DNA from: Planctomycetia bacterium
GTDB taxonomy: Bacteria > Planctomycetota > UBA1135 > UBA2386
Length of the DNA: 58,410 bases
Direction of reading: 5' to 3'
Assembly (NCBI GenBank): GCA_005776475.1
Contig: SXPB01000023.1
Coordinates: forward strand, 1 to 58,410
The notes beneath the pieces were generated by a model, which saw only the letters and a list, made by a program, of their open reading frames with translations, was not told the origin of the DNA and did no database searches. A program made the position numbers and the translations under genes. This document shows, piece by piece, positions 1 through 58,410 of this stretch. How positions within the stretch are numbered: the first letter of the stretch is position 1; each line of letters opens with the position of its first letter.

Positions 1-591
1 GAGTTCGAGCGCGTCGGCGGCAATCGCACGATGCGCGTCGACGTGCGCGTCGTCGCCGCGACCAACCGCGACCTCGAACAAGAAGTCGCCCGTGGCCGCT
101 TCCGCGCCGATCTGCTGTGGCGGCTCAACGTGGTGCCGATCGCGTTGCCGTCGCTGCGCGAACGCCCGGACGACATCCTGCCGCTGGCCCGCCACTTCCT
201 GCGCGCCGGGCTCGTGTTCGACGCTGCGGCGGAACTGACGCTGCGAGCGGCCAACTGGCCCGGCAACGTGCGCGAATTGCAGAACGTCGTGCAGCGGATC
301 GGCCTGCTCTGCGACGGCGAAATCGTGACCGGCGACATGGTGCAACGGTGGATCGGTGCGGACGGCGCCGCTCCCGTGGAGCGCACGGTGGTGCTGTTGC
401 CGGCGGCCGATCCGATTCGCGCTCTCGTCGGCAAGAAGCTCGCCGACGTCGAGTCCGACCTGGTCGCGGCAACGCTGGCGCACTGCGGCGGCAACCGCAC
501 GCGCACCGCCGACATGCTCGGCATCGGTGTGCGCACGTTGTTCAATCGGCTGCAGACGCCGCTCGCGGCCGACAGGAGCGATCGCGCGTGA
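1..591 (+). CDS. Sigma-54-dependent transcriptional activator, C-terminal part
   Basis: The reading frame is open from the first base, so the gene begins upstream of the window. The visible 196 residues hold the end of an AAA+ sigma-54 interaction domain (VVAATNRDL sensor segment, then [13 protein letters not shown] and LRERPDDI, both typical of the NtrC family). A Fis-type helix-turn-helix follows at the C terminus ([20 protein letters not shown]). Such proteins use ATP to open promoters bound by RNA polymerase with sigma-54. The GAFTGA loop and any receiver domain lie outside the window, so the signal sensed is unknown. The stop codon overlaps the GTG start of the next gene, suggesting translational coupling. 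Confidence 0.93.
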
Positions 592-1550
592 GCGGCAACT
601 CCTCCGGCGCGCGCCGCGCGCCGACCCCGCGTGGACCGTTGTCGGGCAAGCGCTCCTGGTGGCGCCGCATGCTGGCGATGGCCTTGGCGTCCGTGAATCG
701 TGGCCTCGACCGGTTGCCGATCGGGCACTGGATCCATCGCCGCATCCACCGGCGTCTCGAACTGCCGGAGCTCACGCTGTGGCTGCGCAAGGGTGTGCGC
801 GGCCTCGACGGCCTGCGCATCGCGTTCGTGTCCGATGTGCACGCGGGCAGCTTCCTCGGGGAAGACGACCTGGTGGCCGTGTTCGAACGCATCCAGGCGG
901 CGTCGCCCGACCTCGTGTTGTTCGGTGGCGACCTGATCAACACGCGCGATCGCGAGATCCTGCTGTTCAGGAAGGCGCTGCGGGTGCTGCGGCCGCGCTA
1001 CGGCATGTTCGCGGTGCCAGGCAACCACGACCACTTCTTCGGCCCGGACATCAGTCTGTGGCAGGCGTTCCTGCAGGAGAACGGCGTCGAGGTGCTGATG
1101 AATCGCGGCTGCCGGATCGAACACGGCGGCGGCTCGCTGTGGCTGTGCGGCGTCGACGACCTCACCGAAGGCGAACCCGACCTGGCGCAGGCGCTGCGCG
1201 GGCGGCGAGTCGGCGAAACGGCGTTGCTGCTGGCGCACCATCCGGACTTCTTCTTCGAAGCGGCGGCGGTCGACGTCGATCTGACCTTGTCGGGGCACAC
1301 GCACGGCGGGCAGGTCCGCATCGGCGGCTGGGCCCCGATCCATCACAGCCGCTTCGGCTACGAGCGCGGCTGGTTCGTCGAGAACGACTGTCGGCTCTAC
1401 GTCGGTCGCGGCGTCGGCATGACGGTGTTGCCGCTGCGCATCGATGCGCCGCCGGAGATCCCGATCGTCACGCTGCGCTGCCGCGCCCCCAATGTGGCGG
1501 CGCCGGTCGCGAGCGAGCAGCAGCGGGAACGCGAACCGGCCCCCGTTTGA
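588..1550 (+). CDS. Calcineurin-like metallophosphoesterase
   Basis: A 320-residue protein of the YkuE/LpxG-like metallophosphoesterase group. All metal-ligand blocks are visible: SDVHAG (residues 82-87), GGDLIN (about 113-118), GNHDHF (145-150), AHHPDFF and SGHTHGGQVR. The GTG at 588 overlaps the preceding stop codon as GTGA and is taken as the start; an ATG at 669 (residue 28) is the alternative. The N terminus is basic and amphipathic rather than a clear transmembrane helix. Family members hydrolyse phosphoesters, including lipid pyrophosphates such as UDP-diacylglucosamine, at the membrane. The substrate here cannot be read from sequence. Confidence 0.9.
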   Translation: MSGNSSGARRAPTPRGPLSGKRSWWRRMLAMALASVNRGLDRLPIGHWIHRRIHRRLELPELTLWLRKGVRGLDGLRIAFVSDVHAGSFLGEDDLVAVFERIQAASPDLVLFGGDLINTRDREILLFRKALRVLRPRYGMFAVPGNHDHFFGPDISLWQAFLQENGVEVLMNRGCRIEHGGGSLWLCGVDDLTEGEPDLAQALRGRRVGETALLLAHHPDFFFEAAAVDVDLTLSGHTHGGQVRIGGWAPIHHSRFGYERGWFVENDCRLYVGRGVGMTVLPLRIDAPPEIPIVTLRCRAPNVAAPVASEQQREREPAPV

Positions 1551-1592
1551 ACGGGAACGTCGCGCGGTCGTCGTTATGCTCCGCGCCGTCCA

Positions 1593-2384
1593 ATGCAGAC
1601 CCGCGTCCACACCCTGCGCGCCAGGCGCGACCTCGGCGGTGGTTCGTTCGCCATCGAGGTGAACGGCCCGATCCCCGCCACGCTGCCCGGCCAGTTCTAC
1701 ATGCTGCGCACCGAGCGTCGCTGGCCGGTGCAGTTGCCGCGCCCGTTCTCGCTCTACGACCGCGCTGCTGACGGTTCGTGGGGCAGCTTCCTGATCAAAC
1801 CGGTGGGTGAGGGAACGCGCGCGCTGTGCGACCTGAGCCCGGGCGAAGGCGTCGTGCTGAACGGACCGTTCGGCCAGCCGTTCCCGCGCGACATCAAGGA
1901 TCCGGTGTGCATCGCCGGCGGCGTCGGCCTTGCTCCGTTCTTGCTGCTGGCCCGCGAAGCGAAGGCGCAAGGTCGCGATCTGCGCCTCCTGTTCGGTGGG
2001 CGCACGCGTGCGATGCTGTCGGGCATCGACGACTTGCAGAACCTCGTGCGGCTGTTCGCTTCGACCGACGATGGCAGCCACGGCTTCCATGGCCTCGTCA
2101 CGACACTGCTCGATGATCTGCTGGCGCGCGGCGTGGTGAAGACCGGCGAAGTGGTCTTCTGCTGCGGGCCCGATCGCATGATGGAAGCGGTCGCTGCCCT
2201 GTGCGAACGGCGTGGCCTGCGCTGCTTCCTCAGCCTGGAGACCTACATGGCCTGCGGCTACGGCGTCTGCAACGGCTGCACGGTGAAGGTGCAGGGGCCG
2301 CGCTTCAAAGGGTGGCCGTACTCGAAGACCTGCGTCGAAGGCCCGGTCTACGAAGCGTGCGAGCTGGTGCACGAGCACCACTGA
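1593..2384 (+). CDS. PyrK-like dihydroorotate dehydrogenase electron transfer subunit
   Basis: A 263-residue ferredoxin-reductase-fold protein. The FAD-binding motif RPFSLYD is at about residues 50-56, the nucleotide-binding GGVGLAPF at about 109-116, and a C-terminal 2Fe-2S cluster is formed by Cys221, Cys226, Cys229 and Cys247 (CGYGVCNGC, then C). This arrangement is that of PyrK, which passes electrons from the PyrD flavin to NAD in pyrimidine synthesis. No pyrD lies nearby, so a related electron-transfer role is possible. It is convergent with the next gene, with nine bases between stop codons. Confidence 0.87.
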   Translation: MQTRVHTLRARRDLGGGSFAIEVNGPIPATLPGQFYMLRTERRWPVQLPRPFSLYDRAADGSWGSFLIKPVGEGTRALCDLSPGEGVVLNGPFGQPFPRDIKDPVCIAGGVGLAPFLLLAREAKAQGRDLRLLFGGRTRAMLSGIDDLQNLVRLFASTDDGSHGFHGLVTTLLDDLLARGVVKTGEVVFCCGPDRMMEAVAALCERRGLRCFLSLETYMACGYGVCNGCTVKVQGPRFKGWPYSKTCVEGPVYEACELVHEHH

Positions 2385-2393
2385 TTTGCGCGG

Positions 2394-4124
2394 TCACTGT
2401 TCGATGCGAAGGTCGACCTTGAGGCGGGCGCCGTTGTGGATGTTCTGCGGCGTGGGAAGGGGTTGCTTGCGCGGATCGAGGGTGCCGTCGTGGGGCAGGA
2501 AGGCCCAGTCGCCCTCGGCGAGTTGCGTGATTCGGTAGCGGCCTCGCCGGTCCGTCAGAGTCGGCTTGTTGTTGAAGCTGGCGACCCGAAGGCCCAGCCC
2601 ACGCACTCGCTTCTGCTGGCGGTCGGTCTGCACGAGCACCTGGATACCCGGTGCCGGTTGCCCGTTGGCGTCGGTGACGACGCCGAAGACTTCGCCCGCG
2701 GCGGCGAACGTGAGTGGATCGACGCGTGCCACCTTGCCGGCGACGATCTGCACCTCGATTCGCCCAGCCCACGTCGAGTTGCTCACGAGCAACACGTGTC
2801 TGCCTTCAGGCAGGCCGGCGATAGCGAGCCGGCCACCGGCATCGGTCGCGGTCTCTACGGCACCGATCTGCACGCGCGCCGCGGCGAACGGCGTGCCGTT
2901 CGGCAAATGCAGCGTGTCGCGAATCTCACCGGCCGGCGCCGCCGCAAGCTGCAGGGTCTCTTCGGGCGTGACGCGCATGCGTTGCCAAGGAACCCCATCC
3001 GCCGTGACCTCCATGTCGCGACCCGCCAGCACTCGCTGCGGCGAACGCACGGCGACGTGGCACAGCACGCCGGGGCGCGCCGGCACTTCGAGGACAAACG
3101 TGCCATCGGCGCCGCTCGTCGTCGGCGCGCCGATCCGGTCGCTTTCCTTTGCGACGACTTCGACGCCCGCCAGCGGTGCGCCAAGTTCGTCGAGCAGCAC
3201 ACCGCGAATGCGAGTGACTGGCGCGATCGCCTCCGGTGCGAGAAGCGTCAGCGCGAACGTCTGGTCGCTGGCGTCACCGGCTTTGCACGGAATCGCCAAC
3301 GGCATGCAGGCGAAGTCAACGACGCGCAGGCGAACTTCGTGCGACACCGGCAACGGCCACAACGTCGCGAGCCCCGACGCATCGCACGCCACTCGAACGG
3401 CGGGAGTAGGCCAGCGGTGCGGCTGTTGGCCGTACACCGGGCCGATGACGCTCTCCACCGTCACCTTCGCCGTGCCCGTGGGATCCTGCACGCGCACCTG
3501 GCGAGGTTTGATCACCGCCGAAGCGAACGTCATGTCCACGGAGCCGGCGCGGTTCCGCTCGATGCGTTGCTCGATCAGTGCCCGTTCCGGCACGAAGGCG
3601 CGCACGAGCAACGGCCGCAACGGCGCACCCGGCAGCGTCCAGGCTCCCTTCGCGTCGGTTGTCGTTTCTGCGAACCAGTCGAACGGTGGTTCGAGCCGTT
3701 CGGCGGCGCAGACCAGTACGGCGGCGTGCGCGGCCGGCGTGCCATCGGCCATCAGCAGCGTCCCGTGCAGCGGGTCGGCGTCTTCGAGCATCAGCGTTGC
3801 GGCGCGCACGAGTCCCTGCGCCTCGATCGGCAACCAGCCCGTGGCCATGCGTTCCGCGCTGGCGTGCACCGTTGCCGCAGTTGGTGGCAGTTGGGGCACC
3901 TGGAAGTAGCCGTCGCCGTCGGCGATCGTGCGGCCGAGCTTCGTGCCGGCGCGATCGGTGACCCAGACTTCGGCCGCCGGCACGCTTTCCTGCAGCACCG
4001 TGACGATGCGGCCGACCAGGCGCACGTTGCCCTTGGGTGGCAGCTTCGCTTGCGCCGCGAGGGGGACCGCGAACAGCGACGCAACAACGGCGAACGACGA
4101 ACGGAGGCAGGCGGGCAGTGGCAT
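2394..4124 (-). CDS. Secreted protein with carboxypeptidase-regulatory-like domains
   Basis: About 576 residues, starting with a signal peptide that ends near LAAQA. The start at 4124 was chosen because GGAGA lies six bases ahead of it; an in-frame ATG at 4136 would add four residues. The body carries repeated beta-sandwich segments of the CarboxypepD_reg type, for example VRLVGRIVTVLQESVPAAEV near the N terminus, GVLLDELGAPLAGVEVVAKE in the middle and GVVTDANGQPAPGIQVLVQ near the C terminus. Such domains are structural or binding modules. No catalytic domain is visible. The extension of the sigma-factor fusion at 6071-8479 contains similar domains. Confidence 0.8.
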   Translation of the reverse strand: MPLPACLRSSFAVVASLFAVPLAAQAKLPPKGNVRLVGRIVTVLQESVPAAEVWVTDRAGTKLGRTIADGDGYFQVPQLPPTAATVHASAERMATGWLPIEAQGLVRAATLMLEDADPLHGTLLMADGTPAAHAAVLVCAAERLEPPFDWFAETTTDAKGAWTLPGAPLRPLLVRAFVPERALIEQRIERNRAGSVDMTFASAVIKPRQVRVQDPTGTAKVTVESVIGPVYGQQPHRWPTPAVRVACDASGLATLWPLPVSHEVRLRVVDFACMPLAIPCKAGDASDQTFALTLLAPEAIAPVTRIRGVLLDELGAPLAGVEVVAKESDRIGAPTTSGADGTFVLEVPARPGVLCHVAVRSPQRVLAGRDMEVTADGVPWQRMRVTPEETLQLAAAPAGEIRDTLHLPNGTPFAAARVQIGAVETATDAGGRLAIAGLPEGRHVLLVSNSTWAGRIEVQIVAGKVARVDPLTFAAAGEVFGVVTDANGQPAPGIQVLVQTDRQQKRVRGLGLRVASFNNKPTLTDRRGRYRITQLAEGDWAFLPHDGTLDPRKQPLPTPQNIHNGARLKVDLRIEQ

Positions 4125-4179
4125 GCAGTTCTCCATGGGCGGCGGACGGACTAGCGGGAGCCGAACCTCCGCGATTCTG

Positions 4180-4812
4180 TCACTTCCGCGGCCGGGCGAA
4201 CAGGCAGCCGGCGAGCGTGCCGCCGACGATCGTCAGTGGCACCCAGAAGCCGAATTGCGCAATGCACGCGCTGAGCAGCGTCGTTCCGGGATCGCGCTCC
4301 ATGCCCATCGGCCCGAACTTCGTGTAGTGCGTGTCCCAGCCCTGGCTCTTCGCGAGCCACGTGATCGCGACCACGGTGGCGCGCGCCAGCACCGCGTAGA
4401 GCAGCAGCGTGAAGGCGAGCCGCGGCCACACGAAGAACATCGCGACGGCGCCCATCGCACTGACGGCGGCTAGCGACAGCACCGCGGTGCGCAGCGCCGC
4501 GAACGTCGCCTCGCTGGGTTCGGCCCCGACCAGCGGTCGCACCATCACGATGCCGGTGCCGACGATCGCCAGCATCGCGACCAACGGCCACACCCAGGCA
4601 CGTTGCCTGACCGGCAGCGAGCCGCTGCGTGCGAGACGGCGGCCGAACCAGGCGCCGAACACGAGCATCAGCCACGAAATGCCGAGCGGCAGGCCGCGCC
4701 CGCCGGATGCCGTCGTGACCCATTCCTGCACTTCGCTGGTCAGCCGGACGAGGCTGATGGCGAGCGTGATCACCGAAGGCCAGAGCAACAGTCGGAACAT
4801 TCCTGGATCCAT
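4180..4812 (-). CDS. Integral membrane protein of unknown function
   Basis: About 210 residues with five or six hydrophobic segments (for example near WPSVITLAISLV, WPLVAMLAIVGTGIVMV, FTLLLYAVLARATVVAI and VPLTIVGGTLAGCLF). No conserved catalytic or transport motif was recognised. The start at 4812 (MDPGMF) places the first membrane helix directly after a short N terminus; an ATG at 4830 is also in frame. It lies just downstream of nothing co-directional and is divergent from the lipoprotein gene at 4860. Confidence 0.72.
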   Translation of the reverse strand: MDPGMFRLLLWPSVITLAISLVRLTSEVQEWVTTASGGRGLPLGISWLMLVFGAWFGRRLARSGSLPVRQRAWVWPLVAMLAIVGTGIVMVRPLVGAEPSEATFAALRTAVLSLAAVSAMGAVAMFFVWPRLAFTLLLYAVLARATVVAITWLAKSQGWDTHYTKFGPMGMERDPGTTLLSACIAQFGFWVPLTIVGGTLAGCLFARPRK

Positions 4813-4859
4813 GGTAGGGGCGGGGCGCATGCTGGCGGCCGCGGAGTGCGGACACCACT

Positions 4860-5669
4860 ATGCCAATGCGCGCGTGCATCCGATTGTTTCCGTGGCTTCT
4901 CCTCAGCTTGTCGGCGTGTTCGTCGATCGAGTGGAGACCGCGGCCGACCGACGAGCTCTGGCAGGGTCGTTCGCTGTGGTGCGCCGAGCAGGTCACTGTC
5001 GCCGCCGTCGAGGAAGGCTCAGCCGAAGAAGCCGTTGCCGTCTGGGAGCGGGTGCGCACGGCGTTCGCGATAGTCGGCGAAGCGCCGCCGCCAGCGCCGC
5101 TGATCGTGTGTGTCGGCGTCCCCGAGCCTCCACTGCTCGGCGACGGAGAGAAGACCCTGGAGTGCCTCGCCAAGGCGCATCGCAAGATCCTCGCCGCGGA
5201 AGGGAGCGGAGGCGGTTCCGGCTTTCGCATGCAAGGCGACGCTTCGCCGGAGCTGGTCGCGGCGATGGCCAAGGCGGTTGCCTCCGCAATGCCTCTCGAC
5301 ACGCCGGAACTCGCACTGCCCGGATCGTGGCAACAGACGAGTGCGTGGGGGATGGTGATGCCGGACGAAGCGGCCATCGCCACCGTAACCGACTTGATGA
5401 TCGACGAGGGCATGCGCAAGGCGGACATCGGCTTCGCGAAACGACTGCTGATGGCGCCGTTCATGCCGTGGGTGCGCAGCATGATGCGCGACAAGCTGCA
5501 GGAGATGGTCTTGCGCCAGTTCGTCGACGCGAGTTGCTCGCCGCGCGTGCTGGGGCGAACGTGCGCGCCGACGGTCAAGATCGCCGTGCTCGAGGCCCTT
5601 GGCTTGCCGCCGACGATGCAGCCGCCGGAGCCGCCGCCGGATTTGCCGGTCGAAACGAAGCCCCGCTAG
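4860..5669 (+). CDS. Lipoprotein of unknown function
   Basis: A 269-residue protein with a lipoprotein signal peptide: hydrophobic stretch WLLLSLSAC with the lipobox cysteine at residue 20. The mature part is helical and alanine-rich, with no family recognised. It is divergent from the membrane protein gene at 4812 with a 47-base gap. Its TAG stop is embedded in a CTAG that is also the stop of the convergent DUF2237 gene. Confidence 0.7.
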   Translation: MPMRACIRLFPWLLLSLSACSSIEWRPRPTDELWQGRSLWCAEQVTVAAVEEGSAEEAVAVWERVRTAFAIVGEAPPPAPLIVCVGVPEPPLLGDGEKTLECLAKAHRKILAAEGSGGGSGFRMQGDASPELVAAMAKAVASAMPLDTPELALPGSWQQTSAWGMVMPDEAAIATVTDLMIDEGMRKADIGFAKRLLMAPFMPWVRSMMRDKLQEMVLRQFVDASCSPRVLGRTCAPTVKIAVLEALGLPPTMQPPEPPPDLPVETKPR

Positions 5670-6058
5670 CCGGGGATCGCGTAACGCTGCAGCATCGCGA
5701 GCGGCACGAACTCGAGCGTGCGCGCATGCGTCGACTCGAGCACGACGCGGGGAGCGTGGCCCGCTTCCATCGCTTCCTTCCAGCGCGGCGCGCACAGGCA
5801 CCAGCGATCGCCTTCCCGCAGGCCGGGAAAGCCGAATTCGAGATGCGGCGTCGACAGGTCGTTGCTGGCTTCCTTGCTGAAGTGCAGAAACTCGGCGGTC
5901 ATCTCGGCGCAGACGGTGTGGGCGCCGACATCGGCGCGCGAGGTGTTGCAGCAGCCGTCGCGGAAGAACCCGGTCATCGGTTCGGTGCTGCAGGGCACGA
6001 GTGGAGTGCCGAGCACGTTGTTCTGCGGCGGCGGGGCGGTCGGCTTTCGCGTCGTCAT
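5666..6058 (-). CDS. DUF2237 family protein
   Basis: A 130-residue cysteine-rich protein matching the DUF2237 pattern: NVLGTPLVPCSTEPMTGFF, then RDGCCNT, HTVCAEMTAEFL, FGFPGLREGDRWCLC and APRWKEA. The length is normal for the family. The biochemical function is unknown; the conserved cysteines suggest metal or redox chemistry. It follows the sigma-factor fusion gene by 12 bases on the same strand and may be co-transcribed with it. Confidence 0.9.
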   Translation of the reverse strand: MTTRKPTAPPPQNNVLGTPLVPCSTEPMTGFFRDGCCNTSRADVGAHTVCAEMTAEFLHFSKEASNDLSTPHLEFGFPGLREGDRWCLCAPRWKEAMEAGHAPRVVLESTHARTLEFVPLAMLQRYAIPG

Positions 6059-6070
6059 GGACGGCGGATG

Positions 6071-8479
6071 CTACCGCGTCGGATGCACTGTCGTTGTTTC
6101 GCCGGCGTGGGCGGCGAAGCGTTCGTGGCGGAGCTGGCCGTCGGCGTGGCGGAACGTGAACACGTAGTTGCCGGCCGGCATCTGCAGCGGGCGCGGGAAC
6201 GGGGCCTGCACGGTCTCCAAACGAAGGTCGAGGTCGGGGCGCAGCACGTTGATCTCGAACGCGCGTTGGTCTTCGGGCGGCAGCGCAACGTCGGCGAGAT
6301 CGATCTGCACGAGAGCGTGGCGCGGCAGTTCGATGCGGCCGAGGTCGCACGGCAGCTTGCCGTCGACCCAGACGGAATCGCGCGTCACCGTGCCGGAGAA
6401 CGCGGTGCGCAGTTGCAGCTCGTAGTGGCCGGGCGGGATCTTCGGGCAGTTCCAGACCGCCGACTTCTCCTTGCTGTTGCGCAGCACGCTGCCAAGGCCG
6501 CTCTCGACATCCCACAGGCGCGCTTCGCCGACGGGCGACGAGTGCGTGGCATCGACGATGGGCTCGAACGTGAGCGTGCTGCGATCGGCCGTGCACGTCA
6601 CCAGCACGTCCTGCGTATCGGGCAACACCGACGGCACGCTGCCGATCGGCAGCCGATGGTCGTTGTCCGGAGCGAACGCGATCAGCATGCCGGGGCCCGG
6701 CGGCAGGTTCGCGAAGGTGAACGCCCCGTCGTCGCCGCTGCGTTCGAGGTCGACCCAGGTGCCGTCGAGCGAACGCCACTGCACGTTGACCTTCGGCCGC
6801 GGTTTGCCGTCGGCGGTGACCACCCTGCCGCGCACGCATTGGCCCGTCTGCAGGTGCAGCGTGGTCTGGGTCGTGCCGCTGGTGACGACGGCCGGCATGG
6901 TCGCGAGACCGGCCGCGTTGCCGCCGGCGCGCACGGTGAACTTGCCGGCGACGACGTTGTCGAAGCGGAAGCGGCCCTGCTCATCGGTCTGCACGCGCAT
7001 CAGCGGTTGCGGGTCGCTGCCGAGCAGGACGACGTTCGCTTCCTTGACCGTTTTGCCGTCGACCCCGAAGACCGTGCCGGTGATCGCATGCTGCGGCGTG
7101 GCCTCGGCGAGAATCTCCACGGCGACTTCTCTCTCGCCCAAGAAGGCCCGCTCGGAGTTCTCGCCGAGCAGGCGAATGCTCCCCTTGCTGATCGTGATCT
7201 CGCTGAAGTGCGCATCGCTGGAGCTCTCATCCGCTTGCACGGTGTTGTGCCCGAACAGCGCGAACGGGTGCAGGCCGGGCCGCATGGCTGGGCTACCCGA
7301 TTTGCGGAAGAAGTTGCCCACCAGCGGAACCTCGGTCAGCAGGTAGGACCCGCCTCCGCTGGTGGAGATGGTCAGCGTGGCGTCGCCGCGGACGTAGCGG
7401 ATGCCGCCGGTGTTGCTGTGGCCCAGCACCGTGATCCGCGTCGGTTGCCCGTGCTGCAGTTGCACGCGGCGCAGTTGCCCGAACGGTTCCTGCAGTTCGA
7501 CGATTGCCGAGCGCTGCCGCGCCGGCCAGGTCATGACCGCATGGCCATCGGGGCCGGTGGCGACGAGCGCGCGATTCAGCGTGCAGCCGGTCGGTGCGAG
7601 TTCGAGCGTCTGGTTGGCGATCGGCAGACCATGGGCGTCGACGACGAACACGTCGATGCCGAGCGTGAACGGATGGTCGAGCCATGGATCGATCGACGGT
7701 GCGGCGGCGGCTTCGACGCGCGATCGATTGCCTGCGTCGTCCAACGCTGCGTCCGCCACCGACGCCGCGTTGTCGACGTCCACACCGACAGGTGTGGTGG
7801 TTGGCATCGTCGGGGCGGGATCACCGCCGAGGCCACGCACGTACAGGCTGACGGCGACCACGGCCGCCGCGGCGATAAGGGCTTTCGAAGAGGTGCTCAC
7901 GAGGATGGTGACGACGGGTAGCGGAACGAGGGGGGCTGCCAGCGGCAGGCCGAAGTGGAGGGCGAGCGCGAGGCGCCAGCGGGCGCGGCCGCGGCACGAG
8001 GTGTCCAGGCGAGCCCGCAGCATCGCGAGGCCGCGCGCCAGGCGACTCTTCACGGTGACGATGTTGGCGCCGGTGCGTCGCGCGATCGCCCGCGGCGGCA
8101 GGTCTTCGAAGTAGCGGAGGAAGACCGCGGTCTGGTACGGCTCGTCGAGCGCCAGCACCGCCTGCGTGACTCCCTGCAGCAGTTCGCGGCGCGCGAGCAC
8201 TTCGTCGGTCGCGGGCACTTCGGGCCGCGCCGGCAACGACGCGATGCGGGCTTCGTGTCGTCGCTCGCGGCGCAACCACTGGCGTGCGAAGTTCGTCAGC
8301 GTGCGGTGCAGCCAGCCGCCGATCGGCCCATCGCGCAGTCCTTCGCGATGCACGAACGCCTGCTGCAACGTCGCCTGCGTCACGTCGTCGGCGGCGTGCG
8401 GATCGCGCAGCAGGTCGCGCGCGAGCCCGCGCAAGGCGGTGGCGTGGCGCTGCAGCTCGTGCGTGAGGTCGTGGTCCAT
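6071..8479 (-). CDS. ECF sigma factor fused to membrane segment and carboxypeptidase-regulatory-like domains
   Basis: An 802-residue fusion. Residues 1-75 form sigma region 2 (ARDLLRDPHAADDVTQATL, then WLHRTLTNFARQWLRR). Residues 95-158 form region 4 (LDEPYQTAVFLRYFEDLPP, then ARRTGANIVTVKSRLARG). Residues about 169-194 and 199-214 are hydrophobic and probably cross the membrane. The remaining 580 residues resemble CarboxypepD_reg/CNA-B beta-sandwiches (for example GTVFGVDGKTVKEANVVLLG and GRVVTADGKPRPKVNV). ECF sigma factors with membrane-spanning C-terminal extensions are known in planctomycetes. A plausible role is gene control by an external signal without a separate anti-sigma factor. 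Whether one or two helices cross the membrane, and therefore which side the tail lies on, is uncertain. Confidence 0.88.
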   Translation of the reverse strand: MDHDLTHELQRHATALRGLARDLLRDPHAADDVTQATLQQAFVHREGLRDGPIGGWLHRTLTNFARQWLRRERRHEARIASLPARPEVPATDEVLARRELLQGVTQAVLALDEPYQTAVFLRYFEDLPPRAIARRTGANIVTVKSRLARGLAMLRARLDTSCRGRARWRLALALHFGLPLAAPLVPLPVVTILVSTSSKALIAAAAVVAVSLYVRGLGGDPAPTMPTTTPVGVDVDNAASVADAALDDAGNRSRVEAAAAPSIDPWLDHPFTLGIDVFVVDAHGLPIANQTLELAPTGCTLNRALVATGPDGHAVMTWPARQRSAIVELQEPFGQLRRVQLQHGQPTRITVLGHSNTGGIRYVRGDATLTISTSGGGSYLLTEVPLVGNFFRKSGSPAMRPGLHPFALFGHNTVQADESSSDAHFSEITISKGSIRLLGENSERAFLGEREVAVEILAEATPQHAITGTVFGVDGKTVKEANVVLLGSDPQPLMRVQTDEQGRFRFDNVVAGKFTVRAGGNAAGLATMPAVVTSGTTQTTLHLQTGQCVRGRVVTADGKPRPKVNVQWRSLDGTWVDLERSGDDGAFTFANLPPGPGMLIAFAPDNDHRLPIGSVPSVLPDTQDVLVTCTADRSTLTFEPIVDATHSSPVGEARLWDVESGLGSVLRNSKEKSAVWNCPKIPPGHYELQLRTAFSGTVTRDSVWVDGKLPCDLGRIELPRHALVQIDLADVALPPEDQRAFEINVLRPDLDLRLETVQAPFPRPLQMPAGNYVFTFRHADGQLRHERFAAHAGETTTVHPTR

Positions 8480-8542
8480 CGCGGCGTTCGACTGTATCCA
8501 TGCCGCCGAACGCGGATCGGTGGCAGGAACGTCGCGATTCCT

Positions 8543-10171
8543 CTACTTGCCGGTCGTGCCGTCGATCGCTGCCAGCGGGAACGTCGGCGACGCCGAGTGT
8601 TCGCGGTCGAGGATCGCCTGCAGGGAGCGGACCCGGTCGGGGGCCTTGGCGGCGAGGTCGGTGGCCTCGGCAACGTCGGCGGCGAGGTCGTAGAGCTCGG
8701 TGGTTGCCTGCTTTGGCTTCTGCAGCTGGCGTCGCACCAGCTTGTGGTCGCCGACCCATACCGCCTGCCAGCCACCGTAGCCGGCGAACTCGCGGTAGAG
8801 GAACGGGCGCGGTTCCTGCTCTTCGCCGCGCAGCGTCGGCAGCAGGCTGATGCCGTCGATGCCGGCCGGCGCCTTGGCGTCGCAGGCGGCAGCGAACGTC
8901 GGCAGCCAGTCCTCGAAGCCGCTGACGCGCGCACTTTCACTGCCGGGCTTCACCACGCCGCGCCAGCGCACGATGGTCGGCACGCGGATGCCGCCTTCGT
9001 ACAACGAGCCCTTGCGGCCGCGCAGTTCGCCGCAGGACGCGAAGAAGTCGACGTCGGTGCCGCCGACCGGGCTGTGCGTGGCGCCGTTGTCGGACGAGAA
9101 CACGAACAGCGTGTTGCCGGTGAGCCCCTTCGCGTCGAGTTCGGCGACGAGCTGGCCCACTTCGCGATCGAGCCGAGTGATCATCGCCGCATACGCCGCG
9201 CGCGGAGTCGGGTGCGGAGTGTAGCCGTTGCCGCCGGTGTACGGCTTCTCTTCGAACTTGCCGCGATACGGCGTGAGGTCCTCGGCGGGCACGTGCAAGG
9301 CGAGGTGCGGCAGGACCGACGGGTAGTAGAGGAAGAACGGCCGGGCCGCGTTCGCGCGCACGAACTCGACGGCGGCGGTGGCGATGCGATCGGGTGCGTA
9401 GTCGCTGCCGACGAACCGGGCGTAGCTGTTCGGATCGGCGGGATCTTCGCCCTCGCGCAGCTTGCCGCTGCCGGGCACCGGCGGTTCGTTGCGCAGAGGG
9501 ATGCGCTTCTTGCCGTCGTAGAGGAAGGCCGGCCAGTAGGTGTGCGCGTGGCGTTGGCAGTTGTAGCCAAAGAACGTGTCGAAGCCGCGCGCGAGCGGAT
9601 CGCCGCTGCTGTCGAACATGCCGAGGCCCCACTTGCCGAAGGCGCCGGTGGCGAAGCCCGCGTCGTGCAGCACCGCGGCGAGCACCGGTTCCTCGGCCGG
9701 CAACGGCCACTGGCCTTCGGGCTTGGCTTCCTGGTTGTCGCGCACGGCGGCATGGCCCGGATGCTTGCCGGTCATCAGCACGCAGCGCGATGGCGCGCAC
9801 ACCGGCGAACCGGAGTAGTGGCGCGTGAGGCGCATGCCATCGGCGGCGAGGCGATCGAGGTTCGGCGTCGCGATCTTCTGCTGGCCAAAGCAGCCGAGTT
9901 CGCGATAGCCGAGGTCGTCGGCGAGCACGAACACGACGTTGGGTCGTCGGCTGCTCGCGGCGGTCGCTTCGCGACCTTCGCTTGCACCCGCATCCCGACG
10001 CGCGTCCACAGCCTTGGTCTCGGTGCTTCGCACCTCGCCCTGCGGTTGTGGACTCTCCGCATTGGGTCGTCGGCTGCTCGCGGCGGTCGCTTCGCGCCCA
10101 GGCTGCGCGTCCTGGGCGATGGCGGCGGCGGCGAACAGGACGAGGGGCAGGCAGTCCGTGGTACGGAGCAT
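8543..10171 (-). CDS. Arylsulfatase-type sulfatase with an in-frame repeat insertion
   Basis: A 542-residue secreted sulfatase (alkaline phosphatase superfamily). The signal peptide is LPLVLFAAAAIAQ. The sulfatase domain starts at about residue 76 with RRPNVVFVLADDLGY (metal aspartates 85-86). The formylglycine motif CAPSR has its cysteine at residue 125, and GKWGLG follows further on. It needs the formylglycine-generating enzyme for activity and probably acts on sulfated polysaccharides. Between the signal peptide and the domain, EATAASSRRPN occurs twice, 41 residues apart, because of a DNA repeat described separately. The start at 10171 gives the signal peptide. Confidence 0.93.
   Translation of the reverse strand: MLRTTDCLPLVLFAAAAIAQDAQPGREATAASSRRPNAESPQPQGEVRSTETKAVDARRDAGASEGREATAASSRRPNVVFVLADDLGYRELGCFGQQKIATPNLDRLAADGMRLTRHYSGSPVCAPSRCVLMTGKHPGHAAVRDNQEAKPEGQWPLPAEEPVLAAVLHDAGFATGAFGKWGLGMFDSSGDPLARGFDTFFGYNCQRHAHTYWPAFLYDGKKRIPLRNEPPVPGSGKLREGEDPADPNSYARFVGSDYAPDRIATAAVEFVRANAARPFFLYYPSVLPHLALHVPAEDLTPYRGKFEEKPYTGGNGYTPHPTPRAAYAAMITRLDREVGQLVAELDAKGLTGNTLFVFSSDNGATHSPVGGTDVDFFASCGELRGRKGSLYEGGIRVPTIVRWRGVVKPGSESARVSGFEDWLPTFAAACDAKAPAGIDGISLLPTLRGEEQEPRPFLYREFAGYGGWQAVWVGDHKLVRRQLQKPKQATTELYDLAADVAEATDLAAKAPDRVRSLQAILDREHSASPTFPLAAIDGTTGK
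9939..10096. repeat. 35-bp direct repeat flanking a nested palindrome inside the sulfatase gene
   Basis: The 35 bases at 9939-9973 recur identically at 10062-10096 (123 bases apart, a multiple of three). Between them are two inverted repeats: the perfect hairpin GGTGC-TTC-GCACC near 10022-10034, nested within GTCCACAGCC near 10009 and GGTTGTGGAC near 10044 (one mismatch). The whole stays in frame and encodes a low-complexity linker. It looks like a REP or Rickettsia-type palindromic element, or a tandem duplication around one. Only one copy is seen in this window. Confidence 0.75.
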
Positions 10172-10213
10172 TGGCGGCAGCCTAGCTTTGCGTCTCGCTG
10201 TGCGACACTGCGG

Positions 10214-10363
10214 ATGCAGGTCGCAGGCCCACGGGTCGATGTTCGGCCCGTGCGCTGGTTCGTCCGTGCCTCCCTCGGAGGCGTTGCGCTCGCGGCGTAC
10301 GGCCATCCGACTCCTGCCGCCAACGAGACCGACCCGATCGGCAACACCTGGGTCGTCGTTTGA
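10214..10363 (+). CDS. Possible small protein, 49 residues
   Basis: An open frame between the sulfatase and the DinB-like gene, beginning MQVAGPRV and ending GNTWVVV. It has one moderately hydrophobic stretch (ASLGGVALAAYG) and no recognised family. No good ribosome-binding site is seen. A perfect 7-bp hairpin (10374-10394, loop of seven) follows 10 bases after its stop codon. It may be a chance frame in a GC-rich intergenic region. Confidence 0.22.
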   Translation: MQVAGPRVDVRPVRWFVRASLGGVALAAYGHPTPAANETDPIGNTWVVV

Positions 10364-10436
10364 TAGCACCTGCTGCAGCCGCGTGCCGGCTGCAACGGAA
10401 GTGGCAGCGAGCCGGTTTGCCGGCGAACATGCCCGG

Positions 10437-10964
10437 ATGACGACGTTCGACTGGAGCGAGGCGAAGCCGCTGTTGGCGGCGACGCCTGGCGTTCTCACGG
10501 CGTGGTTGCGCGACCTGCCGTCGCCGTGGCTCGACGCCGACGAAGGCGCGGGCACCTGGAACGTGCGCACCGTGCTCGGTCACCTGATCGAAGGGGAACT
10601 GCACGATTGGCTGCCGCGCGTGCGCCACGTGCTGCAGCACGGCGAGGCGCTGCCGTTCCCGCCGTTCGACCGGTTCTCGCAGTTGCGCCGCGAGCCGCGC
10701 TCGCTGGCCCAGATGCTGGCGGAGTTCGCAACATTTCGGCTGCAGAGCCTTGCCGGGTTCGAAGCGCTGCGTCTTGGTCCGGCGGACTTCGCGCGCACCT
10801 CCCGGCATCCGGAGTTCGGTGTCGTCACGCTCGGCCAACACCTCGCAACGTGGGTCGTGCACGACCAGTCGCATCTGACGCAGGTCGCACGCGTCATGGC
10901 GAAGCGCTATGCGGCGGCGGTCGGCCCGTGGCAGGCCTACCTGCGCGTGCTGCGCCCGCTGTGA
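10437..10964 (+). CDS. DinB-like (YfiT/DinB superfamily) protein
   Basis: A 175-residue four-helix-bundle protein of the DinB superfamily. Visible features are TWNVRTVLGHLIEGE (first metal histidine) and the late HDQSHLTQVARVM, which supplies the other two histidines of the usual three-His site. Family members are metal-dependent hydrolases or thiol transferases, and many are uncharacterised. The start at 10437 (MTTFDW) fits the usual family length. Nothing in the neighbourhood points to a substrate. Confidence 0.8.
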   Translation: MTTFDWSEAKPLLAATPGVLTAWLRDLPSPWLDADEGAGTWNVRTVLGHLIEGELHDWLPRVRHVLQHGEALPFPPFDRFSQLRREPRSLAQMLAEFATFRLQSLAGFEALRLGPADFARTSRHPEFGVVTLGQHLATWVVHDQSHLTQVARVMAKRYAAAVGPWQAYLRVLRPL

Positions 10965-10995
10965 ACTCGCCGGCGGGATGCCGCCGGCGCGGCGC

Positions 10996-12438
10996 TCACG
11001 CTAACAGCTGGCGCACGACCTTGCCGTGCACGTCGGTGAGCCGGTAATCGCGCCCCTGGAAGCGCCACACGAGCTTCTCGTGGTCGAAGCCGAGCAGGTG
11101 CAGCATCGTCGCGTGCAGATCGTGCACATGCACCGCGCCGTCGATGATGTTGTAGCCAAAATCGTCGGTCGCCCCGTGCACGTGCCCCGCGCGCACGCCG
11201 CCGCCGGCGAGCCACATCGAGAAGCAGCGCGGATGGTGGTCGCGGCCGTAGTTCGTCGCTTCGAGTTTGCCTTGGCAATACGCCGTGCGCCCGAACTCGC
11301 CGCCCCACACCACCAACGTGTCGTCGAGCAGCCCGCGCCGCGCGAGGTCAGTGACGAGCGCCGCCGTCGCCTGGTCGGTCTGCTGGCACTGCCGCGTCAG
11401 GTCATTCGGCAAGTTCCCGTGTTGGTCCCAGCCCTGATGGAACAACTGCACGAAGCGAACGCCGCGTTCGAGCAGCCGACGCGCGAGCAAACAGTTCGCG
11501 GCGTAGGTGCCGGGATCGCGCGCATGTTCGCCGTACAGACGGAACACTTCGTCGGGCTCACTGCGCAAGTCCGCGACTTCGGGAACGCTCGCCTGCATCC
11601 GGAACGCGAGTTCGGCTTGCGCCTGCCGCGCCGCGATCGCGGCATCGCCTTCGTGCTGTTGCTGGTCCTGGTGCAGCGCCGCGAGCGCTTCGACCTGCGC
11701 CTGCCGTTGCGCGCGCGACACGCCCTCGGGGTTGTCGAGGAACAGCACCGGCGACGCGCCGGGCCGGAACTGCACGCCCTGGTGCTCGCCCGGCAAAAAG
11801 CCCGTGCCCCACAACCGCGCGTAGAGCGGCTGGTCGCGCGACGCGTCCTTGCTGACCAGCACGACGAACGTCGGCAGGTCGCGATTCTCGGCGCCAAGGC
11901 CATACGCAGCCCACGCACCCATCGCCGGCCGACCGCTGGTCTGGCTGCCGGTGCAGAAGAACGTGATCGCCGGGTCGTGGTTGATCGCTTCGGTGTGCAG
12001 CGAGCGGACCACGCACAACCGGTCGACGACGGCGGCGGTGTGCGGCAACAGCGCACTCACTTCGATCTGGCTCTGCCCGTGCGGCTGGAACGTCGTGAAC
12101 GAACCTGCCAGCGGCAGGATCGCCTGGTTGCCGCTCATGCCGGTCAGGCGCTGGCCTTTGCGTACCGAGTCCGGCAGCGGTTGGCCGTGGCGTTCGCGCA
12201 GCAGCGGTTTGGGATCGAACGTTTCGAACGGCGACGGGCCGCCGGCCTGGAACAAGTAGACGACGCGTTTGGCGCGCGGAGCGAAGTGGGGGCCCTTGGC
12301 GCCGTCGCCGGCGGTCGGCGCATGCGTAGAGCCGAGCAGCGAACGCAGCGCGAGCGCGCCAAGTCCCATCGAGGCGTTGCCGAGGAACGCACGCCGCGCG
12401 CGGCCGGCCGGATCGAGGGCGTGGAAGGCGTTGCGCAT
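10996..12438 (-). CDS. DUF1501 domain protein, Tat-exported
   Basis: A 480-residue planctomycete DUF1501 protein with an alkaline-phosphatase-like fold. It begins with a twin-arginine-type signal (RRAFLGNASMGLGALALRSL). Characteristic segments are AKRVVYLFQAGGPSPFETFD, GWDQHGNL, VVWGGEFGRT and GRDHHPRCFSMWLAGGGV. The start at 12438 has GGAG four bases upstream; 12453 is an alternative. DUF1501 genes normally sit beside a DUF1549/DUF1553 gene. Here that partner (13755-16391) is on the same strand but separated by the opposite-strand gene at 12534-13742. The function of the pair is not established. Confidence 0.92.
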   Translation of the reverse strand: MRNAFHALDPAGRARRAFLGNASMGLGALALRSLLGSTHAPTAGDGAKGPHFAPRAKRVVYLFQAGGPSPFETFDPKPLLRERHGQPLPDSVRKGQRLTGMSGNQAILPLAGSFTTFQPHGQSQIEVSALLPHTAAVVDRLCVVRSLHTEAINHDPAITFFCTGSQTSGRPAMGAWAAYGLGAENRDLPTFVVLVSKDASRDQPLYARLWGTGFLPGEHQGVQFRPGASPVLFLDNPEGVSRAQRQAQVEALAALHQDQQQHEGDAAIAARQAQAELAFRMQASVPEVADLRSEPDEVFRLYGEHARDPGTYAANCLLARRLLERGVRFVQLFHQGWDQHGNLPNDLTRQCQQTDQATAALVTDLARRGLLDDTLVVWGGEFGRTAYCQGKLEATNYGRDHHPRCFSMWLAGGGVRAGHVHGATDDFGYNIIDGAVHVHDLHATMLHLLGFDHEKLVWRFQGRDYRLTDVHGKVVRQLLA

Positions 12439-12533
12439 GGGGCTCCGTGGCATCGGGTCGTGACGGAATGTGCGACCGGTGCAACCGGACGGGATCGCCA
12501 CGATATCGTGTCGCACCGAACACCACGATTCCC

Positions 12534-13742
12534 ATGCGCAACTGCCTGCTCATCGCCCTCTTCGTTCCCTGCCTGCCCGTCGTTGCGCTGGCTCAATCGC
12601 CGCTGATCGTTCCCGACCACTTCTCGGACATCAACAGCGCGATCCAGGCCGCGACTCCCGGCGCCGTCATCCTCGTGCGGCAGCGGCCGCTGCCCTACTC
12701 GTCGTTCACGATCGATCGTTCGGTGGCGATCGTCGGCTCGGCGGTTGATGGCCAGGCGCCGATCGTGGCGGTGAGCGCGGGGGTTGCGATCACGGTGAAC
12801 CTGCCGGCGGGGCAGCGCGCGAGCGTGACGCGCATCGATGTGATACCGGCCAGCGGCGCCACGCTGACCAAGGCACTGGTTGCGAACGGTGGCCACGTCA
12901 CAGTCGAAGACTGCCGCTTCCTGTCGGGCAACGATCCTTCCGGCACCGCCGGGCTTGCGGGAGTCGATGTCACCAACACCGACCTCACGCTCATATTCAC
13001 GCGCATTGAAGGCGGCACGTCGACCGCGGCGCTGCGGGCCACGGCGTCGCGCGTGTCGCTCGTGGATTCGCGGTGCTTTGGTGCCAACCCGAACGGGGCC
13101 GGCATTGTCGTGCAGGACAGCACGCTGAACGGCAGCGAGGCATGGGTGCTCGGTGGCGAGAACTTCCTTGGGGGAGCTGGTGGCCCGGCCCTGCAGGTTG
13201 GCGGCGCGAGCCAGGTCTGGCTCAGCGATTCCCAGTTGCGCAGCGGCATGGGCAGTCCGGCTGGCAGTGCGATCGTCAACACCACGTCGGTTGCGGTCGA
13301 GCTGCGAGCGACGGTGCCGACGAATGGGCTGACCTTCGGTGGTGGGTCGCCGCCGCCGACCACCGTCGGCCCAGTGATCGCGAATGCGAATCTGCTGGGG
13401 CTCGGTTGGAGCGAGCCGCTCTACCGCCGCGGGACCCTGCGTCCCGGCCAGTTCTGGGCCGTGTACCTGAATGGGCCGGCATCGTCGCCGCACCTGCTCG
13501 CATTCAGTTTCAGCCCGGTGGCGACTGCGACGTTGGCGACGCGGCAACCGGCGATGTTGCCGGCCGACATCGCGGCGTCCTTCGTGCTGCTGACCAACGC
13601 GACGGGCTATGCGAGCTTCTCCGGCACCCTGCCGAACACGACGGCGCTGTTCGGTCTCGGTTTGTGGGCGCAGGCGTTCGGCGGCAGCAGCTTCCCGTTC
13701 GAAGCTTCGCCGCACGCGGGTGCCGTGGTGCGTTGGTCCTGA
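12534..13742 (+). CDS. Secreted right-handed beta-helix-like protein
   Basis: A 402-residue exported protein with signal peptide LLIALFVPCLPVVALAQ. The first 220 mature residues have the short-repeat pattern of a parallel beta-helix (HFSDINSAIQAATPGAVILV, later HVTVEDCRFLSG and SRVSLVDSRCFGA), as in pectate-lyase-like and cell-surface proteins. The C-terminal 120 residues resemble the module shared by other secreted proteins in this window. It separates the DUF1501 and DUF1553 genes and is transcribed against them. No catalytic residues could be assigned. Confidence 0.78.
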   Translation: MRNCLLIALFVPCLPVVALAQSPLIVPDHFSDINSAIQAATPGAVILVRQRPLPYSSFTIDRSVAIVGSAVDGQAPIVAVSAGVAITVNLPAGQRASVTRIDVIPASGATLTKALVANGGHVTVEDCRFLSGNDPSGTAGLAGVDVTNTDLTLIFTRIEGGTSTAALRATASRVSLVDSRCFGANPNGAGIVVQDSTLNGSEAWVLGGENFLGGAGGPALQVGGASQVWLSDSQLRSGMGSPAGSAIVNTTSVAVELRATVPTNGLTFGGGSPPPTTVGPVIANANLLGLGWSEPLYRRGTLRPGQFWAVYLNGPASSPHLLAFSFSPVATATLATRQPAMLPADIAASFVLLTNATGYASFSGTLPNTTALFGLGLWAQAFGGSSFPFEASPHAGAVVRWS

Positions 13743-13754
13743 TTCGCGTTCGCG

Positions 13755-16391
13755 TCAGCGAACGGTGACGGCCGCATCGCTCGCCAGCACTGCCGACGCG
13801 ACCAGTGTCAACGCCAGCACCGGATCGGCTTCGGTCGCATGCAGCGTGCGCAGCGCTGCCAGCTCGGGCGCGCGCGGGGCGCGGCCGCAGAAACTGGTGA
13901 ACAGGAACGCGAGCTTGTCGTCGAGATTGGTCGCGAGCGCGTTCGCTTTCGTCGCCAACGCCTGCGCGCACTCGACGAACACCGGATCGCCGAGCAGCAC
14001 CAGCGCCTGCAGTGGCGTGCACGTCTCCTGTCGACGCACCGTGCACACTTCGCGGCTGGTGCCGTCGAACGTCATCACGTTGGGCGGCGGCGCCGTGCGC
14101 TTGCGGAACGTGTAGAGGCTGCGGCGATGCGCGTTCGGGCCTTCGTCCGGTTTGTAGTCGGCGCCGCCCCAGCCAACGCCGGCGTCGCGCCACAGTCCCG
14201 GCGGTTGGAATGGCCGCACGCTGGGGCCGCCGAACTGCCGGTGCAGCAGTCCCGCCGCGGCGAGCGCCTGGTCGCGCAGCACCTCGGCCGGCAACCGGAA
14301 CGACGGGCCACGCGCCAGCCGTTCGTTGAGGGGATCCGCTTCGCGGGAGCTGGCGTTGGCGACGGAGCTCTGCCGGAACGTCGCCGAGCGCACGATGCGA
14401 CGCAGCACGCCCTTCATGCTGCGGTCGCGCGCGAAATCGACGGCGAGCAGGTCGAGCAGTTCGGGCTGCGTCGGCGGCGAGCCGTTCTTGCCGAGGTTCT
14501 CCGGCGTCGCGACGAGGCCGTGCCCGAAGCACTGCGCCCACAGGCGATCGACCGCCGTCCGCGCGGTGAGCGGTTGTTCGGGGGCGAGCAGCCACTCGGC
14601 GAGATGCAGGCGGCTCGTGCGCACGTAGTGCGCGAACTTCGGCAGCTGCGGCAGGAACGCGGGCACGGCGGCCGGGGTCGCTTGCGTCCGGTCGGGCAGG
14701 TCGTAGGCGCCGCGCTTCAGCAAGAAACGCTTCGGGGCGTCGGGGAACGGCGCCATCACCATCAGCTCGGGTTGCGGCTCTTCGTGGGCGTGCAAGGCCT
14801 TGCGGGCCGCGGTGAGTTCGGCCTGCCGGGCGATGACATCTGCGTCGCGCGCCGCAGAGTGGTCGACGTGGAGTGCGGCGTCGACTTCCTTGCCGGCGAG
14901 CACGGCAACTTCCGCCGGCGTCAGCGCGCGATCGAACAGCGCGAACGCGTGGATGGTGCCGCCCGCGAAGCCACGGTCGCGGTCGCGGCCGCCGAGCTCG
15001 AGCTGGCGCACGGTCGCCGGGCCGGCGAGGTGGTTGCGCACGATGTCGACTTCGACCTTCGCGCCGTCGAGATACACCGCGAGGCCGTGCGCGTTCGAGC
15101 TGCCGTCGTAGGTCGCCACGATCTCGACCGGGCGCCCGAGCGGCAGTTCGCTCGCGGTGCGCACTGCGGCGGCCGAACCCGGCCAGTGGTGCACGACCTC
15201 CCAGCACACACGGCCGTCCTTGAGCAGCACCTGGTAGCCCTGCGTGTCGGCATCCTGCGTGTAGTGGCTCGTGTGCAGCAGCACCGCGCGGTCCTTCTTG
15301 TCGGGGCACGAAACCACGAGGCGAACGCTGAAGGCATCGTCGCGCGTGAATGCAGGCAGCTTCGGGATCGGCAGCCGCGCATCCCCGTCGCACAGGTGTC
15401 CTGGAGCGGCGAAGGTGCGTTCACCGACCGGCGTGGGTGCGGCGACGGTGGTCGGCGAGCGCAGGTCGCCCGCGTCGTCGCGCGCCCGCTCGACCTTCTC
15501 GCGTGCCTTGCGGATGGCAGACTGCAGCGGCCAGGACGCCTTCTCCTGCGCCGCCGTCGCGAGCCGCATCGCCGGCTGCGGCACACCACCCGTCGAGTAC
15601 GGATACAGCCCCGCTTCGTCGACGACGAAGAAGCTGCCCAGCGCGTAGTAGTCGCGCTGGCTGATCGGGTCCGACTTGTGGTCGTGGCACCGCGCGCAGC
15701 CCACCGTCATGCCGAGGAACGTGGCGCCGAACGTCTCGACGCGGTCGGCGACGTATTCCTCGCGCCATTCCTCGTCGATCGATCCACCTTCGTTGGTTTG
15801 CCGATGCAGCCGCCAGAACGCCGTCGCGGTGCGCGACGTGTCGTTGGCGTCGAGCAGGCAGTCGCCGGCGACGAGCTCCATGACGAACCGATCCCACGGC
15901 TTGTCGTCGCGCAGCGACTCGAGCAGCCAGTCGCGCCACGGCCAGGTGCGGCATTCGAAGTCGGCCTGGTAGCCGTAGGTGTCGGCGAAGCGGGCGAGGT
16001 CGAGCCACGGGGTCGCCATGTGTTCGGCGCTCGCCGGATCGGCCAACAGGGCGTCGACGACCCGGTCGTAGGCGGCGTCGCTCGGATCGGCGGTGAACGC
16101 AGTGATCTGGTCGGGGGTCGGTGGCAACCCGGTCAGCACCAGATGCACACGGCGCAACAGCGCCACCGGTTCGGCGGGCGCACTCGGCGTCAGCTTCGCG
16201 CGTTCGAGGCCGGCGAGCACGCAGCGATCGATGTCGTCGCGGCACCACGCATTGTCGCGCACCGCGGGCACGTTCCGCACCGGAGGCGAAAACGCCCAAT
16301 GCGGGCTCTGCGCCAAAAGCCCCGCTGCTGCTGTGATGGCAACCAGCGCGAGGTGCGTCGCCGAAGAACGAAGCACAGTGGCAGCGAACAT
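13755..16391 (-). CDS. DUF1549/LamG/DUF1553 secreted protein
   Basis: An 878-residue planctomycete protein. After a signal peptide (ALVAITAAAGLLAQ) comes DUF1549 (LLRRVHLVLTGLPPTPDQI, WLDLARFADTYGYQ, and GCARCHDHKSDPI with a CxxCH heme-type motif). A LamG/concanavalin-like domain follows (about residues 370-560; LPLGRPVEIVATYDG, GGTIHAFALFDRALTPAEV). The C-terminal third is DUF1553 (LAEWLLAPEQPLTARTAVDR, RPFQPPGLWRDA). An N-terminal cytochrome domain (PSCyt1), common in relatives, is absent. It is thought to act with DUF1501 proteins, perhaps in extracellular polysaccharide processing; that role is inference. Confidence 0.92.
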   Translation of the reverse strand: MFAATVLRSSATHLALVAITAAAGLLAQSPHWAFSPPVRNVPAVRDNAWCRDDIDRCVLAGLERAKLTPSAPAEPVALLRRVHLVLTGLPPTPDQITAFTADPSDAAYDRVVDALLADPASAEHMATPWLDLARFADTYGYQADFECRTWPWRDWLLESLRDDKPWDRFVMELVAGDCLLDANDTSRTATAFWRLHRQTNEGGSIDEEWREEYVADRVETFGATFLGMTVGCARCHDHKSDPISQRDYYALGSFFVVDEAGLYPYSTGGVPQPAMRLATAAQEKASWPLQSAIRKAREKVERARDDAGDLRSPTTVAAPTPVGERTFAAPGHLCDGDARLPIPKLPAFTRDDAFSVRLVVSCPDKKDRAVLLHTSHYTQDADTQGYQVLLKDGRVCWEVVHHWPGSAAAVRTASELPLGRPVEIVATYDGSSNAHGLAVYLDGAKVEVDIVRNHLAGPATVRQLELGGRDRDRGFAGGTIHAFALFDRALTPAEVAVLAGKEVDAALHVDHSAARDADVIARQAELTAARKALHAHEEPQPELMVMAPFPDAPKRFLLKRGAYDLPDRTQATPAAVPAFLPQLPKFAHYVRTSRLHLAEWLLAPEQPLTARTAVDRLWAQCFGHGLVATPENLGKNGSPPTQPELLDLLAVDFARDRSMKGVLRRIVRSATFRQSSVANASSREADPLNERLARGPSFRLPAEVLRDQALAAAGLLHRQFGGPSVRPFQPPGLWRDAGVGWGGADYKPDEGPNAHRRSLYTFRKRTAPPPNVMTFDGTSREVCTVRRQETCTPLQALVLLGDPVFVECAQALATKANALATNLDDKLAFLFTSFCGRAPRAPELAALRTLHATEADPVLALTLVASAVLASDAAVTVR

Positions 16392-16484
16392 GGCGAACGT
16401 TGTAGCCGACGCCGCAGCAACGCACAGTCGGTGGACGACCCGTTCGTCGTTGCGTCGATGGCCAACCCCGGGCAACGTCGCGGC

Positions 16485-16883
16485 ATGACCGCCGCTCCGC
16501 CGCCGTTCGAACCGGTGATTCGCACGATCGCGATGCCCGCCGACACCAATCCCGCTGGCGACATCTTCGGTGGTTGGTTGCTCGCACAGATGGACCTCGC
16601 CGCCGGCAGTGCCGCGACGCGACGGGCGCGCGGTCGCTGCGCCACGGTCGCGCTCGACGCGATGGCGTTCTTGAAGCCGGTGTTCGTCGGCGACGAAGTG
16701 AGTCTCTACGCCAAGGTGACGAAGGTCGGCCGCACGTCGATGCAGGTGCACGTCGAAGCGTGGCGTCGCAGCCGCGCCGAAGAAGGCAGTGAACGTGTCA
16801 CCGAGGCGCTGTTCACGTTCGTGGCTCTCGATGAGGAACGCCGACCGCGCCCACTGCCGGTTGGCCCGGCTTCGTCGGCGTGA
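16485..16883 (+). CDS. Acyl-CoA thioesterase, hotdog fold
   Basis: A 132-residue single-hotdog thioesterase of the YciA/BFIT type. It shows MPADTNPAGDIFGGWLLAQM (catalytic aspartate in the ADTNPxGDIFGG block), then ALDAMAFLKPVFVGDEVSLY. Such enzymes hydrolyse acyl-CoA to free acid and CoA in the cytoplasm. An ATG at 16458 is also in frame and would add nine residues; neither start has a strong ribosome-binding site. It is divergent from the DUF1553 gene. Confidence 0.9.
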   Translation: MTAAPPPFEPVIRTIAMPADTNPAGDIFGGWLLAQMDLAAGSAATRRARGRCATVALDAMAFLKPVFVGDEVSLYAKVTKVGRTSMQVHVEAWRRSRAEEGSERVTEALFTFVALDEERRPRPLPVGPASSA

Positions 16884-16898
16884 TCGCCGTAGCGTTCG

Positions 16899-17783
16899 TC
16901 AGGGCTTGCAGGCGGCGGTGATCGCCTGCGCTGCGTCCGTGCAGCGTTTGGCGAGTTCGCGGTACTTCGCGGCGATGGCGACGTCACTGCTCTTGTCGGC
17001 CGTCGCGGTGGCGTGCGCGGCGACTTCGGTGCACAGCGTCCGCACTCGCGCGAAGCTCGTGCGCGCAACGATCCAGCGCCTGGCGCCGAGCACGAATCTG
17101 GCCTCCGAGAGGGCCCGGGCGATCGCTTCGGGTTCTTGCAGTGGCGAAGGCGCGACACGTGCTGCCTTGCCGGGCGGCAGGGGTGCGGGTGCTTCAGCTG
17201 GTTCGACCTTGCGCGCTTCGATCGGCGTCATCACGGACCGCCAGAATGCGGACTCGGCGGCGACGATGCGTTGCACTTCGAGCAGGCGCGGGTCCTGCAC
17301 AGAACCTCGTCCCGGCGCCAGTCCTTCGAGCTGGGGCAACAACGCGCGCAGGGCGATGGTCTCGGCGTCGAGTTCGGCCATGCGAAGCCAGCCCTCGTGC
17401 CGCTTCGCCGCGACATCGCCGACGAATTCCGCTTCGCTGCGGCGCAGGTCTTCGAGATTCTGCGCATCGTCACCGAGGTGCAGCACTTCGAGGTCGATGC
17501 CGCGGGCACGCATCGCGGCGGAGGTCTTGGTCCAATCGAAATCGGGTGCAGTCGTCACGTGCACCGGCACCTGGCCCGGGATCGCCGCGGGATGCTCCGT
17601 GAGCAAAGTGACCTTGAGCACGCCCGGCTGTTCGGTGACGGCCGCACGGGCCGGTTCTGGCGACAGCGATCAGGACATCACCGCGCGCACGAAGGCGAGC
17701 CAGTGCCGTTCGTCGGCTCGCGCCGCGTCTTGGGCCACCAGAGGCAAGAGCAGGAACGCAGGCGCGAGCAGGGACAGGTGCAT
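16899..17783 (-). pseudogene. Secreted protein interrupted by an in-frame TGA (nonsense mutation or recoding)
   Basis: An ATG at 17783 opens a clear signal peptide (LAPAFLLLPLVAQ), but codon 38 is TGA (17670-17672). The same frame then continues for 257 codons to a stop at 16899. Without readthrough, only a GTG at 17621, with no visible ribosome-binding site, could start the 240-residue remainder. That part has a beta-rich beginning (KVTLLTEHPAAIPGQVPVHV) followed by long charged helices; no family was recognised. A GATACT box lies eight bases ahead of the ATG. A 5-bp hairpin with loop CGTGC (17639-17653) lies 16-31 bases after the TGA, so selenocysteine insertion cannot be excluded. A nonsense mutation is the simpler reading. 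Confidence 0.55.
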
Positions 17784-17937
17784 GCAGTCAGTATCGCCGG
17801 TTCGGAGTTTGGTTGTGTAAGTCGACGGTCAGTCGCTGGCGCGGGCGACGGGGACCTCAAGCCCCTGGCAAGCCGAGGATGAGGTTGCCATGGACGCGTG
17901 GATTGTTAGGGTTGGAGGCCGTCCCCAGGCCTTTGCC

Positions 17938-19266
17938 ATGTCGAACCTACTGCGTCCATTCTGCGTCGTGTGGTTCAGTTCCATTTTGGTTGCGCAGACG
18001 CCGCAGTGGCGCCTCCATCCCGTCGCGACTCCGACCTTCGTCACCGGTGCGCAGCTCAGCTACGACCACCTGCGCGATCGAGTGGTGCGCTTCGGCGGGT
18101 CCCAGGGCTATCAGTTGTCGAGCGGGCTGTTCGAACTCGACGGCGATGACTGGGCAGCGGTAGTCGCAGTGGGACCGAGCGGTCGTGTATCGCACGTGAT
18201 GGCGTTCGACGATGTGCGCGCGGAGACCGTCGTCTACGGCGGGGCCTTCCTCGGTCCGACCTTCTGGACCGACACCTGGCGCTGGAACGGCACGTCGTGG
18301 TCGCAGGCGGTTTCGGCGAACGTGCCGTCGGCGATGTACGAGCCGGCGATGTGCTACGACGAAGCGCGCCGCTGCATGGTATTGAACGGCGCTGGGCAGA
18401 CCTGGGAGTGGAACGGTACGAATTGGCAGCAGCGCCTGGCCGCACACACGCCCGGGGCGCGCAGTCACCACACGATGGCCTACGACGCGTCGCGACAGCG
18501 AACGGTGTTGTTCGGCGGCCGCATCGGTGCCACGGACCAGTTCGATACCTGGGAGTGGGATGGCGTGAACTGGGTGCAGAGGCTCGCTAGCGGACCCAAC
18601 GCTGCGTACCCGAGCATGGCCTTCGATCGCGAACGACGGCGTTGTGTCATGCTCGGCCATGCGCCAGGGCAAGTAGTCGGAGCCGAGTACGACGGAGTGG
18701 CGTGGACCGTCGCGCCGGTGCCGTTGCCCATGCCCGGCGAACCGAACCTGGTCTACGATCGTCAACGCGGCCGCGTGGTCTGCTGGTCGGCTCGCGACGT
18801 GAACGGAGGCCCCGCTGGTTGGACGTGGTCGTACGAAAGCGTCGGATTGGCCGTGGCCCAACCGTACGGAGTCGGCTGCGGCACTCCGACTCTGGTCGCG
18901 GTGGCGGATCCCACAGCGCGACCACTGCTCGGCGGCACGTTCGGGATCGACATCGTCAACATGCCGACGCCGTTCGCGTTCGTTTGCATCGGCTGGACCA
19001 ACCGACAGTTCGGCGGCGCGCCGCTGCCGACAACGCTGGCAAGCGTCGGCATGCCGCAGTGCCTGTTGCTGCAGAGCCTCGACGTGCTGTCGTTGCCGGC
19101 GGCTGCGAACGGACCCGGCTCGGCGCGCTTCACAACGGTGGTACCGCAGGATGCGCAACTGCTCGGCGTGCGGTTCTTCGCGCAACCGTGGGCTATCGCG
19201 CCGGGTGCCAACGTCTTCGGCGGCATCATGGCCAACGGCATCGCAGTGACCGTTGGCTCCTGGTGA
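17938..19266 (+). CDS. Secreted Kelch-like protein with C-terminal planctomycete module
   Basis: A 442-residue protein with signal peptide VVWFSSILVAQ. About five Kelch-type repeats follow, seen as recurring DxxRxRVVRFGG, RAETVVYGGAF, ARRCMVLNGAG, RQRTVLFGGR and RRRCVMLGH, each with a W-x-W-N/D-G motif (WRWNGTSW, WEWNGTNW, WEWDGVNW). They should form a beta-propeller. The last 130 residues (YGVGCGTPTLVA to the end) match the C-terminal module of several other secreted proteins here. The start at 17938 gives the signal peptide. The gene lies 31 bases before the selenoprotein gene and may be co-transcribed with it. Confidence 0.82.
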   Translation: MSNLLRPFCVVWFSSILVAQTPQWRLHPVATPTFVTGAQLSYDHLRDRVVRFGGSQGYQLSSGLFELDGDDWAAVVAVGPSGRVSHVMAFDDVRAETVVYGGAFLGPTFWTDTWRWNGTSWSQAVSANVPSAMYEPAMCYDEARRCMVLNGAGQTWEWNGTNWQQRLAAHTPGARSHHTMAYDASRQRTVLFGGRIGATDQFDTWEWDGVNWVQRLASGPNAAYPSMAFDRERRRCVMLGHAPGQVVGAEYDGVAWTVAPVPLPMPGEPNLVYDRQRGRVVCWSARDVNGGPAGWTWSYESVGLAVAQPYGVGCGTPTLVAVADPTARPLLGGTFGIDIVNMPTPFAFVCIGWTNRQFGGAPLPTTLASVGMPQCLLLQSLDVLSLPAAANGPGSARFTTVVPQDAQLLGVRFFAQPWAIAPGANVFGGIMANGIAVTVGSW

Positions 19267-19297
19267 CGCCACGCACTATGCAGCACCGAGGAGAACC

Positions 19298-20215
19298 ATG
19301 CAGAACCCATCGATGGCTTGGCTCGTAGTCGCGGCGCTGGCAGTCGGTCCGGCCCTTTCGCAGCGACATCCCCATTTCGACGACGCCGGCGCGCTTCTAT
19401 GGCAAACCAAGTTCGCGGCGGCGAAGGCGGCGGCGAAGGAAGCTGACAAGTTGATCTTCGTGGAGTACGGACGCGCCGCTTGAGGCAACTGCCGCGCGCT
19501 CGTGCAGCGCGTGCTCACCGCGGACTCGATCAAGCAGCGCCTCGGCGAGTTGGCAATCGGGTTCGCGGCCGATTGCGACGAGCCCGACGGCAACATCGAC
19601 ATCCTGATCCACGACAATCTTCCGAATGCGAGCACGCTGCCGTTCGTGGCGTTCCTGACGCCGGACGGGCAGTGGGTGTGTGGTGCCAGCGGCTACCAGG
19701 AGATCGACGCGATGCGCGCGTTGCTCGACCAGGCCGCGGCATCGACGCTGATGGATGCCAAGCCCGAAGTGCGGAAGGCGCTCGAGAAGCACGCGGCGGC
19801 GGCTGCGGCGGCGCTGGCCAAGAGCGACTGGAAGCTGGTACTCGCGGCGGCGCGCGAAGCCAAGAAGTCGACGGGCCGTTGCCCCGAACGCAAAACGATC
19901 GTCGAAGCGGAACGCAAGGCGCGCGCCTGGGCCGTTGCCGAGTTCGAGTCGATCGTGCAAGCCGCCAATGCGGGTGGCGAACTGGTCTCGTTGCGCAAGC
20001 GCCTCACTGCGATGAAGGCGCCGTTCGCCGGTGAGCCCGAAGCGCTGGATTGCGATGCGGGCTTGAAGGCGTTGCAGCGGCTGCAGGTCGTGCGCGAGGT
20101 CGAGGCCGGGGGCAATCCGGCGAAGAACCTGCGGCCGCGTTCGGCTGAGCCGTTCAAGGGCACGCGCTGGACGGCGCTGTTCGAACCGCCGGTCGCGCCG
20201 TCGACCGGCAAGTAG
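19298..20215 (+). CDS. Thioredoxin-fold selenoprotein (UGNC motif)
   Basis: A 305-residue exported protein if TGA at 19481-19483 is read as selenocysteine (residue 62). The signal peptide is MAWLVVAALAVGPALS, and GAGGAGA stands three bases before the ATG. The thioredoxin-like segment KLIFVEYGRAA-U-GNCRALVQ places Sec at the first position of a CXXC motif, with Cys65 as partner. Both halves are in one frame with no other start for the second. An 8-bp hairpin (19493-19513) with loop CGTGC begins nine bases after the TGA. The C-terminal part is helical and charged. The likely role is thiol-disulfide redox work outside the cytoplasm. A nonsense mutation at the codon of a redox cysteine is the alternative. 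Confidence 0.8.
19493..19513 (+). promoter_or_regulatory. Candidate bacterial SECIS element
   Basis: Eight consecutive pairs (one G-U) close a five-base loop CGTGC, with G at the second loop position. The loop begins 18 nucleotides after the in-frame TGA. Bacterial SECIS hairpins recognised by SelB lie directly downstream of the UGA, with the apical loop about 16-37 nucleotides away and a G among its first two bases. Position, size and loop all fit. In DNA this rich in G and C, hairpins are common, so the fit supports recoding but does not prove it. Confidence 0.6.
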
Positions 20216-20218
20216 GCC

Positions 20219-20422
20219 TCAGTCGCAGCCCGGCTCTTCGCTGATCAGGGCGAGGTCGTTGCAGGCGTTCCACAGCATCACCATCGCCTGCTTGCAGTTC
20301 GCGGTCGCGACCGGCGGCAAGTCGTGGCGCGCGCTCAGCGCCTTCAGCCGCGCATAGAGGTCCAGCAGTTCGAGATCGTCCTTCGACAGCGGGCGTCCGA
20401 GCAGATCGGTCTTCGTGGTCAT
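20219..20422 (-). CDS. Small protein downstream of the AMP-ligase gene
   Basis: A 67-residue, helical protein (MTTKTDLLGRPL, DLELLDLYARLKALSARHD, then two cysteines in ANCKQAM and NACNDLAL). The family is not recognised. It follows the phenylacetate-CoA-ligase-type gene by 15 bases on the same strand, and the sequence TCGAGGAGACGACC just ahead of its ATG contains a strong GAGGAGA ribosome-binding site. This supports a real, co-expressed gene, perhaps a partner of the ligase. Confidence 0.7.
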   Translation of the reverse strand: MTTKTDLLGRPLSKDDLELLDLYARLKALSARHDLPPVATANCKQAMVMLWNACNDLALISEEPGCD

Positions 20423-20437
20423 GGTCGTCTCCTCGAC

Positions 20438-21781
20438 TCAGTACTGCGGCCGCAGGTCCTGCAGACGCTTCGCCTTCAATTCGAAGCGCGGCAGCTCGCC
20501 GGTCTTCGCCTGTTCGACGTTGAAGCGCAGTCCCTCGTGCGCATCGGCCAGGTCCTTGCCGAGCTTCGCCTGCAGCCGCGGCCAGCAGTCGCCGGCGTCG
20601 GGCTTCAACTCGACCTTCACGGTGATCTCGTCCTGCACCGAGTCGACGCGCGTGATCACGATCTGGAACTCTTCGACCTCCGCGTGCTCGCGCACGACCG
20701 CTTCGACGGCGCGTGGATACACGTTGGTGCCGCGGATCAGCTTCATGTCGTCGACGCGACCGAGAATGCCGCCTTCGTAGATGTCGCCGGTGCGGCCGCA
20801 GGTGCAGCGCGTGTGCGGCACCTTGCAGACGAGGTCCTTGGTGCGGTAGCGGATCAGCGGGATGAAGCCGCGCCCGAACGACGTCACCACGCGTTCACCG
20901 CGTTGGCCGTAGGCCACCGGGTTGCCTGAGTCGGGGTCGAGCACTTCCTCGATGAAGTGGTCCTCGATGATGTGCGGGCCGCCAGGTTGGTGGTCGCACT
21001 CGAAGATCATGATGGTGCCGATCTCGGTCATGCCGGCGGTGTCGCCGCACTTCCCGCCCCACATGTCCTCGATCATCTTCTTCACCGCGGGGATCGAACC
21101 GGCCGGCTCGCCACTGACGATCACGCGCCGCACCTTGCCGTCCTTCTTCAGGTCGATGCCCATCTTCTCGGCGGTCTGGCCCATGCGCAGCGCGTAGGTC
21201 GGCGTCGCGCACACGACGGTGACGCCCATCTCGACGATCTGCTTCACGCGCTGCTCGGTCGTCATGTTGCCGGACGCCAGCGTCAGGCAACCCATCTTCT
21301 CGCAGCAGTAGTGCGCACCCCAGAAGCCGATGAACGAGCCGTACGAGAACGCGAAGAACACCGTGTCCGTCGGCCGGATGCCGAAGCCCCAGAAGCCGTA
21401 ACACCACATGTCGGCGATCCACGACCAGTCCTTGCGGCTGTCGAGAACGCGCAGCGGTTGCCGGCCCGACGTGCCCGACGTGAGGTGGTAGCGGATCGCA
21501 TCGCTTTGCGGGCGGGTGACGAGATCGCCGAACAGCGGCTTCTCGGCCTGGTTCGCCATCCAATCCTCGCGCGTCATGAACGGCAGGCGACGGATGTCGT
21601 CGAGCGTCTTGATGTGTTCGGGTCGCACTCCCGCCTTGTCGTAGAGCCGGCGATGGAACGGCGAAGTGTGGTAGGCGCGTTCGACCAGCTTCTGCAGCTT
21701 GATCGCCTGCAGGGCGCGCAGATGCTCCTTCGGCAGCGTCTCAGTCTTGGGATTCCAGAACGTCGACTCGGTGGCTGGCAA
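20438..21781 (-). CDS. Phenylacetate-CoA ligase family AMP-forming enzyme
   Basis: A 447-residue member of the PaaK branch of the ANL adenylate-forming family. It has the P-loop-like YHLTSGTSGRQPLRV, the DTAGMTEIGTI adenine-binding block, the IRYRTKDLV segment followed by the cysteine group CTCGRTGDI, and the C-terminal domain LGRVDDMKLIRGTNVYPRAV. The enzyme joins an aromatic or other carboxylate to CoA via an acyl-AMP. None of the usual phenylacetate pathway genes (paaABCDE) is adjacent, so the substrate is open. Confidence 0.92.
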   Translation of the reverse strand: MPATESTFWNPKTETLPKEHLRALQAIKLQKLVERAYHTSPFHRRLYDKAGVRPEHIKTLDDIRRLPFMTREDWMANQAEKPLFGDLVTRPQSDAIRYHLTSGTSGRQPLRVLDSRKDWSWIADMWCYGFWGFGIRPTDTVFFAFSYGSFIGFWGAHYCCEKMGCLTLASGNMTTEQRVKQIVEMGVTVVCATPTYALRMGQTAEKMGIDLKKDGKVRRVIVSGEPAGSIPAVKKMIEDMWGGKCGDTAGMTEIGTIMIFECDHQPGGPHIIEDHFIEEVLDPDSGNPVAYGQRGERVVTSFGRGFIPLIRYRTKDLVCKVPHTRCTCGRTGDIYEGGILGRVDDMKLIRGTNVYPRAVEAVVREHAEVEEFQIVITRVDSVQDEITVKVELKPDAGDCWPRLQAKLGKDLADAHEGLRFNVEQAKTGELPRFELKAKRLQDLRPQY

Positions 21782-21853
21782 GGTCGTGCTCCGTCGAGGG
21801 GGGCGCGGAGCCTAGACGACGGCAACGCCGGCTGCGAGGCCGAGCCTGTGCGG

Positions 21854-22369
21854 TCAGCGCCGGGGTTCGGCGGGTGGGACGGCGCCGGCGGTGCGTTCGA
21901 GCATGGCCTTCAAGTGCAGGGCGACGAACGGCAGTCGAGCGCGCTGAACCGGAGACAGGTGGCGGTAGCCGCGGATCACGCCGCGGCAGGCGGCGGCCCC
22001 ACAGGCGCACACGAACGGCGAGGCCATGTCCCACTCGGTGGTGTCGTAGTCGAAGGTCACCGGCTCCCCGGCGGCGATCGGGGCCACCGCGATCAGGGAA
22101 CGCCCCACCAGCCGTGTCACCGGGGCGCAGGAGTGGTCGGCAAACCGCCAGGCCAGGACTCCGCGATAGCCGCCGTGCACGGCCTCGGCGTCGAGGTGTT
22201 CGTCGATGCCAACCTGCAGGGTGTAGCGGGTCGGGACGCCGCGCACCGAACCGCCGAGCGCGAGGACTTCGTCGCCCACGGCGAAGTCGACGGTGGCGAC
22301 GGCCCGTTCCTGGTCGGTATGGGCGAGCACGGTGACGCCGGGCAGGGAATGGACGACCAGATTGGGCAT
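21854..22369 (-). CDS. SET-domain protein
   Basis: A 171-residue protein with the core SET signatures: FADHSCAPV (residues 76-84, the NHSC-type motif), ELxxxY-type segment EPVTFDYDTTEW (102-113) and a post-SET cysteine group CACGAAACRG (121-130) that would bind zinc. SET proteins transfer methyl groups from S-adenosylmethionine to lysines; bacterial members are scattered and mostly unstudied. The protein is about as small as a SET domain can be. The target is unknown. Confidence 0.83.
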   Translation of the reverse strand: MPNLVVHSLPGVTVLAHTDQERAVATVDFAVGDEVLALGGSVRGVPTRYTLQVGIDEHLDAEAVHGGYRGVLAWRFADHSCAPVTRLVGRSLIAVAPIAAGEPVTFDYDTTEWDMASPFVCACGAAACRGVIRGYRHLSPVQRARLPFVALHLKAMLERTAGAVPPAEPRR

Positions 22370-22448
22370 ACGCGGTCAGGCAACGCAGAAGAGCATCGCC
22401 AACCCACCGTTGCTTGACGTCAGTAGCGGACGCAGGTCTGCTGCGTCG

Positions 22449-23456
22449 GTGCCGCCGGTTGCCACCTTCGCGATTCCGTGCCGCAATGCCGGGGCGCATC
22501 TGCGGCCCCTGCTGCGGTCGCTGCTGGCGCAGACGTGCCAGGACTTCGCGTTGCTATTGGTCGATGACGCGTCGAGCGACGGGTCGCCCGAGCTGGCGAA
22601 GGACATCGCCGGCGATCGCATCGCGGTGCATCGCAACGATCCGGCCCTTGGCATCGGCGGCAACTGGAACCGCTGCCTCGAACTCGCGGCGACGCCGTTC
22701 GTTTGCCTGGCGCACCACGACGACGTCTACGAACCCCGCTACCTGGAAGTGATGCTGGCGGCGCTCACGGCGCGACCGGATGCCGGCTTTGCGCACTGCC
22801 GCGCGTCGGGCATCGGTGCTGGCGGCGAGGCGCAGTGGTCGCCGGCGGAGAGCTACAAGGAGCACTTCTGGAAGACGTCACCGGGTCTCGACCGGGCGGC
22901 GCACTACGAACGGTTGTGGCGCGGCAACTTCATCGTCTGCCCGTCGATCCTCTACCGCCGGGAGGCGGTGCGCGCGGTCGGCGGCTTCCGCCAGGACCTC
23001 GGTTTTGCGCTCGACTGGGAGTTTTCGTTCCGGCTGCTGCGCGCGGGCCACGGCATCGTCGATGTGCCCGACGTGTTGATGCACTACCGGCGCCATGGCC
23101 ATGCGGCGACGGCGGCGGCGAATGCGAACAGCTCGCGCTTCACCGAGGAGATCGCGGTGCTGCGCGAAGTGCGGGCGCAGGGGCTCGCGGCCGGACTGCT
23201 GCACGGGCGTCACGAAGTCAGCCCGGCGGTGCGCAACAACGTGCTGCACGAGGCGCTCGCCGATCTGCACGCGAAGCGGTTCGCGTCGGTCACGCACAAG
23301 CTGGAGTTCTTGCGGCAGCACGCGCCGGAGTTGTGGCGCGATCCGTACGTGCGCGCGTTCCGTTCGCTCTGGCGGCTCGGCTTGCCGGGGCGTTGGGCGC
23401 TGACGGCGGGGCGGCTGCTGGCCGTGCGTTTTGGTCTCGGCGCCGGGGGCGGCTAG
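22449..23456 (+). CDS. Family 2 glycosyltransferase
   Basis: About 335 residues with a GT-A fold beginning almost at the N terminus (ATFAIPCRNAGAHL, LLLVDDASSDGS). The acidic sugar-nucleotide motif is LAHHDDVYEPRYL, and CPSILYRREAVRAVGGFR is typical of family 2. The start is uncertain: GTG at 22449 fits the domain boundary, while an ATG at 22293 would run far into the opposite-strand SET gene. It probably adds a sugar to a surface polysaccharide. Another family 2 enzyme follows 113 bases on. Confidence 0.85.
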   Translation: MPPVATFAIPCRNAGAHLRPLLRSLLAQTCQDFALLLVDDASSDGSPELAKDIAGDRIAVHRNDPALGIGGNWNRCLELAATPFVCLAHHDDVYEPRYLEVMLAALTARPDAGFAHCRASGIGAGGEAQWSPAESYKEHFWKTSPGLDRAAHYERLWRGNFIVCPSILYRREAVRAVGGFRQDLGFALDWEFSFRLLRAGHGIVDVPDVLMHYRRHGHAATAAANANSSRFTEEIAVLREVRAQGLAAGLLHGRHEVSPAVRNNVLHEALADLHAKRFASVTHKLEFLRQHAPELWRDPYVRAFRSLWRLGLPGRWALTAGRLLAVRFGLGAGGG

Positions 23457-23468
23457 GCTCTGCCGCGA

Positions 23469-23573
23469 ATGCCGACCCGTGCCGAGTCCGTGGCCGCGAT
23501 CCGCCAGCGTTTGCCCGGCGCCCGGAAACGGCTGCCGGCACAGTGCGCAGCCTCGCGTGAGGCCGGCTCGTGA
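23469..23573 (+). CDS. Possible 34-residue leader peptide coupled to the next glycosyltransferase
   Basis: An ATG at 23469 opens a short frame (MPTRAESVAAIRQRLPGAR at its start) whose TGA overlaps the GTG start of the glycosyltransferase at 23570 as GTGA. The peptide is basic with no recognised family. The overlap would couple translation of the two. No strong ribosome-binding site precedes the ATG, so this may be chance. Confidence 0.28.
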   Translation: MPTRAESVAAIRQRLPGARKRLPAQCAASREAGS

Positions 23574-24634
23574 CGGGAAGCGCGGCAGGCCCGCGGGTCG
23601 CCGTCGTCGTGCTCAACTGGGACGGGCTCGGGCTGACGCGCGCGTGCGTGCAGTCGCTGTTGGCGCAGAGCCATGCGAATCTCGAGATCCACGTCGTCGA
23701 CAACGGTTCGCAGAACGCCGAAGCCGCCGCGCTGCAGGCGGAATTCGGTGAACGCATTCGCCTGCATGCGCTACCGGTCAACACGGGCTTCACCGGCGGC
23801 TGCAACCACGCCATGGCGATCGTGCTCGCCGAGGCGCGCTGTGAGTTCTTGGCGCTGCTCAACAACGACGCCGAAGCGGATCCGCGCTGGGTCGAAGAGA
23901 TGGTCGCCGCCGCGGCCGAGCCGCGTATCGGCGCGGTCGCCAGCCGCATGCGGTTGTTCGATTCGCCCGAGCTGCTCGACGGTGCCGGCGTCTGGTTGCT
24001 GAGCAATGGCGACTCGGCGCCGCGCGGTCGCCTGCAGCCGGCGACCGCGTGGAACGATCCTGACGACGTGCTGGGGGCCTGCGGTGGTGCGGTGCTGTTG
24101 CGCGCCTCGATGCTGCGCACGATCGGCACCTTCCGGGCGGACTTCTTCGCCAACTTCGAAGACGTCGACCTGATGCTGCGCGCGCACATGGCCGGCTGGC
24201 GCATCCGGTATTCGCCACGGGCGGAAGTGCGCCACCACCTCAACGCGACGATCCGGCGCGTGCGCGACCTCGCGTTCAACGTGCGCTCGGTGCGCAACGC
24301 GACCTGGGCCTTCGCCGTGAACCTGCCGCTGCCGGTCCTGTTGCTCAACCTGCCCGGGTTCCTGGCCAGCAACCTCGCGATCCTCGTGCTGATGCCCCTG
24401 GTCGGTCGCGGTGCGGTCGCGGTGGCGTTCTGGCGCGGCCGCTGGCAGGCGTTGCGCGAACTGCCGGCGATCCTGGCCGAACGACGACGCCTCAGGCCGT
24501 TGCGGCAGGCCTCGTGGTGGCGGGTGTGGTGGGGGCAACGTTGCTTCCTCGTCGAATACCTGCGCCTGCTGCTGTTGCGCCTGAAACGCCATCGCATCGG
24601 GCTGATGGACGGTCGTCGCGATCGGGCACGCTGA
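23570..24634 (+). CDS. Family 2 glycosyltransferase, rhamnosyltransferase-like
   Basis: A 354-residue enzyme. Its GT-A domain has VAVVVLNWDGLGLTRACVQS, HVVDNGSQNAE, the donor motif LALLNNDAEADPRWVEEM and the acceptor-side ANFEDVDLMLRAHMAGW. The last third contains a hydrophobic stretch (LPLPVLLLNLPGFLASNLA) that probably anchors it to the membrane. Relatives transfer rhamnose or similar sugars to O-antigen-like polysaccharides. The GTG start at 23570 is close to the domain start. Confidence 0.88.
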   Translation: MTGSAAGPRVAVVVLNWDGLGLTRACVQSLLAQSHANLEIHVVDNGSQNAEAAALQAEFGERIRLHALPVNTGFTGGCNHAMAIVLAEARCEFLALLNNDAEADPRWVEEMVAAAAEPRIGAVASRMRLFDSPELLDGAGVWLLSNGDSAPRGRLQPATAWNDPDDVLGACGGAVLLRASMLRTIGTFRADFFANFEDVDLMLRAHMAGWRIRYSPRAEVRHHLNATIRRVRDLAFNVRSVRNATWAFAVNLPLPVLLLNLPGFLASNLAILVLMPLVGRGAVAVAFWRGRWQALRELPAILAERRRLRPLRQASWWRVWWGQRCFLVEYLRLLLLRLKRHRIGLMDGRRDRAR

Positions 24635-24767
24635 GCCGGCGCTGCTGGGTTTCGCGACAGCCCGGGACTCATGGCGGGAAACGCGGCAAGGCGCTCAAGC
24701 GCGCCGCCGGATCGCCCATCATCCGAGTGGCGCAGTCGAGTTCGGCGCCTGGAACAGCACCGCGGCA

Positions 24768-25541
24768 ATGGACCTCTTCAGCATTCTCGGCCTCGTCGTC
24801 GCCTTCGTCGGGATCATCGGCGGCATGATCCTCGAAGGTGGTCACCCCAGCGACTTGCTGCAGGTCACCGCGTTCATGATCGTGATCATCGGCTCGCTCG
24901 GCGCCACCATGGTGGCGACGCTGCCGTCCGACATGGGGTTCGCGATGAAGGCCCTGAAGAAGTGGGCCATGCCGGGCAAGTACGACTTCCACGGGCTGAT
25001 GGAGAAGATCCTCGAACTCGCCAACCTGGCGCGTCGTGAAGGCCTGCTCGCGCTCGAGACGTACGCCAACAGCGGTCAGGGCGACCCGTTCCTGGTGAAG
25101 TGCCTCACGCTGGCGATCGACGGCAGCTCGGCCGAAGCGATCCGCGAGACGGTCGAAGTCGACATGCACATCGCCGAGGAAGACGACAAGGCGGGCATGA
25201 AGTTCTGGGAGACCTGGGGTGCTTTGGCGCCGACGGTCGGCGTGCTCGGCGCCGTGCTGGGTCTGATGCACGTGATGAGTGTGCTCGACCAGCCGGCGCT
25301 GATCGGCCCCGGCATCGCCGTCGCGTTCGTCGCGACGGTCTACGGCGTCGGTTACGCGAACGTCGTGTGCCTGCCGATGTCGTTCAAGCTCAAGCGCCAC
25401 ATCGAACACGACCAGTTGCTGAAGAACATGGTGCTCGAGGGCGTCGTCGGCATCCAGTCCGGTGTCGCGCCGGGCGCCCTGCGCAGCAAGTTGAAGGTCT
25501 ACCTCGGTGCCCACGGCGCCGCGCACGACAAGAAGCACTGA
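24768..25541 (+). CDS. motA: Flagellar stator protein MotA
   Basis: A 257-residue protein with four membrane helices (ILGLVVAFVGIIGGMIL, AFMIVIIGSLGATMVATL, then after the cytoplasmic domain APTVGVLGAVLGLMHVMSV and GIAVAFVATVYGVGYANVV). The conserved channel proline lies in WGALAPTVGVLGAVLGL. With MotB it forms the proton- or sodium-driven stator that turns the flagellar motor. motB follows 29 bases downstream. No other flagellar genes are in the window, so the pair is detached from the main flagellar cluster. Confidence 0.95.
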   Translation: MDLFSILGLVVAFVGIIGGMILEGGHPSDLLQVTAFMIVIIGSLGATMVATLPSDMGFAMKALKKWAMPGKYDFHGLMEKILELANLARREGLLALETYANSGQGDPFLVKCLTLAIDGSSAEAIRETVEVDMHIAEEDDKAGMKFWETWGALAPTVGVLGAVLGLMHVMSVLDQPALIGPGIAVAFVATVYGVGYANVVCLPMSFKLKRHIEHDQLLKNMVLEGVVGIQSGVAPGALRSKLKVYLGAHGAAHDKKH

Positions 25542-25570
25542 GTTCTCGCCACTGACCAGGAAGAAGTGCG

Positions 25571-26308
25571 ATGGGCAAAAAGCACAAACACGAAGAGCAC
25601 GTCAACCACGAACGCTGGGTCATCAGCTTCGCGGACATGATGACGCTCCTGTTCGCCCTGTTCGTCGTGCTCTACGCGATGGGTGTGCAGGACCTCGAGA
25701 AGCTGAAGAAGCTGAAGAAGTCGATCCAGTTCGCATTCAACATCGCGGGCGAAGGCAAGACCAAGGACACCGGCATCTTCAACCAGCAGGCCGGCGGTGG
25801 CGACGTCGCGGTGCCTGCCCCGCTGATCACGGCGCAAGACGGCGAAATGCGCGAGTTCTTGAAGGACGTCCTGCCGGACTACGAAGAGATCGCCGGCAAG
25901 TCGCTCGAGATCATCCAGACCGACGATTCGGTGTCGATGACGGCGCCGATGTCGGATTTCTTCGAGCCGGGGCAGCCGTTCCCGATCAAGAGCTCGGTGC
26001 AGGGCTGGCTCGACAAGACGATCGACACTTCGCTGACGTTCACTTCGGACATCCGGGTGCTGGTCCGCGCGCCGGAGGTGCCGATCGGCAAGAACCCGCG
26101 CGGGGGTGTCATCACGTCGATCGACCTGTGCTTCGAGCGGTTGAAGGCGATCGAGCGCGTGGTGCGCAAGAACCCGCAAGTCCGCGACGGCATGGTCGAA
26201 GTCGGGCAACGGCGGCAGAAGCCGGTTGCCGGCCGCACCGTCGGCAATTGGGAAGATGAAGCGGTGGTGACGATCGTGTTCTCGAACACGCGTCCGGAGA
26301 ATCGCTGA
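25571..26308 (+). CDS. motB: Flagellar stator protein MotB, divergent C-terminal domain
   Basis: A 245-residue partner of MotA. The N terminus has the MotB signature WVISFADMMTLLFALFVVLY, containing the ion-carrying aspartate in the single membrane helix. The C-terminal half corresponds in position to the OmpA-like peptidoglycan-binding domain but is divergent: the usual GHTD block reads VRAPE, and the NxxLSxxRA block reads SIDLCFERLKAI with only its leucine and arginine kept. GAAGAAG lies five bases before the ATG. The altered domain may reflect the unusual planctomycete cell wall. Confidence 0.9.
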   Translation: MGKKHKHEEHVNHERWVISFADMMTLLFALFVVLYAMGVQDLEKLKKLKKSIQFAFNIAGEGKTKDTGIFNQQAGGGDVAVPAPLITAQDGEMREFLKDVLPDYEEIAGKSLEIIQTDDSVSMTAPMSDFFEPGQPFPIKSSVQGWLDKTIDTSLTFTSDIRVLVRAPEVPIGKNPRGGVITSIDLCFERLKAIERVVRKNPQVRDGMVEVGQRRQKPVAGRTVGNWEDEAVVTIVFSNTRPENR

Positions 26309-26382
26309 GTCGCGCACGCGTTCGCGAGCCGGCCTTCGACGCGTTGCTTGCGTGCCTCGTCGCGGGCCAGTAAGAGGCCGGC

Positions 26383-26814
26383 GTGGGTGTCGCATTGAGA
26401 TGGCCGGCGGTCTCCCGCGTGCTCCTGGTGCTGGCCGGGATCCACGTCGTGTGGGGGCTCGTGCGCCTGCCGCGCATGGTCGTCGATCGCCAGGATGAGA
26501 TCGCTGGCTACCGGGCTGCGGGAGCCGGTGTCTGGCAGCTCGCGACCGCGAAGCTCCAGGGCGGTAAAGCACTCGTGTGGCTGCGCGACAACACGGCACC
26601 CGATGCCGTGGTTCTCCATGAAGGTGGTGTGCGCGGCCCGATCGAGTTCGCGGCGTGTGCGCTGGCACCTCGACTGCTGGTGGCGACGACGGCGTGTGCC
26701 GTCACCGAGGCGTCGTATGCCGGGCGGACGGTGGCAAAGGGCAGCTACGGTGGGCGGTCGGGCACCGTGGTGCTCGTCGCCAGCGAGACAGACCTTCGCA
26801 TCGAGGTGCGGTGA
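26383..26814 (+). CDS. Membrane-anchored protein of unknown function
   Basis: A 143-residue protein with one N-terminal hydrophobic helix (VSRVLLVLAGIHVVWGLV) and a small extracytoplasmic domain containing WLRDNTAPDAVVLHEG. That segment recalls the periplasmic tail found after the membrane domain of some GT-C glycosyltransferases. The GTG start is at 26383. Its TGA overlaps the GTG start of the next gene (GTGA), so the two are probably translated together and may work as a pair. Confidence 0.68.
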   Translation: MGVALRWPAVSRVLLVLAGIHVVWGLVRLPRMVVDRQDEIAGYRAAGAGVWQLATAKLQGGKALVWLRDNTAPDAVVLHEGGVRGPIEFAACALAPRLLVATTACAVTEASYAGRTVAKGSYGGRSGTVVLVASETDLRIEVR

Positions 26815-28256
26815 CCTCCGCCCTCGAGAACTGGCTCGGCCGAGCGGCGGAAGTCGCGCTCACGACGTTCGTGCTCGTCGGGTTTGCGGCGCTCGTCGTG
26901 TTCCTCGGGCATGGAGAGGTCTCCACCTTCGTGCTGCCAGCGGCCATCGCGCTTGCCATCGGTCTGCAGTGGTGGCGGCGAGCCAAGGCGCCAGCCCCAA
27001 CGCCAACGCCAACGCCGATGGCCGGCGATTCCCTGTGGCTCCTGGCAGCAGCGACGCTGCTCGTCGGCGTCGCGGTGCTGCTCACCTGGGGCGCGCTGGC
27101 GACCGCGTCGCGCACGTGGGACGGGGCGGCGATGTGGGATCCGAAGTCGGCGCTGTTGGCGGCGCGCATGACGCTCGAACAGACTGCGTTCCGCGACGCC
27201 GGCGTCTATCTGCACAGCCGGGACTACCCGCTGCTGCAACCGGTGCTGGTGGCGGCGATCGAACGGCTGGCCGGCTGCGGCCGCGTGCTGTTCCCGCTCG
27301 TGTTCGTCGTGCACTGCACGCTGCTGTTCACGGTCCTGCGTCGCGTCGGCGCCGGCGTTCGCGCGGCGGCGATCGCGGCGGTCGGCTTTGCGCTCACGCC
27401 GATGGTGCTGAGCCCGGGTGGAGGCGGCGTGGACTCGGGATATGCCGAAGCGCTGTTGTCGTTGGCGGTCACCGCCAGCGTCAGCGGCCTCGTCCTGAAG
27501 GATCGCCTGCTCGTCGTCGTCGGGATCGCGCTGCTCACCTGGACGAAGCCGGAAGGCGGCCTGTACGCGTCCGTGGTGGTGATGCTCGCGTGGCTTGGCC
27601 GCGAGCGCCGCGTGGTGCTGTCGGCGACGGCGGGATGGGCGATCGCGATGACGCTGTGGCTCGTGCTGCAGCGCGACCTGCAGAGTCTCGGCCGCGGTTC
27701 GTTCGCGTGGTCGATCCCGCTCGTGGTCGCGATGGTCGGTGTTGCCGTCGTCGTGTCGCATCGCCTGCTGGCGAGCCGGCGCGCCAAGGGCATCACGCTG
27801 GTCGCGGTGGTGGTCGTCGCCGCCGTCGGCGTGCCCTTCCTGCTGCAGCACTTCGAAGTCGGCGGCGGCGTGTTCGCCGGCTATCTGCAGAGTCCCGCGC
27901 GACTGCTCGAACGGCTGACGCTGGCGCCGCAGATTCTCGGCGGCGTCGCGAATTGGGCGTGGCTGCGCGGCAGGTTCGGGATCGCCTTCGTGTTGGTGGT
28001 GGTCGTCGCCGTGTGCGCGCGCAACGGTCTCACGCGCGAGCCTCTGCGCTGGCTAGCCTGCATGGTGGTCGTCGTCGCCCTGCCGTTCCTGTTGGCGCCC
28101 TTCGACGACCTCGCGAGCCACATGCGCGCGACCATGCCGCGCCTGCTGTGCCATCACCTCGGCGTCGCGTGGCTCGTCGTCGGCCTCGCGTGGGTCGGGG
28201 TTCCTGCCGCGCGCGCGCCGCGGGCGGCACCGGCAGTCGCAGCACCGTCGCCGTAG
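26811..28256 (+). CDS. Polytopic membrane protein, GT-C glycosyltransferase-like
   Basis: A 481-residue protein with about ten hydrophobic helices (for example FVLVGFAALVVFL, LWLLAAATLLVGVAVLLTW, RVVLSATAGWAIAMTLWLV). A loop WDGAAMWDPKSALLAA with acidic residues lies after the second or third helix, as in GT-C fold transferases that use lipid-linked sugars, and YPLLQPVLVAAIERL resembles that group too. The GTG at 26811 overlaps the stop of the preceding gene. The assignment rests on topology and the loop and is tentative. Confidence 0.66.
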   Translation: MTSALENWLGRAAEVALTTFVLVGFAALVVFLGHGEVSTFVLPAAIALAIGLQWWRRAKAPAPTPTPTPMAGDSLWLLAAATLLVGVAVLLTWGALATASRTWDGAAMWDPKSALLAARMTLEQTAFRDAGVYLHSRDYPLLQPVLVAAIERLAGCGRVLFPLVFVVHCTLLFTVLRRVGAGVRAAAIAAVGFALTPMVLSPGGGGVDSGYAEALLSLAVTASVSGLVLKDRLLVVVGIALLTWTKPEGGLYASVVVMLAWLGRERRVVLSATAGWAIAMTLWLVLQRDLQSLGRGSFAWSIPLVVAMVGVAVVVSHRLLASRRAKGITLVAVVVVAAVGVPFLLQHFEVGGGVFAGYLQSPARLLERLTLAPQILGGVANWAWLRGRFGIAFVLVVVVAVCARNGLTREPLRWLACMVVVVALPFLLAPFDDLASHMRATMPRLLCHHLGVAWLVVGLAWVGVPAARAPRAAPAVAAPSP

Positions 28257-28262
28257 CACAGC

Positions 28263-29432
28263 TCAGTCGCTGGTGAGCATGCGCGCCAGGATCGTCTTCT
28301 GGATCATCGACGTGCCTTCGTAGATGCGCAGCGCCTGGATGTCGCGCCACAGCCGCTCCACCGGGAACGCCGACGAGTAGCCGCGCGCCCCGTGCAGCAT
28401 GACGGCCGTTTCGGTGGCCTGTGCCGCCGCTTCGGTCGCCTGCAGTTTCGCCATCGCCACGTCGGCATGCGTCTCGCTGCCGTCCGCGCGGCGGCGCGCG
28501 CAGCGTTGCACGAGGCAGCGGCTGGCATGCAGCGACGTGAGCACGTCGGCGAGCCGTTCCTGCACCATCTGGAACTGCGCCAGCGGTTGCCCGAACTGCT
28601 GCCGGCCGGTCGTGAACTGCACTGCTTCCGCCAACGCCGCGCGATGGATGCCGACCGCACCTGCGGCAACCGACAGTCGCCCCGCGGCGAGGCCGCCCAT
28701 GGCGACGCCGAAGCCCTTGCCCGTTGCGCCGAGCATTTCGGCGGCGGCGGTCGCAAAGCCGTCGAACGTCAGCACCGCGTGGTCGCTGCCGCGATGGCCG
28801 AGTTCGATGCCAGGCATCGGTTCGCGGCGCAGACCGGGCCGTTGCGTGTCGACGAGGAACGCGGTGATGCCGGCGCGGCCGAGCGTGAGGTCGGTGCTGG
28901 CGAACACGATCATCACGTCGGCGACGCCACCGTTGGTGATCCAGTGCTTCTGGCCGCGCACGCGGAAGGTGCCGTCGGGTTTCTGTTCGGCGACGGTGCG
29001 CAGCGCGGCGACGTCGCTGCCGGCATCGGGCTCGGTCAACGCGAAGCAGCCGATCGCTTCGCCGCGCACCAGCGGTCCGACCCAGCGCTGTTGTTGTGCC
29101 TCGGTGCCGTACTTCGCGATGCACTGCGCGACGAGGCCGGTCTGCACGGCGCAAAAGCCGCGCGCGTTGCCGCACACGGCGCCGAGTTCTTCGTGCGCGA
29201 TGGCGAGTTGCAGCGGCGACCAGCCGGAGCCCCCGAGTTGCTTCGGCAATGGCCCGCCGAGAATGCCCGCCGTCGCGAGGTCCCGCACCATCTCGCGCCG
29301 GAACGTGCGCTGCTCGTCGATCGCGCGCGCGTGCGGCGCCAGCTTCTCTTGGGCGAAGGCGCGGATGCGCTGCGCGAATTCGCGGTGCGCCGGATCGAGG
29401 TCGCTGTCAGGCAGCCAGAGCTCAGGGTTCAT
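28263..29432 (-). CDS. Acyl-CoA dehydrogenase
   Basis: A 389-residue flavoprotein of normal length. The FAD and substrate blocks are CFALTEPDAGSDVAALRT and GQKHWITNGGVADVMIVFA. The catalytic base is the glutamate of IYEGTSMIQKTI (Glu372), in the position used by short- and medium-chain enzymes. It introduces the alpha-beta double bond of an acyl-CoA. Preferred chain length cannot be told. It is the last gene of a minus-strand group with a crotonase and a short-chain dehydrogenase, fitting beta-oxidation. Confidence 0.95.
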   Translation of the reverse strand: MNPELWLPDSDLDPAHREFAQRIRAFAQEKLAPHARAIDEQRTFRREMVRDLATAGILGGPLPKQLGGSGWSPLQLAIAHEELGAVCGNARGFCAVQTGLVAQCIAKYGTEAQQQRWVGPLVRGEAIGCFALTEPDAGSDVAALRTVAEQKPDGTFRVRGQKHWITNGGVADVMIVFASTDLTLGRAGITAFLVDTQRPGLRREPMPGIELGHRGSDHAVLTFDGFATAAAEMLGATGKGFGVAMGGLAAGRLSVAAGAVGIHRAALAEAVQFTTGRQQFGQPLAQFQMVQERLADVLTSLHASRCLVQRCARRRADGSETHADVAMAKLQATEAAAQATETAVMLHGARGYSSAFPVERLWRDIQALRIYEGTSMIQKTILARMLTSD

Positions 29433-29483
29433 GCGATCGCAGGTGGTCGGTGGAGTGGTTCAGGAAGCGGGCTCGCGATGGCT

Positions 29484-30281
29484 TCAGCGGCCGAGAAAGC
29501 GGGGTTCGCGCTTTTCCATCCAGGCTTTGTAGAACTCGCGATGGTCGTGCGCGCGCAGCAACAGCGCCTGCGCCTGGGCTTCCTGCTCGATCGCGGCATC
29601 GAGGTCCATCGGCCACTCGTGCCACACCATCTTCTTCGTCATCGCGAGCGCGAGGCCCGGGCCGGCGGCGAGGCGGCGCGCCAGCGCCAGCGCTTCCGTC
29701 AGCACCTGGTCGGCGGGCACGACGCGGTTGGCGAGGCCGATGCGGAACGCTTCGTCGGCGGTGACCTTGTCGCCGAGCATCAGCAGTTCCATCGCGCGAC
29801 CGGTGCCGACGATCTTCGGCAACAGCCACGCGGCGCCCATGTCGGCGCCGGTGAGCCCGACCTTGGTGAACAGGAAGGCGAACTTCGCCTGCTCGCTCAT
29901 CACCCGCAGATCGCTGGCGAGTGCGAGCACCGAGCCCGCGCCGGCGGCGATGCGGTTGACCGCGGCGATGATCGGCTTTTGCAGGCGCAGCATGTTGCGC
30001 ACCACGGCGCCGGTCATGCGCGTGAACGCCAGCGTGCCGTCGAGTTCGCTCTCGAGCAGCGGCCCGATGATGTCCTCGACGCTGCCGCCGCTGCAGAAGC
30101 CACGGCCGTGGCCGGTGAGCACGACGACCTTCACCGAATCGTCGTCGTCGAGATCGTGGAACAGCCGCTCGAGCTGGCCGTAGATCGCGAACGTCAGCGA
30201 GTTGAGCGTTTCGGGGCGATCGAACGTCAGGACGGCGACACCGTCGCTGCCGCGTTCGAAACGGAAGTCGTATTGGCTCAT
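29484..30281 (-). CDS. Enoyl-CoA hydratase/isomerase family protein
   Basis: A 265-residue crotonase. The CoA and oxyanion-hole segments are GFCSGGSVEDI and AVNRIAAGAGSVLALASD. The block that normally reads PEIxxGxxPxxGG here reads FTKVGLTGADMGAAWLLP. The usual second glutamate is therefore absent, while an aspartate is present as in the PaaG-type isomerases. It could hydrate or isomerise enoyl-CoA made by the neighbouring dehydrogenase. It is separated from that gene by 51 bases and from the upstream dehydrogenase gene by 14. Confidence 0.92.
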   Translation of the reverse strand: MSQYDFRFERGSDGVAVLTFDRPETLNSLTFAIYGQLERLFHDLDDDDSVKVVVLTGHGRGFCSGGSVEDIIGPLLESELDGTLAFTRMTGAVVRNMLRLQKPIIAAVNRIAAGAGSVLALASDLRVMSEQAKFAFLFTKVGLTGADMGAAWLLPKIVGTGRAMELLMLGDKVTADEAFRIGLANRVVPADQVLTEALALARRLAAGPGLALAMTKKMVWHEWPMDLDAAIEQEAQAQALLLRAHDHREFYKAWMEKREPRFLGR

Positions 30282-30295
30282 GGCGGAATCCGGGG

Positions 30296-31087
30296 TCAGG
30301 CGGGTGTGTCGACGAAGGCCGCTGGCTCGCGGTCGAGCTCGTAGACGCAGCCGGTTGGCAGCGTGCGCAGCAGGAAGGCGGCGGCGGCAGCGACTTCGTC
30401 GGGCGTGTGCATGCGGCCGATGCGATTCTGCTTGCCCATGCGCGCGTGCGCCTCGGCGGCCGTGGTCTTGCCACGCGCGGCGATCGCGGCGGCGGCACCG
30501 CGCGTGATGTCGCTGTCGACGAAGCCGGGGCAGAGCGCATAGACGCGAACGCCGGCGGTGCTCAGTTCGGCGTGCAGCGCGCGCGACAGGCCGACCATGC
30601 CGTGCTTGGCGGCGGTGTAGGCCGACGTGAACGGATACCCGCGCAGGCCTGCCGTCGACGCCAGGTGCAGCAGCGCGCCGTGGCCGCGCTTCTTCATCGC
30701 GGGAGTGCAGAGGCGGGCGAACGCGAGCGGCGCGGCGACGTGCAGCGCGAACGTCTCCTGCACCATCGCAGTGGTGGTGTTCTCGACCTTGTCGGACGGC
30801 GCGGTGCCGGCGTTGTTGACCACCGCAGTGATCGGACCGAGTTGCCGTTCCGCGTGCGTAACGACCGCTTCGATGGCGGCGGGGTCGCGCAGGTCGGCCG
30901 CGAACGTCGCCACCGTGTGGCCGGCGCTGCGCAGCGGGGTCGCGGTGGCTGCCAGCGCCTCAGCGTCGCGTGCGACCAGCAGCAGGTGGTGGCCGGCGGC
31001 GGCGAGAGTGTTCGCGATCGCTTTGCCGATGCCACGGCTGGCTCCGGTCACGATCGTAACGGTTGGGCTGGTTGGCGGCGTGGTCAT
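30296..31087 (-). CDS. Short-chain dehydrogenase/reductase
   Basis: A 263-residue Rossmann-fold oxidoreductase. It has the cofactor motif TGASRGIGKAIA, the NNAG motif, and the catalytic Ser-Tyr-Lys set in LHLASTAGLRGYPF and SAYTAAKHG. ALCPGFVDSDITRG follows, as usual in the family. It is the first gene of the minus-strand group with the crotonase and the acyl-CoA dehydrogenase, so it may reduce or oxidise a 3-keto or 3-hydroxyacyl-CoA. The start at 31087 (MTTPPTSP) gives the Rossmann motif at the expected place. Confidence 0.92.
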   Translation of the reverse strand: MTTPPTSPTVTIVTGASRGIGKAIANTLAAAGHHLLLVARDAEALAATATPLRSAGHTVATFAADLRDPAAIEAVVTHAERQLGPITAVVNNAGTAPSDKVENTTTAMVQETFALHVAAPLAFARLCTPAMKKRGHGALLHLASTAGLRGYPFTSAYTAAKHGMVGLSRALHAELSTAGVRVYALCPGFVDSDITRGAAAAIAARGKTTAAEAHARMGKQNRIGRMHTPDEVAAAAAFLLRTLPTGCVYELDREPAAFVDTPA

Positions 31088-31099
31088 CGAGGCCGGGGC

Positions 31100-31301
31100 G
31101 TGGGCACAACTCGCAGAAGGTCCGCATGGTCGCCGCCCGGCTGGCCGGTGCAACGGTGGCGGCGAGGAACGGCACTTGCTGCAGGGCTCAGGTCGGCAGC
31201 TCGAACTGCCGATACCAGTGCAGGAACAGGGAAGCAGGGAGTCGAGTCCGCGGACGACCCCATGGAAGGGCCCGGTTGGGGAACCGGGCCCTTTCTCTTT
31301 T
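31100..31301 (+). ncRNA. Possible structured transcript ahead of an orphan terminator
   Basis: This intergenic stretch carries no plausible gene on the plus strand. It has a perfect 7-bp hairpin with a six-base loop (31193-31212, TCGGCAG and CTGCCGA arms) and ends in a strong intrinsic terminator. That arrangement fits a small RNA or the leader of the gene at 31445 subject to attenuation. I compared it by eye with SRP RNA, 6S RNA, RNase P, SAH and GEMM riboswitches and found no convincing match. The 5' end is a guess. Confidence 0.25.
31266..31301 (+). terminator. Intrinsic terminator with no gene before it
   Basis: A perfect 12-bp stem (31266-31277 with 31282-31293), a GGGG loop and the tail TCTCTTTT make a textbook rho-independent terminator on the plus strand. 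The nearest plus-strand gene upstream ends 3 kb away at 28256. On the minus strand there is no T-run. It lies 144 bases before the start of the gene at 31445. Confidence 0.7.
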
Positions 31302-31444
31302 CTGGCGCGCCCGGCGCGGGCTGCGCCGCTGGCCGCGAGCCGCCGAAGTCGCGCCTCCGCACGCCGATCCCGAAGTCGCCCGGCGTTGCTTGGGTGGCGG
31401 GCCAAGGAATGCCGATGCCACCGGCAGTTCGGCAAAGGAACTTC

Positions 31445-32566
31445 ATGCAGATGCGCATCCTTCGGGTCCTGTTTCCGTTCCTCCTCGTGGCGACGGCAGT
31501 GACCGCGCAGTCGTCGGCGGTGGTGCCGCCGATCAGCGCCACGCTGCCGGGCAATGCGGCGGTGGCGATGCCGCTGCGGTGGAGCCATGGCACGCTGCAG
31601 GTCTTCGTCGATGCGGTGCTGCTGCCCCCGAACTTCGTCGGCCAGACGATCACGGGGCTGTGGATGCGGCGCCCCACGTTGTTCGGCGACGTCGCCTATG
31701 CCCCGATCACGCGCACGCTGACGGTGCGGGCCGGGTTCCTGCCGTTTGCCGCCGCGCAGATGGTCGGCAGCATCACGCAGAATCGGCCCACGAACGTGGT
31801 CACGGTGTTCGGGCCAGCCCCGGTGACGACGGCGGCAGTGCCAGCTCCTGGGCCACTGACGGTGGTCGGGCCGGATCTGGTGCACGTGGTGTTCAGCACG
31901 CCGTTGCCGGTCGTGGCTGGCATGCTCTTCCTCGAGTTCGAGACCGGGAACGCCCCGCTGCAGATCAGCACGGAGCACTGGGTCGATGCCGTGTGGTTCC
32001 AGAGCGGGGCCGACACGGGTTTCGTCGCAGTGGTCGGCGATGGCAGCTGCACGACAAGGCCGGAGCCGGTGCGGCTGCGGTGGACGGGCACGAACGGGCC
32101 GACCGCGGGCACAACGGCGCCATTCGAAGTCACGGGCGCGCCGCCTTCGGCCGGGAACTACATGCTGGCCTGGGTCGGACTCGACCCGGAGACGCGGCCG
32201 CCGGGGCCTGGGTATCTCGGGTATGGCGGGTCGCTCGGCATCGTGGATCCGGGGATGGCGGGCTGCCACACGTGGGCGCCGCTCGACGTGTCGTGGTTTG
32301 GCACCACGGATGCGAATGGTCGCTGGGCGACGTCGTTCCTGTTGCCGGGTTCGGCCTCGCTGGGGTTGCGGCTGGGCGTGCAGGCGGCCTGGATCGACCT
32401 GAGCCGGCCGGTGCTGCCACTGTCCGTGAGCAACGGGCTGGTGCTGGTGGTCGGCACGGCGGGGGTCAGCAACCACTGCAATTCGATCTTCTTCCCGGCG
32501 GGCTCGACGACGTCGCCGTGGCCCGCGTTCGTCGGCCAGATGCCGGTGTTGCGGCTCGAATACTGA
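31445..32566 (+). CDS. Secreted protein of unknown function
   Basis: A 373-residue exported protein with signal peptide LFPFLLVATAVTAQ. The N-terminal half is beta-rich (GQTITGLWMRRPTLFGDVAYA, LVHVVFSTPLPVVAGMLFL). The C-terminal half (from about LRWTGTNGPTAG) resembles the module shared with other secreted proteins here, ending VSNGLVLVVG with a short extra tail. No enzyme motif was seen. A 5-bp GC hairpin followed by GTTTC lies at 32575-32587 and may terminate it. Confidence 0.75.
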   Translation: MQMRILRVLFPFLLVATAVTAQSSAVVPPISATLPGNAAVAMPLRWSHGTLQVFVDAVLLPPNFVGQTITGLWMRRPTLFGDVAYAPITRTLTVRAGFLPFAAAQMVGSITQNRPTNVVTVFGPAPVTTAAVPAPGPLTVVGPDLVHVVFSTPLPVVAGMLFLEFETGNAPLQISTEHWVDAVWFQSGADTGFVAVVGDGSCTTRPEPVRLRWTGTNGPTAGTTAPFEVTGAPPSAGNYMLAWVGLDPETRPPGPGYLGYGGSLGIVDPGMAGCHTWAPLDVSWFGTTDANGRWATSFLLPGSASLGLRLGVQAAWIDLSRPVLPLSVSNGLVLVVGTAGVSNHCNSIFFPAGSTTSPWPAFVGQMPVLRLEY

Positions 32567-32574
32567 GCTTGCGA

Positions 32575-32587
32575 GCCCGGTCCGGGC
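32575..32587 (+). terminator. Weak terminator-like hairpin
   Basis: GCCCG and CGGGC arms close a three-base loop, followed by GTTTC. It stands nine bases after the stop of the secreted protein gene. The stem is short and the T-run poor, so function is uncertain. Confidence 0.3.
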
Positions 32588-32639
32588 GTTTCGGCGACGG
32601 CCGCGGCAAGGGAAGGGCGCAGGGGTGCGGTGCAGACTC

Positions 32640-32667
32640 TTGCACAGGCGGTGGCCTTCGCTACTCT
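32640..32667 (+). promoter_or_regulatory. Possible sigma-70-type promoter for rpmG
   Basis: TTGCAC (32640-32645) and TACTCT (32662-32667) are 16 bases apart, resembling -35 and -10 boxes, and lie 43 bases ahead of the rpmG start. No experimental or comparative support is available. Confidence 0.38.
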
Positions 32668-32709
32668 CCCCCGCCCTAGAAACGCGGCCCCCGGCCGCCC
32701 GAAGCAGCC

Positions 32710-32874
32710 ATGGCCAAGCAGAAGAAGAAGAAAGAGGTCGTCTTTCTGGTCTGTGAAGAGACCGGTGACCGCAACTACACCCTCATGAAGAAGCCCGGCA
32801 CGAACAAGCTGGAGCTCATGAAGTACTCGCCGCGCGTGCGCAAGCACACGAAGCACGTCGAGAAGAAGAAGTAG
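32710..32874 (+). CDS. rpmG: 50S ribosomal protein L33
   Basis: A 54-residue protein matching L33: basic start [12 protein letters not shown], then [20 protein letters not shown] and [13 protein letters not shown]. Of the four zinc cysteines of the classical form only one remains (VCEETG; the later pair reads YSPRV), so it is the zinc-free type. It is a structural part of the large ribosomal subunit near the E site. It stands alone, not beside secE and nusG as in many genomes. Confidence 0.95.
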
Positions 32875-32881
32875 TCGCGAC

Positions 32882-34366
32882 TCAGCGCGGCGGACCCCCG
32901 GGTCTTCCGGAGGGCAGTCCGCCTGGCAGGCTGCGCGAAAGAATGCGCGCCAGCAGTTCCTTCGACTGCGACAGCATCGTCATGGACTGCAGTCGCTGGC
33001 CGAGCCGATCGACCGCGTTGGTGTGGCCACGCGCTTCGAGGTTCTGCAGCGCGAACACCATTTCGCCGACCCGGACCGGGTCGTTGGCGATCGCCGGATC
33101 GTCCAGGGCCCGTTGGATCGCCCGTTCGCCGACCTCCGCGTCGGTGCGCCCGGACAGGCTCATCACGGCGTGCACGCGGACTTCCACGGCTGGGTCGTTC
33201 TCCAGCGCGAACAGCGAGAGCTCGAGCGCGAGCGGCGTGTTCGGCATGCCGGCGCCGATGATCATGTCGCGGCGCAAGGTCGGGTGGGTGTTCGCCGCCA
33301 GCAGTTCGCGATAGCCGTCGGCGACGGTGTTGCCGTCGCGAAAGGCGAGCGTCAGGAAGGCAGTCGCCTGGTCGGACAGCACCGGGCTCAGTTCGCGCAG
33401 CAACGCGATGGCGTCCTTGGGCGGCAGTTCGTTGGCGGCGAGGTTGGCGAGTTCGTGCGCCACTCCCTGGTCGTTCTTCTCGCGGAGCCAGGCGAGCACG
33501 AGGTTCCGGTAGCGTTCATCCTTCAGCAGTTGGCGATAGGCCGCGGTTCGCTGGCTCGGATCGCCGTGTTCGAGATGCAGCAAGGCCAGGCGCGACAGCT
33601 CGTCGGACGTGCGTTCGCCGGCGAGTTGCATGTTGTCCCAGAGCGTCAGCAGCAGCCTGGTGGCGACCTCGCGGGAGAAGCGCTCCTCGGCGGCGAGCTG
33701 CACGAGGCCCAGCACGCCCGGTTCGTGGCAAGCCCGCAGGAAGGGTCGCTGCACCAACGCGAAGGCGCCGACGGCGGTCGCCGCTTCGTGCATCGGCAGC
33801 GAATCGAGGATCGACTGCACGAACGGGTCGAGACGAGCCCGGTTCTTCAGCGTGGCAGCTGCCGCGTTGCGGCGCTCGCACTCGGTGAACACGACCAGCT
33901 GCAACACGATCTTGCGGCCGTGGGTTTCGGGTTCCTTGGCATCGTGCAGGGTCGCCACCATGCCGAGCCCGCGTTCGCCGGCGTCCTGGAATCGCTCCAT
34001 CAGTTCGGTGAACCGGGCACGGGCGATCCGGTCCGACTCGGTGGCTGCGTCAGGGTCGTCCTGCGCCGCGAAGGCGGCGGTTTGCTGGCCGAGCCGGACC
34101 AATTCGTCGATGCGTTCTTCGAACGTCGGCGCGGGAGCCGCCGCCGTTGCCGGGAGGGGAGCTGCGTTGCGCGGTGCTTCGGCGCTGGCCTCGGCCGCCG
34201 TTGCCCTGGATGCGGGGGCCGTGTCGCCGGGGGCGCTCGGCGCCTGGGTGGGGGTGTCGGGGCTGGCCATCTGCCAGCCGAAGCAGGCAAGGAAGATGAA
34301 GAGTGCCGCGGCCAACAGGGCTGACGGCAACGCGAGTGGGGAACGCCACCAGGTGTTCTTGTGCAT
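32882..34366 (-). CDS. Membrane-anchored HEAT-like repeat protein
   Basis: A 494-residue protein with an N-terminal membrane helix (LPSALLAAALFIFLACFGW), then a 60-residue proline/alanine-rich linker. The remainder is helical with repeats recalling HEAT or armadillo units (ELSLFALENDPAVEVRVHAV, ERAIQRALDDPAIANDPVRV, DELSRLALLHLEHGDPSQRT). AGAGGA lies four bases ahead of the ATG. The C terminus is glycine/proline-rich. It may be a scaffold outside the cytoplasmic membrane; no partner is evident. Confidence 0.75.
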   Translation of the reverse strand: MHKNTWWRSPLALPSALLAAALFIFLACFGWQMASPDTPTQAPSAPGDTAPASRATAAEASAEAPRNAAPLPATAAAPAPTFEERIDELVRLGQQTAAFAAQDDPDAATESDRIARARFTELMERFQDAGERGLGMVATLHDAKEPETHGRKIVLQLVVFTECERRNAAAATLKNRARLDPFVQSILDSLPMHEAATAVGAFALVQRPFLRACHEPGVLGLVQLAAEERFSREVATRLLLTLWDNMQLAGERTSDELSRLALLHLEHGDPSQRTAAYRQLLKDERYRNLVLAWLREKNDQGVAHELANLAANELPPKDAIALLRELSPVLSDQATAFLTLAFRDGNTVADGYRELLAANTHPTLRRDMIIGAGMPNTPLALELSLFALENDPAVEVRVHAVMSLSGRTDAEVGERAIQRALDDPAIANDPVRVGEMVFALQNLEARGHTNAVDRLGQRLQSMTMLSQSKELLARILSRSLPGGLPSGRPGGPPR

Positions 34367-34382
34367 GAGATCCTCTGGGTTG

Positions 34383-34413
34383 GAGGGGCCACGCCATCGC
34401 GACGCGGCCCCTC
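34383..34413. other. Intergenic hairpin
   Basis: Eight perfect pairs (GAGGGGCC with GGCCCCTC), extendable to 13 with two G-U pairs in the minus-strand transcript, lie between two minus-strand genes. On the minus strand no T-run follows; on the plus strand TTTCCT does. It may end or attenuate transcription of the gene at 34438-34860. Confidence 0.45.
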
Positions 34414-34437
34414 TTTCCTAGTGCGACACCGGGGGTA

Positions 34438-34860
34438 TCAGCCGCCCACCAGGGCGTCGCAGGCCACCGTTTGCTTCAGGTCGCGGCCCGGGCGCAGCGT
34501 GGTGGACTTCCACTCGCAGGTCGAACTGATCGGGATGAAGATGAGGTAGCTCACATTGCATCGGAAGAAGTGCGTGGTGATGGACTGGTGCTGGTCCAGC
34601 ACCGCTTCGGTGTCCGCGGTGGTGAGCTTGGTCAAGCTGTAGGTGTCGGGGTAGATCTCGACGAACAGCGGGCAGCCGGTGTTCAACTGCAGGGCAATCC
34701 CATCGATGACGAGGCTCAGCCCGCTGCAGCTGACCACGGCGCCGTAGCGCACAGGATTCGGTTCGCGCACCTGCACCGCTTCGGTGTGCGCGCAGTTCTG
34801 CGCGACGGCGGACACGGCGAGGAACAGCGGGGCGACGAAGGTGCTCAGGTTCCAGTTCAT
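34438..34860 (-). CDS. Small secreted cysteine-containing protein
   Basis: A 140-residue exported protein with signal peptide STFVAPLFLAVSAVAQ. The mature part has six cysteines (NCAHTE, SCSGL, GCPLF, RCNVS, TCEWK, ACDAL), consistent with disulfides, and a beta-rich pattern. The family is not recognised. AGGAGA lies six bases before the ATG at 34860. It is followed on the same strand by the HEAT-like protein gene, with a hairpin between. Confidence 0.72.
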   Translation of the reverse strand: MNWNLSTFVAPLFLAVSAVAQNCAHTEAVQVREPNPVRYGAVVSCSGLSLVIDGIALQLNTGCPLFVEIYPDTYSLTKLTTADTEAVLDQHQSITTHFFRCNVSYLIFIPISSTCEWKSTTLRPGRDLKQTVACDALVGG

Positions 34861-35005
34861 GACGACTCTCCTTCTGCGATGGGTGGCTTGCACCCGAGCG
34901 GGTCGACCAGAAGTGGCGGCGCACGACCCGCAATGCGTTCGCCACATCGCCATAGGGAACCGGGTTCGCCAGCGGTCGCAGTCGGGCGCGAAAACTTCTG
35001 CAGCG

Positions 35006-35980
35006 TCAGCGCGCCTGCAGCTCGCGCCACGCGGCGGCAATGCCGGCATCGACGCTGCCGGCGCGCCAACCCAGTTCGCGCGCGGCCTTGTCGCTCGAGA
35101 ACCACTGGAAGCGTGCCGCGAGGCGCAGGATCTCGCTGGTCAGCGGCGGCCGGCTGCCGAACAAGCGCTCCTTCCATTGCAGCACGCGGGCCGCCGCCGC
35201 CAGCAGTCGCATGGGGGCAACGCGCGCCGGGGCCTTGCCGCCGACGATGCGCGCGATGCGCTGCATCAGCTCGGCGCCCGTGAGGTTCTCACCGCCGAGC
35301 ACATAACGTTCGCCGCGGCGACCGCGGGCCAACGCCAACAGCATGCCGTCGCAGACGTCCTCGACGTTGGCGACGTTGAGGCCACCGGGCGGCGACCACT
35401 TCACTTTGCCAGCGAAAACGGCGCCGAGCAGCGAGCCATCGCCTTTGCGGCGGTCGCCGGCGCCGTACATCGACGGCGGGTTCACGATCACCGCGTCGAG
35501 CCCGCGCCGGCACTGTTCGAGCACCGCACGTTCGGCCGCGAACTTGCTGTCGCAATAGCCGACGCCCAGCGGGACGAAGTTGAAGGGAGCGCTTTCGTCG
35601 ACGACCGTCGGCGTCGCGCGCCACGCGATCGCCGAAATGGTGGAGCAGTGCAGGAAGCGTTGCACGCCGGCCGCGGTGGCCGCGGCGGCGAGGTTGGCGG
35701 TGGCCGCCGCATTCACCGCGAACATTGCGGCGCGGTCCTCGGGCCGGAACGACACCAGGGCGCCGAGGTGGACGACGACGTCGGCGCCGCGGCAACCACG
35801 CGCAAGGGCGCCGAGATCGTCGAGCCGGCCGTCGACGCGTTCGTGCTCGATGGCGGCGAACTCCGGCGGCTGCTGGCCCGGGCGTAGCAACAGGCGCAGG
35901 CGATGGGCGCGGGCCAGGCGCGGAATGAGGTGTTGGCCGACGAAGCCGGAGGCTCCGGTCACGAAGCAGAGCGGGGGCAC
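35006..35980 (-). CDS. NAD-dependent epimerase/dehydratase family protein
   Basis: A 324-residue extended short-chain dehydrogenase. The NAD(P) motif is TGASGFVGQHL (residues 8-18), VVHLGALVSF and HCSTISAIAW follow, and the catalytic Tyr-Lys pair is in YCDSKFAAE. VNPPSMYGAGD is typical of the dihydroflavonol-4-reductase and hopanoid HpnA-like subgroup. It reduces a carbonyl or modifies a sugar nucleotide or lipid; the substrate is not clear. Confidence 0.9.
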   Translation of the reverse strand: MPPLCFVTGASGFVGQHLIPRLARAHRLRLLLRPGQQPPEFAAIEHERVDGRLDDLGALARGCRGADVVVHLGALVSFRPEDRAAMFAVNAAATANLAAAATAAGVQRFLHCSTISAIAWRATPTVVDESAPFNFVPLGVGYCDSKFAAERAVLEQCRRGLDAVIVNPPSMYGAGDRRKGDGSLLGAVFAGKVKWSPPGGLNVANVEDVCDGMLLALARGRRGERYVLGGENLTGAELMQRIARIVGGKAPARVAPMRLLAAAARVLQWKERLFGSRPPLTSEILRLAARFQWFSSDKAARELGWRAGSVDAGIAAAWRELQAR

Positions 35981-36014
35981 ACGCGGACGGTAGCGCGCGG
36001 GATTTGGCGTTGCA

Positions 36015-36045
36015 GCGCCGGGTTGCGCGGATTCGAACCCGGCGC
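36015..36045. other. Intergenic hairpin after the second sulfatase
   Basis: A perfect 10-bp stem (GCGCCGGGTT with AACCCGGCGC) closes an 11-base loop, 16 bases after the sulfatase stop on the minus strand. No T-run follows. It probably limits readthrough into the epimerase gene. It contains a tRNA T-loop-like TTCGAAT by chance. Confidence 0.45.
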
Positions 36046-36061
36046 GCGCACCACGCGCCGG

Positions 36062-37795
36062 TCAGCCGCCGACAACCGCTTCGACGGCGCCCGTCGCCAG
36101 GATGCCGGCGGGATTGGCGCCTGCCAGCAGCGGGAACGCCTGCGTGAACAGCTGCGCACCGACGATCGCAGGCGTGTTCGGCAGCGTGATCGGCATCGCT
36201 GCGGTCAGCGCCACCTGCGTCAGCGCCGAGGTGAGCGCCAGGTCCGTCAGCAGCGTGCAGCCGGTCATGCCGAACGCGCTCAGGTCGAACGGCAACGGCA
36301 GGCCGTTCCACGTCGTGTTCTGGAAGCCGACGGCGCCGATCGTCAGCAGCACGCTCGCGGACAGGTCCTGAACGGTCAGCATCCACGTGGTGCCGATCGT
36401 CGGGCTCGTGGCACCGTTCGCGACCAGCGTCGGCGTGATGCCGCCGCCGCTGCAACCGGCGCCGTAGGCCGCGGTGAACGCGTAGCCGCGCACCTTCGCC
36501 AGTTCGCGCTTCAAGCGGGTCCACGCGGCGGTCGTGGTGGGTGTCGGCGCCAGCAGCAGGTCGGTGGTCTCGAACGGGTCGGCGGCGAGGTCGTAGAGCT
36601 CTTCGCGCACGGTCAGGTTCGGCCGCACGAACCGCAGCAGCGAGTATTGCGCATCGCGGATCATCTCCGAGTCGCCGCTGACAGCCATCGCGACGCTGCC
36701 GGTGAACTCCTGCGAGTACGAGTACTGGCGCACCGGCGGCTGGCCCGCGGCGGCGAGCAGCGAGGTCGCGTTGACCGCATCGACGGGCACGCCGGCGGGC
36801 ACGGCAGCGAGCGAGTTCACGCCCTGCAGCGACGCCAGCGTCGCGAACAGGTCGACGACGTGCACGAGGCCCGCTTCGGTGCGCGGCGCGCCGCCGACCG
36901 CGGGGCCGGCGACGATCATCGGCACCTTGACGCCGCCCTGGTAGACGGTGCCCTTGCTGCGTTGTGGGTTGAACGGCGGCAGCACGACTCCCGACGACGT
37001 GCCGTTGTCGCCGAGAAACACGATGTTGGTGTTGGCGCGCACCGCCGGCGGAATCGTGGCGAGGAAGCGGCCGAGCTCGCTGTCCATCGCTTGGACCATT
37101 GCCTTGAAGAACGGCACCGGCGAGGTCGCCGGGCTCAGGCCCGCGAGGTTCTGGGTGTGCAAGCCGGCCGGCGGCGCGTGCAGCGGCGTGTGGCCGGAGT
37201 TGAAGCTCAGCATCACGAACCAGGGCTGGCTGGTCTGCGCGACGAACGTCAGCGCTTCGTCGACCACGTCGGTGGTGGCGTAGACCGTCGACGTCGACGT
37301 CGTGCCGTTCTCGACCTTGGGCCACGAGTAGTAGTTGCTGACCGCGCCCCCCAGCGAACCGGTGAACGTGCCAAAGCCATCGGCGGTCGGCGTCAGCGGG
37401 CCGAGATCGTTGCCGAGGTGCCATTTGCCGAACAGCGCGGTCTGGATGCCGAAGGGCGCCAGGGTTTCGGGCAGGGTCACTTCACTCGCGGCGAGGCCGT
37501 TGGCGGAGCCGCCGAGCGCGAAGCCCACCCCCGTGCGGAAGCCGTGGCGACCGGTCAGGAGCGACGCGCGCGTCGGCGAACACAGCGGGCAGGCCTGGGC
37601 ATTGGTGAAGCGCACGCCGGCGGCGGCCAACGCATCGATGGTCGGCGTCGGGGCGGGATCACTGCCGAGCCCGTAGCAGGCCACCGAATCGACGCCGACG
37701 TCGTCGGCGACGACCAGCAGCACGTTCTGCGTTTGCGCAGCAACGGCGGTCGCGAACGCGAGGATCGGGAACGAACGCAGCAGGTGGGTGGCCAT
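36062..37795 (-). CDS. Sulfatase with C-terminal planctomycete module
   Basis: A 577-residue secreted sulfatase. Signal peptide FPILAFATAVAAQ, metal-binding NVLLVVADDVGVDS, formylglycine motif CSPTR (Cys72), GKWHLG, and FLGDNGTSSG near the end of the catalytic domain. The last 130 residues, from YGAGCSGGGITPTLV, are not part of the sulfatase fold and match the C-terminal module of the Kelch-like and other secreted proteins here. The start at 37795 gives the signal peptide. The natural substrate is probably a sulfated polysaccharide. Confidence 0.92.
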   Translation of the reverse strand: MATHLLRSFPILAFATAVAAQTQNVLLVVADDVGVDSVACYGLGSDPAPTPTIDALAAAGVRFTNAQACPLCSPTRASLLTGRHGFRTGVGFALGGSANGLAASEVTLPETLAPFGIQTALFGKWHLGNDLGPLTPTADGFGTFTGSLGGAVSNYYSWPKVENGTTSTSTVYATTDVVDEALTFVAQTSQPWFVMLSFNSGHTPLHAPPAGLHTQNLAGLSPATSPVPFFKAMVQAMDSELGRFLATIPPAVRANTNIVFLGDNGTSSGVVLPPFNPQRSKGTVYQGGVKVPMIVAGPAVGGAPRTEAGLVHVVDLFATLASLQGVNSLAAVPAGVPVDAVNATSLLAAAGQPPVRQYSYSQEFTGSVAMAVSGDSEMIRDAQYSLLRFVRPNLTVREELYDLAADPFETTDLLLAPTPTTTAAWTRLKRELAKVRGYAFTAAYGAGCSGGGITPTLVANGATSPTIGTTWMLTVQDLSASVLLTIGAVGFQNTTWNGLPLPFDLSAFGMTGCTLLTDLALTSALTQVALTAAMPITLPNTPAIVGAQLFTQAFPLLAGANPAGILATGAVEAVVGG

Positions 37796-37863
37796 CGGTG
37801 TGCGGCCGGGTTTGGCCGGCCCGTGAGTAACGGGGACGTCGCAGCGTTCCCACCCGCAGAATC

Positions 37864-38784
37864 TCACCGCGGGGCGAGCAGCATGCGTTCGATGCGGCGG
37901 GCGGCGGCGCCGAGGCGGGTGCCGGCCGCGCTGAGTTCGGCTGCAGGGACGCCGTCCTGCGCCAGCATCACGACGTGCACGATGGGGCCTTCCGGCGTCT
38001 CGCACCAGCCGGCGGCCACGCGCGTCACCGGTTCGCTGTCGAGGGCGCCACCCTTCGCGAAGCGGGCGCGGCCGGCGGCATCGGCGGGTTGCTGCATCAC
38101 GTCGCGGCAGGCCTGCAGTTCGGCTTTGGCGAGGCCGGGCACGTGGCCTGCGGCCAGGCCGCCATGCACCGTGGCCAGCGCGCGCGCGGTGGCGTCGTTG
38201 TCGCCGTTCTCGGTGCGGCTGCGGATCATGTATCGGCGAACGTGCATGCCGGCCGCTTCGGGCGTGCGCGCATGCAGCAGGGTCTGCAGGCCGGCGGGTC
38301 CACCGAAGAACGCGGTGACGAGGTTGGCGGCGATGTTGTAGGTCGGATTGTCGACGCCCTTGCCCGAGATCATGGCTTCGGCGATGCGGCGTGTCGTCGC
38401 ACCGCCAAGGGCTGCGCGCGCCGTCGCGCGTTGGGCGGGTGTGAAGTGCGCGATGGCGAAGTGGGTGTCGTCGGCGAGCACGGCATCGGCGCCCGGCAGC
38501 GGCGCATCGAGGGCGCCGGCGCGCGCGGCGAACAGCTCGACGAGGTAGGCCGCCTTGATCGCGGAAGCGCACGGCATCGTCGCGTCGACGTTCCAGGCGA
38601 ACGTCGGCGGCTGCCCGGGCCGGCCGAGCCACACCGCGGCGCGCGCACCGGGGCCGAGTTCGGCGACCGCGGCGCGCACGTCGGCGAGCAGGCGGCGGTC
38701 GTCGGCATGGTCGGGAATCGGCGCCAGCGAAGTCGTGCAGGCGGCCAGCAGGAACGTGAACAGCGTCGCAGTGGAATGGCGCAT
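37864..38784 (-). CDS. Class A beta-lactamase-like serine hydrolase lipoprotein
   Basis: A 306-residue lipoprotein (lipobox LLAAC, Cys16). The active-site SxxK motif is SAIK (Ser74, Lys77), in PCASAIKAAYLVELF. A YNIAAN segment occupies the place of the SDN loop, and RFAKGGALDSEP replaces the usual KTG with KGG. This pattern fits the COG2367 group, in which true beta-lactamases are mixed with other hydrolases. Activity on beta-lactams is uncertain. The start at 38784 gives the lipoprotein signal. Confidence 0.83.
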   Translation of the reverse strand: MRHSTATLFTFLLAACTTSLAPIPDHADDRRLLADVRAAVAELGPGARAAVWLGRPGQPPTFAWNVDATMPCASAIKAAYLVELFAARAGALDAPLPGADAVLADDTHFAIAHFTPAQRATARAALGGATTRRIAEAMISGKGVDNPTYNIAANLVTAFFGGPAGLQTLLHARTPEAAGMHVRRYMIRSRTENGDNDATARALATVHGGLAAGHVPGLAKAELQACRDVMQQPADAAGRARFAKGGALDSEPVTRVAAGWCETPEGPIVHVVMLAQDGVPAAELSAAGTRLGAAARRIERMLLAPR

Positions 38785-38980
38785 GGGTCGGCAGGGGCAG
38801 GGCGAGCAGTCGTGCCCGGATCCCGGGCGGATCATCCTTCGCACCGTCACTGCATGGATAGTCGGATCTGGCGACAGCGTGCGGATGCGGTGTAGCGCGG
38901 ATCCGCATGCGGGATTGGTACGTGCGTACGACGGCTCCCCTCATTGCGCAGTTGGTAGGACGCGCGACGATCCTGCCGCC
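38785..38980. other. Intergenic region between divergent genes
   Basis: This 196-base stretch separates the beta-lactamase-like lipoprotein and a secreted protein gene and should hold both promoters. No clear boxes were seen. GCGCAGTTGGTAG near 38946 looks like a tRNA D-arm, but no anticodon or T-arm follows. Confidence 0.5.
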
Positions 38981-40093
38981 ATGTCCAAAGCACTACTCGC
39001 TGCTCTCGTCCTCTCTTCCTCGGGATTCGTCGCTGCCCAACAGGCCGCTGTCCTCGTCGACACCACGCTCGACCAGTTGTTCAGCGTCGATCTCGCGACG
39101 GGTGCGGTGACGCTGATCGGCAGTGTGCTGCCTGGCCCGGCCACGTGCGCCGACCTCGCCTGGCGCGAAGACACGAAGCAGTTGTGGACGCTCGATCTCG
39201 GCGCCGGCGGTCTGGGCACGCTCGACCTGACCACGGGCGCCTGGACCGTCGCCTGGCCGAGCCCGATCACCGGTTGGCAGGGCCTGGCGTGGGACCCGAC
39301 CACGCAGAACTTCTTCGCCGCGAACCAGAACGACACGCTGTATCGCATCGACCCGACGACCGGCGTCTTCACGTTGGTCGGCACGACGACGACGACGTAC
39401 CTGATCACTGCCCTGAGCGTGGATGCGCGCGGCCGGTTGATCGGCATCGACTTCACCACCGGCACGGTGGTCCAGATCGACAAGAACACCGCCGCGACCA
39501 CGGTGCTGTTCTCGGGCATCAACAACATCCAGGGCCTCGACATCGCGTCGGATGGCACGTGGTACGGCGTCAACACCTCCACCGACTCGCTCTACGTGTT
39601 CAATCCGGTGACCGGTGGCGCGACCCTCGTCGGCCCTTGCATCGGCACGCAGTTCGCGAAGGGTTTCCAGGTCATCGACACCGGCGTCGTGCGCGGCGGC
39701 GCGGCGTGTGCCGACGGCAATGGCAGCACACGGCGCATGACCTGGTCCGGTTCGTCGGCGGTTGGCAACACGCTGGTCCTCGACGTCGAAGCGGGCACCT
39801 CGCCGATGCTGGCGGTCGTGTTCCTCGGGCTGTCGGCCGAGACCTACGGCCCGCTGCCGCTGCCTTTCGACCTGGCGCCGATCGGCGCGCCTGGTTGCCT
39901 GCTGCACACGTCGAGTGAGGTCGGCCTCGGCCCGGTCGTGGCCGGCTTGGGCGGCATCGCGATCCCGATCCCGCCGACGACGTTGCCGGGCTTCCAGATG
40001 TTCTCGCAGGCAGTGATCCTCGACAGCGGTGCGGTGCCCAACCCGCTCGGCCTCGCCTTCACCGACTTCGTTCGCATCGTCATCACGAACTGA
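38981..40093 (+). CDS. Secreted beta-propeller-like protein with C-terminal planctomycete module
   Basis: A 370-residue exported protein with signal peptide LLAALVLSSSGFVAAQ. The N-terminal 230 residues contain repeats resembling a beta-propeller (QLFSVDLATGAVTLIGSV, TLYRIDPTTGVFTLVGTT, SLYVFNPVTGGATLVGPC), a pattern common in DUF4394-like proteins. The C-terminal module has ETYGPLPLPFDLAPIGAPGC and GFQMFSQAVILD, as in the other secreted proteins here. The start at 38981 gives the signal peptide. It is probably extracellular or surface-bound. Confidence 0.8.
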   Translation: MSKALLAALVLSSSGFVAAQQAAVLVDTTLDQLFSVDLATGAVTLIGSVLPGPATCADLAWREDTKQLWTLDLGAGGLGTLDLTTGAWTVAWPSPITGWQGLAWDPTTQNFFAANQNDTLYRIDPTTGVFTLVGTTTTTYLITALSVDARGRLIGIDFTTGTVVQIDKNTAATTVLFSGINNIQGLDIASDGTWYGVNTSTDSLYVFNPVTGGATLVGPCIGTQFAKGFQVIDTGVVRGGAACADGNGSTRRMTWSGSSAVGNTLVLDVEAGTSPMLAVVFLGLSAETYGPLPLPFDLAPIGAPGCLLHTSSEVGLGPVVAGLGGIAIPIPPTTLPGFQMFSQAVILDSGAVPNPLGLAFTDFVRIVITN

Positions 40094-40170
40094 CGCGACT
40101 GACGCGACGCGAACGGGGCCGCGTGGCATGCTGCGGGGCGTCGCTGCCGGAGTCGGCGCGACGCGCTTCC

Positions 40171-41529
40171 ATGCGCATCCTCCACACCGCGGACTGGCAT
40201 CTCGGACACACGCTGCGCGACCATTCGCGGCAGGCGGAGCACGAGTTGTTCCTGCGGTGGCTCGTGCAGACCGTGGTCGAACGGCACGTCGATGCGCTGC
40301 TGCTCGCGGGCGACGTGTTCGATTCGGCCAATCCGCCGCCGTCGGCGCTGCGCACGTGGTTTCGCTTCCTCGGTGAACTGAAGCAGGCGCGACCGTCGGT
40401 GCAGGTCGTCGTCATCGCCGGCAACCACGACAGCGCCGCCCGCCTGGTGGCGCCGCGCGAGTTGCTGGCGGCGTTCGACGTGCGCGTGGTCGGGGCATTG
40501 GAACGTGGTCCCGACGGTCGCCTGCAGTGCGACGATCTGCTGGTGCCGCTGCGCGATGCCGCGGGCATGGTGCGCGCCGTGTGCGTTGCGATCCCGTTCC
40601 TGCGCGCGAGCGACGTGCTGGCGCTGGTGCCGCAGTCGCCGACGAACGCGGCGGGCACGGATGCGCCGGTGGTCGCGAACGGTGACTACGTGCTGCCGCG
40701 CCCAGGGCCCGCGGTGGCGGCCGACGGGGCAGCCGTCGGCGACCCGCTGATCGACGGCATGCGTGCGCTGCACTCCGAGCTGTTCGCCGCCGCGCGCGCG
40801 CTGCAGCAGCCCGGCCAGGCGCTGGTGGCGATGGCGCACGGCTACCTCGTCGGTGGCGCGCTGAGTGAGCTGAGCGAGCGCAAGGTGCTCGGCGGCAACC
40901 AGCACGCGTTGCCGATCGACCTGTTTCCCGACGACTGCGCCTACGTGGCGCTTGGCCACCTGCACCGGCCGCAGCCGCTGGCCGGTCGTGAGCACGTGCG
41001 CTACTCGGGGTCGCCGATTCCGCTGTCGTTGCCCGAGCGACTGCATCCGCACCACGTCGTGTTCGCCGACTTCGTCGAAGGCGCCCGCGAGAAGGTGTGG
41101 CAACTGCGCGTGCCGCGGTTCGTGCCGATGCTGCGCGTGCCCGAACACGGCGCGTCGTCGCCCGAGGAGGCGCTCGCCGCCGCCGCTGCGCTGCCGGCCC
41201 GTGATGCCACCATGCCGGAGGACCTGCGGCCCCTGGTCGAGTTCGCCGTGAGCATGCCGCTGCCGTCGCCGCAGTTGGCCGAACGCATCGCGCGCGTGCT
41301 CGCCGATCGCAACGTGCGGCTCGTGCGCATCGAGATCGCGAGCGACGTGTCGCCGCGCGGCGACGACGCCGCCTTCGCGGGCGAGCGACCGGCCGAGTTG
41401 CTGTCGCTGCAGCCGGAGGAAGTGTTCGCGCGCTGCTACGCGAAGGCGCATGCGGGCCCGGTGCCGGAGCCGATGCTGGCGGCGTTCCGCGAGCTGCTCG
41501 ACGAAGTGCAGCACGGAGGGCCCGCGTGA
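40171..41529 (+). CDS. sbcD: Exonuclease subunit SbcD
   Basis: A 452-residue Mre11-type nuclease. Metal-binding blocks: HTADWHLGH (Asp8, His10), LLLAGDVFDSANPP, VVVIAGNHDSAARL, MAHGYLVGG and YVALGHLHRPQ. With SbcC it opens hairpins and processes double-strand DNA ends. The start at 40171 places the first metal motif at residue 8, as in the family. Its TGA overlaps the GTG start of sbcC, a usual arrangement for a complex made in fixed ratio. Confidence 0.96.
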   Translation: MRILHTADWHLGHTLRDHSRQAEHELFLRWLVQTVVERHVDALLLAGDVFDSANPPPSALRTWFRFLGELKQARPSVQVVVIAGNHDSAARLVAPRELLAAFDVRVVGALERGPDGRLQCDDLLVPLRDAAGMVRAVCVAIPFLRASDVLALVPQSPTNAAGTDAPVVANGDYVLPRPGPAVAADGAAVGDPLIDGMRALHSELFAAARALQQPGQALVAMAHGYLVGGALSELSERKVLGGNQHALPIDLFPDDCAYVALGHLHRPQPLAGREHVRYSGSPIPLSLPERLHPHHVVFADFVEGAREKVWQLRVPRFVPMLRVPEHGASSPEEALAAAAALPARDATMPEDLRPLVEFAVSMPLPSPQLAERIARVLADRNVRLVRIEIASDVSPRGDDAAFAGERPAELLSLQPEEVFARCYAKAHAGPVPEPMLAAFRELLDEVQHGGPA

Positions 41530-44500
41530 AGATCCTCGCGATCCGTGGCGAGAACCTCGCCAGCCTGGCGCGCCCGTTCGCGATCGATCTGGAGCATGGG
41601 CCGCTCGCGAACGTCGGCCTGTTCGCGATCACCGGACCGGTCGGTGCTGGCAAGAGCACGCTGCTCGACGCGCTGTGCCTGCCGTTGTTCGATCGCACGC
41701 CGCGCCTGACCGGCAAGAGCACGGTCAAGGTCGGCGATGCCACCACCGAACCGTCGCATTGGCTCGGCGAACGCGATCCGCGTACGCTGTTGCGGCGCGA
41801 GGCGCAGGATGGGCGCGCCGAGGTCGACTTCCGCGGCCGCGATGGGGTTCGCTATCGGGCGGCGTGGTCGGTGCGGCGCGCGCGGCGAGGCTCGGGCCGA
41901 TTGCAGCAGCAGGAGATGAGCCTGCGCGACCTCGATCGCGATGTGGTGATCGCGGGCGGCAGTCGCACCGAAGTGCTGGCGGCGATCCAGGTGCGGCTCG
42001 GCCTCGACTTCGCGCAGTTCTGCCGTTCGGTGTTGTTGGCGCAGGGTGAGTTCGCGGCGTTCCTGCGGGCGCGGCCCGACGAACGGGCGCGGTTGCTGGA
42101 AACGCTGACGGGCGCCGACGTCTATCGCCGGTTGTCGAAGGCGGCGCACGAGCGGGCGCGGGCCAGCGCGCACGCAGTCGAGCTGCTGCGCAGCCAGATG
42201 GATGCGCACGCGTCGTTGCCGATCGAGCAACGCGAAGGGTTGGAGGCGACGCTGCAGGCGACGAACGGCGAGCTCGAGGTCTGCAAGGTCGCGACCACGT
42301 TGGCGACCGCCTACGTCAACTGGCACCACGCGGCCGAACAGCATCGGCGGCGCGAGAGCGAGGCGACGGTGGCCCTGCAGCAGGCCGTGCGGGCGAGCGA
42401 TGCCGCTGAACCGCGGCGGGAACGTTCGCAGCGGCTGCAGCGAGCAATGCAGGCAGTGCCGCGTTGGGAAGTCGCAGCGCAGGCACAGGACGTGGCCGAA
42501 CGCGCACGCCAGGAACTCGCGGCTGCGATGCGCGCCGCGCAGACGGCGACGGCTGGGCACGATGCGGCGGCGGCGACGTTCGCGGCGGCGTTCGCGAAGT
42601 TCGGTTCGCCAACCAGCGTGCCGGGCCTCGTGCGTGACCTGCCGCAGTGGGAGCCGTTGCTGCGGCAGTGGCAAGCGGCAGTCGCTGCGCTGGCGGCGGC
42701 GGCGGCGCGCATTCCCGAGTTGGAGCGCGAAGTGACGGCGGCGGCGGCCGAAGTGCAGGTGTTGGCCAAGGCCCTGCCGCCCACGGCGGCGCGTGCCGCG
42801 AAGGCGGCGGCGAGCGTCGAAGCGGCGCAGGCGGCCGTGCGGGCCTTCGATGGCGAGGCGTTGGCGCGGCGCCGACGGGCATTGGCCGGCGAACGCCGCA
42901 CCGCCGAACGCGTGCAGGCGCTGGTTCAAGCCTGGCAGGCCGCAGCCGACACGCTGGCGGCGGCGCAGGCTGCCGCGGCAGTGGCGACGACGCAGCAGTC
43001 GGTGCTGGCGAAGGCGCGCGGCGATGCGGCCACGGCGACAGCGCAGGCGGTGTTGCGCGCCGAAGCGCTGCAAACCAAGGCCGGACTCGCGCCGCTGCGC
43101 GCGCGCCTGGTCGATGGGGAGCCATGCCCGCTGTGCGGTTCGGAAGCGCATCCGGCGGCTGGCCATGCCGACGATGGTGAGTTGCCGGTGGCGGTGGCGA
43201 CGTTGGCGCAGTGTCGCGCCCGGGAGGCCGCCGCGATCGGCGCGGCGGCCAGGGCCGATGCCAACTTCGGGGCTGCACTCGAAGCTCGCCGCGTCGGGGC
43301 CGAGCGATCGACGGCAGCCCACGCGGCGTTGCTGGCGTTCGGTGGATTCGCCGAAGCAGCCGAGCCCGCGGCGATCGTCGCGCAGAGCGCCGAGCGACTC
43401 GCCGCCTGCGAGGCAGCGGAGACCGTGCTCGCCAGTGACGAGCAGGCGGCGCATGCCCATGTCGAAGCGTTGCAGGTTGCGTTGGCAGAAGCGCGCGACG
43501 CGTTGAAGGCGACGGAAGCAGCGGTCGCGCGGCACCGTGCGGCGGAGCAGGGATGCGCAGAGGCGCGCAGTCGGCTGGAAGTCGCGCAGCGCGACGCGGC
43601 GACCGCGCAGCAGCGGCAGCGCGATGGCGAAGCGGGGCTCGCCGGCGCCTGCGAAGGGCTCGCCGACGGCGTCGCCGGGCTGCGCTTGCTCGGCGCGGAA
43701 ACGGGGGCGGCGACGATGTTGCGCTCGTTGCACGGCAAGCACCAGGCGCTGGCGGCGGCCGCGCAAGCGTTGGCGGTCGCAGGTGCCGCGAGCCTGGCGG
43801 CGACGGCGACGGCGGACCGGACGCAACGGGAAGCCGCGCACTCCGCGCAGGCACTGGCCAAAGCACTCGCGGTGGCGAACGTCACGATCGAGGACGTGGT
43901 GGCTGCCGCCCAGCTCGGCCTCGACGCGCTCGGCGACGAGGCGCAGGCGTTGCAGCAGCTCGCCGCCGAAGTCGTGCGTTGCCGGACGATCGTGCAGGAG
44001 CGCGCAGAGCAACGGAAGGCGCATGAAGACCGCGACCGACCGTCGCTCGATGCCGCCGATGCGGAGCAGGCCCTGCGCGACGCGCGCGCGCACCACGATC
44101 TCGTCGAAGCGCGCGGCCAGGACGTGCGTTCGCGCCTGTTCGCCGACGACCAGATCCGCAAGCACCGCGCCGAGCTGCAGCCGCTCCTGCACGCGGCCGA
44201 ACGGGCGACCTCGACCTGGCTCGCACTCGACGAGTTGATCGGCAGCAGCGGCGGCGACAAGTTCGCGCGGTTTGCGCAGGAGATGACGCTCGACCTGCTG
44301 TTGCTCGAAGCGAACCGCCGCCTCGCCGAGCTCGCGCGCCGCTACCGGTTGCGCCGCAATCTCGACGGCGAACTCGACTTCGTCGTCGTCGATCTCGACC
44401 TCGGCGAAAGCCAGCGCAGCGTGTGGACGCTGTCGGGCGGCGAGACGTTCCTGGTGTCGTTGGCGCTGGCGTTGGCGCTGGCGACGTTGGCGGCGCCGAA

Positions 44501-44717
44501 GTCGCGGGTCGAGACCCTGTTCCTCGACGAGGGGTTCGGCACGCTCGACGCGCAGGCGCTGGAGACGGCCCTTGGCGCGCTCGATTCGCTGCAGGCACTC
44601 GGCTGCCAGGTCGGCGTGATTTCGCACGTCGACGGCATCGCCGAACGCATCGGTGCGCAGGTGGTCGTGCAGCCGGAAGGCGGCGGCAAGAGCCGTGTGT
44701 TCGCCCAGGCGCGCTGA
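41526..44717 (+). CDS. sbcC: Exonuclease subunit SbcC
   Basis: A 1063-residue Rad50-type ATPase. Walker A is GPVGAGKST (residues 37-45). Long alanine-rich coiled coils flank the zinc hook CPLC (Cys534, Cys537), almost exactly mid-protein. The ABC signature LSGGETF is at about 969, and Walker B LFLDEGFGTLD has Asp1001 and Glu1002. It clamps DNA ends and drives SbcD. The GTG start overlaps the sbcD stop. Every functional motif is intact. Confidence 0.96.
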   Translation: MKILAIRGENLASLARPFAIDLEHGPLANVGLFAITGPVGAGKSTLLDALCLPLFDRTPRLTGKSTVKVGDATTEPSHWLGERDPRTLLRREAQDGRAEVDFRGRDGVRYRAAWSVRRARRGSGRLQQQEMSLRDLDRDVVIAGGSRTEVLAAIQVRLGLDFAQFCRSVLLAQGEFAAFLRARPDERARLLETLTGADVYRRLSKAAHERARASAHAVELLRSQMDAHASLPIEQREGLEATLQATNGELEVCKVATTLATAYVNWHHAAEQHRRRESEATVALQQAVRASDAAEPRRERSQRLQRAMQAVPRWEVAAQAQDVAERARQELAAAMRAAQTATAGHDAAAATFAAAFAKFGSPTSVPGLVRDLPQWEPLLRQWQAAVAALAAAAARIPELEREVTAAAAEVQVLAKALPPTAARAAKAAASVEAAQAAVRAFDGEALARRRRALAGERRTAERVQALVQAWQAAADTLAAAQAAAAVATTQQSVLAKARGDAATATAQAVLRAEALQTKAGLAPLRARLVDGEPCPLCGSEAHPAAGHADDGELPVAVATLAQCRAREAAAIGAAARADANFGAALEARRVGAERSTAAHAALLAFGGFAEAAEPAAIVAQSAERLAACEAAETVLASDEQAAHAHVEALQVALAEARDALKATEAAVARHRAAEQGCAEARSRLEVAQRDAATAQQRQRDGEAGLAGACEGLADGVAGLRLLGAETGAATMLRSLHGKHQALAAAAQALAVAGAASLAATATADRTQREAAHSAQALAKALAVANVTIEDVVAAAQLGLDALGDEAQALQQLAAEVVRCRTIVQERAEQRKAHEDRDRPSLDAADAEQALRDARAHHDLVEARGQDVRSRLFADDQIRKHRAELQPLLHAAERATSTWLALDELIGSSGGDKFARFAQEMTLDLLLLEANRRLAELARRYRLRRNLDGELDFVVVDLDLGESQRSVWTLSGGETFLVSLALALALATLAAPKSRVETLFLDEGFGTLDAQALETALGALDSLQALGCQVGVISHVDGIAERIGAQVVVQPEGGGKSRVFAQAR

Positions 44718-44782
44718 CGCGGCGTCGCCAATCCCGCCGCCTCGCGCTTGCTCTTTGCCGCCGGATCCGTAACCACCGACGC

Positions 44783-46105
44783 ATGGAAACCGCAGCACCG
44801 TCGAAGGCTGGAATGTCGCTGCCGACGAAGATCATGCTCGGGCTGTTGCTCGGCGCCGGCATCGGCATCGCCTGCAACTTCGCTTGGTCGCCCGCCATCG
44901 GCACCACCAGCGTCGCTTACGAAGAATTGCTGTGGTGGGCGGACAAGGTCGCGCACCCGATCGGTCAGTTGTTCTTGCGCCTCCTGTTCATGGTGGTGGT
45001 GCCGATCGTGTTCTGCTCGCTGTTCCTCGGCGTCGCGGGGCTCGGCAGTGTGCAGGCTTTGGGGCGACTCGGCGGCAAGGCGCTGGTTTGGTTCCTCGGC
45101 ACCACGGCGTTCGCAGCAGTGCTCGGCATCGTGCTCGTCAGCACGGTGCAACCTGGGCGGCAGGTGTCGCCGGAAGTGGCGGCGCGCGTGCAGGCCGAAT
45201 ACGCCAAGGTCGCCGCCGACAAGATCAGCGAAGGCCAGAAGGGCTCCGGCTTCTCGCTGCAGACCTTCGTCGAGATCGTGCCCGACAACGTGGTCGGCGC
45301 CGCCGCCGACAACAAGAAGGTGCTCGGCGTGATCTTCTTCGCGCTGCTGCTCGGTGCCGCCGCCACGCGCCTCGCCGGTGAACGCACGCGGGTGCTGCGC
45401 GAGTTCCTGGAAGCGGTCTACGAGCTGTGCCTCAAGGTGCTGGGTTGGGCGATGGAGCTGGCGCCGATCGGCGTCGCGTGCCTGATGTTCACCGCCACCG
45501 CCAAGCTCGGCATCGACGTGATGAAGCTCGTCGGCTGGTACTTCGTCACCGCCATGGGCGGCCTGTTGTTCTACCAGTTCGTGGTGCTGACGGCGTTCGC
45601 CCGCGTGTTCGCCGGCGTCCCGCCGCTGCGCTTCCTGCGCGGCTGCAAGACGCTGCTCGCCACCGCATTCTCGACCTCGTCGTCGAACGCGACGATGCCG
45701 ACCACCATGCGCACCGCCACCGACGAGTTCGGCGTGCCGAAGGAGATCGCCGGGTTCGTGATGCCGCTCGGCGCCACCATGAACATGAACGGCACCGCGC
45801 TGTTCGAGGGCGTGGTGGTGTTGTTCCTGGCGCAGGTGTCGGGTCTGCAGCTCGGTTTTGGCGAGCAGTTGCTGCTGGTCGGCCTCGCGGTGCTCACGGC
45901 GATCGGCGCCGCCGGCGTGCCTGGCGGTTCGTTGCCGTTGTTGGCCGTGGTGCTGACGCAGGTCGGCATCCGCCCGGAGATGCTGGCGTTGATCCTCGGC
46001 GTCGATCGCCTGGTCGACATGACGCGCACGTTGCCGAACGTCACCAGCGACCTCGTCTGCAGCATGTGGCTGGCGCGCCGCGAAGGCCACGTGCTCAAGT
46101 CGTGA
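44783..46105 (+). CDS. Dicarboxylate/amino acid:cation symporter
   Basis: A 440-residue transporter of the GltP/DctA (DAACS) family. It has the first helices KIMLGLLLGAGIGIACNF and LFLRLLFMVVVPIVFCSL, the serine-rich hairpin AFSTSSSNATMPTTM, and the cation-binding MPLGATMNMNGTALFEG. GIGAAGVPGGS-type hairpin 2 appears as AIGAAGVPGGSLPLL, and DRLVDMTRTLPNVTSD is the substrate-binding helix. It imports glutamate, aspartate or C4-dicarboxylates with sodium or protons. An insertion after the fourth helix (about residues 130-170) is longer than in GltP. Confidence 0.94.
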   Translation: METAAPSKAGMSLPTKIMLGLLLGAGIGIACNFAWSPAIGTTSVAYEELLWWADKVAHPIGQLFLRLLFMVVVPIVFCSLFLGVAGLGSVQALGRLGGKALVWFLGTTAFAAVLGIVLVSTVQPGRQVSPEVAARVQAEYAKVAADKISEGQKGSGFSLQTFVEIVPDNVVGAAADNKKVLGVIFFALLLGAAATRLAGERTRVLREFLEAVYELCLKVLGWAMELAPIGVACLMFTATAKLGIDVMKLVGWYFVTAMGGLLFYQFVVLTAFARVFAGVPPLRFLRGCKTLLATAFSTSSSNATMPTTMRTATDEFGVPKEIAGFVMPLGATMNMNGTALFEGVVVLFLAQVSGLQLGFGEQLLLVGLAVLTAIGAAGVPGGSLPLLAVVLTQVGIRPEMLALILGVDRLVDMTRTLPNVTSDLVCSMWLARREGHVLKS

Positions 46106-46108
46106 CCT

Positions 46109-46495
46109 TCAGCATGGGGTCTCCGGTCGATCGAGCACGAAGCCCATCGTGGTGATGCGCCACGGCACCACCGGCACGAACAGGTAGCCGGTGCAGCGCC
46201 ACGCGACGAGCAGGCGCGGGCGGCTGGTGACATCGCCAGGACGGAAGCCCATGTGCGGGGCAGGAGCGCGGTGCGCCGGCGTGTAGAGGTGCCACTGCGG
46301 CCAGCCCGGATCGGCGGCGCAACCGAGCGCGAGCGGGCTCGCTTGCCAGCTCGCGGCGACGGGCACGGAACCCTGGTTCGGGCACTGTGCGGCCAGCGAA
46401 GCCTGCAGCGTGAGCATCGACAGCAACACGATGCCGGGGCTCGTGGTAACGGCGACCATGCGGCGCCAGAACGGAACGATGTGGGTGTGGTCCAT
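46109..46495 (-). CDS. Small secreted protein
   Basis: About 128 residues with a signal peptide (PGIVLLSMLTLQASLAAQ). The mature part has three cysteines and several tryptophans (WPQWHLYTP, LVAWRCTGYLF) and no recognised family. MVAV at 46459 is an alternative start. The gene is convergent with the symporter, three bases apart. Confidence 0.55.
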   Translation of the reverse strand: MDHTHIVPFWRRMVAVTTSPGIVLLSMLTLQASLAAQCPNQGSVPVAASWQASPLALGCAADPGWPQWHLYTPAHRAPAPHMGFRPGDVTSRPRLLVAWRCTGYLFVPVVPWRITTMGFVLDRPETPC

Positions 46496-46606
46496 GCCGG
46501 TAGTGGCGTCGCGGAACCTCATCCCGGCGCGATTTCCTGCGTGAGTCGCCGCGCCGGCCGCCAATGCCCAGTGGCGCCGACGTCGAACCGGTGATTCACT
46601 GCGCGC

Positions 46607-46942
46607 ATGAAGATGACTTCTGCCGAACGCATGAACCTGATGCGGTTCGTGTGTTCGTTCGTGTGGACCGACCTCAAGGTCGCCCAGCAGGAACGCGACC
46701 TGGTGATGCGCATCGCCGGCCGCCTCGGACTCACCGAGCCCGAGAGCAAGCAGGTCGCCCAGTGGCTGCAGATTCCGCCGAACGTCGAAGAGGTCGATCC
46801 GACCGGCGTGCCGGCAGCGCATCGCAAGCTGTTCCTGCAGGCGGCCGAGCTGGCGATCAAGGCCGATGGGCGCGTGGTGCCGGCCGAACGCGATTCGCTG
46901 GCGCTGTTCCGCAGTCTGCTTGGCGGCGACGCGACCAGCTGA
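46607..46942 (+). CDS. TerB-like protein
   Basis: A 111-residue all-helical protein of the TerB/DjlA group. Two matching helix-loop segments, WTDLKVAQQERDLVMRIA and IKADGRVVPAERDSLALF, carry the acidic residues characteristic of the TerB fold. Family members occur in tellurite-resistance and stress operons, but no other ter gene is near. It is convergent with the lipoprotein gene ending at 46958. Confidence 0.8.
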   Translation: MKMTSAERMNLMRFVCSFVWTDLKVAQQERDLVMRIAGRLGLTEPESKQVAQWLQIPPNVEEVDPTGVPAAHRKLFLQAAELAIKADGRVVPAERDSLALFRSLLGGDATS

Positions 46943-46957
46943 TCCGGGCGCCGTCGG

Positions 46958-48703
46958 TCAGAGCTTCGCGCGGTGCTCGTCCCACATGCGCTCGGCAAAC
47001 GGGCTCCACGCCCGCGTCCACTCGCCGCGTGGTTCGATCTGCATGTAGCGATCGACGTAGTCGAACAGCGGATCGTGGGCCCAGGCCTGCTTCAGGCCCA
47101 TCGCATGCGTCGCCAGCACGAAGCCGATCCAGGCGTTGGCGGTGCAGCAGCGCCGGTAGGGGTCCCCGGTCCACGTCTTGTTGTCGTGCGCGGGGTCGTC
47201 GTGGTGGCGATTGCCCCATTCGGGCAGTCCGACATCTTCGGGGCCGTAGTTGCCGTGGCCACCGTTCCAGGTGCCGGCCTTCGTCTCGGCGACGACGAAC
47301 GTCTGCGCATCTTCGCCGAACGCGAAGCGCTGCTCACGCGCGCAACGCAGCAGCGCCTCGTCACCGAGCAAGGCACCCGCCAGCAGCACCGGGAACTTGC
47401 GGCCGCTGCCGGAGCCACCGTCGGCGAGGAAGCGTCCACCCGCCTGCACGATGCCGTAGTTGTCGATGCCGAGCTGCACCATGTGGATGGCCAGCGGCAG
47501 CTTCTGTTCCTGCGGCAGATCGAGTTGCAGCACCAGCGCCGCCTGGCCGACCAGGTCGGCGAGGTCGCGGCCGTAGTCGGGCATGTGCAGTCGCGGATGC
47601 AGGTAGCGGCCGGTCCAGCCCTGCACGTGGTCGAGCCAGGTGCGTTCGAAGCGGCCGACGAGTTCTGCGATCACCGGCGTGCCTGGTACCGGCGCCAGCC
47701 GCGCGAGCTTGCCGAGGTCGAGCGCGTTCACGTTCCAGCGGCAGGTCTTGTCGGTGCCCGAGTACGGCGGTCGGAACGAGCCCACGGGCGGCGCTTCGGC
47801 AAGGCACGTCAGCACCGCGCACGAATCGAGCTGCGGCAGGTTGCCGGCCTGCGGATGGCTGGTGGCGGTCACCAGCGACGAACCGGGGCGCAGCACCAAC
47901 GGTTGCTGGCGCGAGACGCCGAGCCCCTTGTTGAGGGCCGGGTCGTAGCGACCGCGCGCACCGTCGCCGAACATCGCGTTGTCGTAGCCTTGTTGCAGTG
48001 ACTTCGGGTCGGGATCGAGCATCGAACCGTGCCGCACACGCGGTCCGTCGTTCGTCGACAGCGGCGAGATCGCGACGATGTTGACCGGGCCGACCACCCA
48101 CCAGTCGCCGTTGGCGAAGCGACCGCTCTGCACCGGTTGGTCGAACGTCCACGACGTGCCCAGGTGTTCGATCGCCGCGAGGTGCCCGACCGGAACGGCG
48201 ATGGTCTCGCGGCTGCCATCGCGACCGACCGTGGTTGCGATGCGATCGCCGACGACGACGCCGTCACTGGTGGCAATGGCGCTGCGGTTGCCGCGCAAGT
48301 CGCGCGCGCGCACGCTGACGTGCAACGACACCCCCAGAGGCAGGTCGAGGCCGCTGGCCGAGGCGCGCGTGGCGCCGCCGAGTTCGGCCCACGGCAGCAC
48401 GTCGGCATCGCCGGCGCGGGTGCCGACGCACCACTCGTAGACGACCGGTTCGCCTTCGGGGTCGACGAAGTCGTCCCAGTTCGCGAACAGCGAGGAGCGA
48501 ACGTCCTGGCCGTCGACATCGGCGGCCAGACCGTCGCGAACCTGGGCAGTCGCCGGTGGCCCGTTCTGGGACGGCGGGGTCGGCGGTGGTGTGCTGCAGG
48601 CAGCCGCCAGCAGGATTGCCAGCGTGGCAGTGCGACCGGTGTGCGGTCGAATGCCCCTGGCGGCGTCGTTTGGTCCGAAGTCTGCCCAGCTTCCAGCCTT
48701 CAT
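46958..48703 (-). CDS. Large lipoprotein with fibronectin-like and toroid-like parts
   Basis: A 581-residue lipoprotein (lipobox in LAILLAAACSTPP). The first 100 mature residues look like a fibronectin-type beta-sandwich (FVDPEGEPVVYEWCVGTRAG, GVSLHVSVRARDLRGNRSA). The larger C-terminal part has features of an alpha/alpha toroid as in polysaccharide lyases and glycosidases (LVLQLDLPQEQKLPLAIHMV, YRRCCTANAWIGFVLATHAM), but no catalytic set could be assigned. The start at 48703 is the only ATG near the signal. It is divergent from the exopolysaccharide group. Confidence 0.72.
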   Translation of the reverse strand: MKAGSWADFGPNDAARGIRPHTGRTATLAILLAAACSTPPPTPPSQNGPPATAQVRDGLAADVDGQDVRSSLFANWDDFVDPEGEPVVYEWCVGTRAGDADVLPWAELGGATRASASGLDLPLGVSLHVSVRARDLRGNRSAIATSDGVVVGDRIATTVGRDGSRETIAVPVGHLAAIEHLGTSWTFDQPVQSGRFANGDWWVVGPVNIVAISPLSTNDGPRVRHGSMLDPDPKSLQQGYDNAMFGDGARGRYDPALNKGLGVSRQQPLVLRPGSSLVTATSHPQAGNLPQLDSCAVLTCLAEAPPVGSFRPPYSGTDKTCRWNVNALDLGKLARLAPVPGTPVIAELVGRFERTWLDHVQGWTGRYLHPRLHMPDYGRDLADLVGQAALVLQLDLPQEQKLPLAIHMVQLGIDNYGIVQAGGRFLADGGSGSGRKFPVLLAGALLGDEALLRCAREQRFAFGEDAQTFVVAETKAGTWNGGHGNYGPEDVGLPEWGNRHHDDPAHDNKTWTGDPYRRCCTANAWIGFVLATHAMGLKQAWAHDPLFDYVDRYMQIEPRGEWTRAWSPFAERMWDEHRAKL

Positions 48704-48901
48704 TGCTTGGCAGCCTATCGGCAACGAAGGCCATACGCCCGGACTGTTCCCGTGCGGTTGGCACTTCGACGCAGGCGGATGCGGTCCGAATGCCGAAAGG
48801 ACAGCCGATGGCTGCAGTCGTGCGGTTGCGGTCCGGCTTCGGCTAGGATCGCCGCCTCGCGTCGAGCAGGCACCCTCGGGACGCGATGAGCACGTAGCAG
48901 C

Positions 48902-50545
48902 ATGACGAAGAATCTTGCAGACGAACTGCAGCGCACGGCGCGGGCAGCGCTGACTGGCTTGCAGCCGACAGCACAAGGGGAAGAGGCGGGTGGCTTGTCG
49001 TTCCGACGGCTGCTCGCGGCTGCGTTCCGGGCCAGGTACCTGGTGTTCGGGACGACCCTGTTCGGGTTGCTGGTCGGCACGTTCCTCGCGATCACCACGG
49101 CCAACAACTACGTCAGCACCGGCACGTTCCGCCTTGCGGGGATCGGCGCCGAGAAGTTCAGTGCCGACTCGACGCGCACGGCGGAGACGAGCCTCGAGTC
49201 GATTGCGACCGGCGCCACCTACATCCTCAACACCGACGAGCTGATGACGCGCGTCGTCAAGCGGGTCGGCGCGGCGCGCATCCTGGCGCCGTACCAGCCG
49301 GGTGGCGCAGACGAAAGCGGCCCGCGCGCCTGGTTCTTCAAGATCCAGCGCGACTGGAACGCCACGCGCGAAGCGGATCGCACGCCCGAGGAGGCGCTGA
49401 AGCGGTTGAAGAAGACCGTGTTCGTCGAGCGGCCGCGCTACACCGACGTGCTGATCACGACCTGCTCCGCGAACAACCCGGAGCTGGCGCAGGAGATCCT
49501 GTCGGCCTACATGGCCGAGGCGATCACGCTGCACATCGAGAAGTACGACGATACGCGCGCCTACGACGCGGCGAAGCTCGCGTTCGAAGGGAGCGAGGCG
49601 AAACGCAAGGCGGCGACCAACAAGCTGCGCGAGTTCCTCGACCGCAAGGCGTTCGTCGAAGACTTCGACATGGAGCTGACGCGCCTGAAGAAGTCGGTGG
49701 CGGACAGCGGCACCGAAGTCGCCAAGCTCGAGACGCTGATCACCGTCAAGACCGCGGCGATCGAGAGCCTGCGGCTCAAGCTGGAAGGGCCGGATGCGAT
49801 TCCGAAGATGGTCGAGGAAGACCAGGTGGGCATCGCCTCCGACCAGTTGGCGAAGTATCGGGAAGAGCAAGCCAAGCTCGTGCTGCAGCTCGGCGTCCTG
49901 AAGAAGGACCGCAAGAACCCGAAGGACTTCGATGTCGTCACGCTGGAGAACCGCATTGCCGGCTACGACGAACTCATCAGGAAGGCCGGCGAGTCCACCG
50001 AAGGCAGGACGCCGCAGAAGGTCTCCGTCATCAACAAGGCCTACACCATCCGCCAGGAAGAGAAACTGAAGACGGAAACCGAGGTCGAGACCGCGACGAC
50101 GACGCTGGGGCTCACCAAGCAGATGCACGAGAAGAACCTCGCCAGCCTGCGGCAGCTGCAGACCCTGGAGTCGGAGTTCGTGTCGCTGCGAGCCGAGAAG
50201 GTGACGGCCGAAGGCAACGAGGAGGCGAGCCGCATCAACTGGGAGGCGTGGCAGCAGAAGCGCGCCCTCAGCCAGGGCAACTTCAGCGCGCTGAAGGACG
50301 TCGCGCCGGCGACTCTCCCGCTCGAGAAGGAAGGCCCCAACCGCGGCAAGTCGCTGCTCGGCGGCTTGTTCGTCGGCTTGTTCCTCGGTCTCGGCATCGT
50401 CGTGCTGCGCTCCCTGCCGGACACGGTGGTGCGCACGCGCGAAGACCTCGAGAGCATCGACGGGCTCGCGGTCATCGGGGCGATGCCGCGGCTCGATGCG
50501 ACCAACCTGCGGCGCCACGTGGCGCTGCGCGAACAAGGCTGGTGA
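48902..50545 (+). CDS. Wzz/chain-length-determinant-like polysaccharide co-polymerase
   Basis: A 547-residue inner-membrane protein. Membrane helices at about residues 46-65 (YLVFGTTLFGLLVGTFLAIT) and near the C terminus (GGLFVGLFLGLGIVVLRSLP) bracket a long periplasmic part rich in coiled coil. The topology matches Wzz/PCP proteins that set polysaccharide chain length and work with a CpsD/Wzc-type ATPase. That partner follows 11 bases downstream. A possible -10 box TAGGAT lies about 45 bases ahead of the start. Confidence 0.87.
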   Translation: MTKNLADELQRTARAALTGLQPTAQGEEAGGLSFRRLLAAAFRARYLVFGTTLFGLLVGTFLAITTANNYVSTGTFRLAGIGAEKFSADSTRTAETSLESIATGATYILNTDELMTRVVKRVGAARILAPYQPGGADESGPRAWFFKIQRDWNATREADRTPEEALKRLKKTVFVERPRYTDVLITTCSANNPELAQEILSAYMAEAITLHIEKYDDTRAYDAAKLAFEGSEAKRKAATNKLREFLDRKAFVEDFDMELTRLKKSVADSGTEVAKLETLITVKTAAIESLRLKLEGPDAIPKMVEEDQVGIASDQLAKYREEQAKLVLQLGVLKKDRKNPKDFDVVTLENRIAGYDELIRKAGESTEGRTPQKVSVINKAYTIRQEEKLKTETEVETATTTLGLTKQMHEKNLASLRQLQTLESEFVSLRAEKVTAEGNEEASRINWEAWQQKRALSQGNFSALKDVAPATLPLEKEGPNRGKSLLGGLFVGLFLGLGIVVLRSLPDTVVRTREDLESIDGLAVIGAMPRLDATNLRRHVALREQGW

Positions 50546-50556
50546 CGGAGACAACC

Positions 50557-51222
50557 ATGGCGAACGTCATCCAGAAGCACGATCCGAAGAGCCGCCGCAG
50601 CGAGGTCATCTCGACCGAACTCGGCCATCTGTGGTCGGGGCTGTTGCAGCGCGGCGTCGGCGAGTCCCATCGCACGATCGGCTTCTGCGCGATCGCCGAC
50701 GACGAAGGCTCGAATACGCTGGCGGCCAACCTCGCGCTTTTCCTTGGCAGCAAGGGCAAGCGGGTGGCGTTGGTCGAGGCGACCTTGCGGCAGCAGGCGC
50801 TGGGCGCGGTGTTCCAGGCGACGCCTTCGCCGGGCCTCGCCGAGTTGCTCGTCGGTCAGGCGATGCTGCGCGACGCGATGCGCTTGCAGGTGGCGGCGGG
50901 CGTCGATCTGTTGCCGGCCGGCAGCAGTGGCGATCCGTTCTGGGCGTTCACCGGCGACAAACTGCGCGGCATCCTGGCCAGCGTGCTCGCCGATCGCGAC
51001 ATCTGCTTCGTCGACGTGCCCGGCCTCAACCATTCGCCCGAAGCGAGCTTCGTCGTGCGCTCGCTCGACGCTGTGGTGCTCGTGGTCGAAGCGAACCGGC
51101 ACCGATCGACGGTCGTGCGCCGCAGCCTGACCTACCTGCGCTCGCTGGGCACGCCGGTGCTCGGTGCGGTCGTCAACGAGCTGGTGCACGAAGTGCCCGT
51201 GCTCGTGCAGAAGATCATGTAG
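50557..51222 (+). CDS. CpsD/CapB-like ATPase with degenerate P-loop
   Basis: A 221-residue protein with the fold and order of a bacterial tyrosine kinase of the CpsD type, but with altered key residues. The Walker A (usually GEGKST) reads DEGSNT (residues 49-54), with no lysine. Walker A' reads ALVEATLR in place of LIDADLR. Walker B is ICFVDVPG. No tyrosine cluster is present at the C terminus. The rest (VDLLPAGSSGDPFWAF, SLDAVVLVVEANRHRS, GTPVLGAVVNEL) matches the family well. It probably regulates the Wzz-like partner without phosphorylating it. Confidence 0.85.
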   Translation: MANVIQKHDPKSRRSEVISTELGHLWSGLLQRGVGESHRTIGFCAIADDEGSNTLAANLALFLGSKGKRVALVEATLRQQALGAVFQATPSPGLAELLVGQAMLRDAMRLQVAAGVDLLPAGSSGDPFWAFTGDKLRGILASVLADRDICFVDVPGLNHSPEASFVVRSLDAVVLVVEANRHRSTVVRRSLTYLRSLGTPVLGAVVNELVHEVPVLVQKIM

Positions 51223-51253
51223 TCGGCGCCGCGCGGGCCGCTACAACGCCCGC

Positions 51254-52672
51254 GTGATCGGTGCTCCCGGCAAAGCCCTCGCGATCGATGCGTCGGCGTG
51301 GTTCCACGACCCGGCGCTGCGTGGCCACCTGTCGCCGCGGCACTGGCGCCGTCTGCAGCCGCGTCTGGCCGAAGCGGCACGCGCGACGTGGTCGGCCTGT
51401 CGTCCGCACGTCGTCTCGGCGACCTGGTTCGTGCCGAGCGAACTCGTCGCGTTGGCGCCCGATTGGCTGCGCGAGCTGGTCGCGGCGGGGCACGAAGTGG
51501 CGTTGGCGGTGAGTGCATCAGCGCCGCTGGCGGCGCTGCCTGCTGGCGAACGCGAGCGCACGCTGGCGGCGTGGTCGCGCGCGCTGCGGGCCGTCGAAGC
51601 CGCCACGGGCATCGCCGTGCAGGGTTGCCGTTCGGCCTTTGCCCAGGACGCCGACGATCCTGCGTGGCAACGCTGGCGGCGCGCCGAGTCGCTCGTCTAC
51701 GACGGCACGCGGCTGCCGCCCGACGCGGCCGTGTTCGCGGCGTGGCGATGCGATGGTGGGGCCCAGCGCCTGGTCGGGTTGCCACCCGCCGTGTTCGCGG
51801 CCCACTACGACCGCATTGCCGACGGCGCGGTCGCGTTGCAGCAGCTTGCGGCCATGCATCGGGTGTCGCTGGCGACGACGTTGGCGATCGCGTCGATGCC
51901 CGCGTTGCGCCGGGCTCCGGTTGCCGACGAACCGCAGGCCGCGCCGCACCCGCAGGCGCCGCGGTTCGCGATCGTCGTGCCTCTGAAGGACGAAGAATCC
52001 GGCATCGAATCGCTGGCGCTCGAGCTGGCCGCTCTGGCCCGCGACCTCGCCGATGCTGCCGCGTGCGAGTTCGTGTTCGTCGACGACGGCAGTCGTGATC
52101 GCACCTGGGCGTTGCTGCAGCAGCACTTCGCCGGCCGCCCCGGCTGCACGTTGGTGCAGCACCCACACAACCTCGGCGTCGCGGCCGCGATCCGCACCGG
52201 GCTGCGCGCCACCGACGCCCCGCTGTGCGCGTCGATCGACGGCGACCTCAGCTACGACCCGACCGAGTTGCGAGCGATGCTGCACCTGGCGCACGCGGAG
52301 CGGGCCGACGTCGTCACGGCCTCGCCGTACCACCCACGCGGCGGCGTGAAGAACGTGCCGAACTGGCGCCTGTTCCTGTCGCGCACGCTGTCGGCCGTCT
52401 ACCGCGTGTTGCTGCGTTCGCCGCTGCGCACCTGGACGGCGTGCTTTCGCGTCTACCGTCGGGAGGCGGTCGCCGAGCTGCCGCAGTCGCATCCGGGCTT
52501 CCTCGGCACCGCCGAGTTGCTGGTGCGCGTGCTGCGCCGCGGCGGTCGCGTCGTCGAGCATCCGTGCGTGCTCGAGGCGCGCCTGTTCGGGTTCTCGAAG
52601 ATGAAGGTGCTGCGCACGATCCGACAGCACCTGGGCCTGTTGTGGCAGGTGCTGTGGCGGCGGATCACTTGA
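51254..52672 (+). CDS. Degenerate polysaccharide-deacetylase domain fused to family 2 glycosyltransferase
   Basis: A 472-residue fusion. Residues 8-190 follow the exopolysaccharide NodB-type deacetylase pattern (LAIDASAWFHDP for the usual VDVEDYFH; AAGHEVALAVSAS for AAGHEIASHGYSH). The second aspartate and both metal histidines are therefore replaced. Residues about 238-472 are a GT-A transferase: FAIVVPLKDEESGI, FVFVDDGSRDRT, CASIDGDLSYDP (DxD) and a C-terminal block like that of dolichyl-phosphate-mannose synthase-type enzymes. GTG at 51254 is the start. Its last eight bases overlap the convergent transferase gene. Confidence 0.78.
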   Translation: MIGAPGKALAIDASAWFHDPALRGHLSPRHWRRLQPRLAEAARATWSACRPHVVSATWFVPSELVALAPDWLRELVAAGHEVALAVSASAPLAALPAGERERTLAAWSRALRAVEAATGIAVQGCRSAFAQDADDPAWQRWRRAESLVYDGTRLPPDAAVFAAWRCDGGAQRLVGLPPAVFAAHYDRIADGAVALQQLAAMHRVSLATTLAIASMPALRRAPVADEPQAAPHPQAPRFAIVVPLKDEESGIESLALELAALARDLADAAACEFVFVDDGSRDRTWALLQQHFAGRPGCTLVQHPHNLGVAAAIRTGLRATDAPLCASIDGDLSYDPTELRAMLHLAHAERADVVTASPYHPRGGVKNVPNWRLFLSRTLSAVYRVLLRSPLRTWTACFRVYRREAVAELPQSHPGFLGTAELLVRVLRRGGRVVEHPCVLEARLFGFSKMKVLRTIRQHLGLLWQVLWRRIT

Positions 52673-53609
52673 TCGGTGGCAACGGTGGCACTTCGCGCGG
52701 GCGACGACACAGTTCGCCGACGTAGCCGGGGCGCAGCAGTTGCCGCAGCGCCGACCAGTACAACGCCGCGCGGCCGCGTTTGCCCAGCAGGGCAAGGCAC
52801 AGCCAGGCGACCAGCCGCAGCGCGATGCCGAGCGTGAGGCAGGCCCGCACGTACCCGGTCCACAGGCGCCCGTGCCATTGCGCGTGGTAGAGCAGGCAGC
52901 TCTCGCGGAAGGCAAGGAACGTGCGCTGCGCCGATTGCGCCGCCGACAGTCCGCCGACGTGCAGGAACGACGCATCCGGCAACCAGCGCACGCGGTGGCC
53001 GGCGGCGCGCACGCGACCGCAGAAGTCGGCCTCTTCGAAGTACATGAAGAAGCGTTCGTCGAAGCCGCCGACCTGCGGCAGCACGTCGGCGCGGATCAGG
53101 AACACGCAGCCGCTGACGCAGTCGACGTCGCTCGCTTGTTGCGGCATCGGCGTTTCGGTGAAGCGGCCGAGGAACAGCGCCTGCGGCAGGTAGTGGCGCG
53201 GCAGGTGCCGTTGCCAGGTGCTGCGTTGGGTGACGCCGTGTTCATCGACGATGCGCGGGCCGAACACCGCGACGCCAGGTTCGCGTTCGGCGGCGGCGAC
53301 GAAGCGGGCGAGCTGCTCCCAACCCGCTTCCGCATCCGTGTTGAGCAACAGGATCCAGCGGCCGCGCGCGCGTTCGAGGCCGCGGTTGACGCCGTAGGCA
53401 AAGCCGCCATTCTTCGGCTGCGGCAGCACGAGGGCCTGCGAGAACTGCGCGCGCGCGCTCGCCACGCTGTCGTCGGCGCTCTGGTTGTCGACGACGAGCA
53501 CTTCGAACGGCAGCGCCGGCTGCGTGAACAGGCGGCCGAGCAGGGTGAGCAGCAGGTCGCGCGTGTTCCAGTTGACGACGACGATCGATAGCACGGGGGT
53601 TGGGCTCAT
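52665..53609 (-). CDS. Family 2 glycosyltransferase
   Basis: A 314-residue GT-A enzyme: SIVVVNWNTRDLLLTLL, LVVDNQSADDSV, GGFAYGVNRGLERARG, donor motif LLLNTDAEAGWEQL and YFEEADFCGRVRAAGHRV, as in rhamnosyltransferases. A C-terminal hydrophobic stretch (LGIALRLVAWLCLALLG) suggests membrane association. The start at 53609 is preferred because VLSIVVVNW follows within a few residues; 53630 is also in frame. It is transcribed towards the exopolysaccharide genes. Confidence 0.88.
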   Translation of the reverse strand: MSPTPVLSIVVVNWNTRDLLLTLLGRLFTQPALPFEVLVVDNQSADDSVASARAQFSQALVLPQPKNGGFAYGVNRGLERARGRWILLLNTDAEAGWEQLARFVAAAEREPGVAVFGPRIVDEHGVTQRSTWQRHLPRHYLPQALFLGRFTETPMPQQASDVDCVSGCVFLIRADVLPQVGGFDERFFMYFEEADFCGRVRAAGHRVRWLPDASFLHVGGLSAAQSAQRTFLAFRESCLLYHAQWHGRLWTGYVRACLTLGIALRLVAWLCLALLGKRGRAALYWSALRQLLRPGYVGELCRRPREVPPLPPIK

Positions 53610-53749
53610 CGGGTTCGTCGCAGTGCGCATGATGCATCGGCGGACCGGCGAAGTCGCCAGCGTCGTCGCCGGTCCGCGCGATGGCATGGCGGTCTCGGCG
53701 CGAACTCCGGCCGCGGTCGCGAGCCTGGGCTACCCTTCGGACGGGGAAC

Positions 53750-54697
53750 ATGCGCCTGCTCGTCGCCCTTTCTGGTGTGCTGCTGCTGGCCGCTTCGGTG
53801 CGGTCGCAGGTCCTGCCGTCGGCAACGGCCGCTGGCAGCACCGTGCGCGCCGGGCTGGTCACGGCGACCCCGCTGCCGATCGGCGGTGACGTGTGGCCCG
53901 GGTTCCAGCGTCAGGCGGCGGGAACGGTCGGCAACGCGCACAGCCTCGTCGCGCATGCAACGACGCCGACGGCGATCACCGCGACGTGGCAGCTCGGCTG
54001 CCAGGCCGTCGCGACCGGTTCGAGCGAGAGCGTCGCTTCGGTGCGCTACACGTTCACCGCGCTGCAGTCGTTCACCGGTCGGTTCGACATTGGCTGGTCG
54101 CCGACGACGACCGGCTCCGGAACCGCCACGCTGGCGATCGACCTCGGTGACGACGGCATCGTCGATGGGTCGGGCGCCGGGGCGATCCCGATCACGTTCG
54201 GTCCGGGCCCACTGGTCGTGCGCGTGACCATGCAATGCAACGCCACCGCCGGTTCGGTGCAGGGACCGTTCGGTTCTTCCTGGCAGTGGTCGGGCAGCGC
54301 GTCGGTGGCAGGTTCGCTGCAACTCGTCGCCGGACACGCGACGACGACCGTCGAAGGCAACGCGTGCGGCACGCCGATGCCGAGCCTGCAGGCGACGCCA
54401 GACCTTGCCGGTGGCCTCGAACTGCGTGGTGGCTGCCCGGCGGGCATCGACTTCGGCCTGCTGGCGGTCGGCTTCCTGCCGGTCGTGGCGCCGCTGCCGC
54501 TGCCGCCGACGTGCATGCTGTTGGTCGCGCCCGAACTGGTCGACGCGCAGTTGCCCGATGCGCAGCGCGCCGTGGTCTGGACGTTTGCGGTGCCGCTCGC
54601 CGCGCGGCCGCTCACGTTGCGCAGTCAGCTGTTCGGTTTCTACGCGGCTACGTCGCAACTCACCGCGAGCGCGTGCGCCCGCACCGACGTGCAGTGA
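53750..54697 (+). CDS. Secreted protein with C-terminal planctomycete-type module
   Basis: A 315-residue exported protein with signal peptide LVALSGVLLLAASVRSQ. The N-terminal 190 residues are beta-rich (TAITATWQLGCQAVATGS, GTATLAIDLGDDGIVDGSG). The remainder begins GNACGTPMPSLQ and has a variant of the shared C-terminal module (VVAPLPLPPTCMLLVAPE). GGGG four bases before the ATG may serve as a ribosome-binding site. No enzymatic motif was seen. It is convergent with the helicase gene, 15 bases apart. Confidence 0.74.
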   Translation: MRLLVALSGVLLLAASVRSQVLPSATAAGSTVRAGLVTATPLPIGGDVWPGFQRQAAGTVGNAHSLVAHATTPTAITATWQLGCQAVATGSSESVASVRYTFTALQSFTGRFDIGWSPTTTGSGTATLAIDLGDDGIVDGSGAGAIPITFGPGPLVVRVTMQCNATAGSVQGPFGSSWQWSGSASVAGSLQLVAGHATTTVEGNACGTPMPSLQATPDLAGGLELRGGCPAGIDFGLLAVGFLPVVAPLPLPPTCMLLVAPELVDAQLPDAQRAVVWTFAVPLAARPLTLRSQLFGFYAATSQLTASACARTDVQ

Positions 54698-54712
54698 ACG
54701 ACCAGCGCGGCC

Positions 54713-56590
54713 TCAGCCGCGCCCGCCGCTGCCTTCGCGTTCGATGACCAGGTGCGGATCGCGTCGGTCCGGCTTCTTCGCGCTGCGCAGGAACGAATCG
54801 ACGGCGTCGCTCGAAACCTCGAACACCGTGAAGGCGAACTGCACGTTGATCGCGCCAACCATGTGGCTTTCGAGGTGGCCGCGGCGGCACACGTGCGCCA
54901 TCACGCGGCGCGGATCGGCGCCGTCGCGTTTGCCCCAGTTGATGCGGAAGCGTGTGAACGAAGGGCCCGCACCCGCGGCTGGTGCTCGGTCGGCGCGCTT
55001 CTGCCACGACGGGGCGGCGCCGGCGCGGCCACGCTGGTCGGCGGCGAGGCGCCGGATGGGGGCGGGTGGCGGCGTCGCGATGGGTGCCGCCACGACGGGA
55101 GCCGCCGCACTGAGGGCGGGGCTGCTGGCGCTGCCTGCCGCGGCAGGTGCGGTGTGCTTCTTCGCATGCTCCGCGGGTGCGGCGCTCGGCGCCAACGCAC
55201 GCGGCGCCGGCATCGGCCGCGCCCCGTGCACCTCGAACGGCGGCCGCACGCCCATGGCGGTCTTCTGCAGCAGCGCCGCCACCACGGCCGCGGCATCGCG
55301 GCCCTGCAGCAGGTGCTGCGCCGTCGCCAGCATCGCCGGGGGCACCGTGCCACCGTGCGAGAGCATCGCTTCGACGCGGTCCTGGGCCATTTCGAGCTGG
55401 TGCGCGAGCACTTCTTCGGCACCGGGGCTGCCGATCCACTTCGGCGTCACCTTGGCGAACTGGTACAGCCGACGCATGCGCATCTCGCGCGACTTCATCA
55501 CCAGCATGTAGCTGGTGCCCTTCTGGCCGGCGCGCCCGGTGCGGCCGCTGCGGTGCACGTAGGTCTCGGCGTCGATCGGCGGATCGACGTTGACCACCGC
55601 GGTGACGTCGGCGATGTCGAGCCCGCGCGCCGCCACGTCGGTCGCGATCAGCGTGTGGATCGTGCCGCGCTTGAACGCCTGCAGCGTGCGCGTGCGCTGC
55701 GCCTGCGCCAGTTCGCCGTGGATCGGCATCGCCAGGAAGCCGTCGCCGGCCAGCTTGTCGGCGAGCGCCTGCGTGTCCTCGCGCGTGCGCACGAACACCA
55801 GCGTGCGGTCTTCGCCGGCGAGCAGCAGCAGGTTGACGAGCACCGCGTAGTGGTCGCGTGCGCCGACCTTGAGCGCCACGTGTTCGATGTCGCCGTGTGC
55901 AGCGCCGGCGGGCGTGCCGGCGACCAACAGCGCATCGCGCTGGAAGCGGTCCGCGAGCGCTTTCACCGCCGCCGGGAACGTCGCCGACACGAGGTGCGTG
56001 CGTCGCGCGGCCGGCAGTTCCTGCAGGATTGCATCGCGCTCGTCCTTGCAGCCGCGGTCGAGCATCTGGTCGGCTTCGTCGCGCACCAACTGGCGCACGC
56101 TCTTGCGGACGAGCGCGCCGTTGCGGATGTGGTCGAGCAGGCGACCGGGCGTGCCGACGATCACGGTCGGCTTCTTGTGCAGTTGCTGGCGTTCGCGCGT
56201 GATGCTGGTGCCGCCGGTGACGACTTCGCAGCGCACGCCGCGAACGTCGGCGAACAACCAGCTCAGTTCTTCGTTCACCTGCGCCGCGAGTTCGCGCGTC
56301 GGTGCGATCACGAGAGTGGTCGGGCCGTCGCGGTCGGGGTCGGCGAGGTCGCGATGGCAGACGAAGCCGAGGGCCACGGTCTTGCCGGAGCCCGTTTGCG
56401 AGGTGATGCGCAGATCGCGGCGGCCGTCGTCGGCGGCGAGGATCGCGCTCTGCACGGCGGTCAATCCGGTGAAGCCGCGGCGCTCCAACGCGGGGCGCAG
56501 CATGGTCGGAACGGCGGCGAACGCGGCGGCGTCGGGGGGCAAAGGCGACGAATCGTCGTCGGACGCGGAGGCCTCGGGCGCGATGTACAT
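54713..56590 (-). CDS. DEAD-box RNA helicase with DbpA-type RNA-binding domain
   Basis: A 625-residue helicase. Q motif around Gln47 (GLTAVQSAIL), Walker A SQTGSGKT (64-71), PTRELAAQ, the DEAD box in VRDEADQML, SATFP, and the C-terminal helicase half with IATDVAARGLDI and HRSGRTGRAGQ. A low-complexity linker leads to a DbpA/CsdA-type RNA-binding domain (FTRFRINWGKRDGADPRRVM) at the end. It unwinds RNA in ribosome assembly or cold adaptation. It is divergent from the Ntn-hydrolase gene. Confidence 0.95.
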   Translation of the reverse strand: MYIAPEASASDDDSSPLPPDAAAFAAVPTMLRPALERRGFTGLTAVQSAILAADDGRRDLRITSQTGSGKTVALGFVCHRDLADPDRDGPTTLVIAPTRELAAQVNEELSWLFADVRGVRCEVVTGGTSITRERQQLHKKPTVIVGTPGRLLDHIRNGALVRKSVRQLVRDEADQMLDRGCKDERDAILQELPAARRTHLVSATFPAAVKALADRFQRDALLVAGTPAGAAHGDIEHVALKVGARDHYAVLVNLLLLAGEDRTLVFVRTREDTQALADKLAGDGFLAMPIHGELAQAQRTRTLQAFKRGTIHTLIATDVAARGLDIADVTAVVNVDPPIDAETYVHRSGRTGRAGQKGTSYMLVMKSREMRMRRLYQFAKVTPKWIGSPGAEEVLAHQLEMAQDRVEAMLSHGGTVPPAMLATAQHLLQGRDAAAVVAALLQKTAMGVRPPFEVHGARPMPAPRALAPSAAPAEHAKKHTAPAAAGSASSPALSAAAPVVAAPIATPPPAPIRRLAADQRGRAGAAPSWQKRADRAPAAGAGPSFTRFRINWGKRDGADPRRVMAHVCRRGHLESHMVGAINVQFAFTVFEVSSDAVDSFLRSAKKPDRRDPHLVIEREGSGGRG

Positions 56591-56750
56591 ACTGCAGGGT
56601 CGCGCATCGGCGAGGTCCGGTCAACCGCCAGCCCGGATCCTGCGCCGATCGGGCTCGAAAGTGGCACGAGCCCCGCCCGTGGCCAGACATGGCTACGGGC
56701 CGTGGCACCGGCGACTTCCACCGGATCGGTGGTGCGGTGATCATGCGGCG

Positions 56751-58001
56751 ATGCTGCGCTGGCTTGCGTCGTTCTTGTTCTTCGTGCTGGTCGGAACCAC
56801 GGTGGCGCAGGCCCCGGCCGCCGAACGGCTCGACGAGGAGTGCACGATCGGCGTCGCCGTGGGCCGCGCCACCGCCGACGGCCGCCCGCTGCTGTGGAAG
56901 AACCGCGACGCGCACGAGCGCGACAACGTGGTGATGCCGCTCGCCGACGGCAAGATCCCGTACTTCGCCTTGGCCAGCGCCGGCGATGCGAAGGTCGTGT
57001 GGGGCGGCGCCAACGTCGCCGGCTTCTGCATCGTCAATTCCGTGTCGCGCGATCTGCCGCAAGGCAACGACAAGGGCCCGGGCAACGGCGCCTTCATGAA
57101 GCTGGCGTTGCAGACGTGTGCGACCGTCGCCGAGTTCGAGAAGCTGCTGCAATCGACCAACGACAACGGCCGCCGCACGCGCGCCAATTTCGCCGTCATC
57201 GATCCGCAAGGCGGCGCGGCGATCTTCGAAACGGGGCACGTCTCGTTCACCCGTTTCGACGCTGCCGCAAGCGCTTCCGGCGTACTCGTGCGCACCAACT
57301 TCGCGACGACAACGGATGGCGGTCGCGGCAAGGAACGCCACGCGCGCGCCGAGGAAATCCTGAAGACGCCGGCGGCGCGCGAGCTGACCGTGCGCTTCCT
57401 GCTGCAGCAACTGCTGCGCGATCTCAAGGCGCCGCCGTCGGCGCAGAAGGGCGAGCGCGGCCGCCTCGACACGCGCGAAACGATCCACCGCCAGAACACC
57501 GTCGCCGCCCTCGTGCTGCAGGGCGTGAAGCCGGGCGAAGACGCGCGCTGGACGACGATGTGGACGGTGCTCGGCCAGCCCGTGTTCGGCATCGCGCTGC
57601 CGCTGTTTCCCGCGGCAGGTGCATTGCCGATGGCGGTCGCGGGCGATCCGAAGAGCGCCCTGTGCGAAGCGAGCGGCAAGCTGGCGGCAGCGTTCTACGT
57701 CGTCGATGGCCCGGCGGCGCCGGCCCCTGCCGTCGAGGGCGAAGAGGCGGCCGAAGCGGAGGTCGCCGGCTCGCTGCGTTGGTTGCGCACCGACGCGATG
57801 GCCGTCGTGCGCCGCACGGTGCTGTTCGCCGAGGCCGACGTGATGGCGCGCCACGCCGAAGCGATGGAGAACTGGCAGAAGGCGGGGCCGCAGCCCGTGC
57901 CGAGCGCGTTGCGGGCGTTCCAGGAAGCGATGGCGAAGGTGGCGCTGCGGCAGCTGCAAGAGCTCGTCGAGGCGCACACGGCAGTCGAAAGCGGCAAGTG
58001 A
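56751..58001 (+). CDS. Exported Ntn-hydrolase-like protein (C45 type)
   Basis: A 416-residue protein with signal peptide FLFFVLVGTTVAQ. After about ten residues comes CTIGVAVGRATADGRPLLWK followed by NRD, the start of the acyl-CoA:6-APA acyltransferase/choloylglycine hydrolase fold. Cys31 would be the N-terminal nucleophile after processing. FAVIDPQGGAAIFETGHV matches the same family. Members cleave amide bonds. The substrate is unknown. The start at 56751 gives the signal peptide. Confidence 0.82.
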   Translation: MLRWLASFLFFVLVGTTVAQAPAAERLDEECTIGVAVGRATADGRPLLWKNRDAHERDNVVMPLADGKIPYFALASAGDAKVVWGGANVAGFCIVNSVSRDLPQGNDKGPGNGAFMKLALQTCATVAEFEKLLQSTNDNGRRTRANFAVIDPQGGAAIFETGHVSFTRFDAAASASGVLVRTNFATTTDGGRGKERHARAEEILKTPAARELTVRFLLQQLLRDLKAPPSAQKGERGRLDTRETIHRQNTVAALVLQGVKPGEDARWTTMWTVLGQPVFGIALPLFPAAGALPMAVAGDPKSALCEASGKLAAAFYVVDGPAAPAPAVEGEEAAEAEVAGSLRWLRTDAMAVVRRTVLFAEADVMARHAEAMENWQKAGPQPVPSALRAFQEAMAKVALRQLQELVEAHTAVESGK

Positions 58002-58086
58002 CCGCGAACGCCGGGCCGCGTCGTACGGGACCGCCGAAAAATGTCGCGGCCCGCGACGGTTTCCGGCAATCTCGGCCCAACGCGCG

Positions 58087-58410
58087 ATGACCGACGTCCT
58101 GCACAGCCAGATCAAGCCTTCCTCTCCCGAGTTCCAGCAGAACCGTGAGCACCACCAGGCGGCGATCGCCGAGATCGCGGCGCATGTCGCAGCGGCGAAG
58201 CTCGGCGGCGGCGCCGAGGCATGTGCGCGCCACCACAAACGGGGCAAGCTGCTGCCGCGCGAACGCATCGCCGCGGTGCTCGATCCCGGCTCGCCGTTCC
58301 TAGAACTGTCGACGCTGGCCGCGCACGGCCTCTACGGCGGCGATGCGCCGAGTGCGGGCATCGTCACCGGCATCGGGCTCGTGCACGGGCGGGAAGTGAT
58401 GCTGGTCGCC
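58087..58410 (+). CDS. Acyl-CoA carboxylase beta subunit (methylcrotonyl-CoA type), N-terminal part
   Basis: The first 108 codons are in the window and the frame is open at the end. The sequence has the carboxyltransferase beginning of the biotin-dependent enzymes: FQQNREHHQAAI, ARHHKRGKLLPRERI, then LDPGSPFLELSTLAAHGLYG and AGIVTGIGLVHGREVM. The YGG-type segment favours methylcrotonyl-CoA carboxylase beta over propionyl-CoA carboxylase. It would act in leucine breakdown with an alpha subunit encoded beyond the window. Confidence 0.9.
   Translation, partial: MTDVLHSQIKPSSPEFQQNREHHQAAIAEIAAHVAAAKLGGGAEACARHHKRGKLLPRERIAAVLDPGSPFLELSTLAAHGLYGGDAPSAGIVTGIGLVHGREVMLVA

Follow-up and report, generated by a model that had tools for sequence, protein, structure and literature searches.

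A probable new family of thioredoxin-fold selenoproteins in Planctomycetota, with a coding-region SECIS hairpin that covaries in TGA genes only

The window analysed here covers positions 1–58,410 of contig SXPB01000023.1 (forward strand) from the genome of a Planctomycetia bacterium (5.2 Mb in 348 contigs, 75.65% complete). It carries a gene that opens with an ATG at 19298 and ends with a TAG at 20213–20215, interrupted at codon 62 by an in-frame TGA (Table 1). When this TGA is read as selenocysteine (Sec), the 305-residue product features the motif YGRAA-U-GNCRALVQ. The coordinates agree with the initial annotation, which had assigned the TGA to the first cysteine of a CXXC motif in a single frame served by one ribosome-binding site. 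Its further claim that the second half has no start of its own holds only as the lack of a plausible start, because an in-frame GTG is found at 19502, inside the hairpin and devoid of a ribosome-binding site. The gene is preceded by a kelch-repeat gene and followed by an AMP-binding (phenylacetate-CoA-ligase-like) gene. Among the top-scoring in-frame TGAs of the window that have coding-like sequence on both sides, the TGA of codon 62 is the one with a strong (8 bp) hairpin. Note that the minus-strand AMP-binding gene ends in a TGA at 20438–20440, with the next small gene (MTTKTDLLGR...) in the same frame; there is no hairpin at this TGA, which is thus an ordinary stop.

Table 1. Features of the TGA-containing gene and of its predicted product, in window coordinates.
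Feature	Position	Strand	Basis
Predicted selenoprotein gene, 305 codons through TGA, stop TAG	19298..20215	+	End-to-end homology to L017, L018, L019 and L033
Ribosome-binding site GAGGAG	19288..19293	+	Sequence; few bases 5' of ATG
Probable signal peptide, residues 1-22	19298..19363	+	Hydrophobic stretch, judged by eye; also in long homologues
Thioredoxin_7 (PF13899) / thioredoxin-fold domain, residues ~35-140	19400..19717	+	E=7.4e-10, model, fold matches
Predicted Sec-encoding TGA, residue 62, first position of UGNC	19481..19483	+	TGA 49 / Cys 32 in 81 homologues
Cys65, resolving cysteine of UGNC	19490..19492	+	Invariant in 26 aligned members
SECIS hairpin, 8-bp stem, loop CGUGC	19493..19513	+	Covariation in TGA genes only; core counts
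Pro115, thioredoxin cis-proline position	19640..19642	+	Invariant in aligned members; directly before strand 116-120 (model)
C-terminal all-helical domain, residues ~150-295	19745..20182	+	Model; present in long homologues, absent from short

The hairpin begins 9 nt past the TGA and pairs 19493–19500 with 19506–19513 around the loop at 19501–19505, which has G at its second position. The bSECIS rules allow a loop of 3–9 nt, a stem of 4–16 bp, a G in the first two loop positions and a UGA-to-loop distance of 16–37 nt (PMC13188914). All are respected by this element (loop of 5 nt, stem of 8 bp, G second, distance of 17 nt). The Rfam search of the window yields no match, and the folding energy of the hairpin is no better than that of shuffled sequences (z = 0.17). 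The single sequence could thus not prove the hairpin; the comparison of homologues does.

Searches of the planctomycete order and of the phylum provided a set of 81 homologous genes from Planctomycetota genomes. The codon of residue 62, for which either Cys or Sec had been expected in the initial annotation, is TGA in 49 genes and Cys in 32, with no other state. The TGA is shared by homologues with identity down to ~35%. In the taxonomic family of the window's genome, three long homologues and a paralogue from the same genome (47–50% identity) all have TGA at this codon. The paralogue L033 (G000:C262:4107-5015, motif GAKT-U-GRC) is ~48% identical to the window's protein. An initial scan of genome contigs with the window protein as single query gave no match. 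Both states coexist within single genera, namely g37 (L052 Cys, L056 TGA), g60 (L068 TGA, L084 Cys) and g23 (six members), and family f35 is also mixed (L148 Cys; L149 and L150 TGA). The tree requires 17 changes between Sec and Cys, at least four of them forced by well supported branches. Two genes were noted separately. L157 (1–894, minus strand, G414) is a distant long-form TGA member (GREA-U-GNCKAMESRVL) whose hairpin is off the family register; its stem may lie elsewhere. L024 (1501–1854, G022), from a related genome, is a thioredoxin-like read-through candidate (SYSP-U-PPCKALE) that possibly represents a different Sec family.

The hairpin of the TGA genes is found at a fixed distance, with 98.7% of the stem cells paired and compensatory changes on both sides. 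Double changes occupy 44 cells against a shuffled mean of 11.2, and the covariation score is 0.60, compared to 0.21 when shuffled and at most 0.12 when slid. The same columns of the Cys homologues are 71.4% paired, which equals the shuffled mean. The 5-bp core of the stem is complete in 47 of 49 TGA genes versus none of the 32 Cys genes (Fisher 1.5e-20, a value that ignores relatedness); the tree-based test on independent pairs gives three for, none against and one tie, and with only four supported pairs it cannot reach significance. Within the first 36 TGA genes the core is complete in 35, while random synonymous recoding would be expected to give ~13% on average. The serine before Leu/Phe is coded, in 19 of 19 TGA genes, by AGC if the pairing codon is GCT or GCC (Ala) and by TCC if it is GGA (Gly); such codon switching is the clearest sign that the stem is maintained. 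All loops except one are composed of C/G-G-U followed by two bases. The hairpin described in the initial annotation (8 bp, nine bases past the TGA, G second in the loop) is therefore upheld, both by its SECIS geometry and by its covariation.

The genome codes for the complete Sec machinery: a tRNA-Sec (75.5 bits, cut-off 47; anticodon tca according to ARAGORN), a full-length SelB (351.8 bits), SelD (357.7 bits) and SelA, which is split over two contig ends (positions 1–174 on C238 and the remainder on C8, adjoining selD). The finding of selA, selB, selC and selD, with selA in two pieces, supports the initial proposal that the host decodes UGA as Sec. The selD gene (L074, G000:C8:27713-28630) has its own in-frame TGA in the motif SG-U-AAK, which matches the usual UxxK position of Sec in SelD (PMC13188914). 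SelB scores above its curated cut-off in 139 of 154 genomes of the window's planctomycete order, where Sec use is close to universal; its presence is consequently useless for telling Sec from Cys genomes. Three genes near the codon-62 TGA gene have TGA as their stop, which indicates that TGA elsewhere is still a stop.

These data argue that the gene is, almost certainly, a real selenoprotein gene that would direct insertion of Sec at its TGA. That codon 62 is instead a nonsense mutation in an ordinary Cys gene, a pseudogene or a sequencing or assembly error is an idea whose sole support is the existence of Cys homologues, and its probability is close to nil: the TGA is common to the 49 homologues, the frame 3' of it is still conserved and the hairpin covaries in the TGA genes only. 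Reading of the TGA without Sec, by a reassigned code or by a near-cognate tRNA that inserts Trp or Cys, is slightly more plausible since an open frame past the TGA alone leaves the inserted residue unspecified. It is nonetheless very improbable given the three TGA-terminated neighbours, the full Sec machinery, the SECIS-like hairpin that accompanies the TGA and the alternation of TGA with Cys, never with Trp. The conservation of the TGA and of the downstream frame, the covariation of the hairpin and the TGA stops nearby led to the rejection of pseudogene, sequencing error and code reassignment, and the pattern of hairpin and Sec/Cys states in homologues makes a nonsense mutation, a sequencing error or a reassigned code very unlikely.

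The window protein matches PF13899 across both sides of the TGA (residues 35–122, 39.3 bits, cut-off 27), as do all 26 aligned members of the family. PF13098 is matched weakly by 11 of these 26 members and not by the window protein, which also has no match to PF00085 and remains below the cut-off of 27 for DsbH/DUF255 (PF03190, 25.5 bits). The AlphaFold model reaches a pLDDT of 93.7 with 26 family members (82.3 with 5) and features a thioredoxin fold followed by the all-helical domain, which spans residues 156–295 of the model. Sec62 (represented by Cys in the model) immediately precedes the helix of residues 63–72, and Cys65 is found inside that helix. The top fold matches of the first domain are of DsbH type (7tkv), DsbD-gamma and thioredoxins; 7tkv, 1vrs and 1uc7 are the entries for DsbH/DUF255 and DsbD-gamma proteins. 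Long forms (f1, f21, f35) have a signal-like amino terminal stretch and the helical domain. The forms of f2 and f47 have ~130 residues and lack both, while they carry the same active site. This layout suggests an exported branch, which the long form would represent, and a cytosolic branch made of the short form. In the f63 Cys members L158 (220–1230) and L159 (241–1212) the helical domain is replaced by long Cys-rich, Pro/Ala-rich tails.

Several known selenoprotein families share part of this organization. The Trx7/PDZ selenoprotein (NF041199), whose NCBIfam model is the nearest to the window protein (15.8 bits, cut-off 300), also combines a Thioredoxin_7 domain with an active-site Sec, but its motif has the order CxxU and is accompanied by a PDZ domain, whereas the window protein has UxxC and a helical domain. 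The Sec thioredoxin (PF00085) has the thioredoxin fold and UxxC in common with the window protein, whose best Pfam match is however PF13899 and which adds an HPHFDD amino terminal motif and the carboxyl terminal helical domain. The Sec thiol:disulfide interchange protein (PF13098) likewise has UxxC in a related thioredoxin-like domain; it is set apart here by the Pfam matches given above. The TsoB rhodanese/DsbD fusion-like selenoprotein (NF045694) is matched weakly by short homologues at its DsbD-like end (27.3 bits, cut-off 805), but it has rhodanese and membrane parts, and the family described here has neither. The DsbH/DUF255 and DsbD-gamma proteins, which the thioredoxin domain resembles most closely in structure, differ in their carboxyl terminal parts and are not known as selenoproteins.

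None of the NCBIfam selenoprotein models is matched above cut-off by the proteins compared against cut-offs, the remaining hits being weak as well. No row for a PF13899 protein with UxxC is present in the 2026 table, which lists 119 families of prokaryotic selenoproteins (PMC13188914) and whose families without a model were compared through their table entries. The papers retrieved on planctomycete selenoproteomes were general treatments plus a single study, made on other planctomycetes. Selenoproteins of planctomycetes as such are already known (PMC4807772) so that, with no model above cut-off and no table row, the novelty would reside in a new family among known selenoproteins. The genes thus probably define a previously undescribed selenoprotein family present in several families of Planctomycetota, with short, apparently cytosolic and long, apparently exported forms. 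Sec and Cys would switch frequently, even within genera, and the protein stretches encoded by the SECIS arms would coevolve, including in their choice of amino acids, the RNA hairpin constraining the protein solely for as long as TGA is retained at that codon.

In the proposed mechanism, SelB carrying Sec-tRNA(Sec) is predicted to bind the mRNA hairpin, and the ribosome would insert Sec at codon 62 rather than stop. The resulting thioredoxin-fold protein would probably be exported, its active site comprising Sec62, the resolving thiol of Cys65 and Pro115 at the cis-proline position. Its most likely role is to reduce or exchange disulfides of extracytoplasmic proteins in the manner of DsbD-gamma or DsbH, while the helical domain probably binds substrate or a partner; comparison of gene neighbourhoods at the long-form loci revealed no shared partner and hence gave no pointer to substrate. 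The role of envelope thiol-disulfide reductase is assigned with moderate confidence as the most likely function. That the exported long form is a selenoprotein with another main activity, such as a YbbN/CnoX-like chaperone, a peroxidase or a metal/selenium carrier, is possible, if rather unlikely. The thioredoxin plus all-helical layout resembles E. coli YbbN (3qou, E=3.5e-4), and most Sec thioredoxin-fold proteins have no known substrate (PMC13188914). However, the model does not superpose globally on YbbN (rmsd 17), local similarity is highest to DsbH, DsbD-gamma and thioredoxin types, and the short relatives retain the same active site in the absence of the helical domain.

Such TGA genes would be cut short or overlooked by standard gene callers. 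The family extends a list of ~119 prokaryotic selenoprotein families and subfamilies. Its Sec and Cys versions, which are close relatives, offer a natural experiment on the gain and loss of a SECIS within a coding region and on the cost to the protein, and they also bear on what Sec gives to a thioredoxin-fold enzyme.
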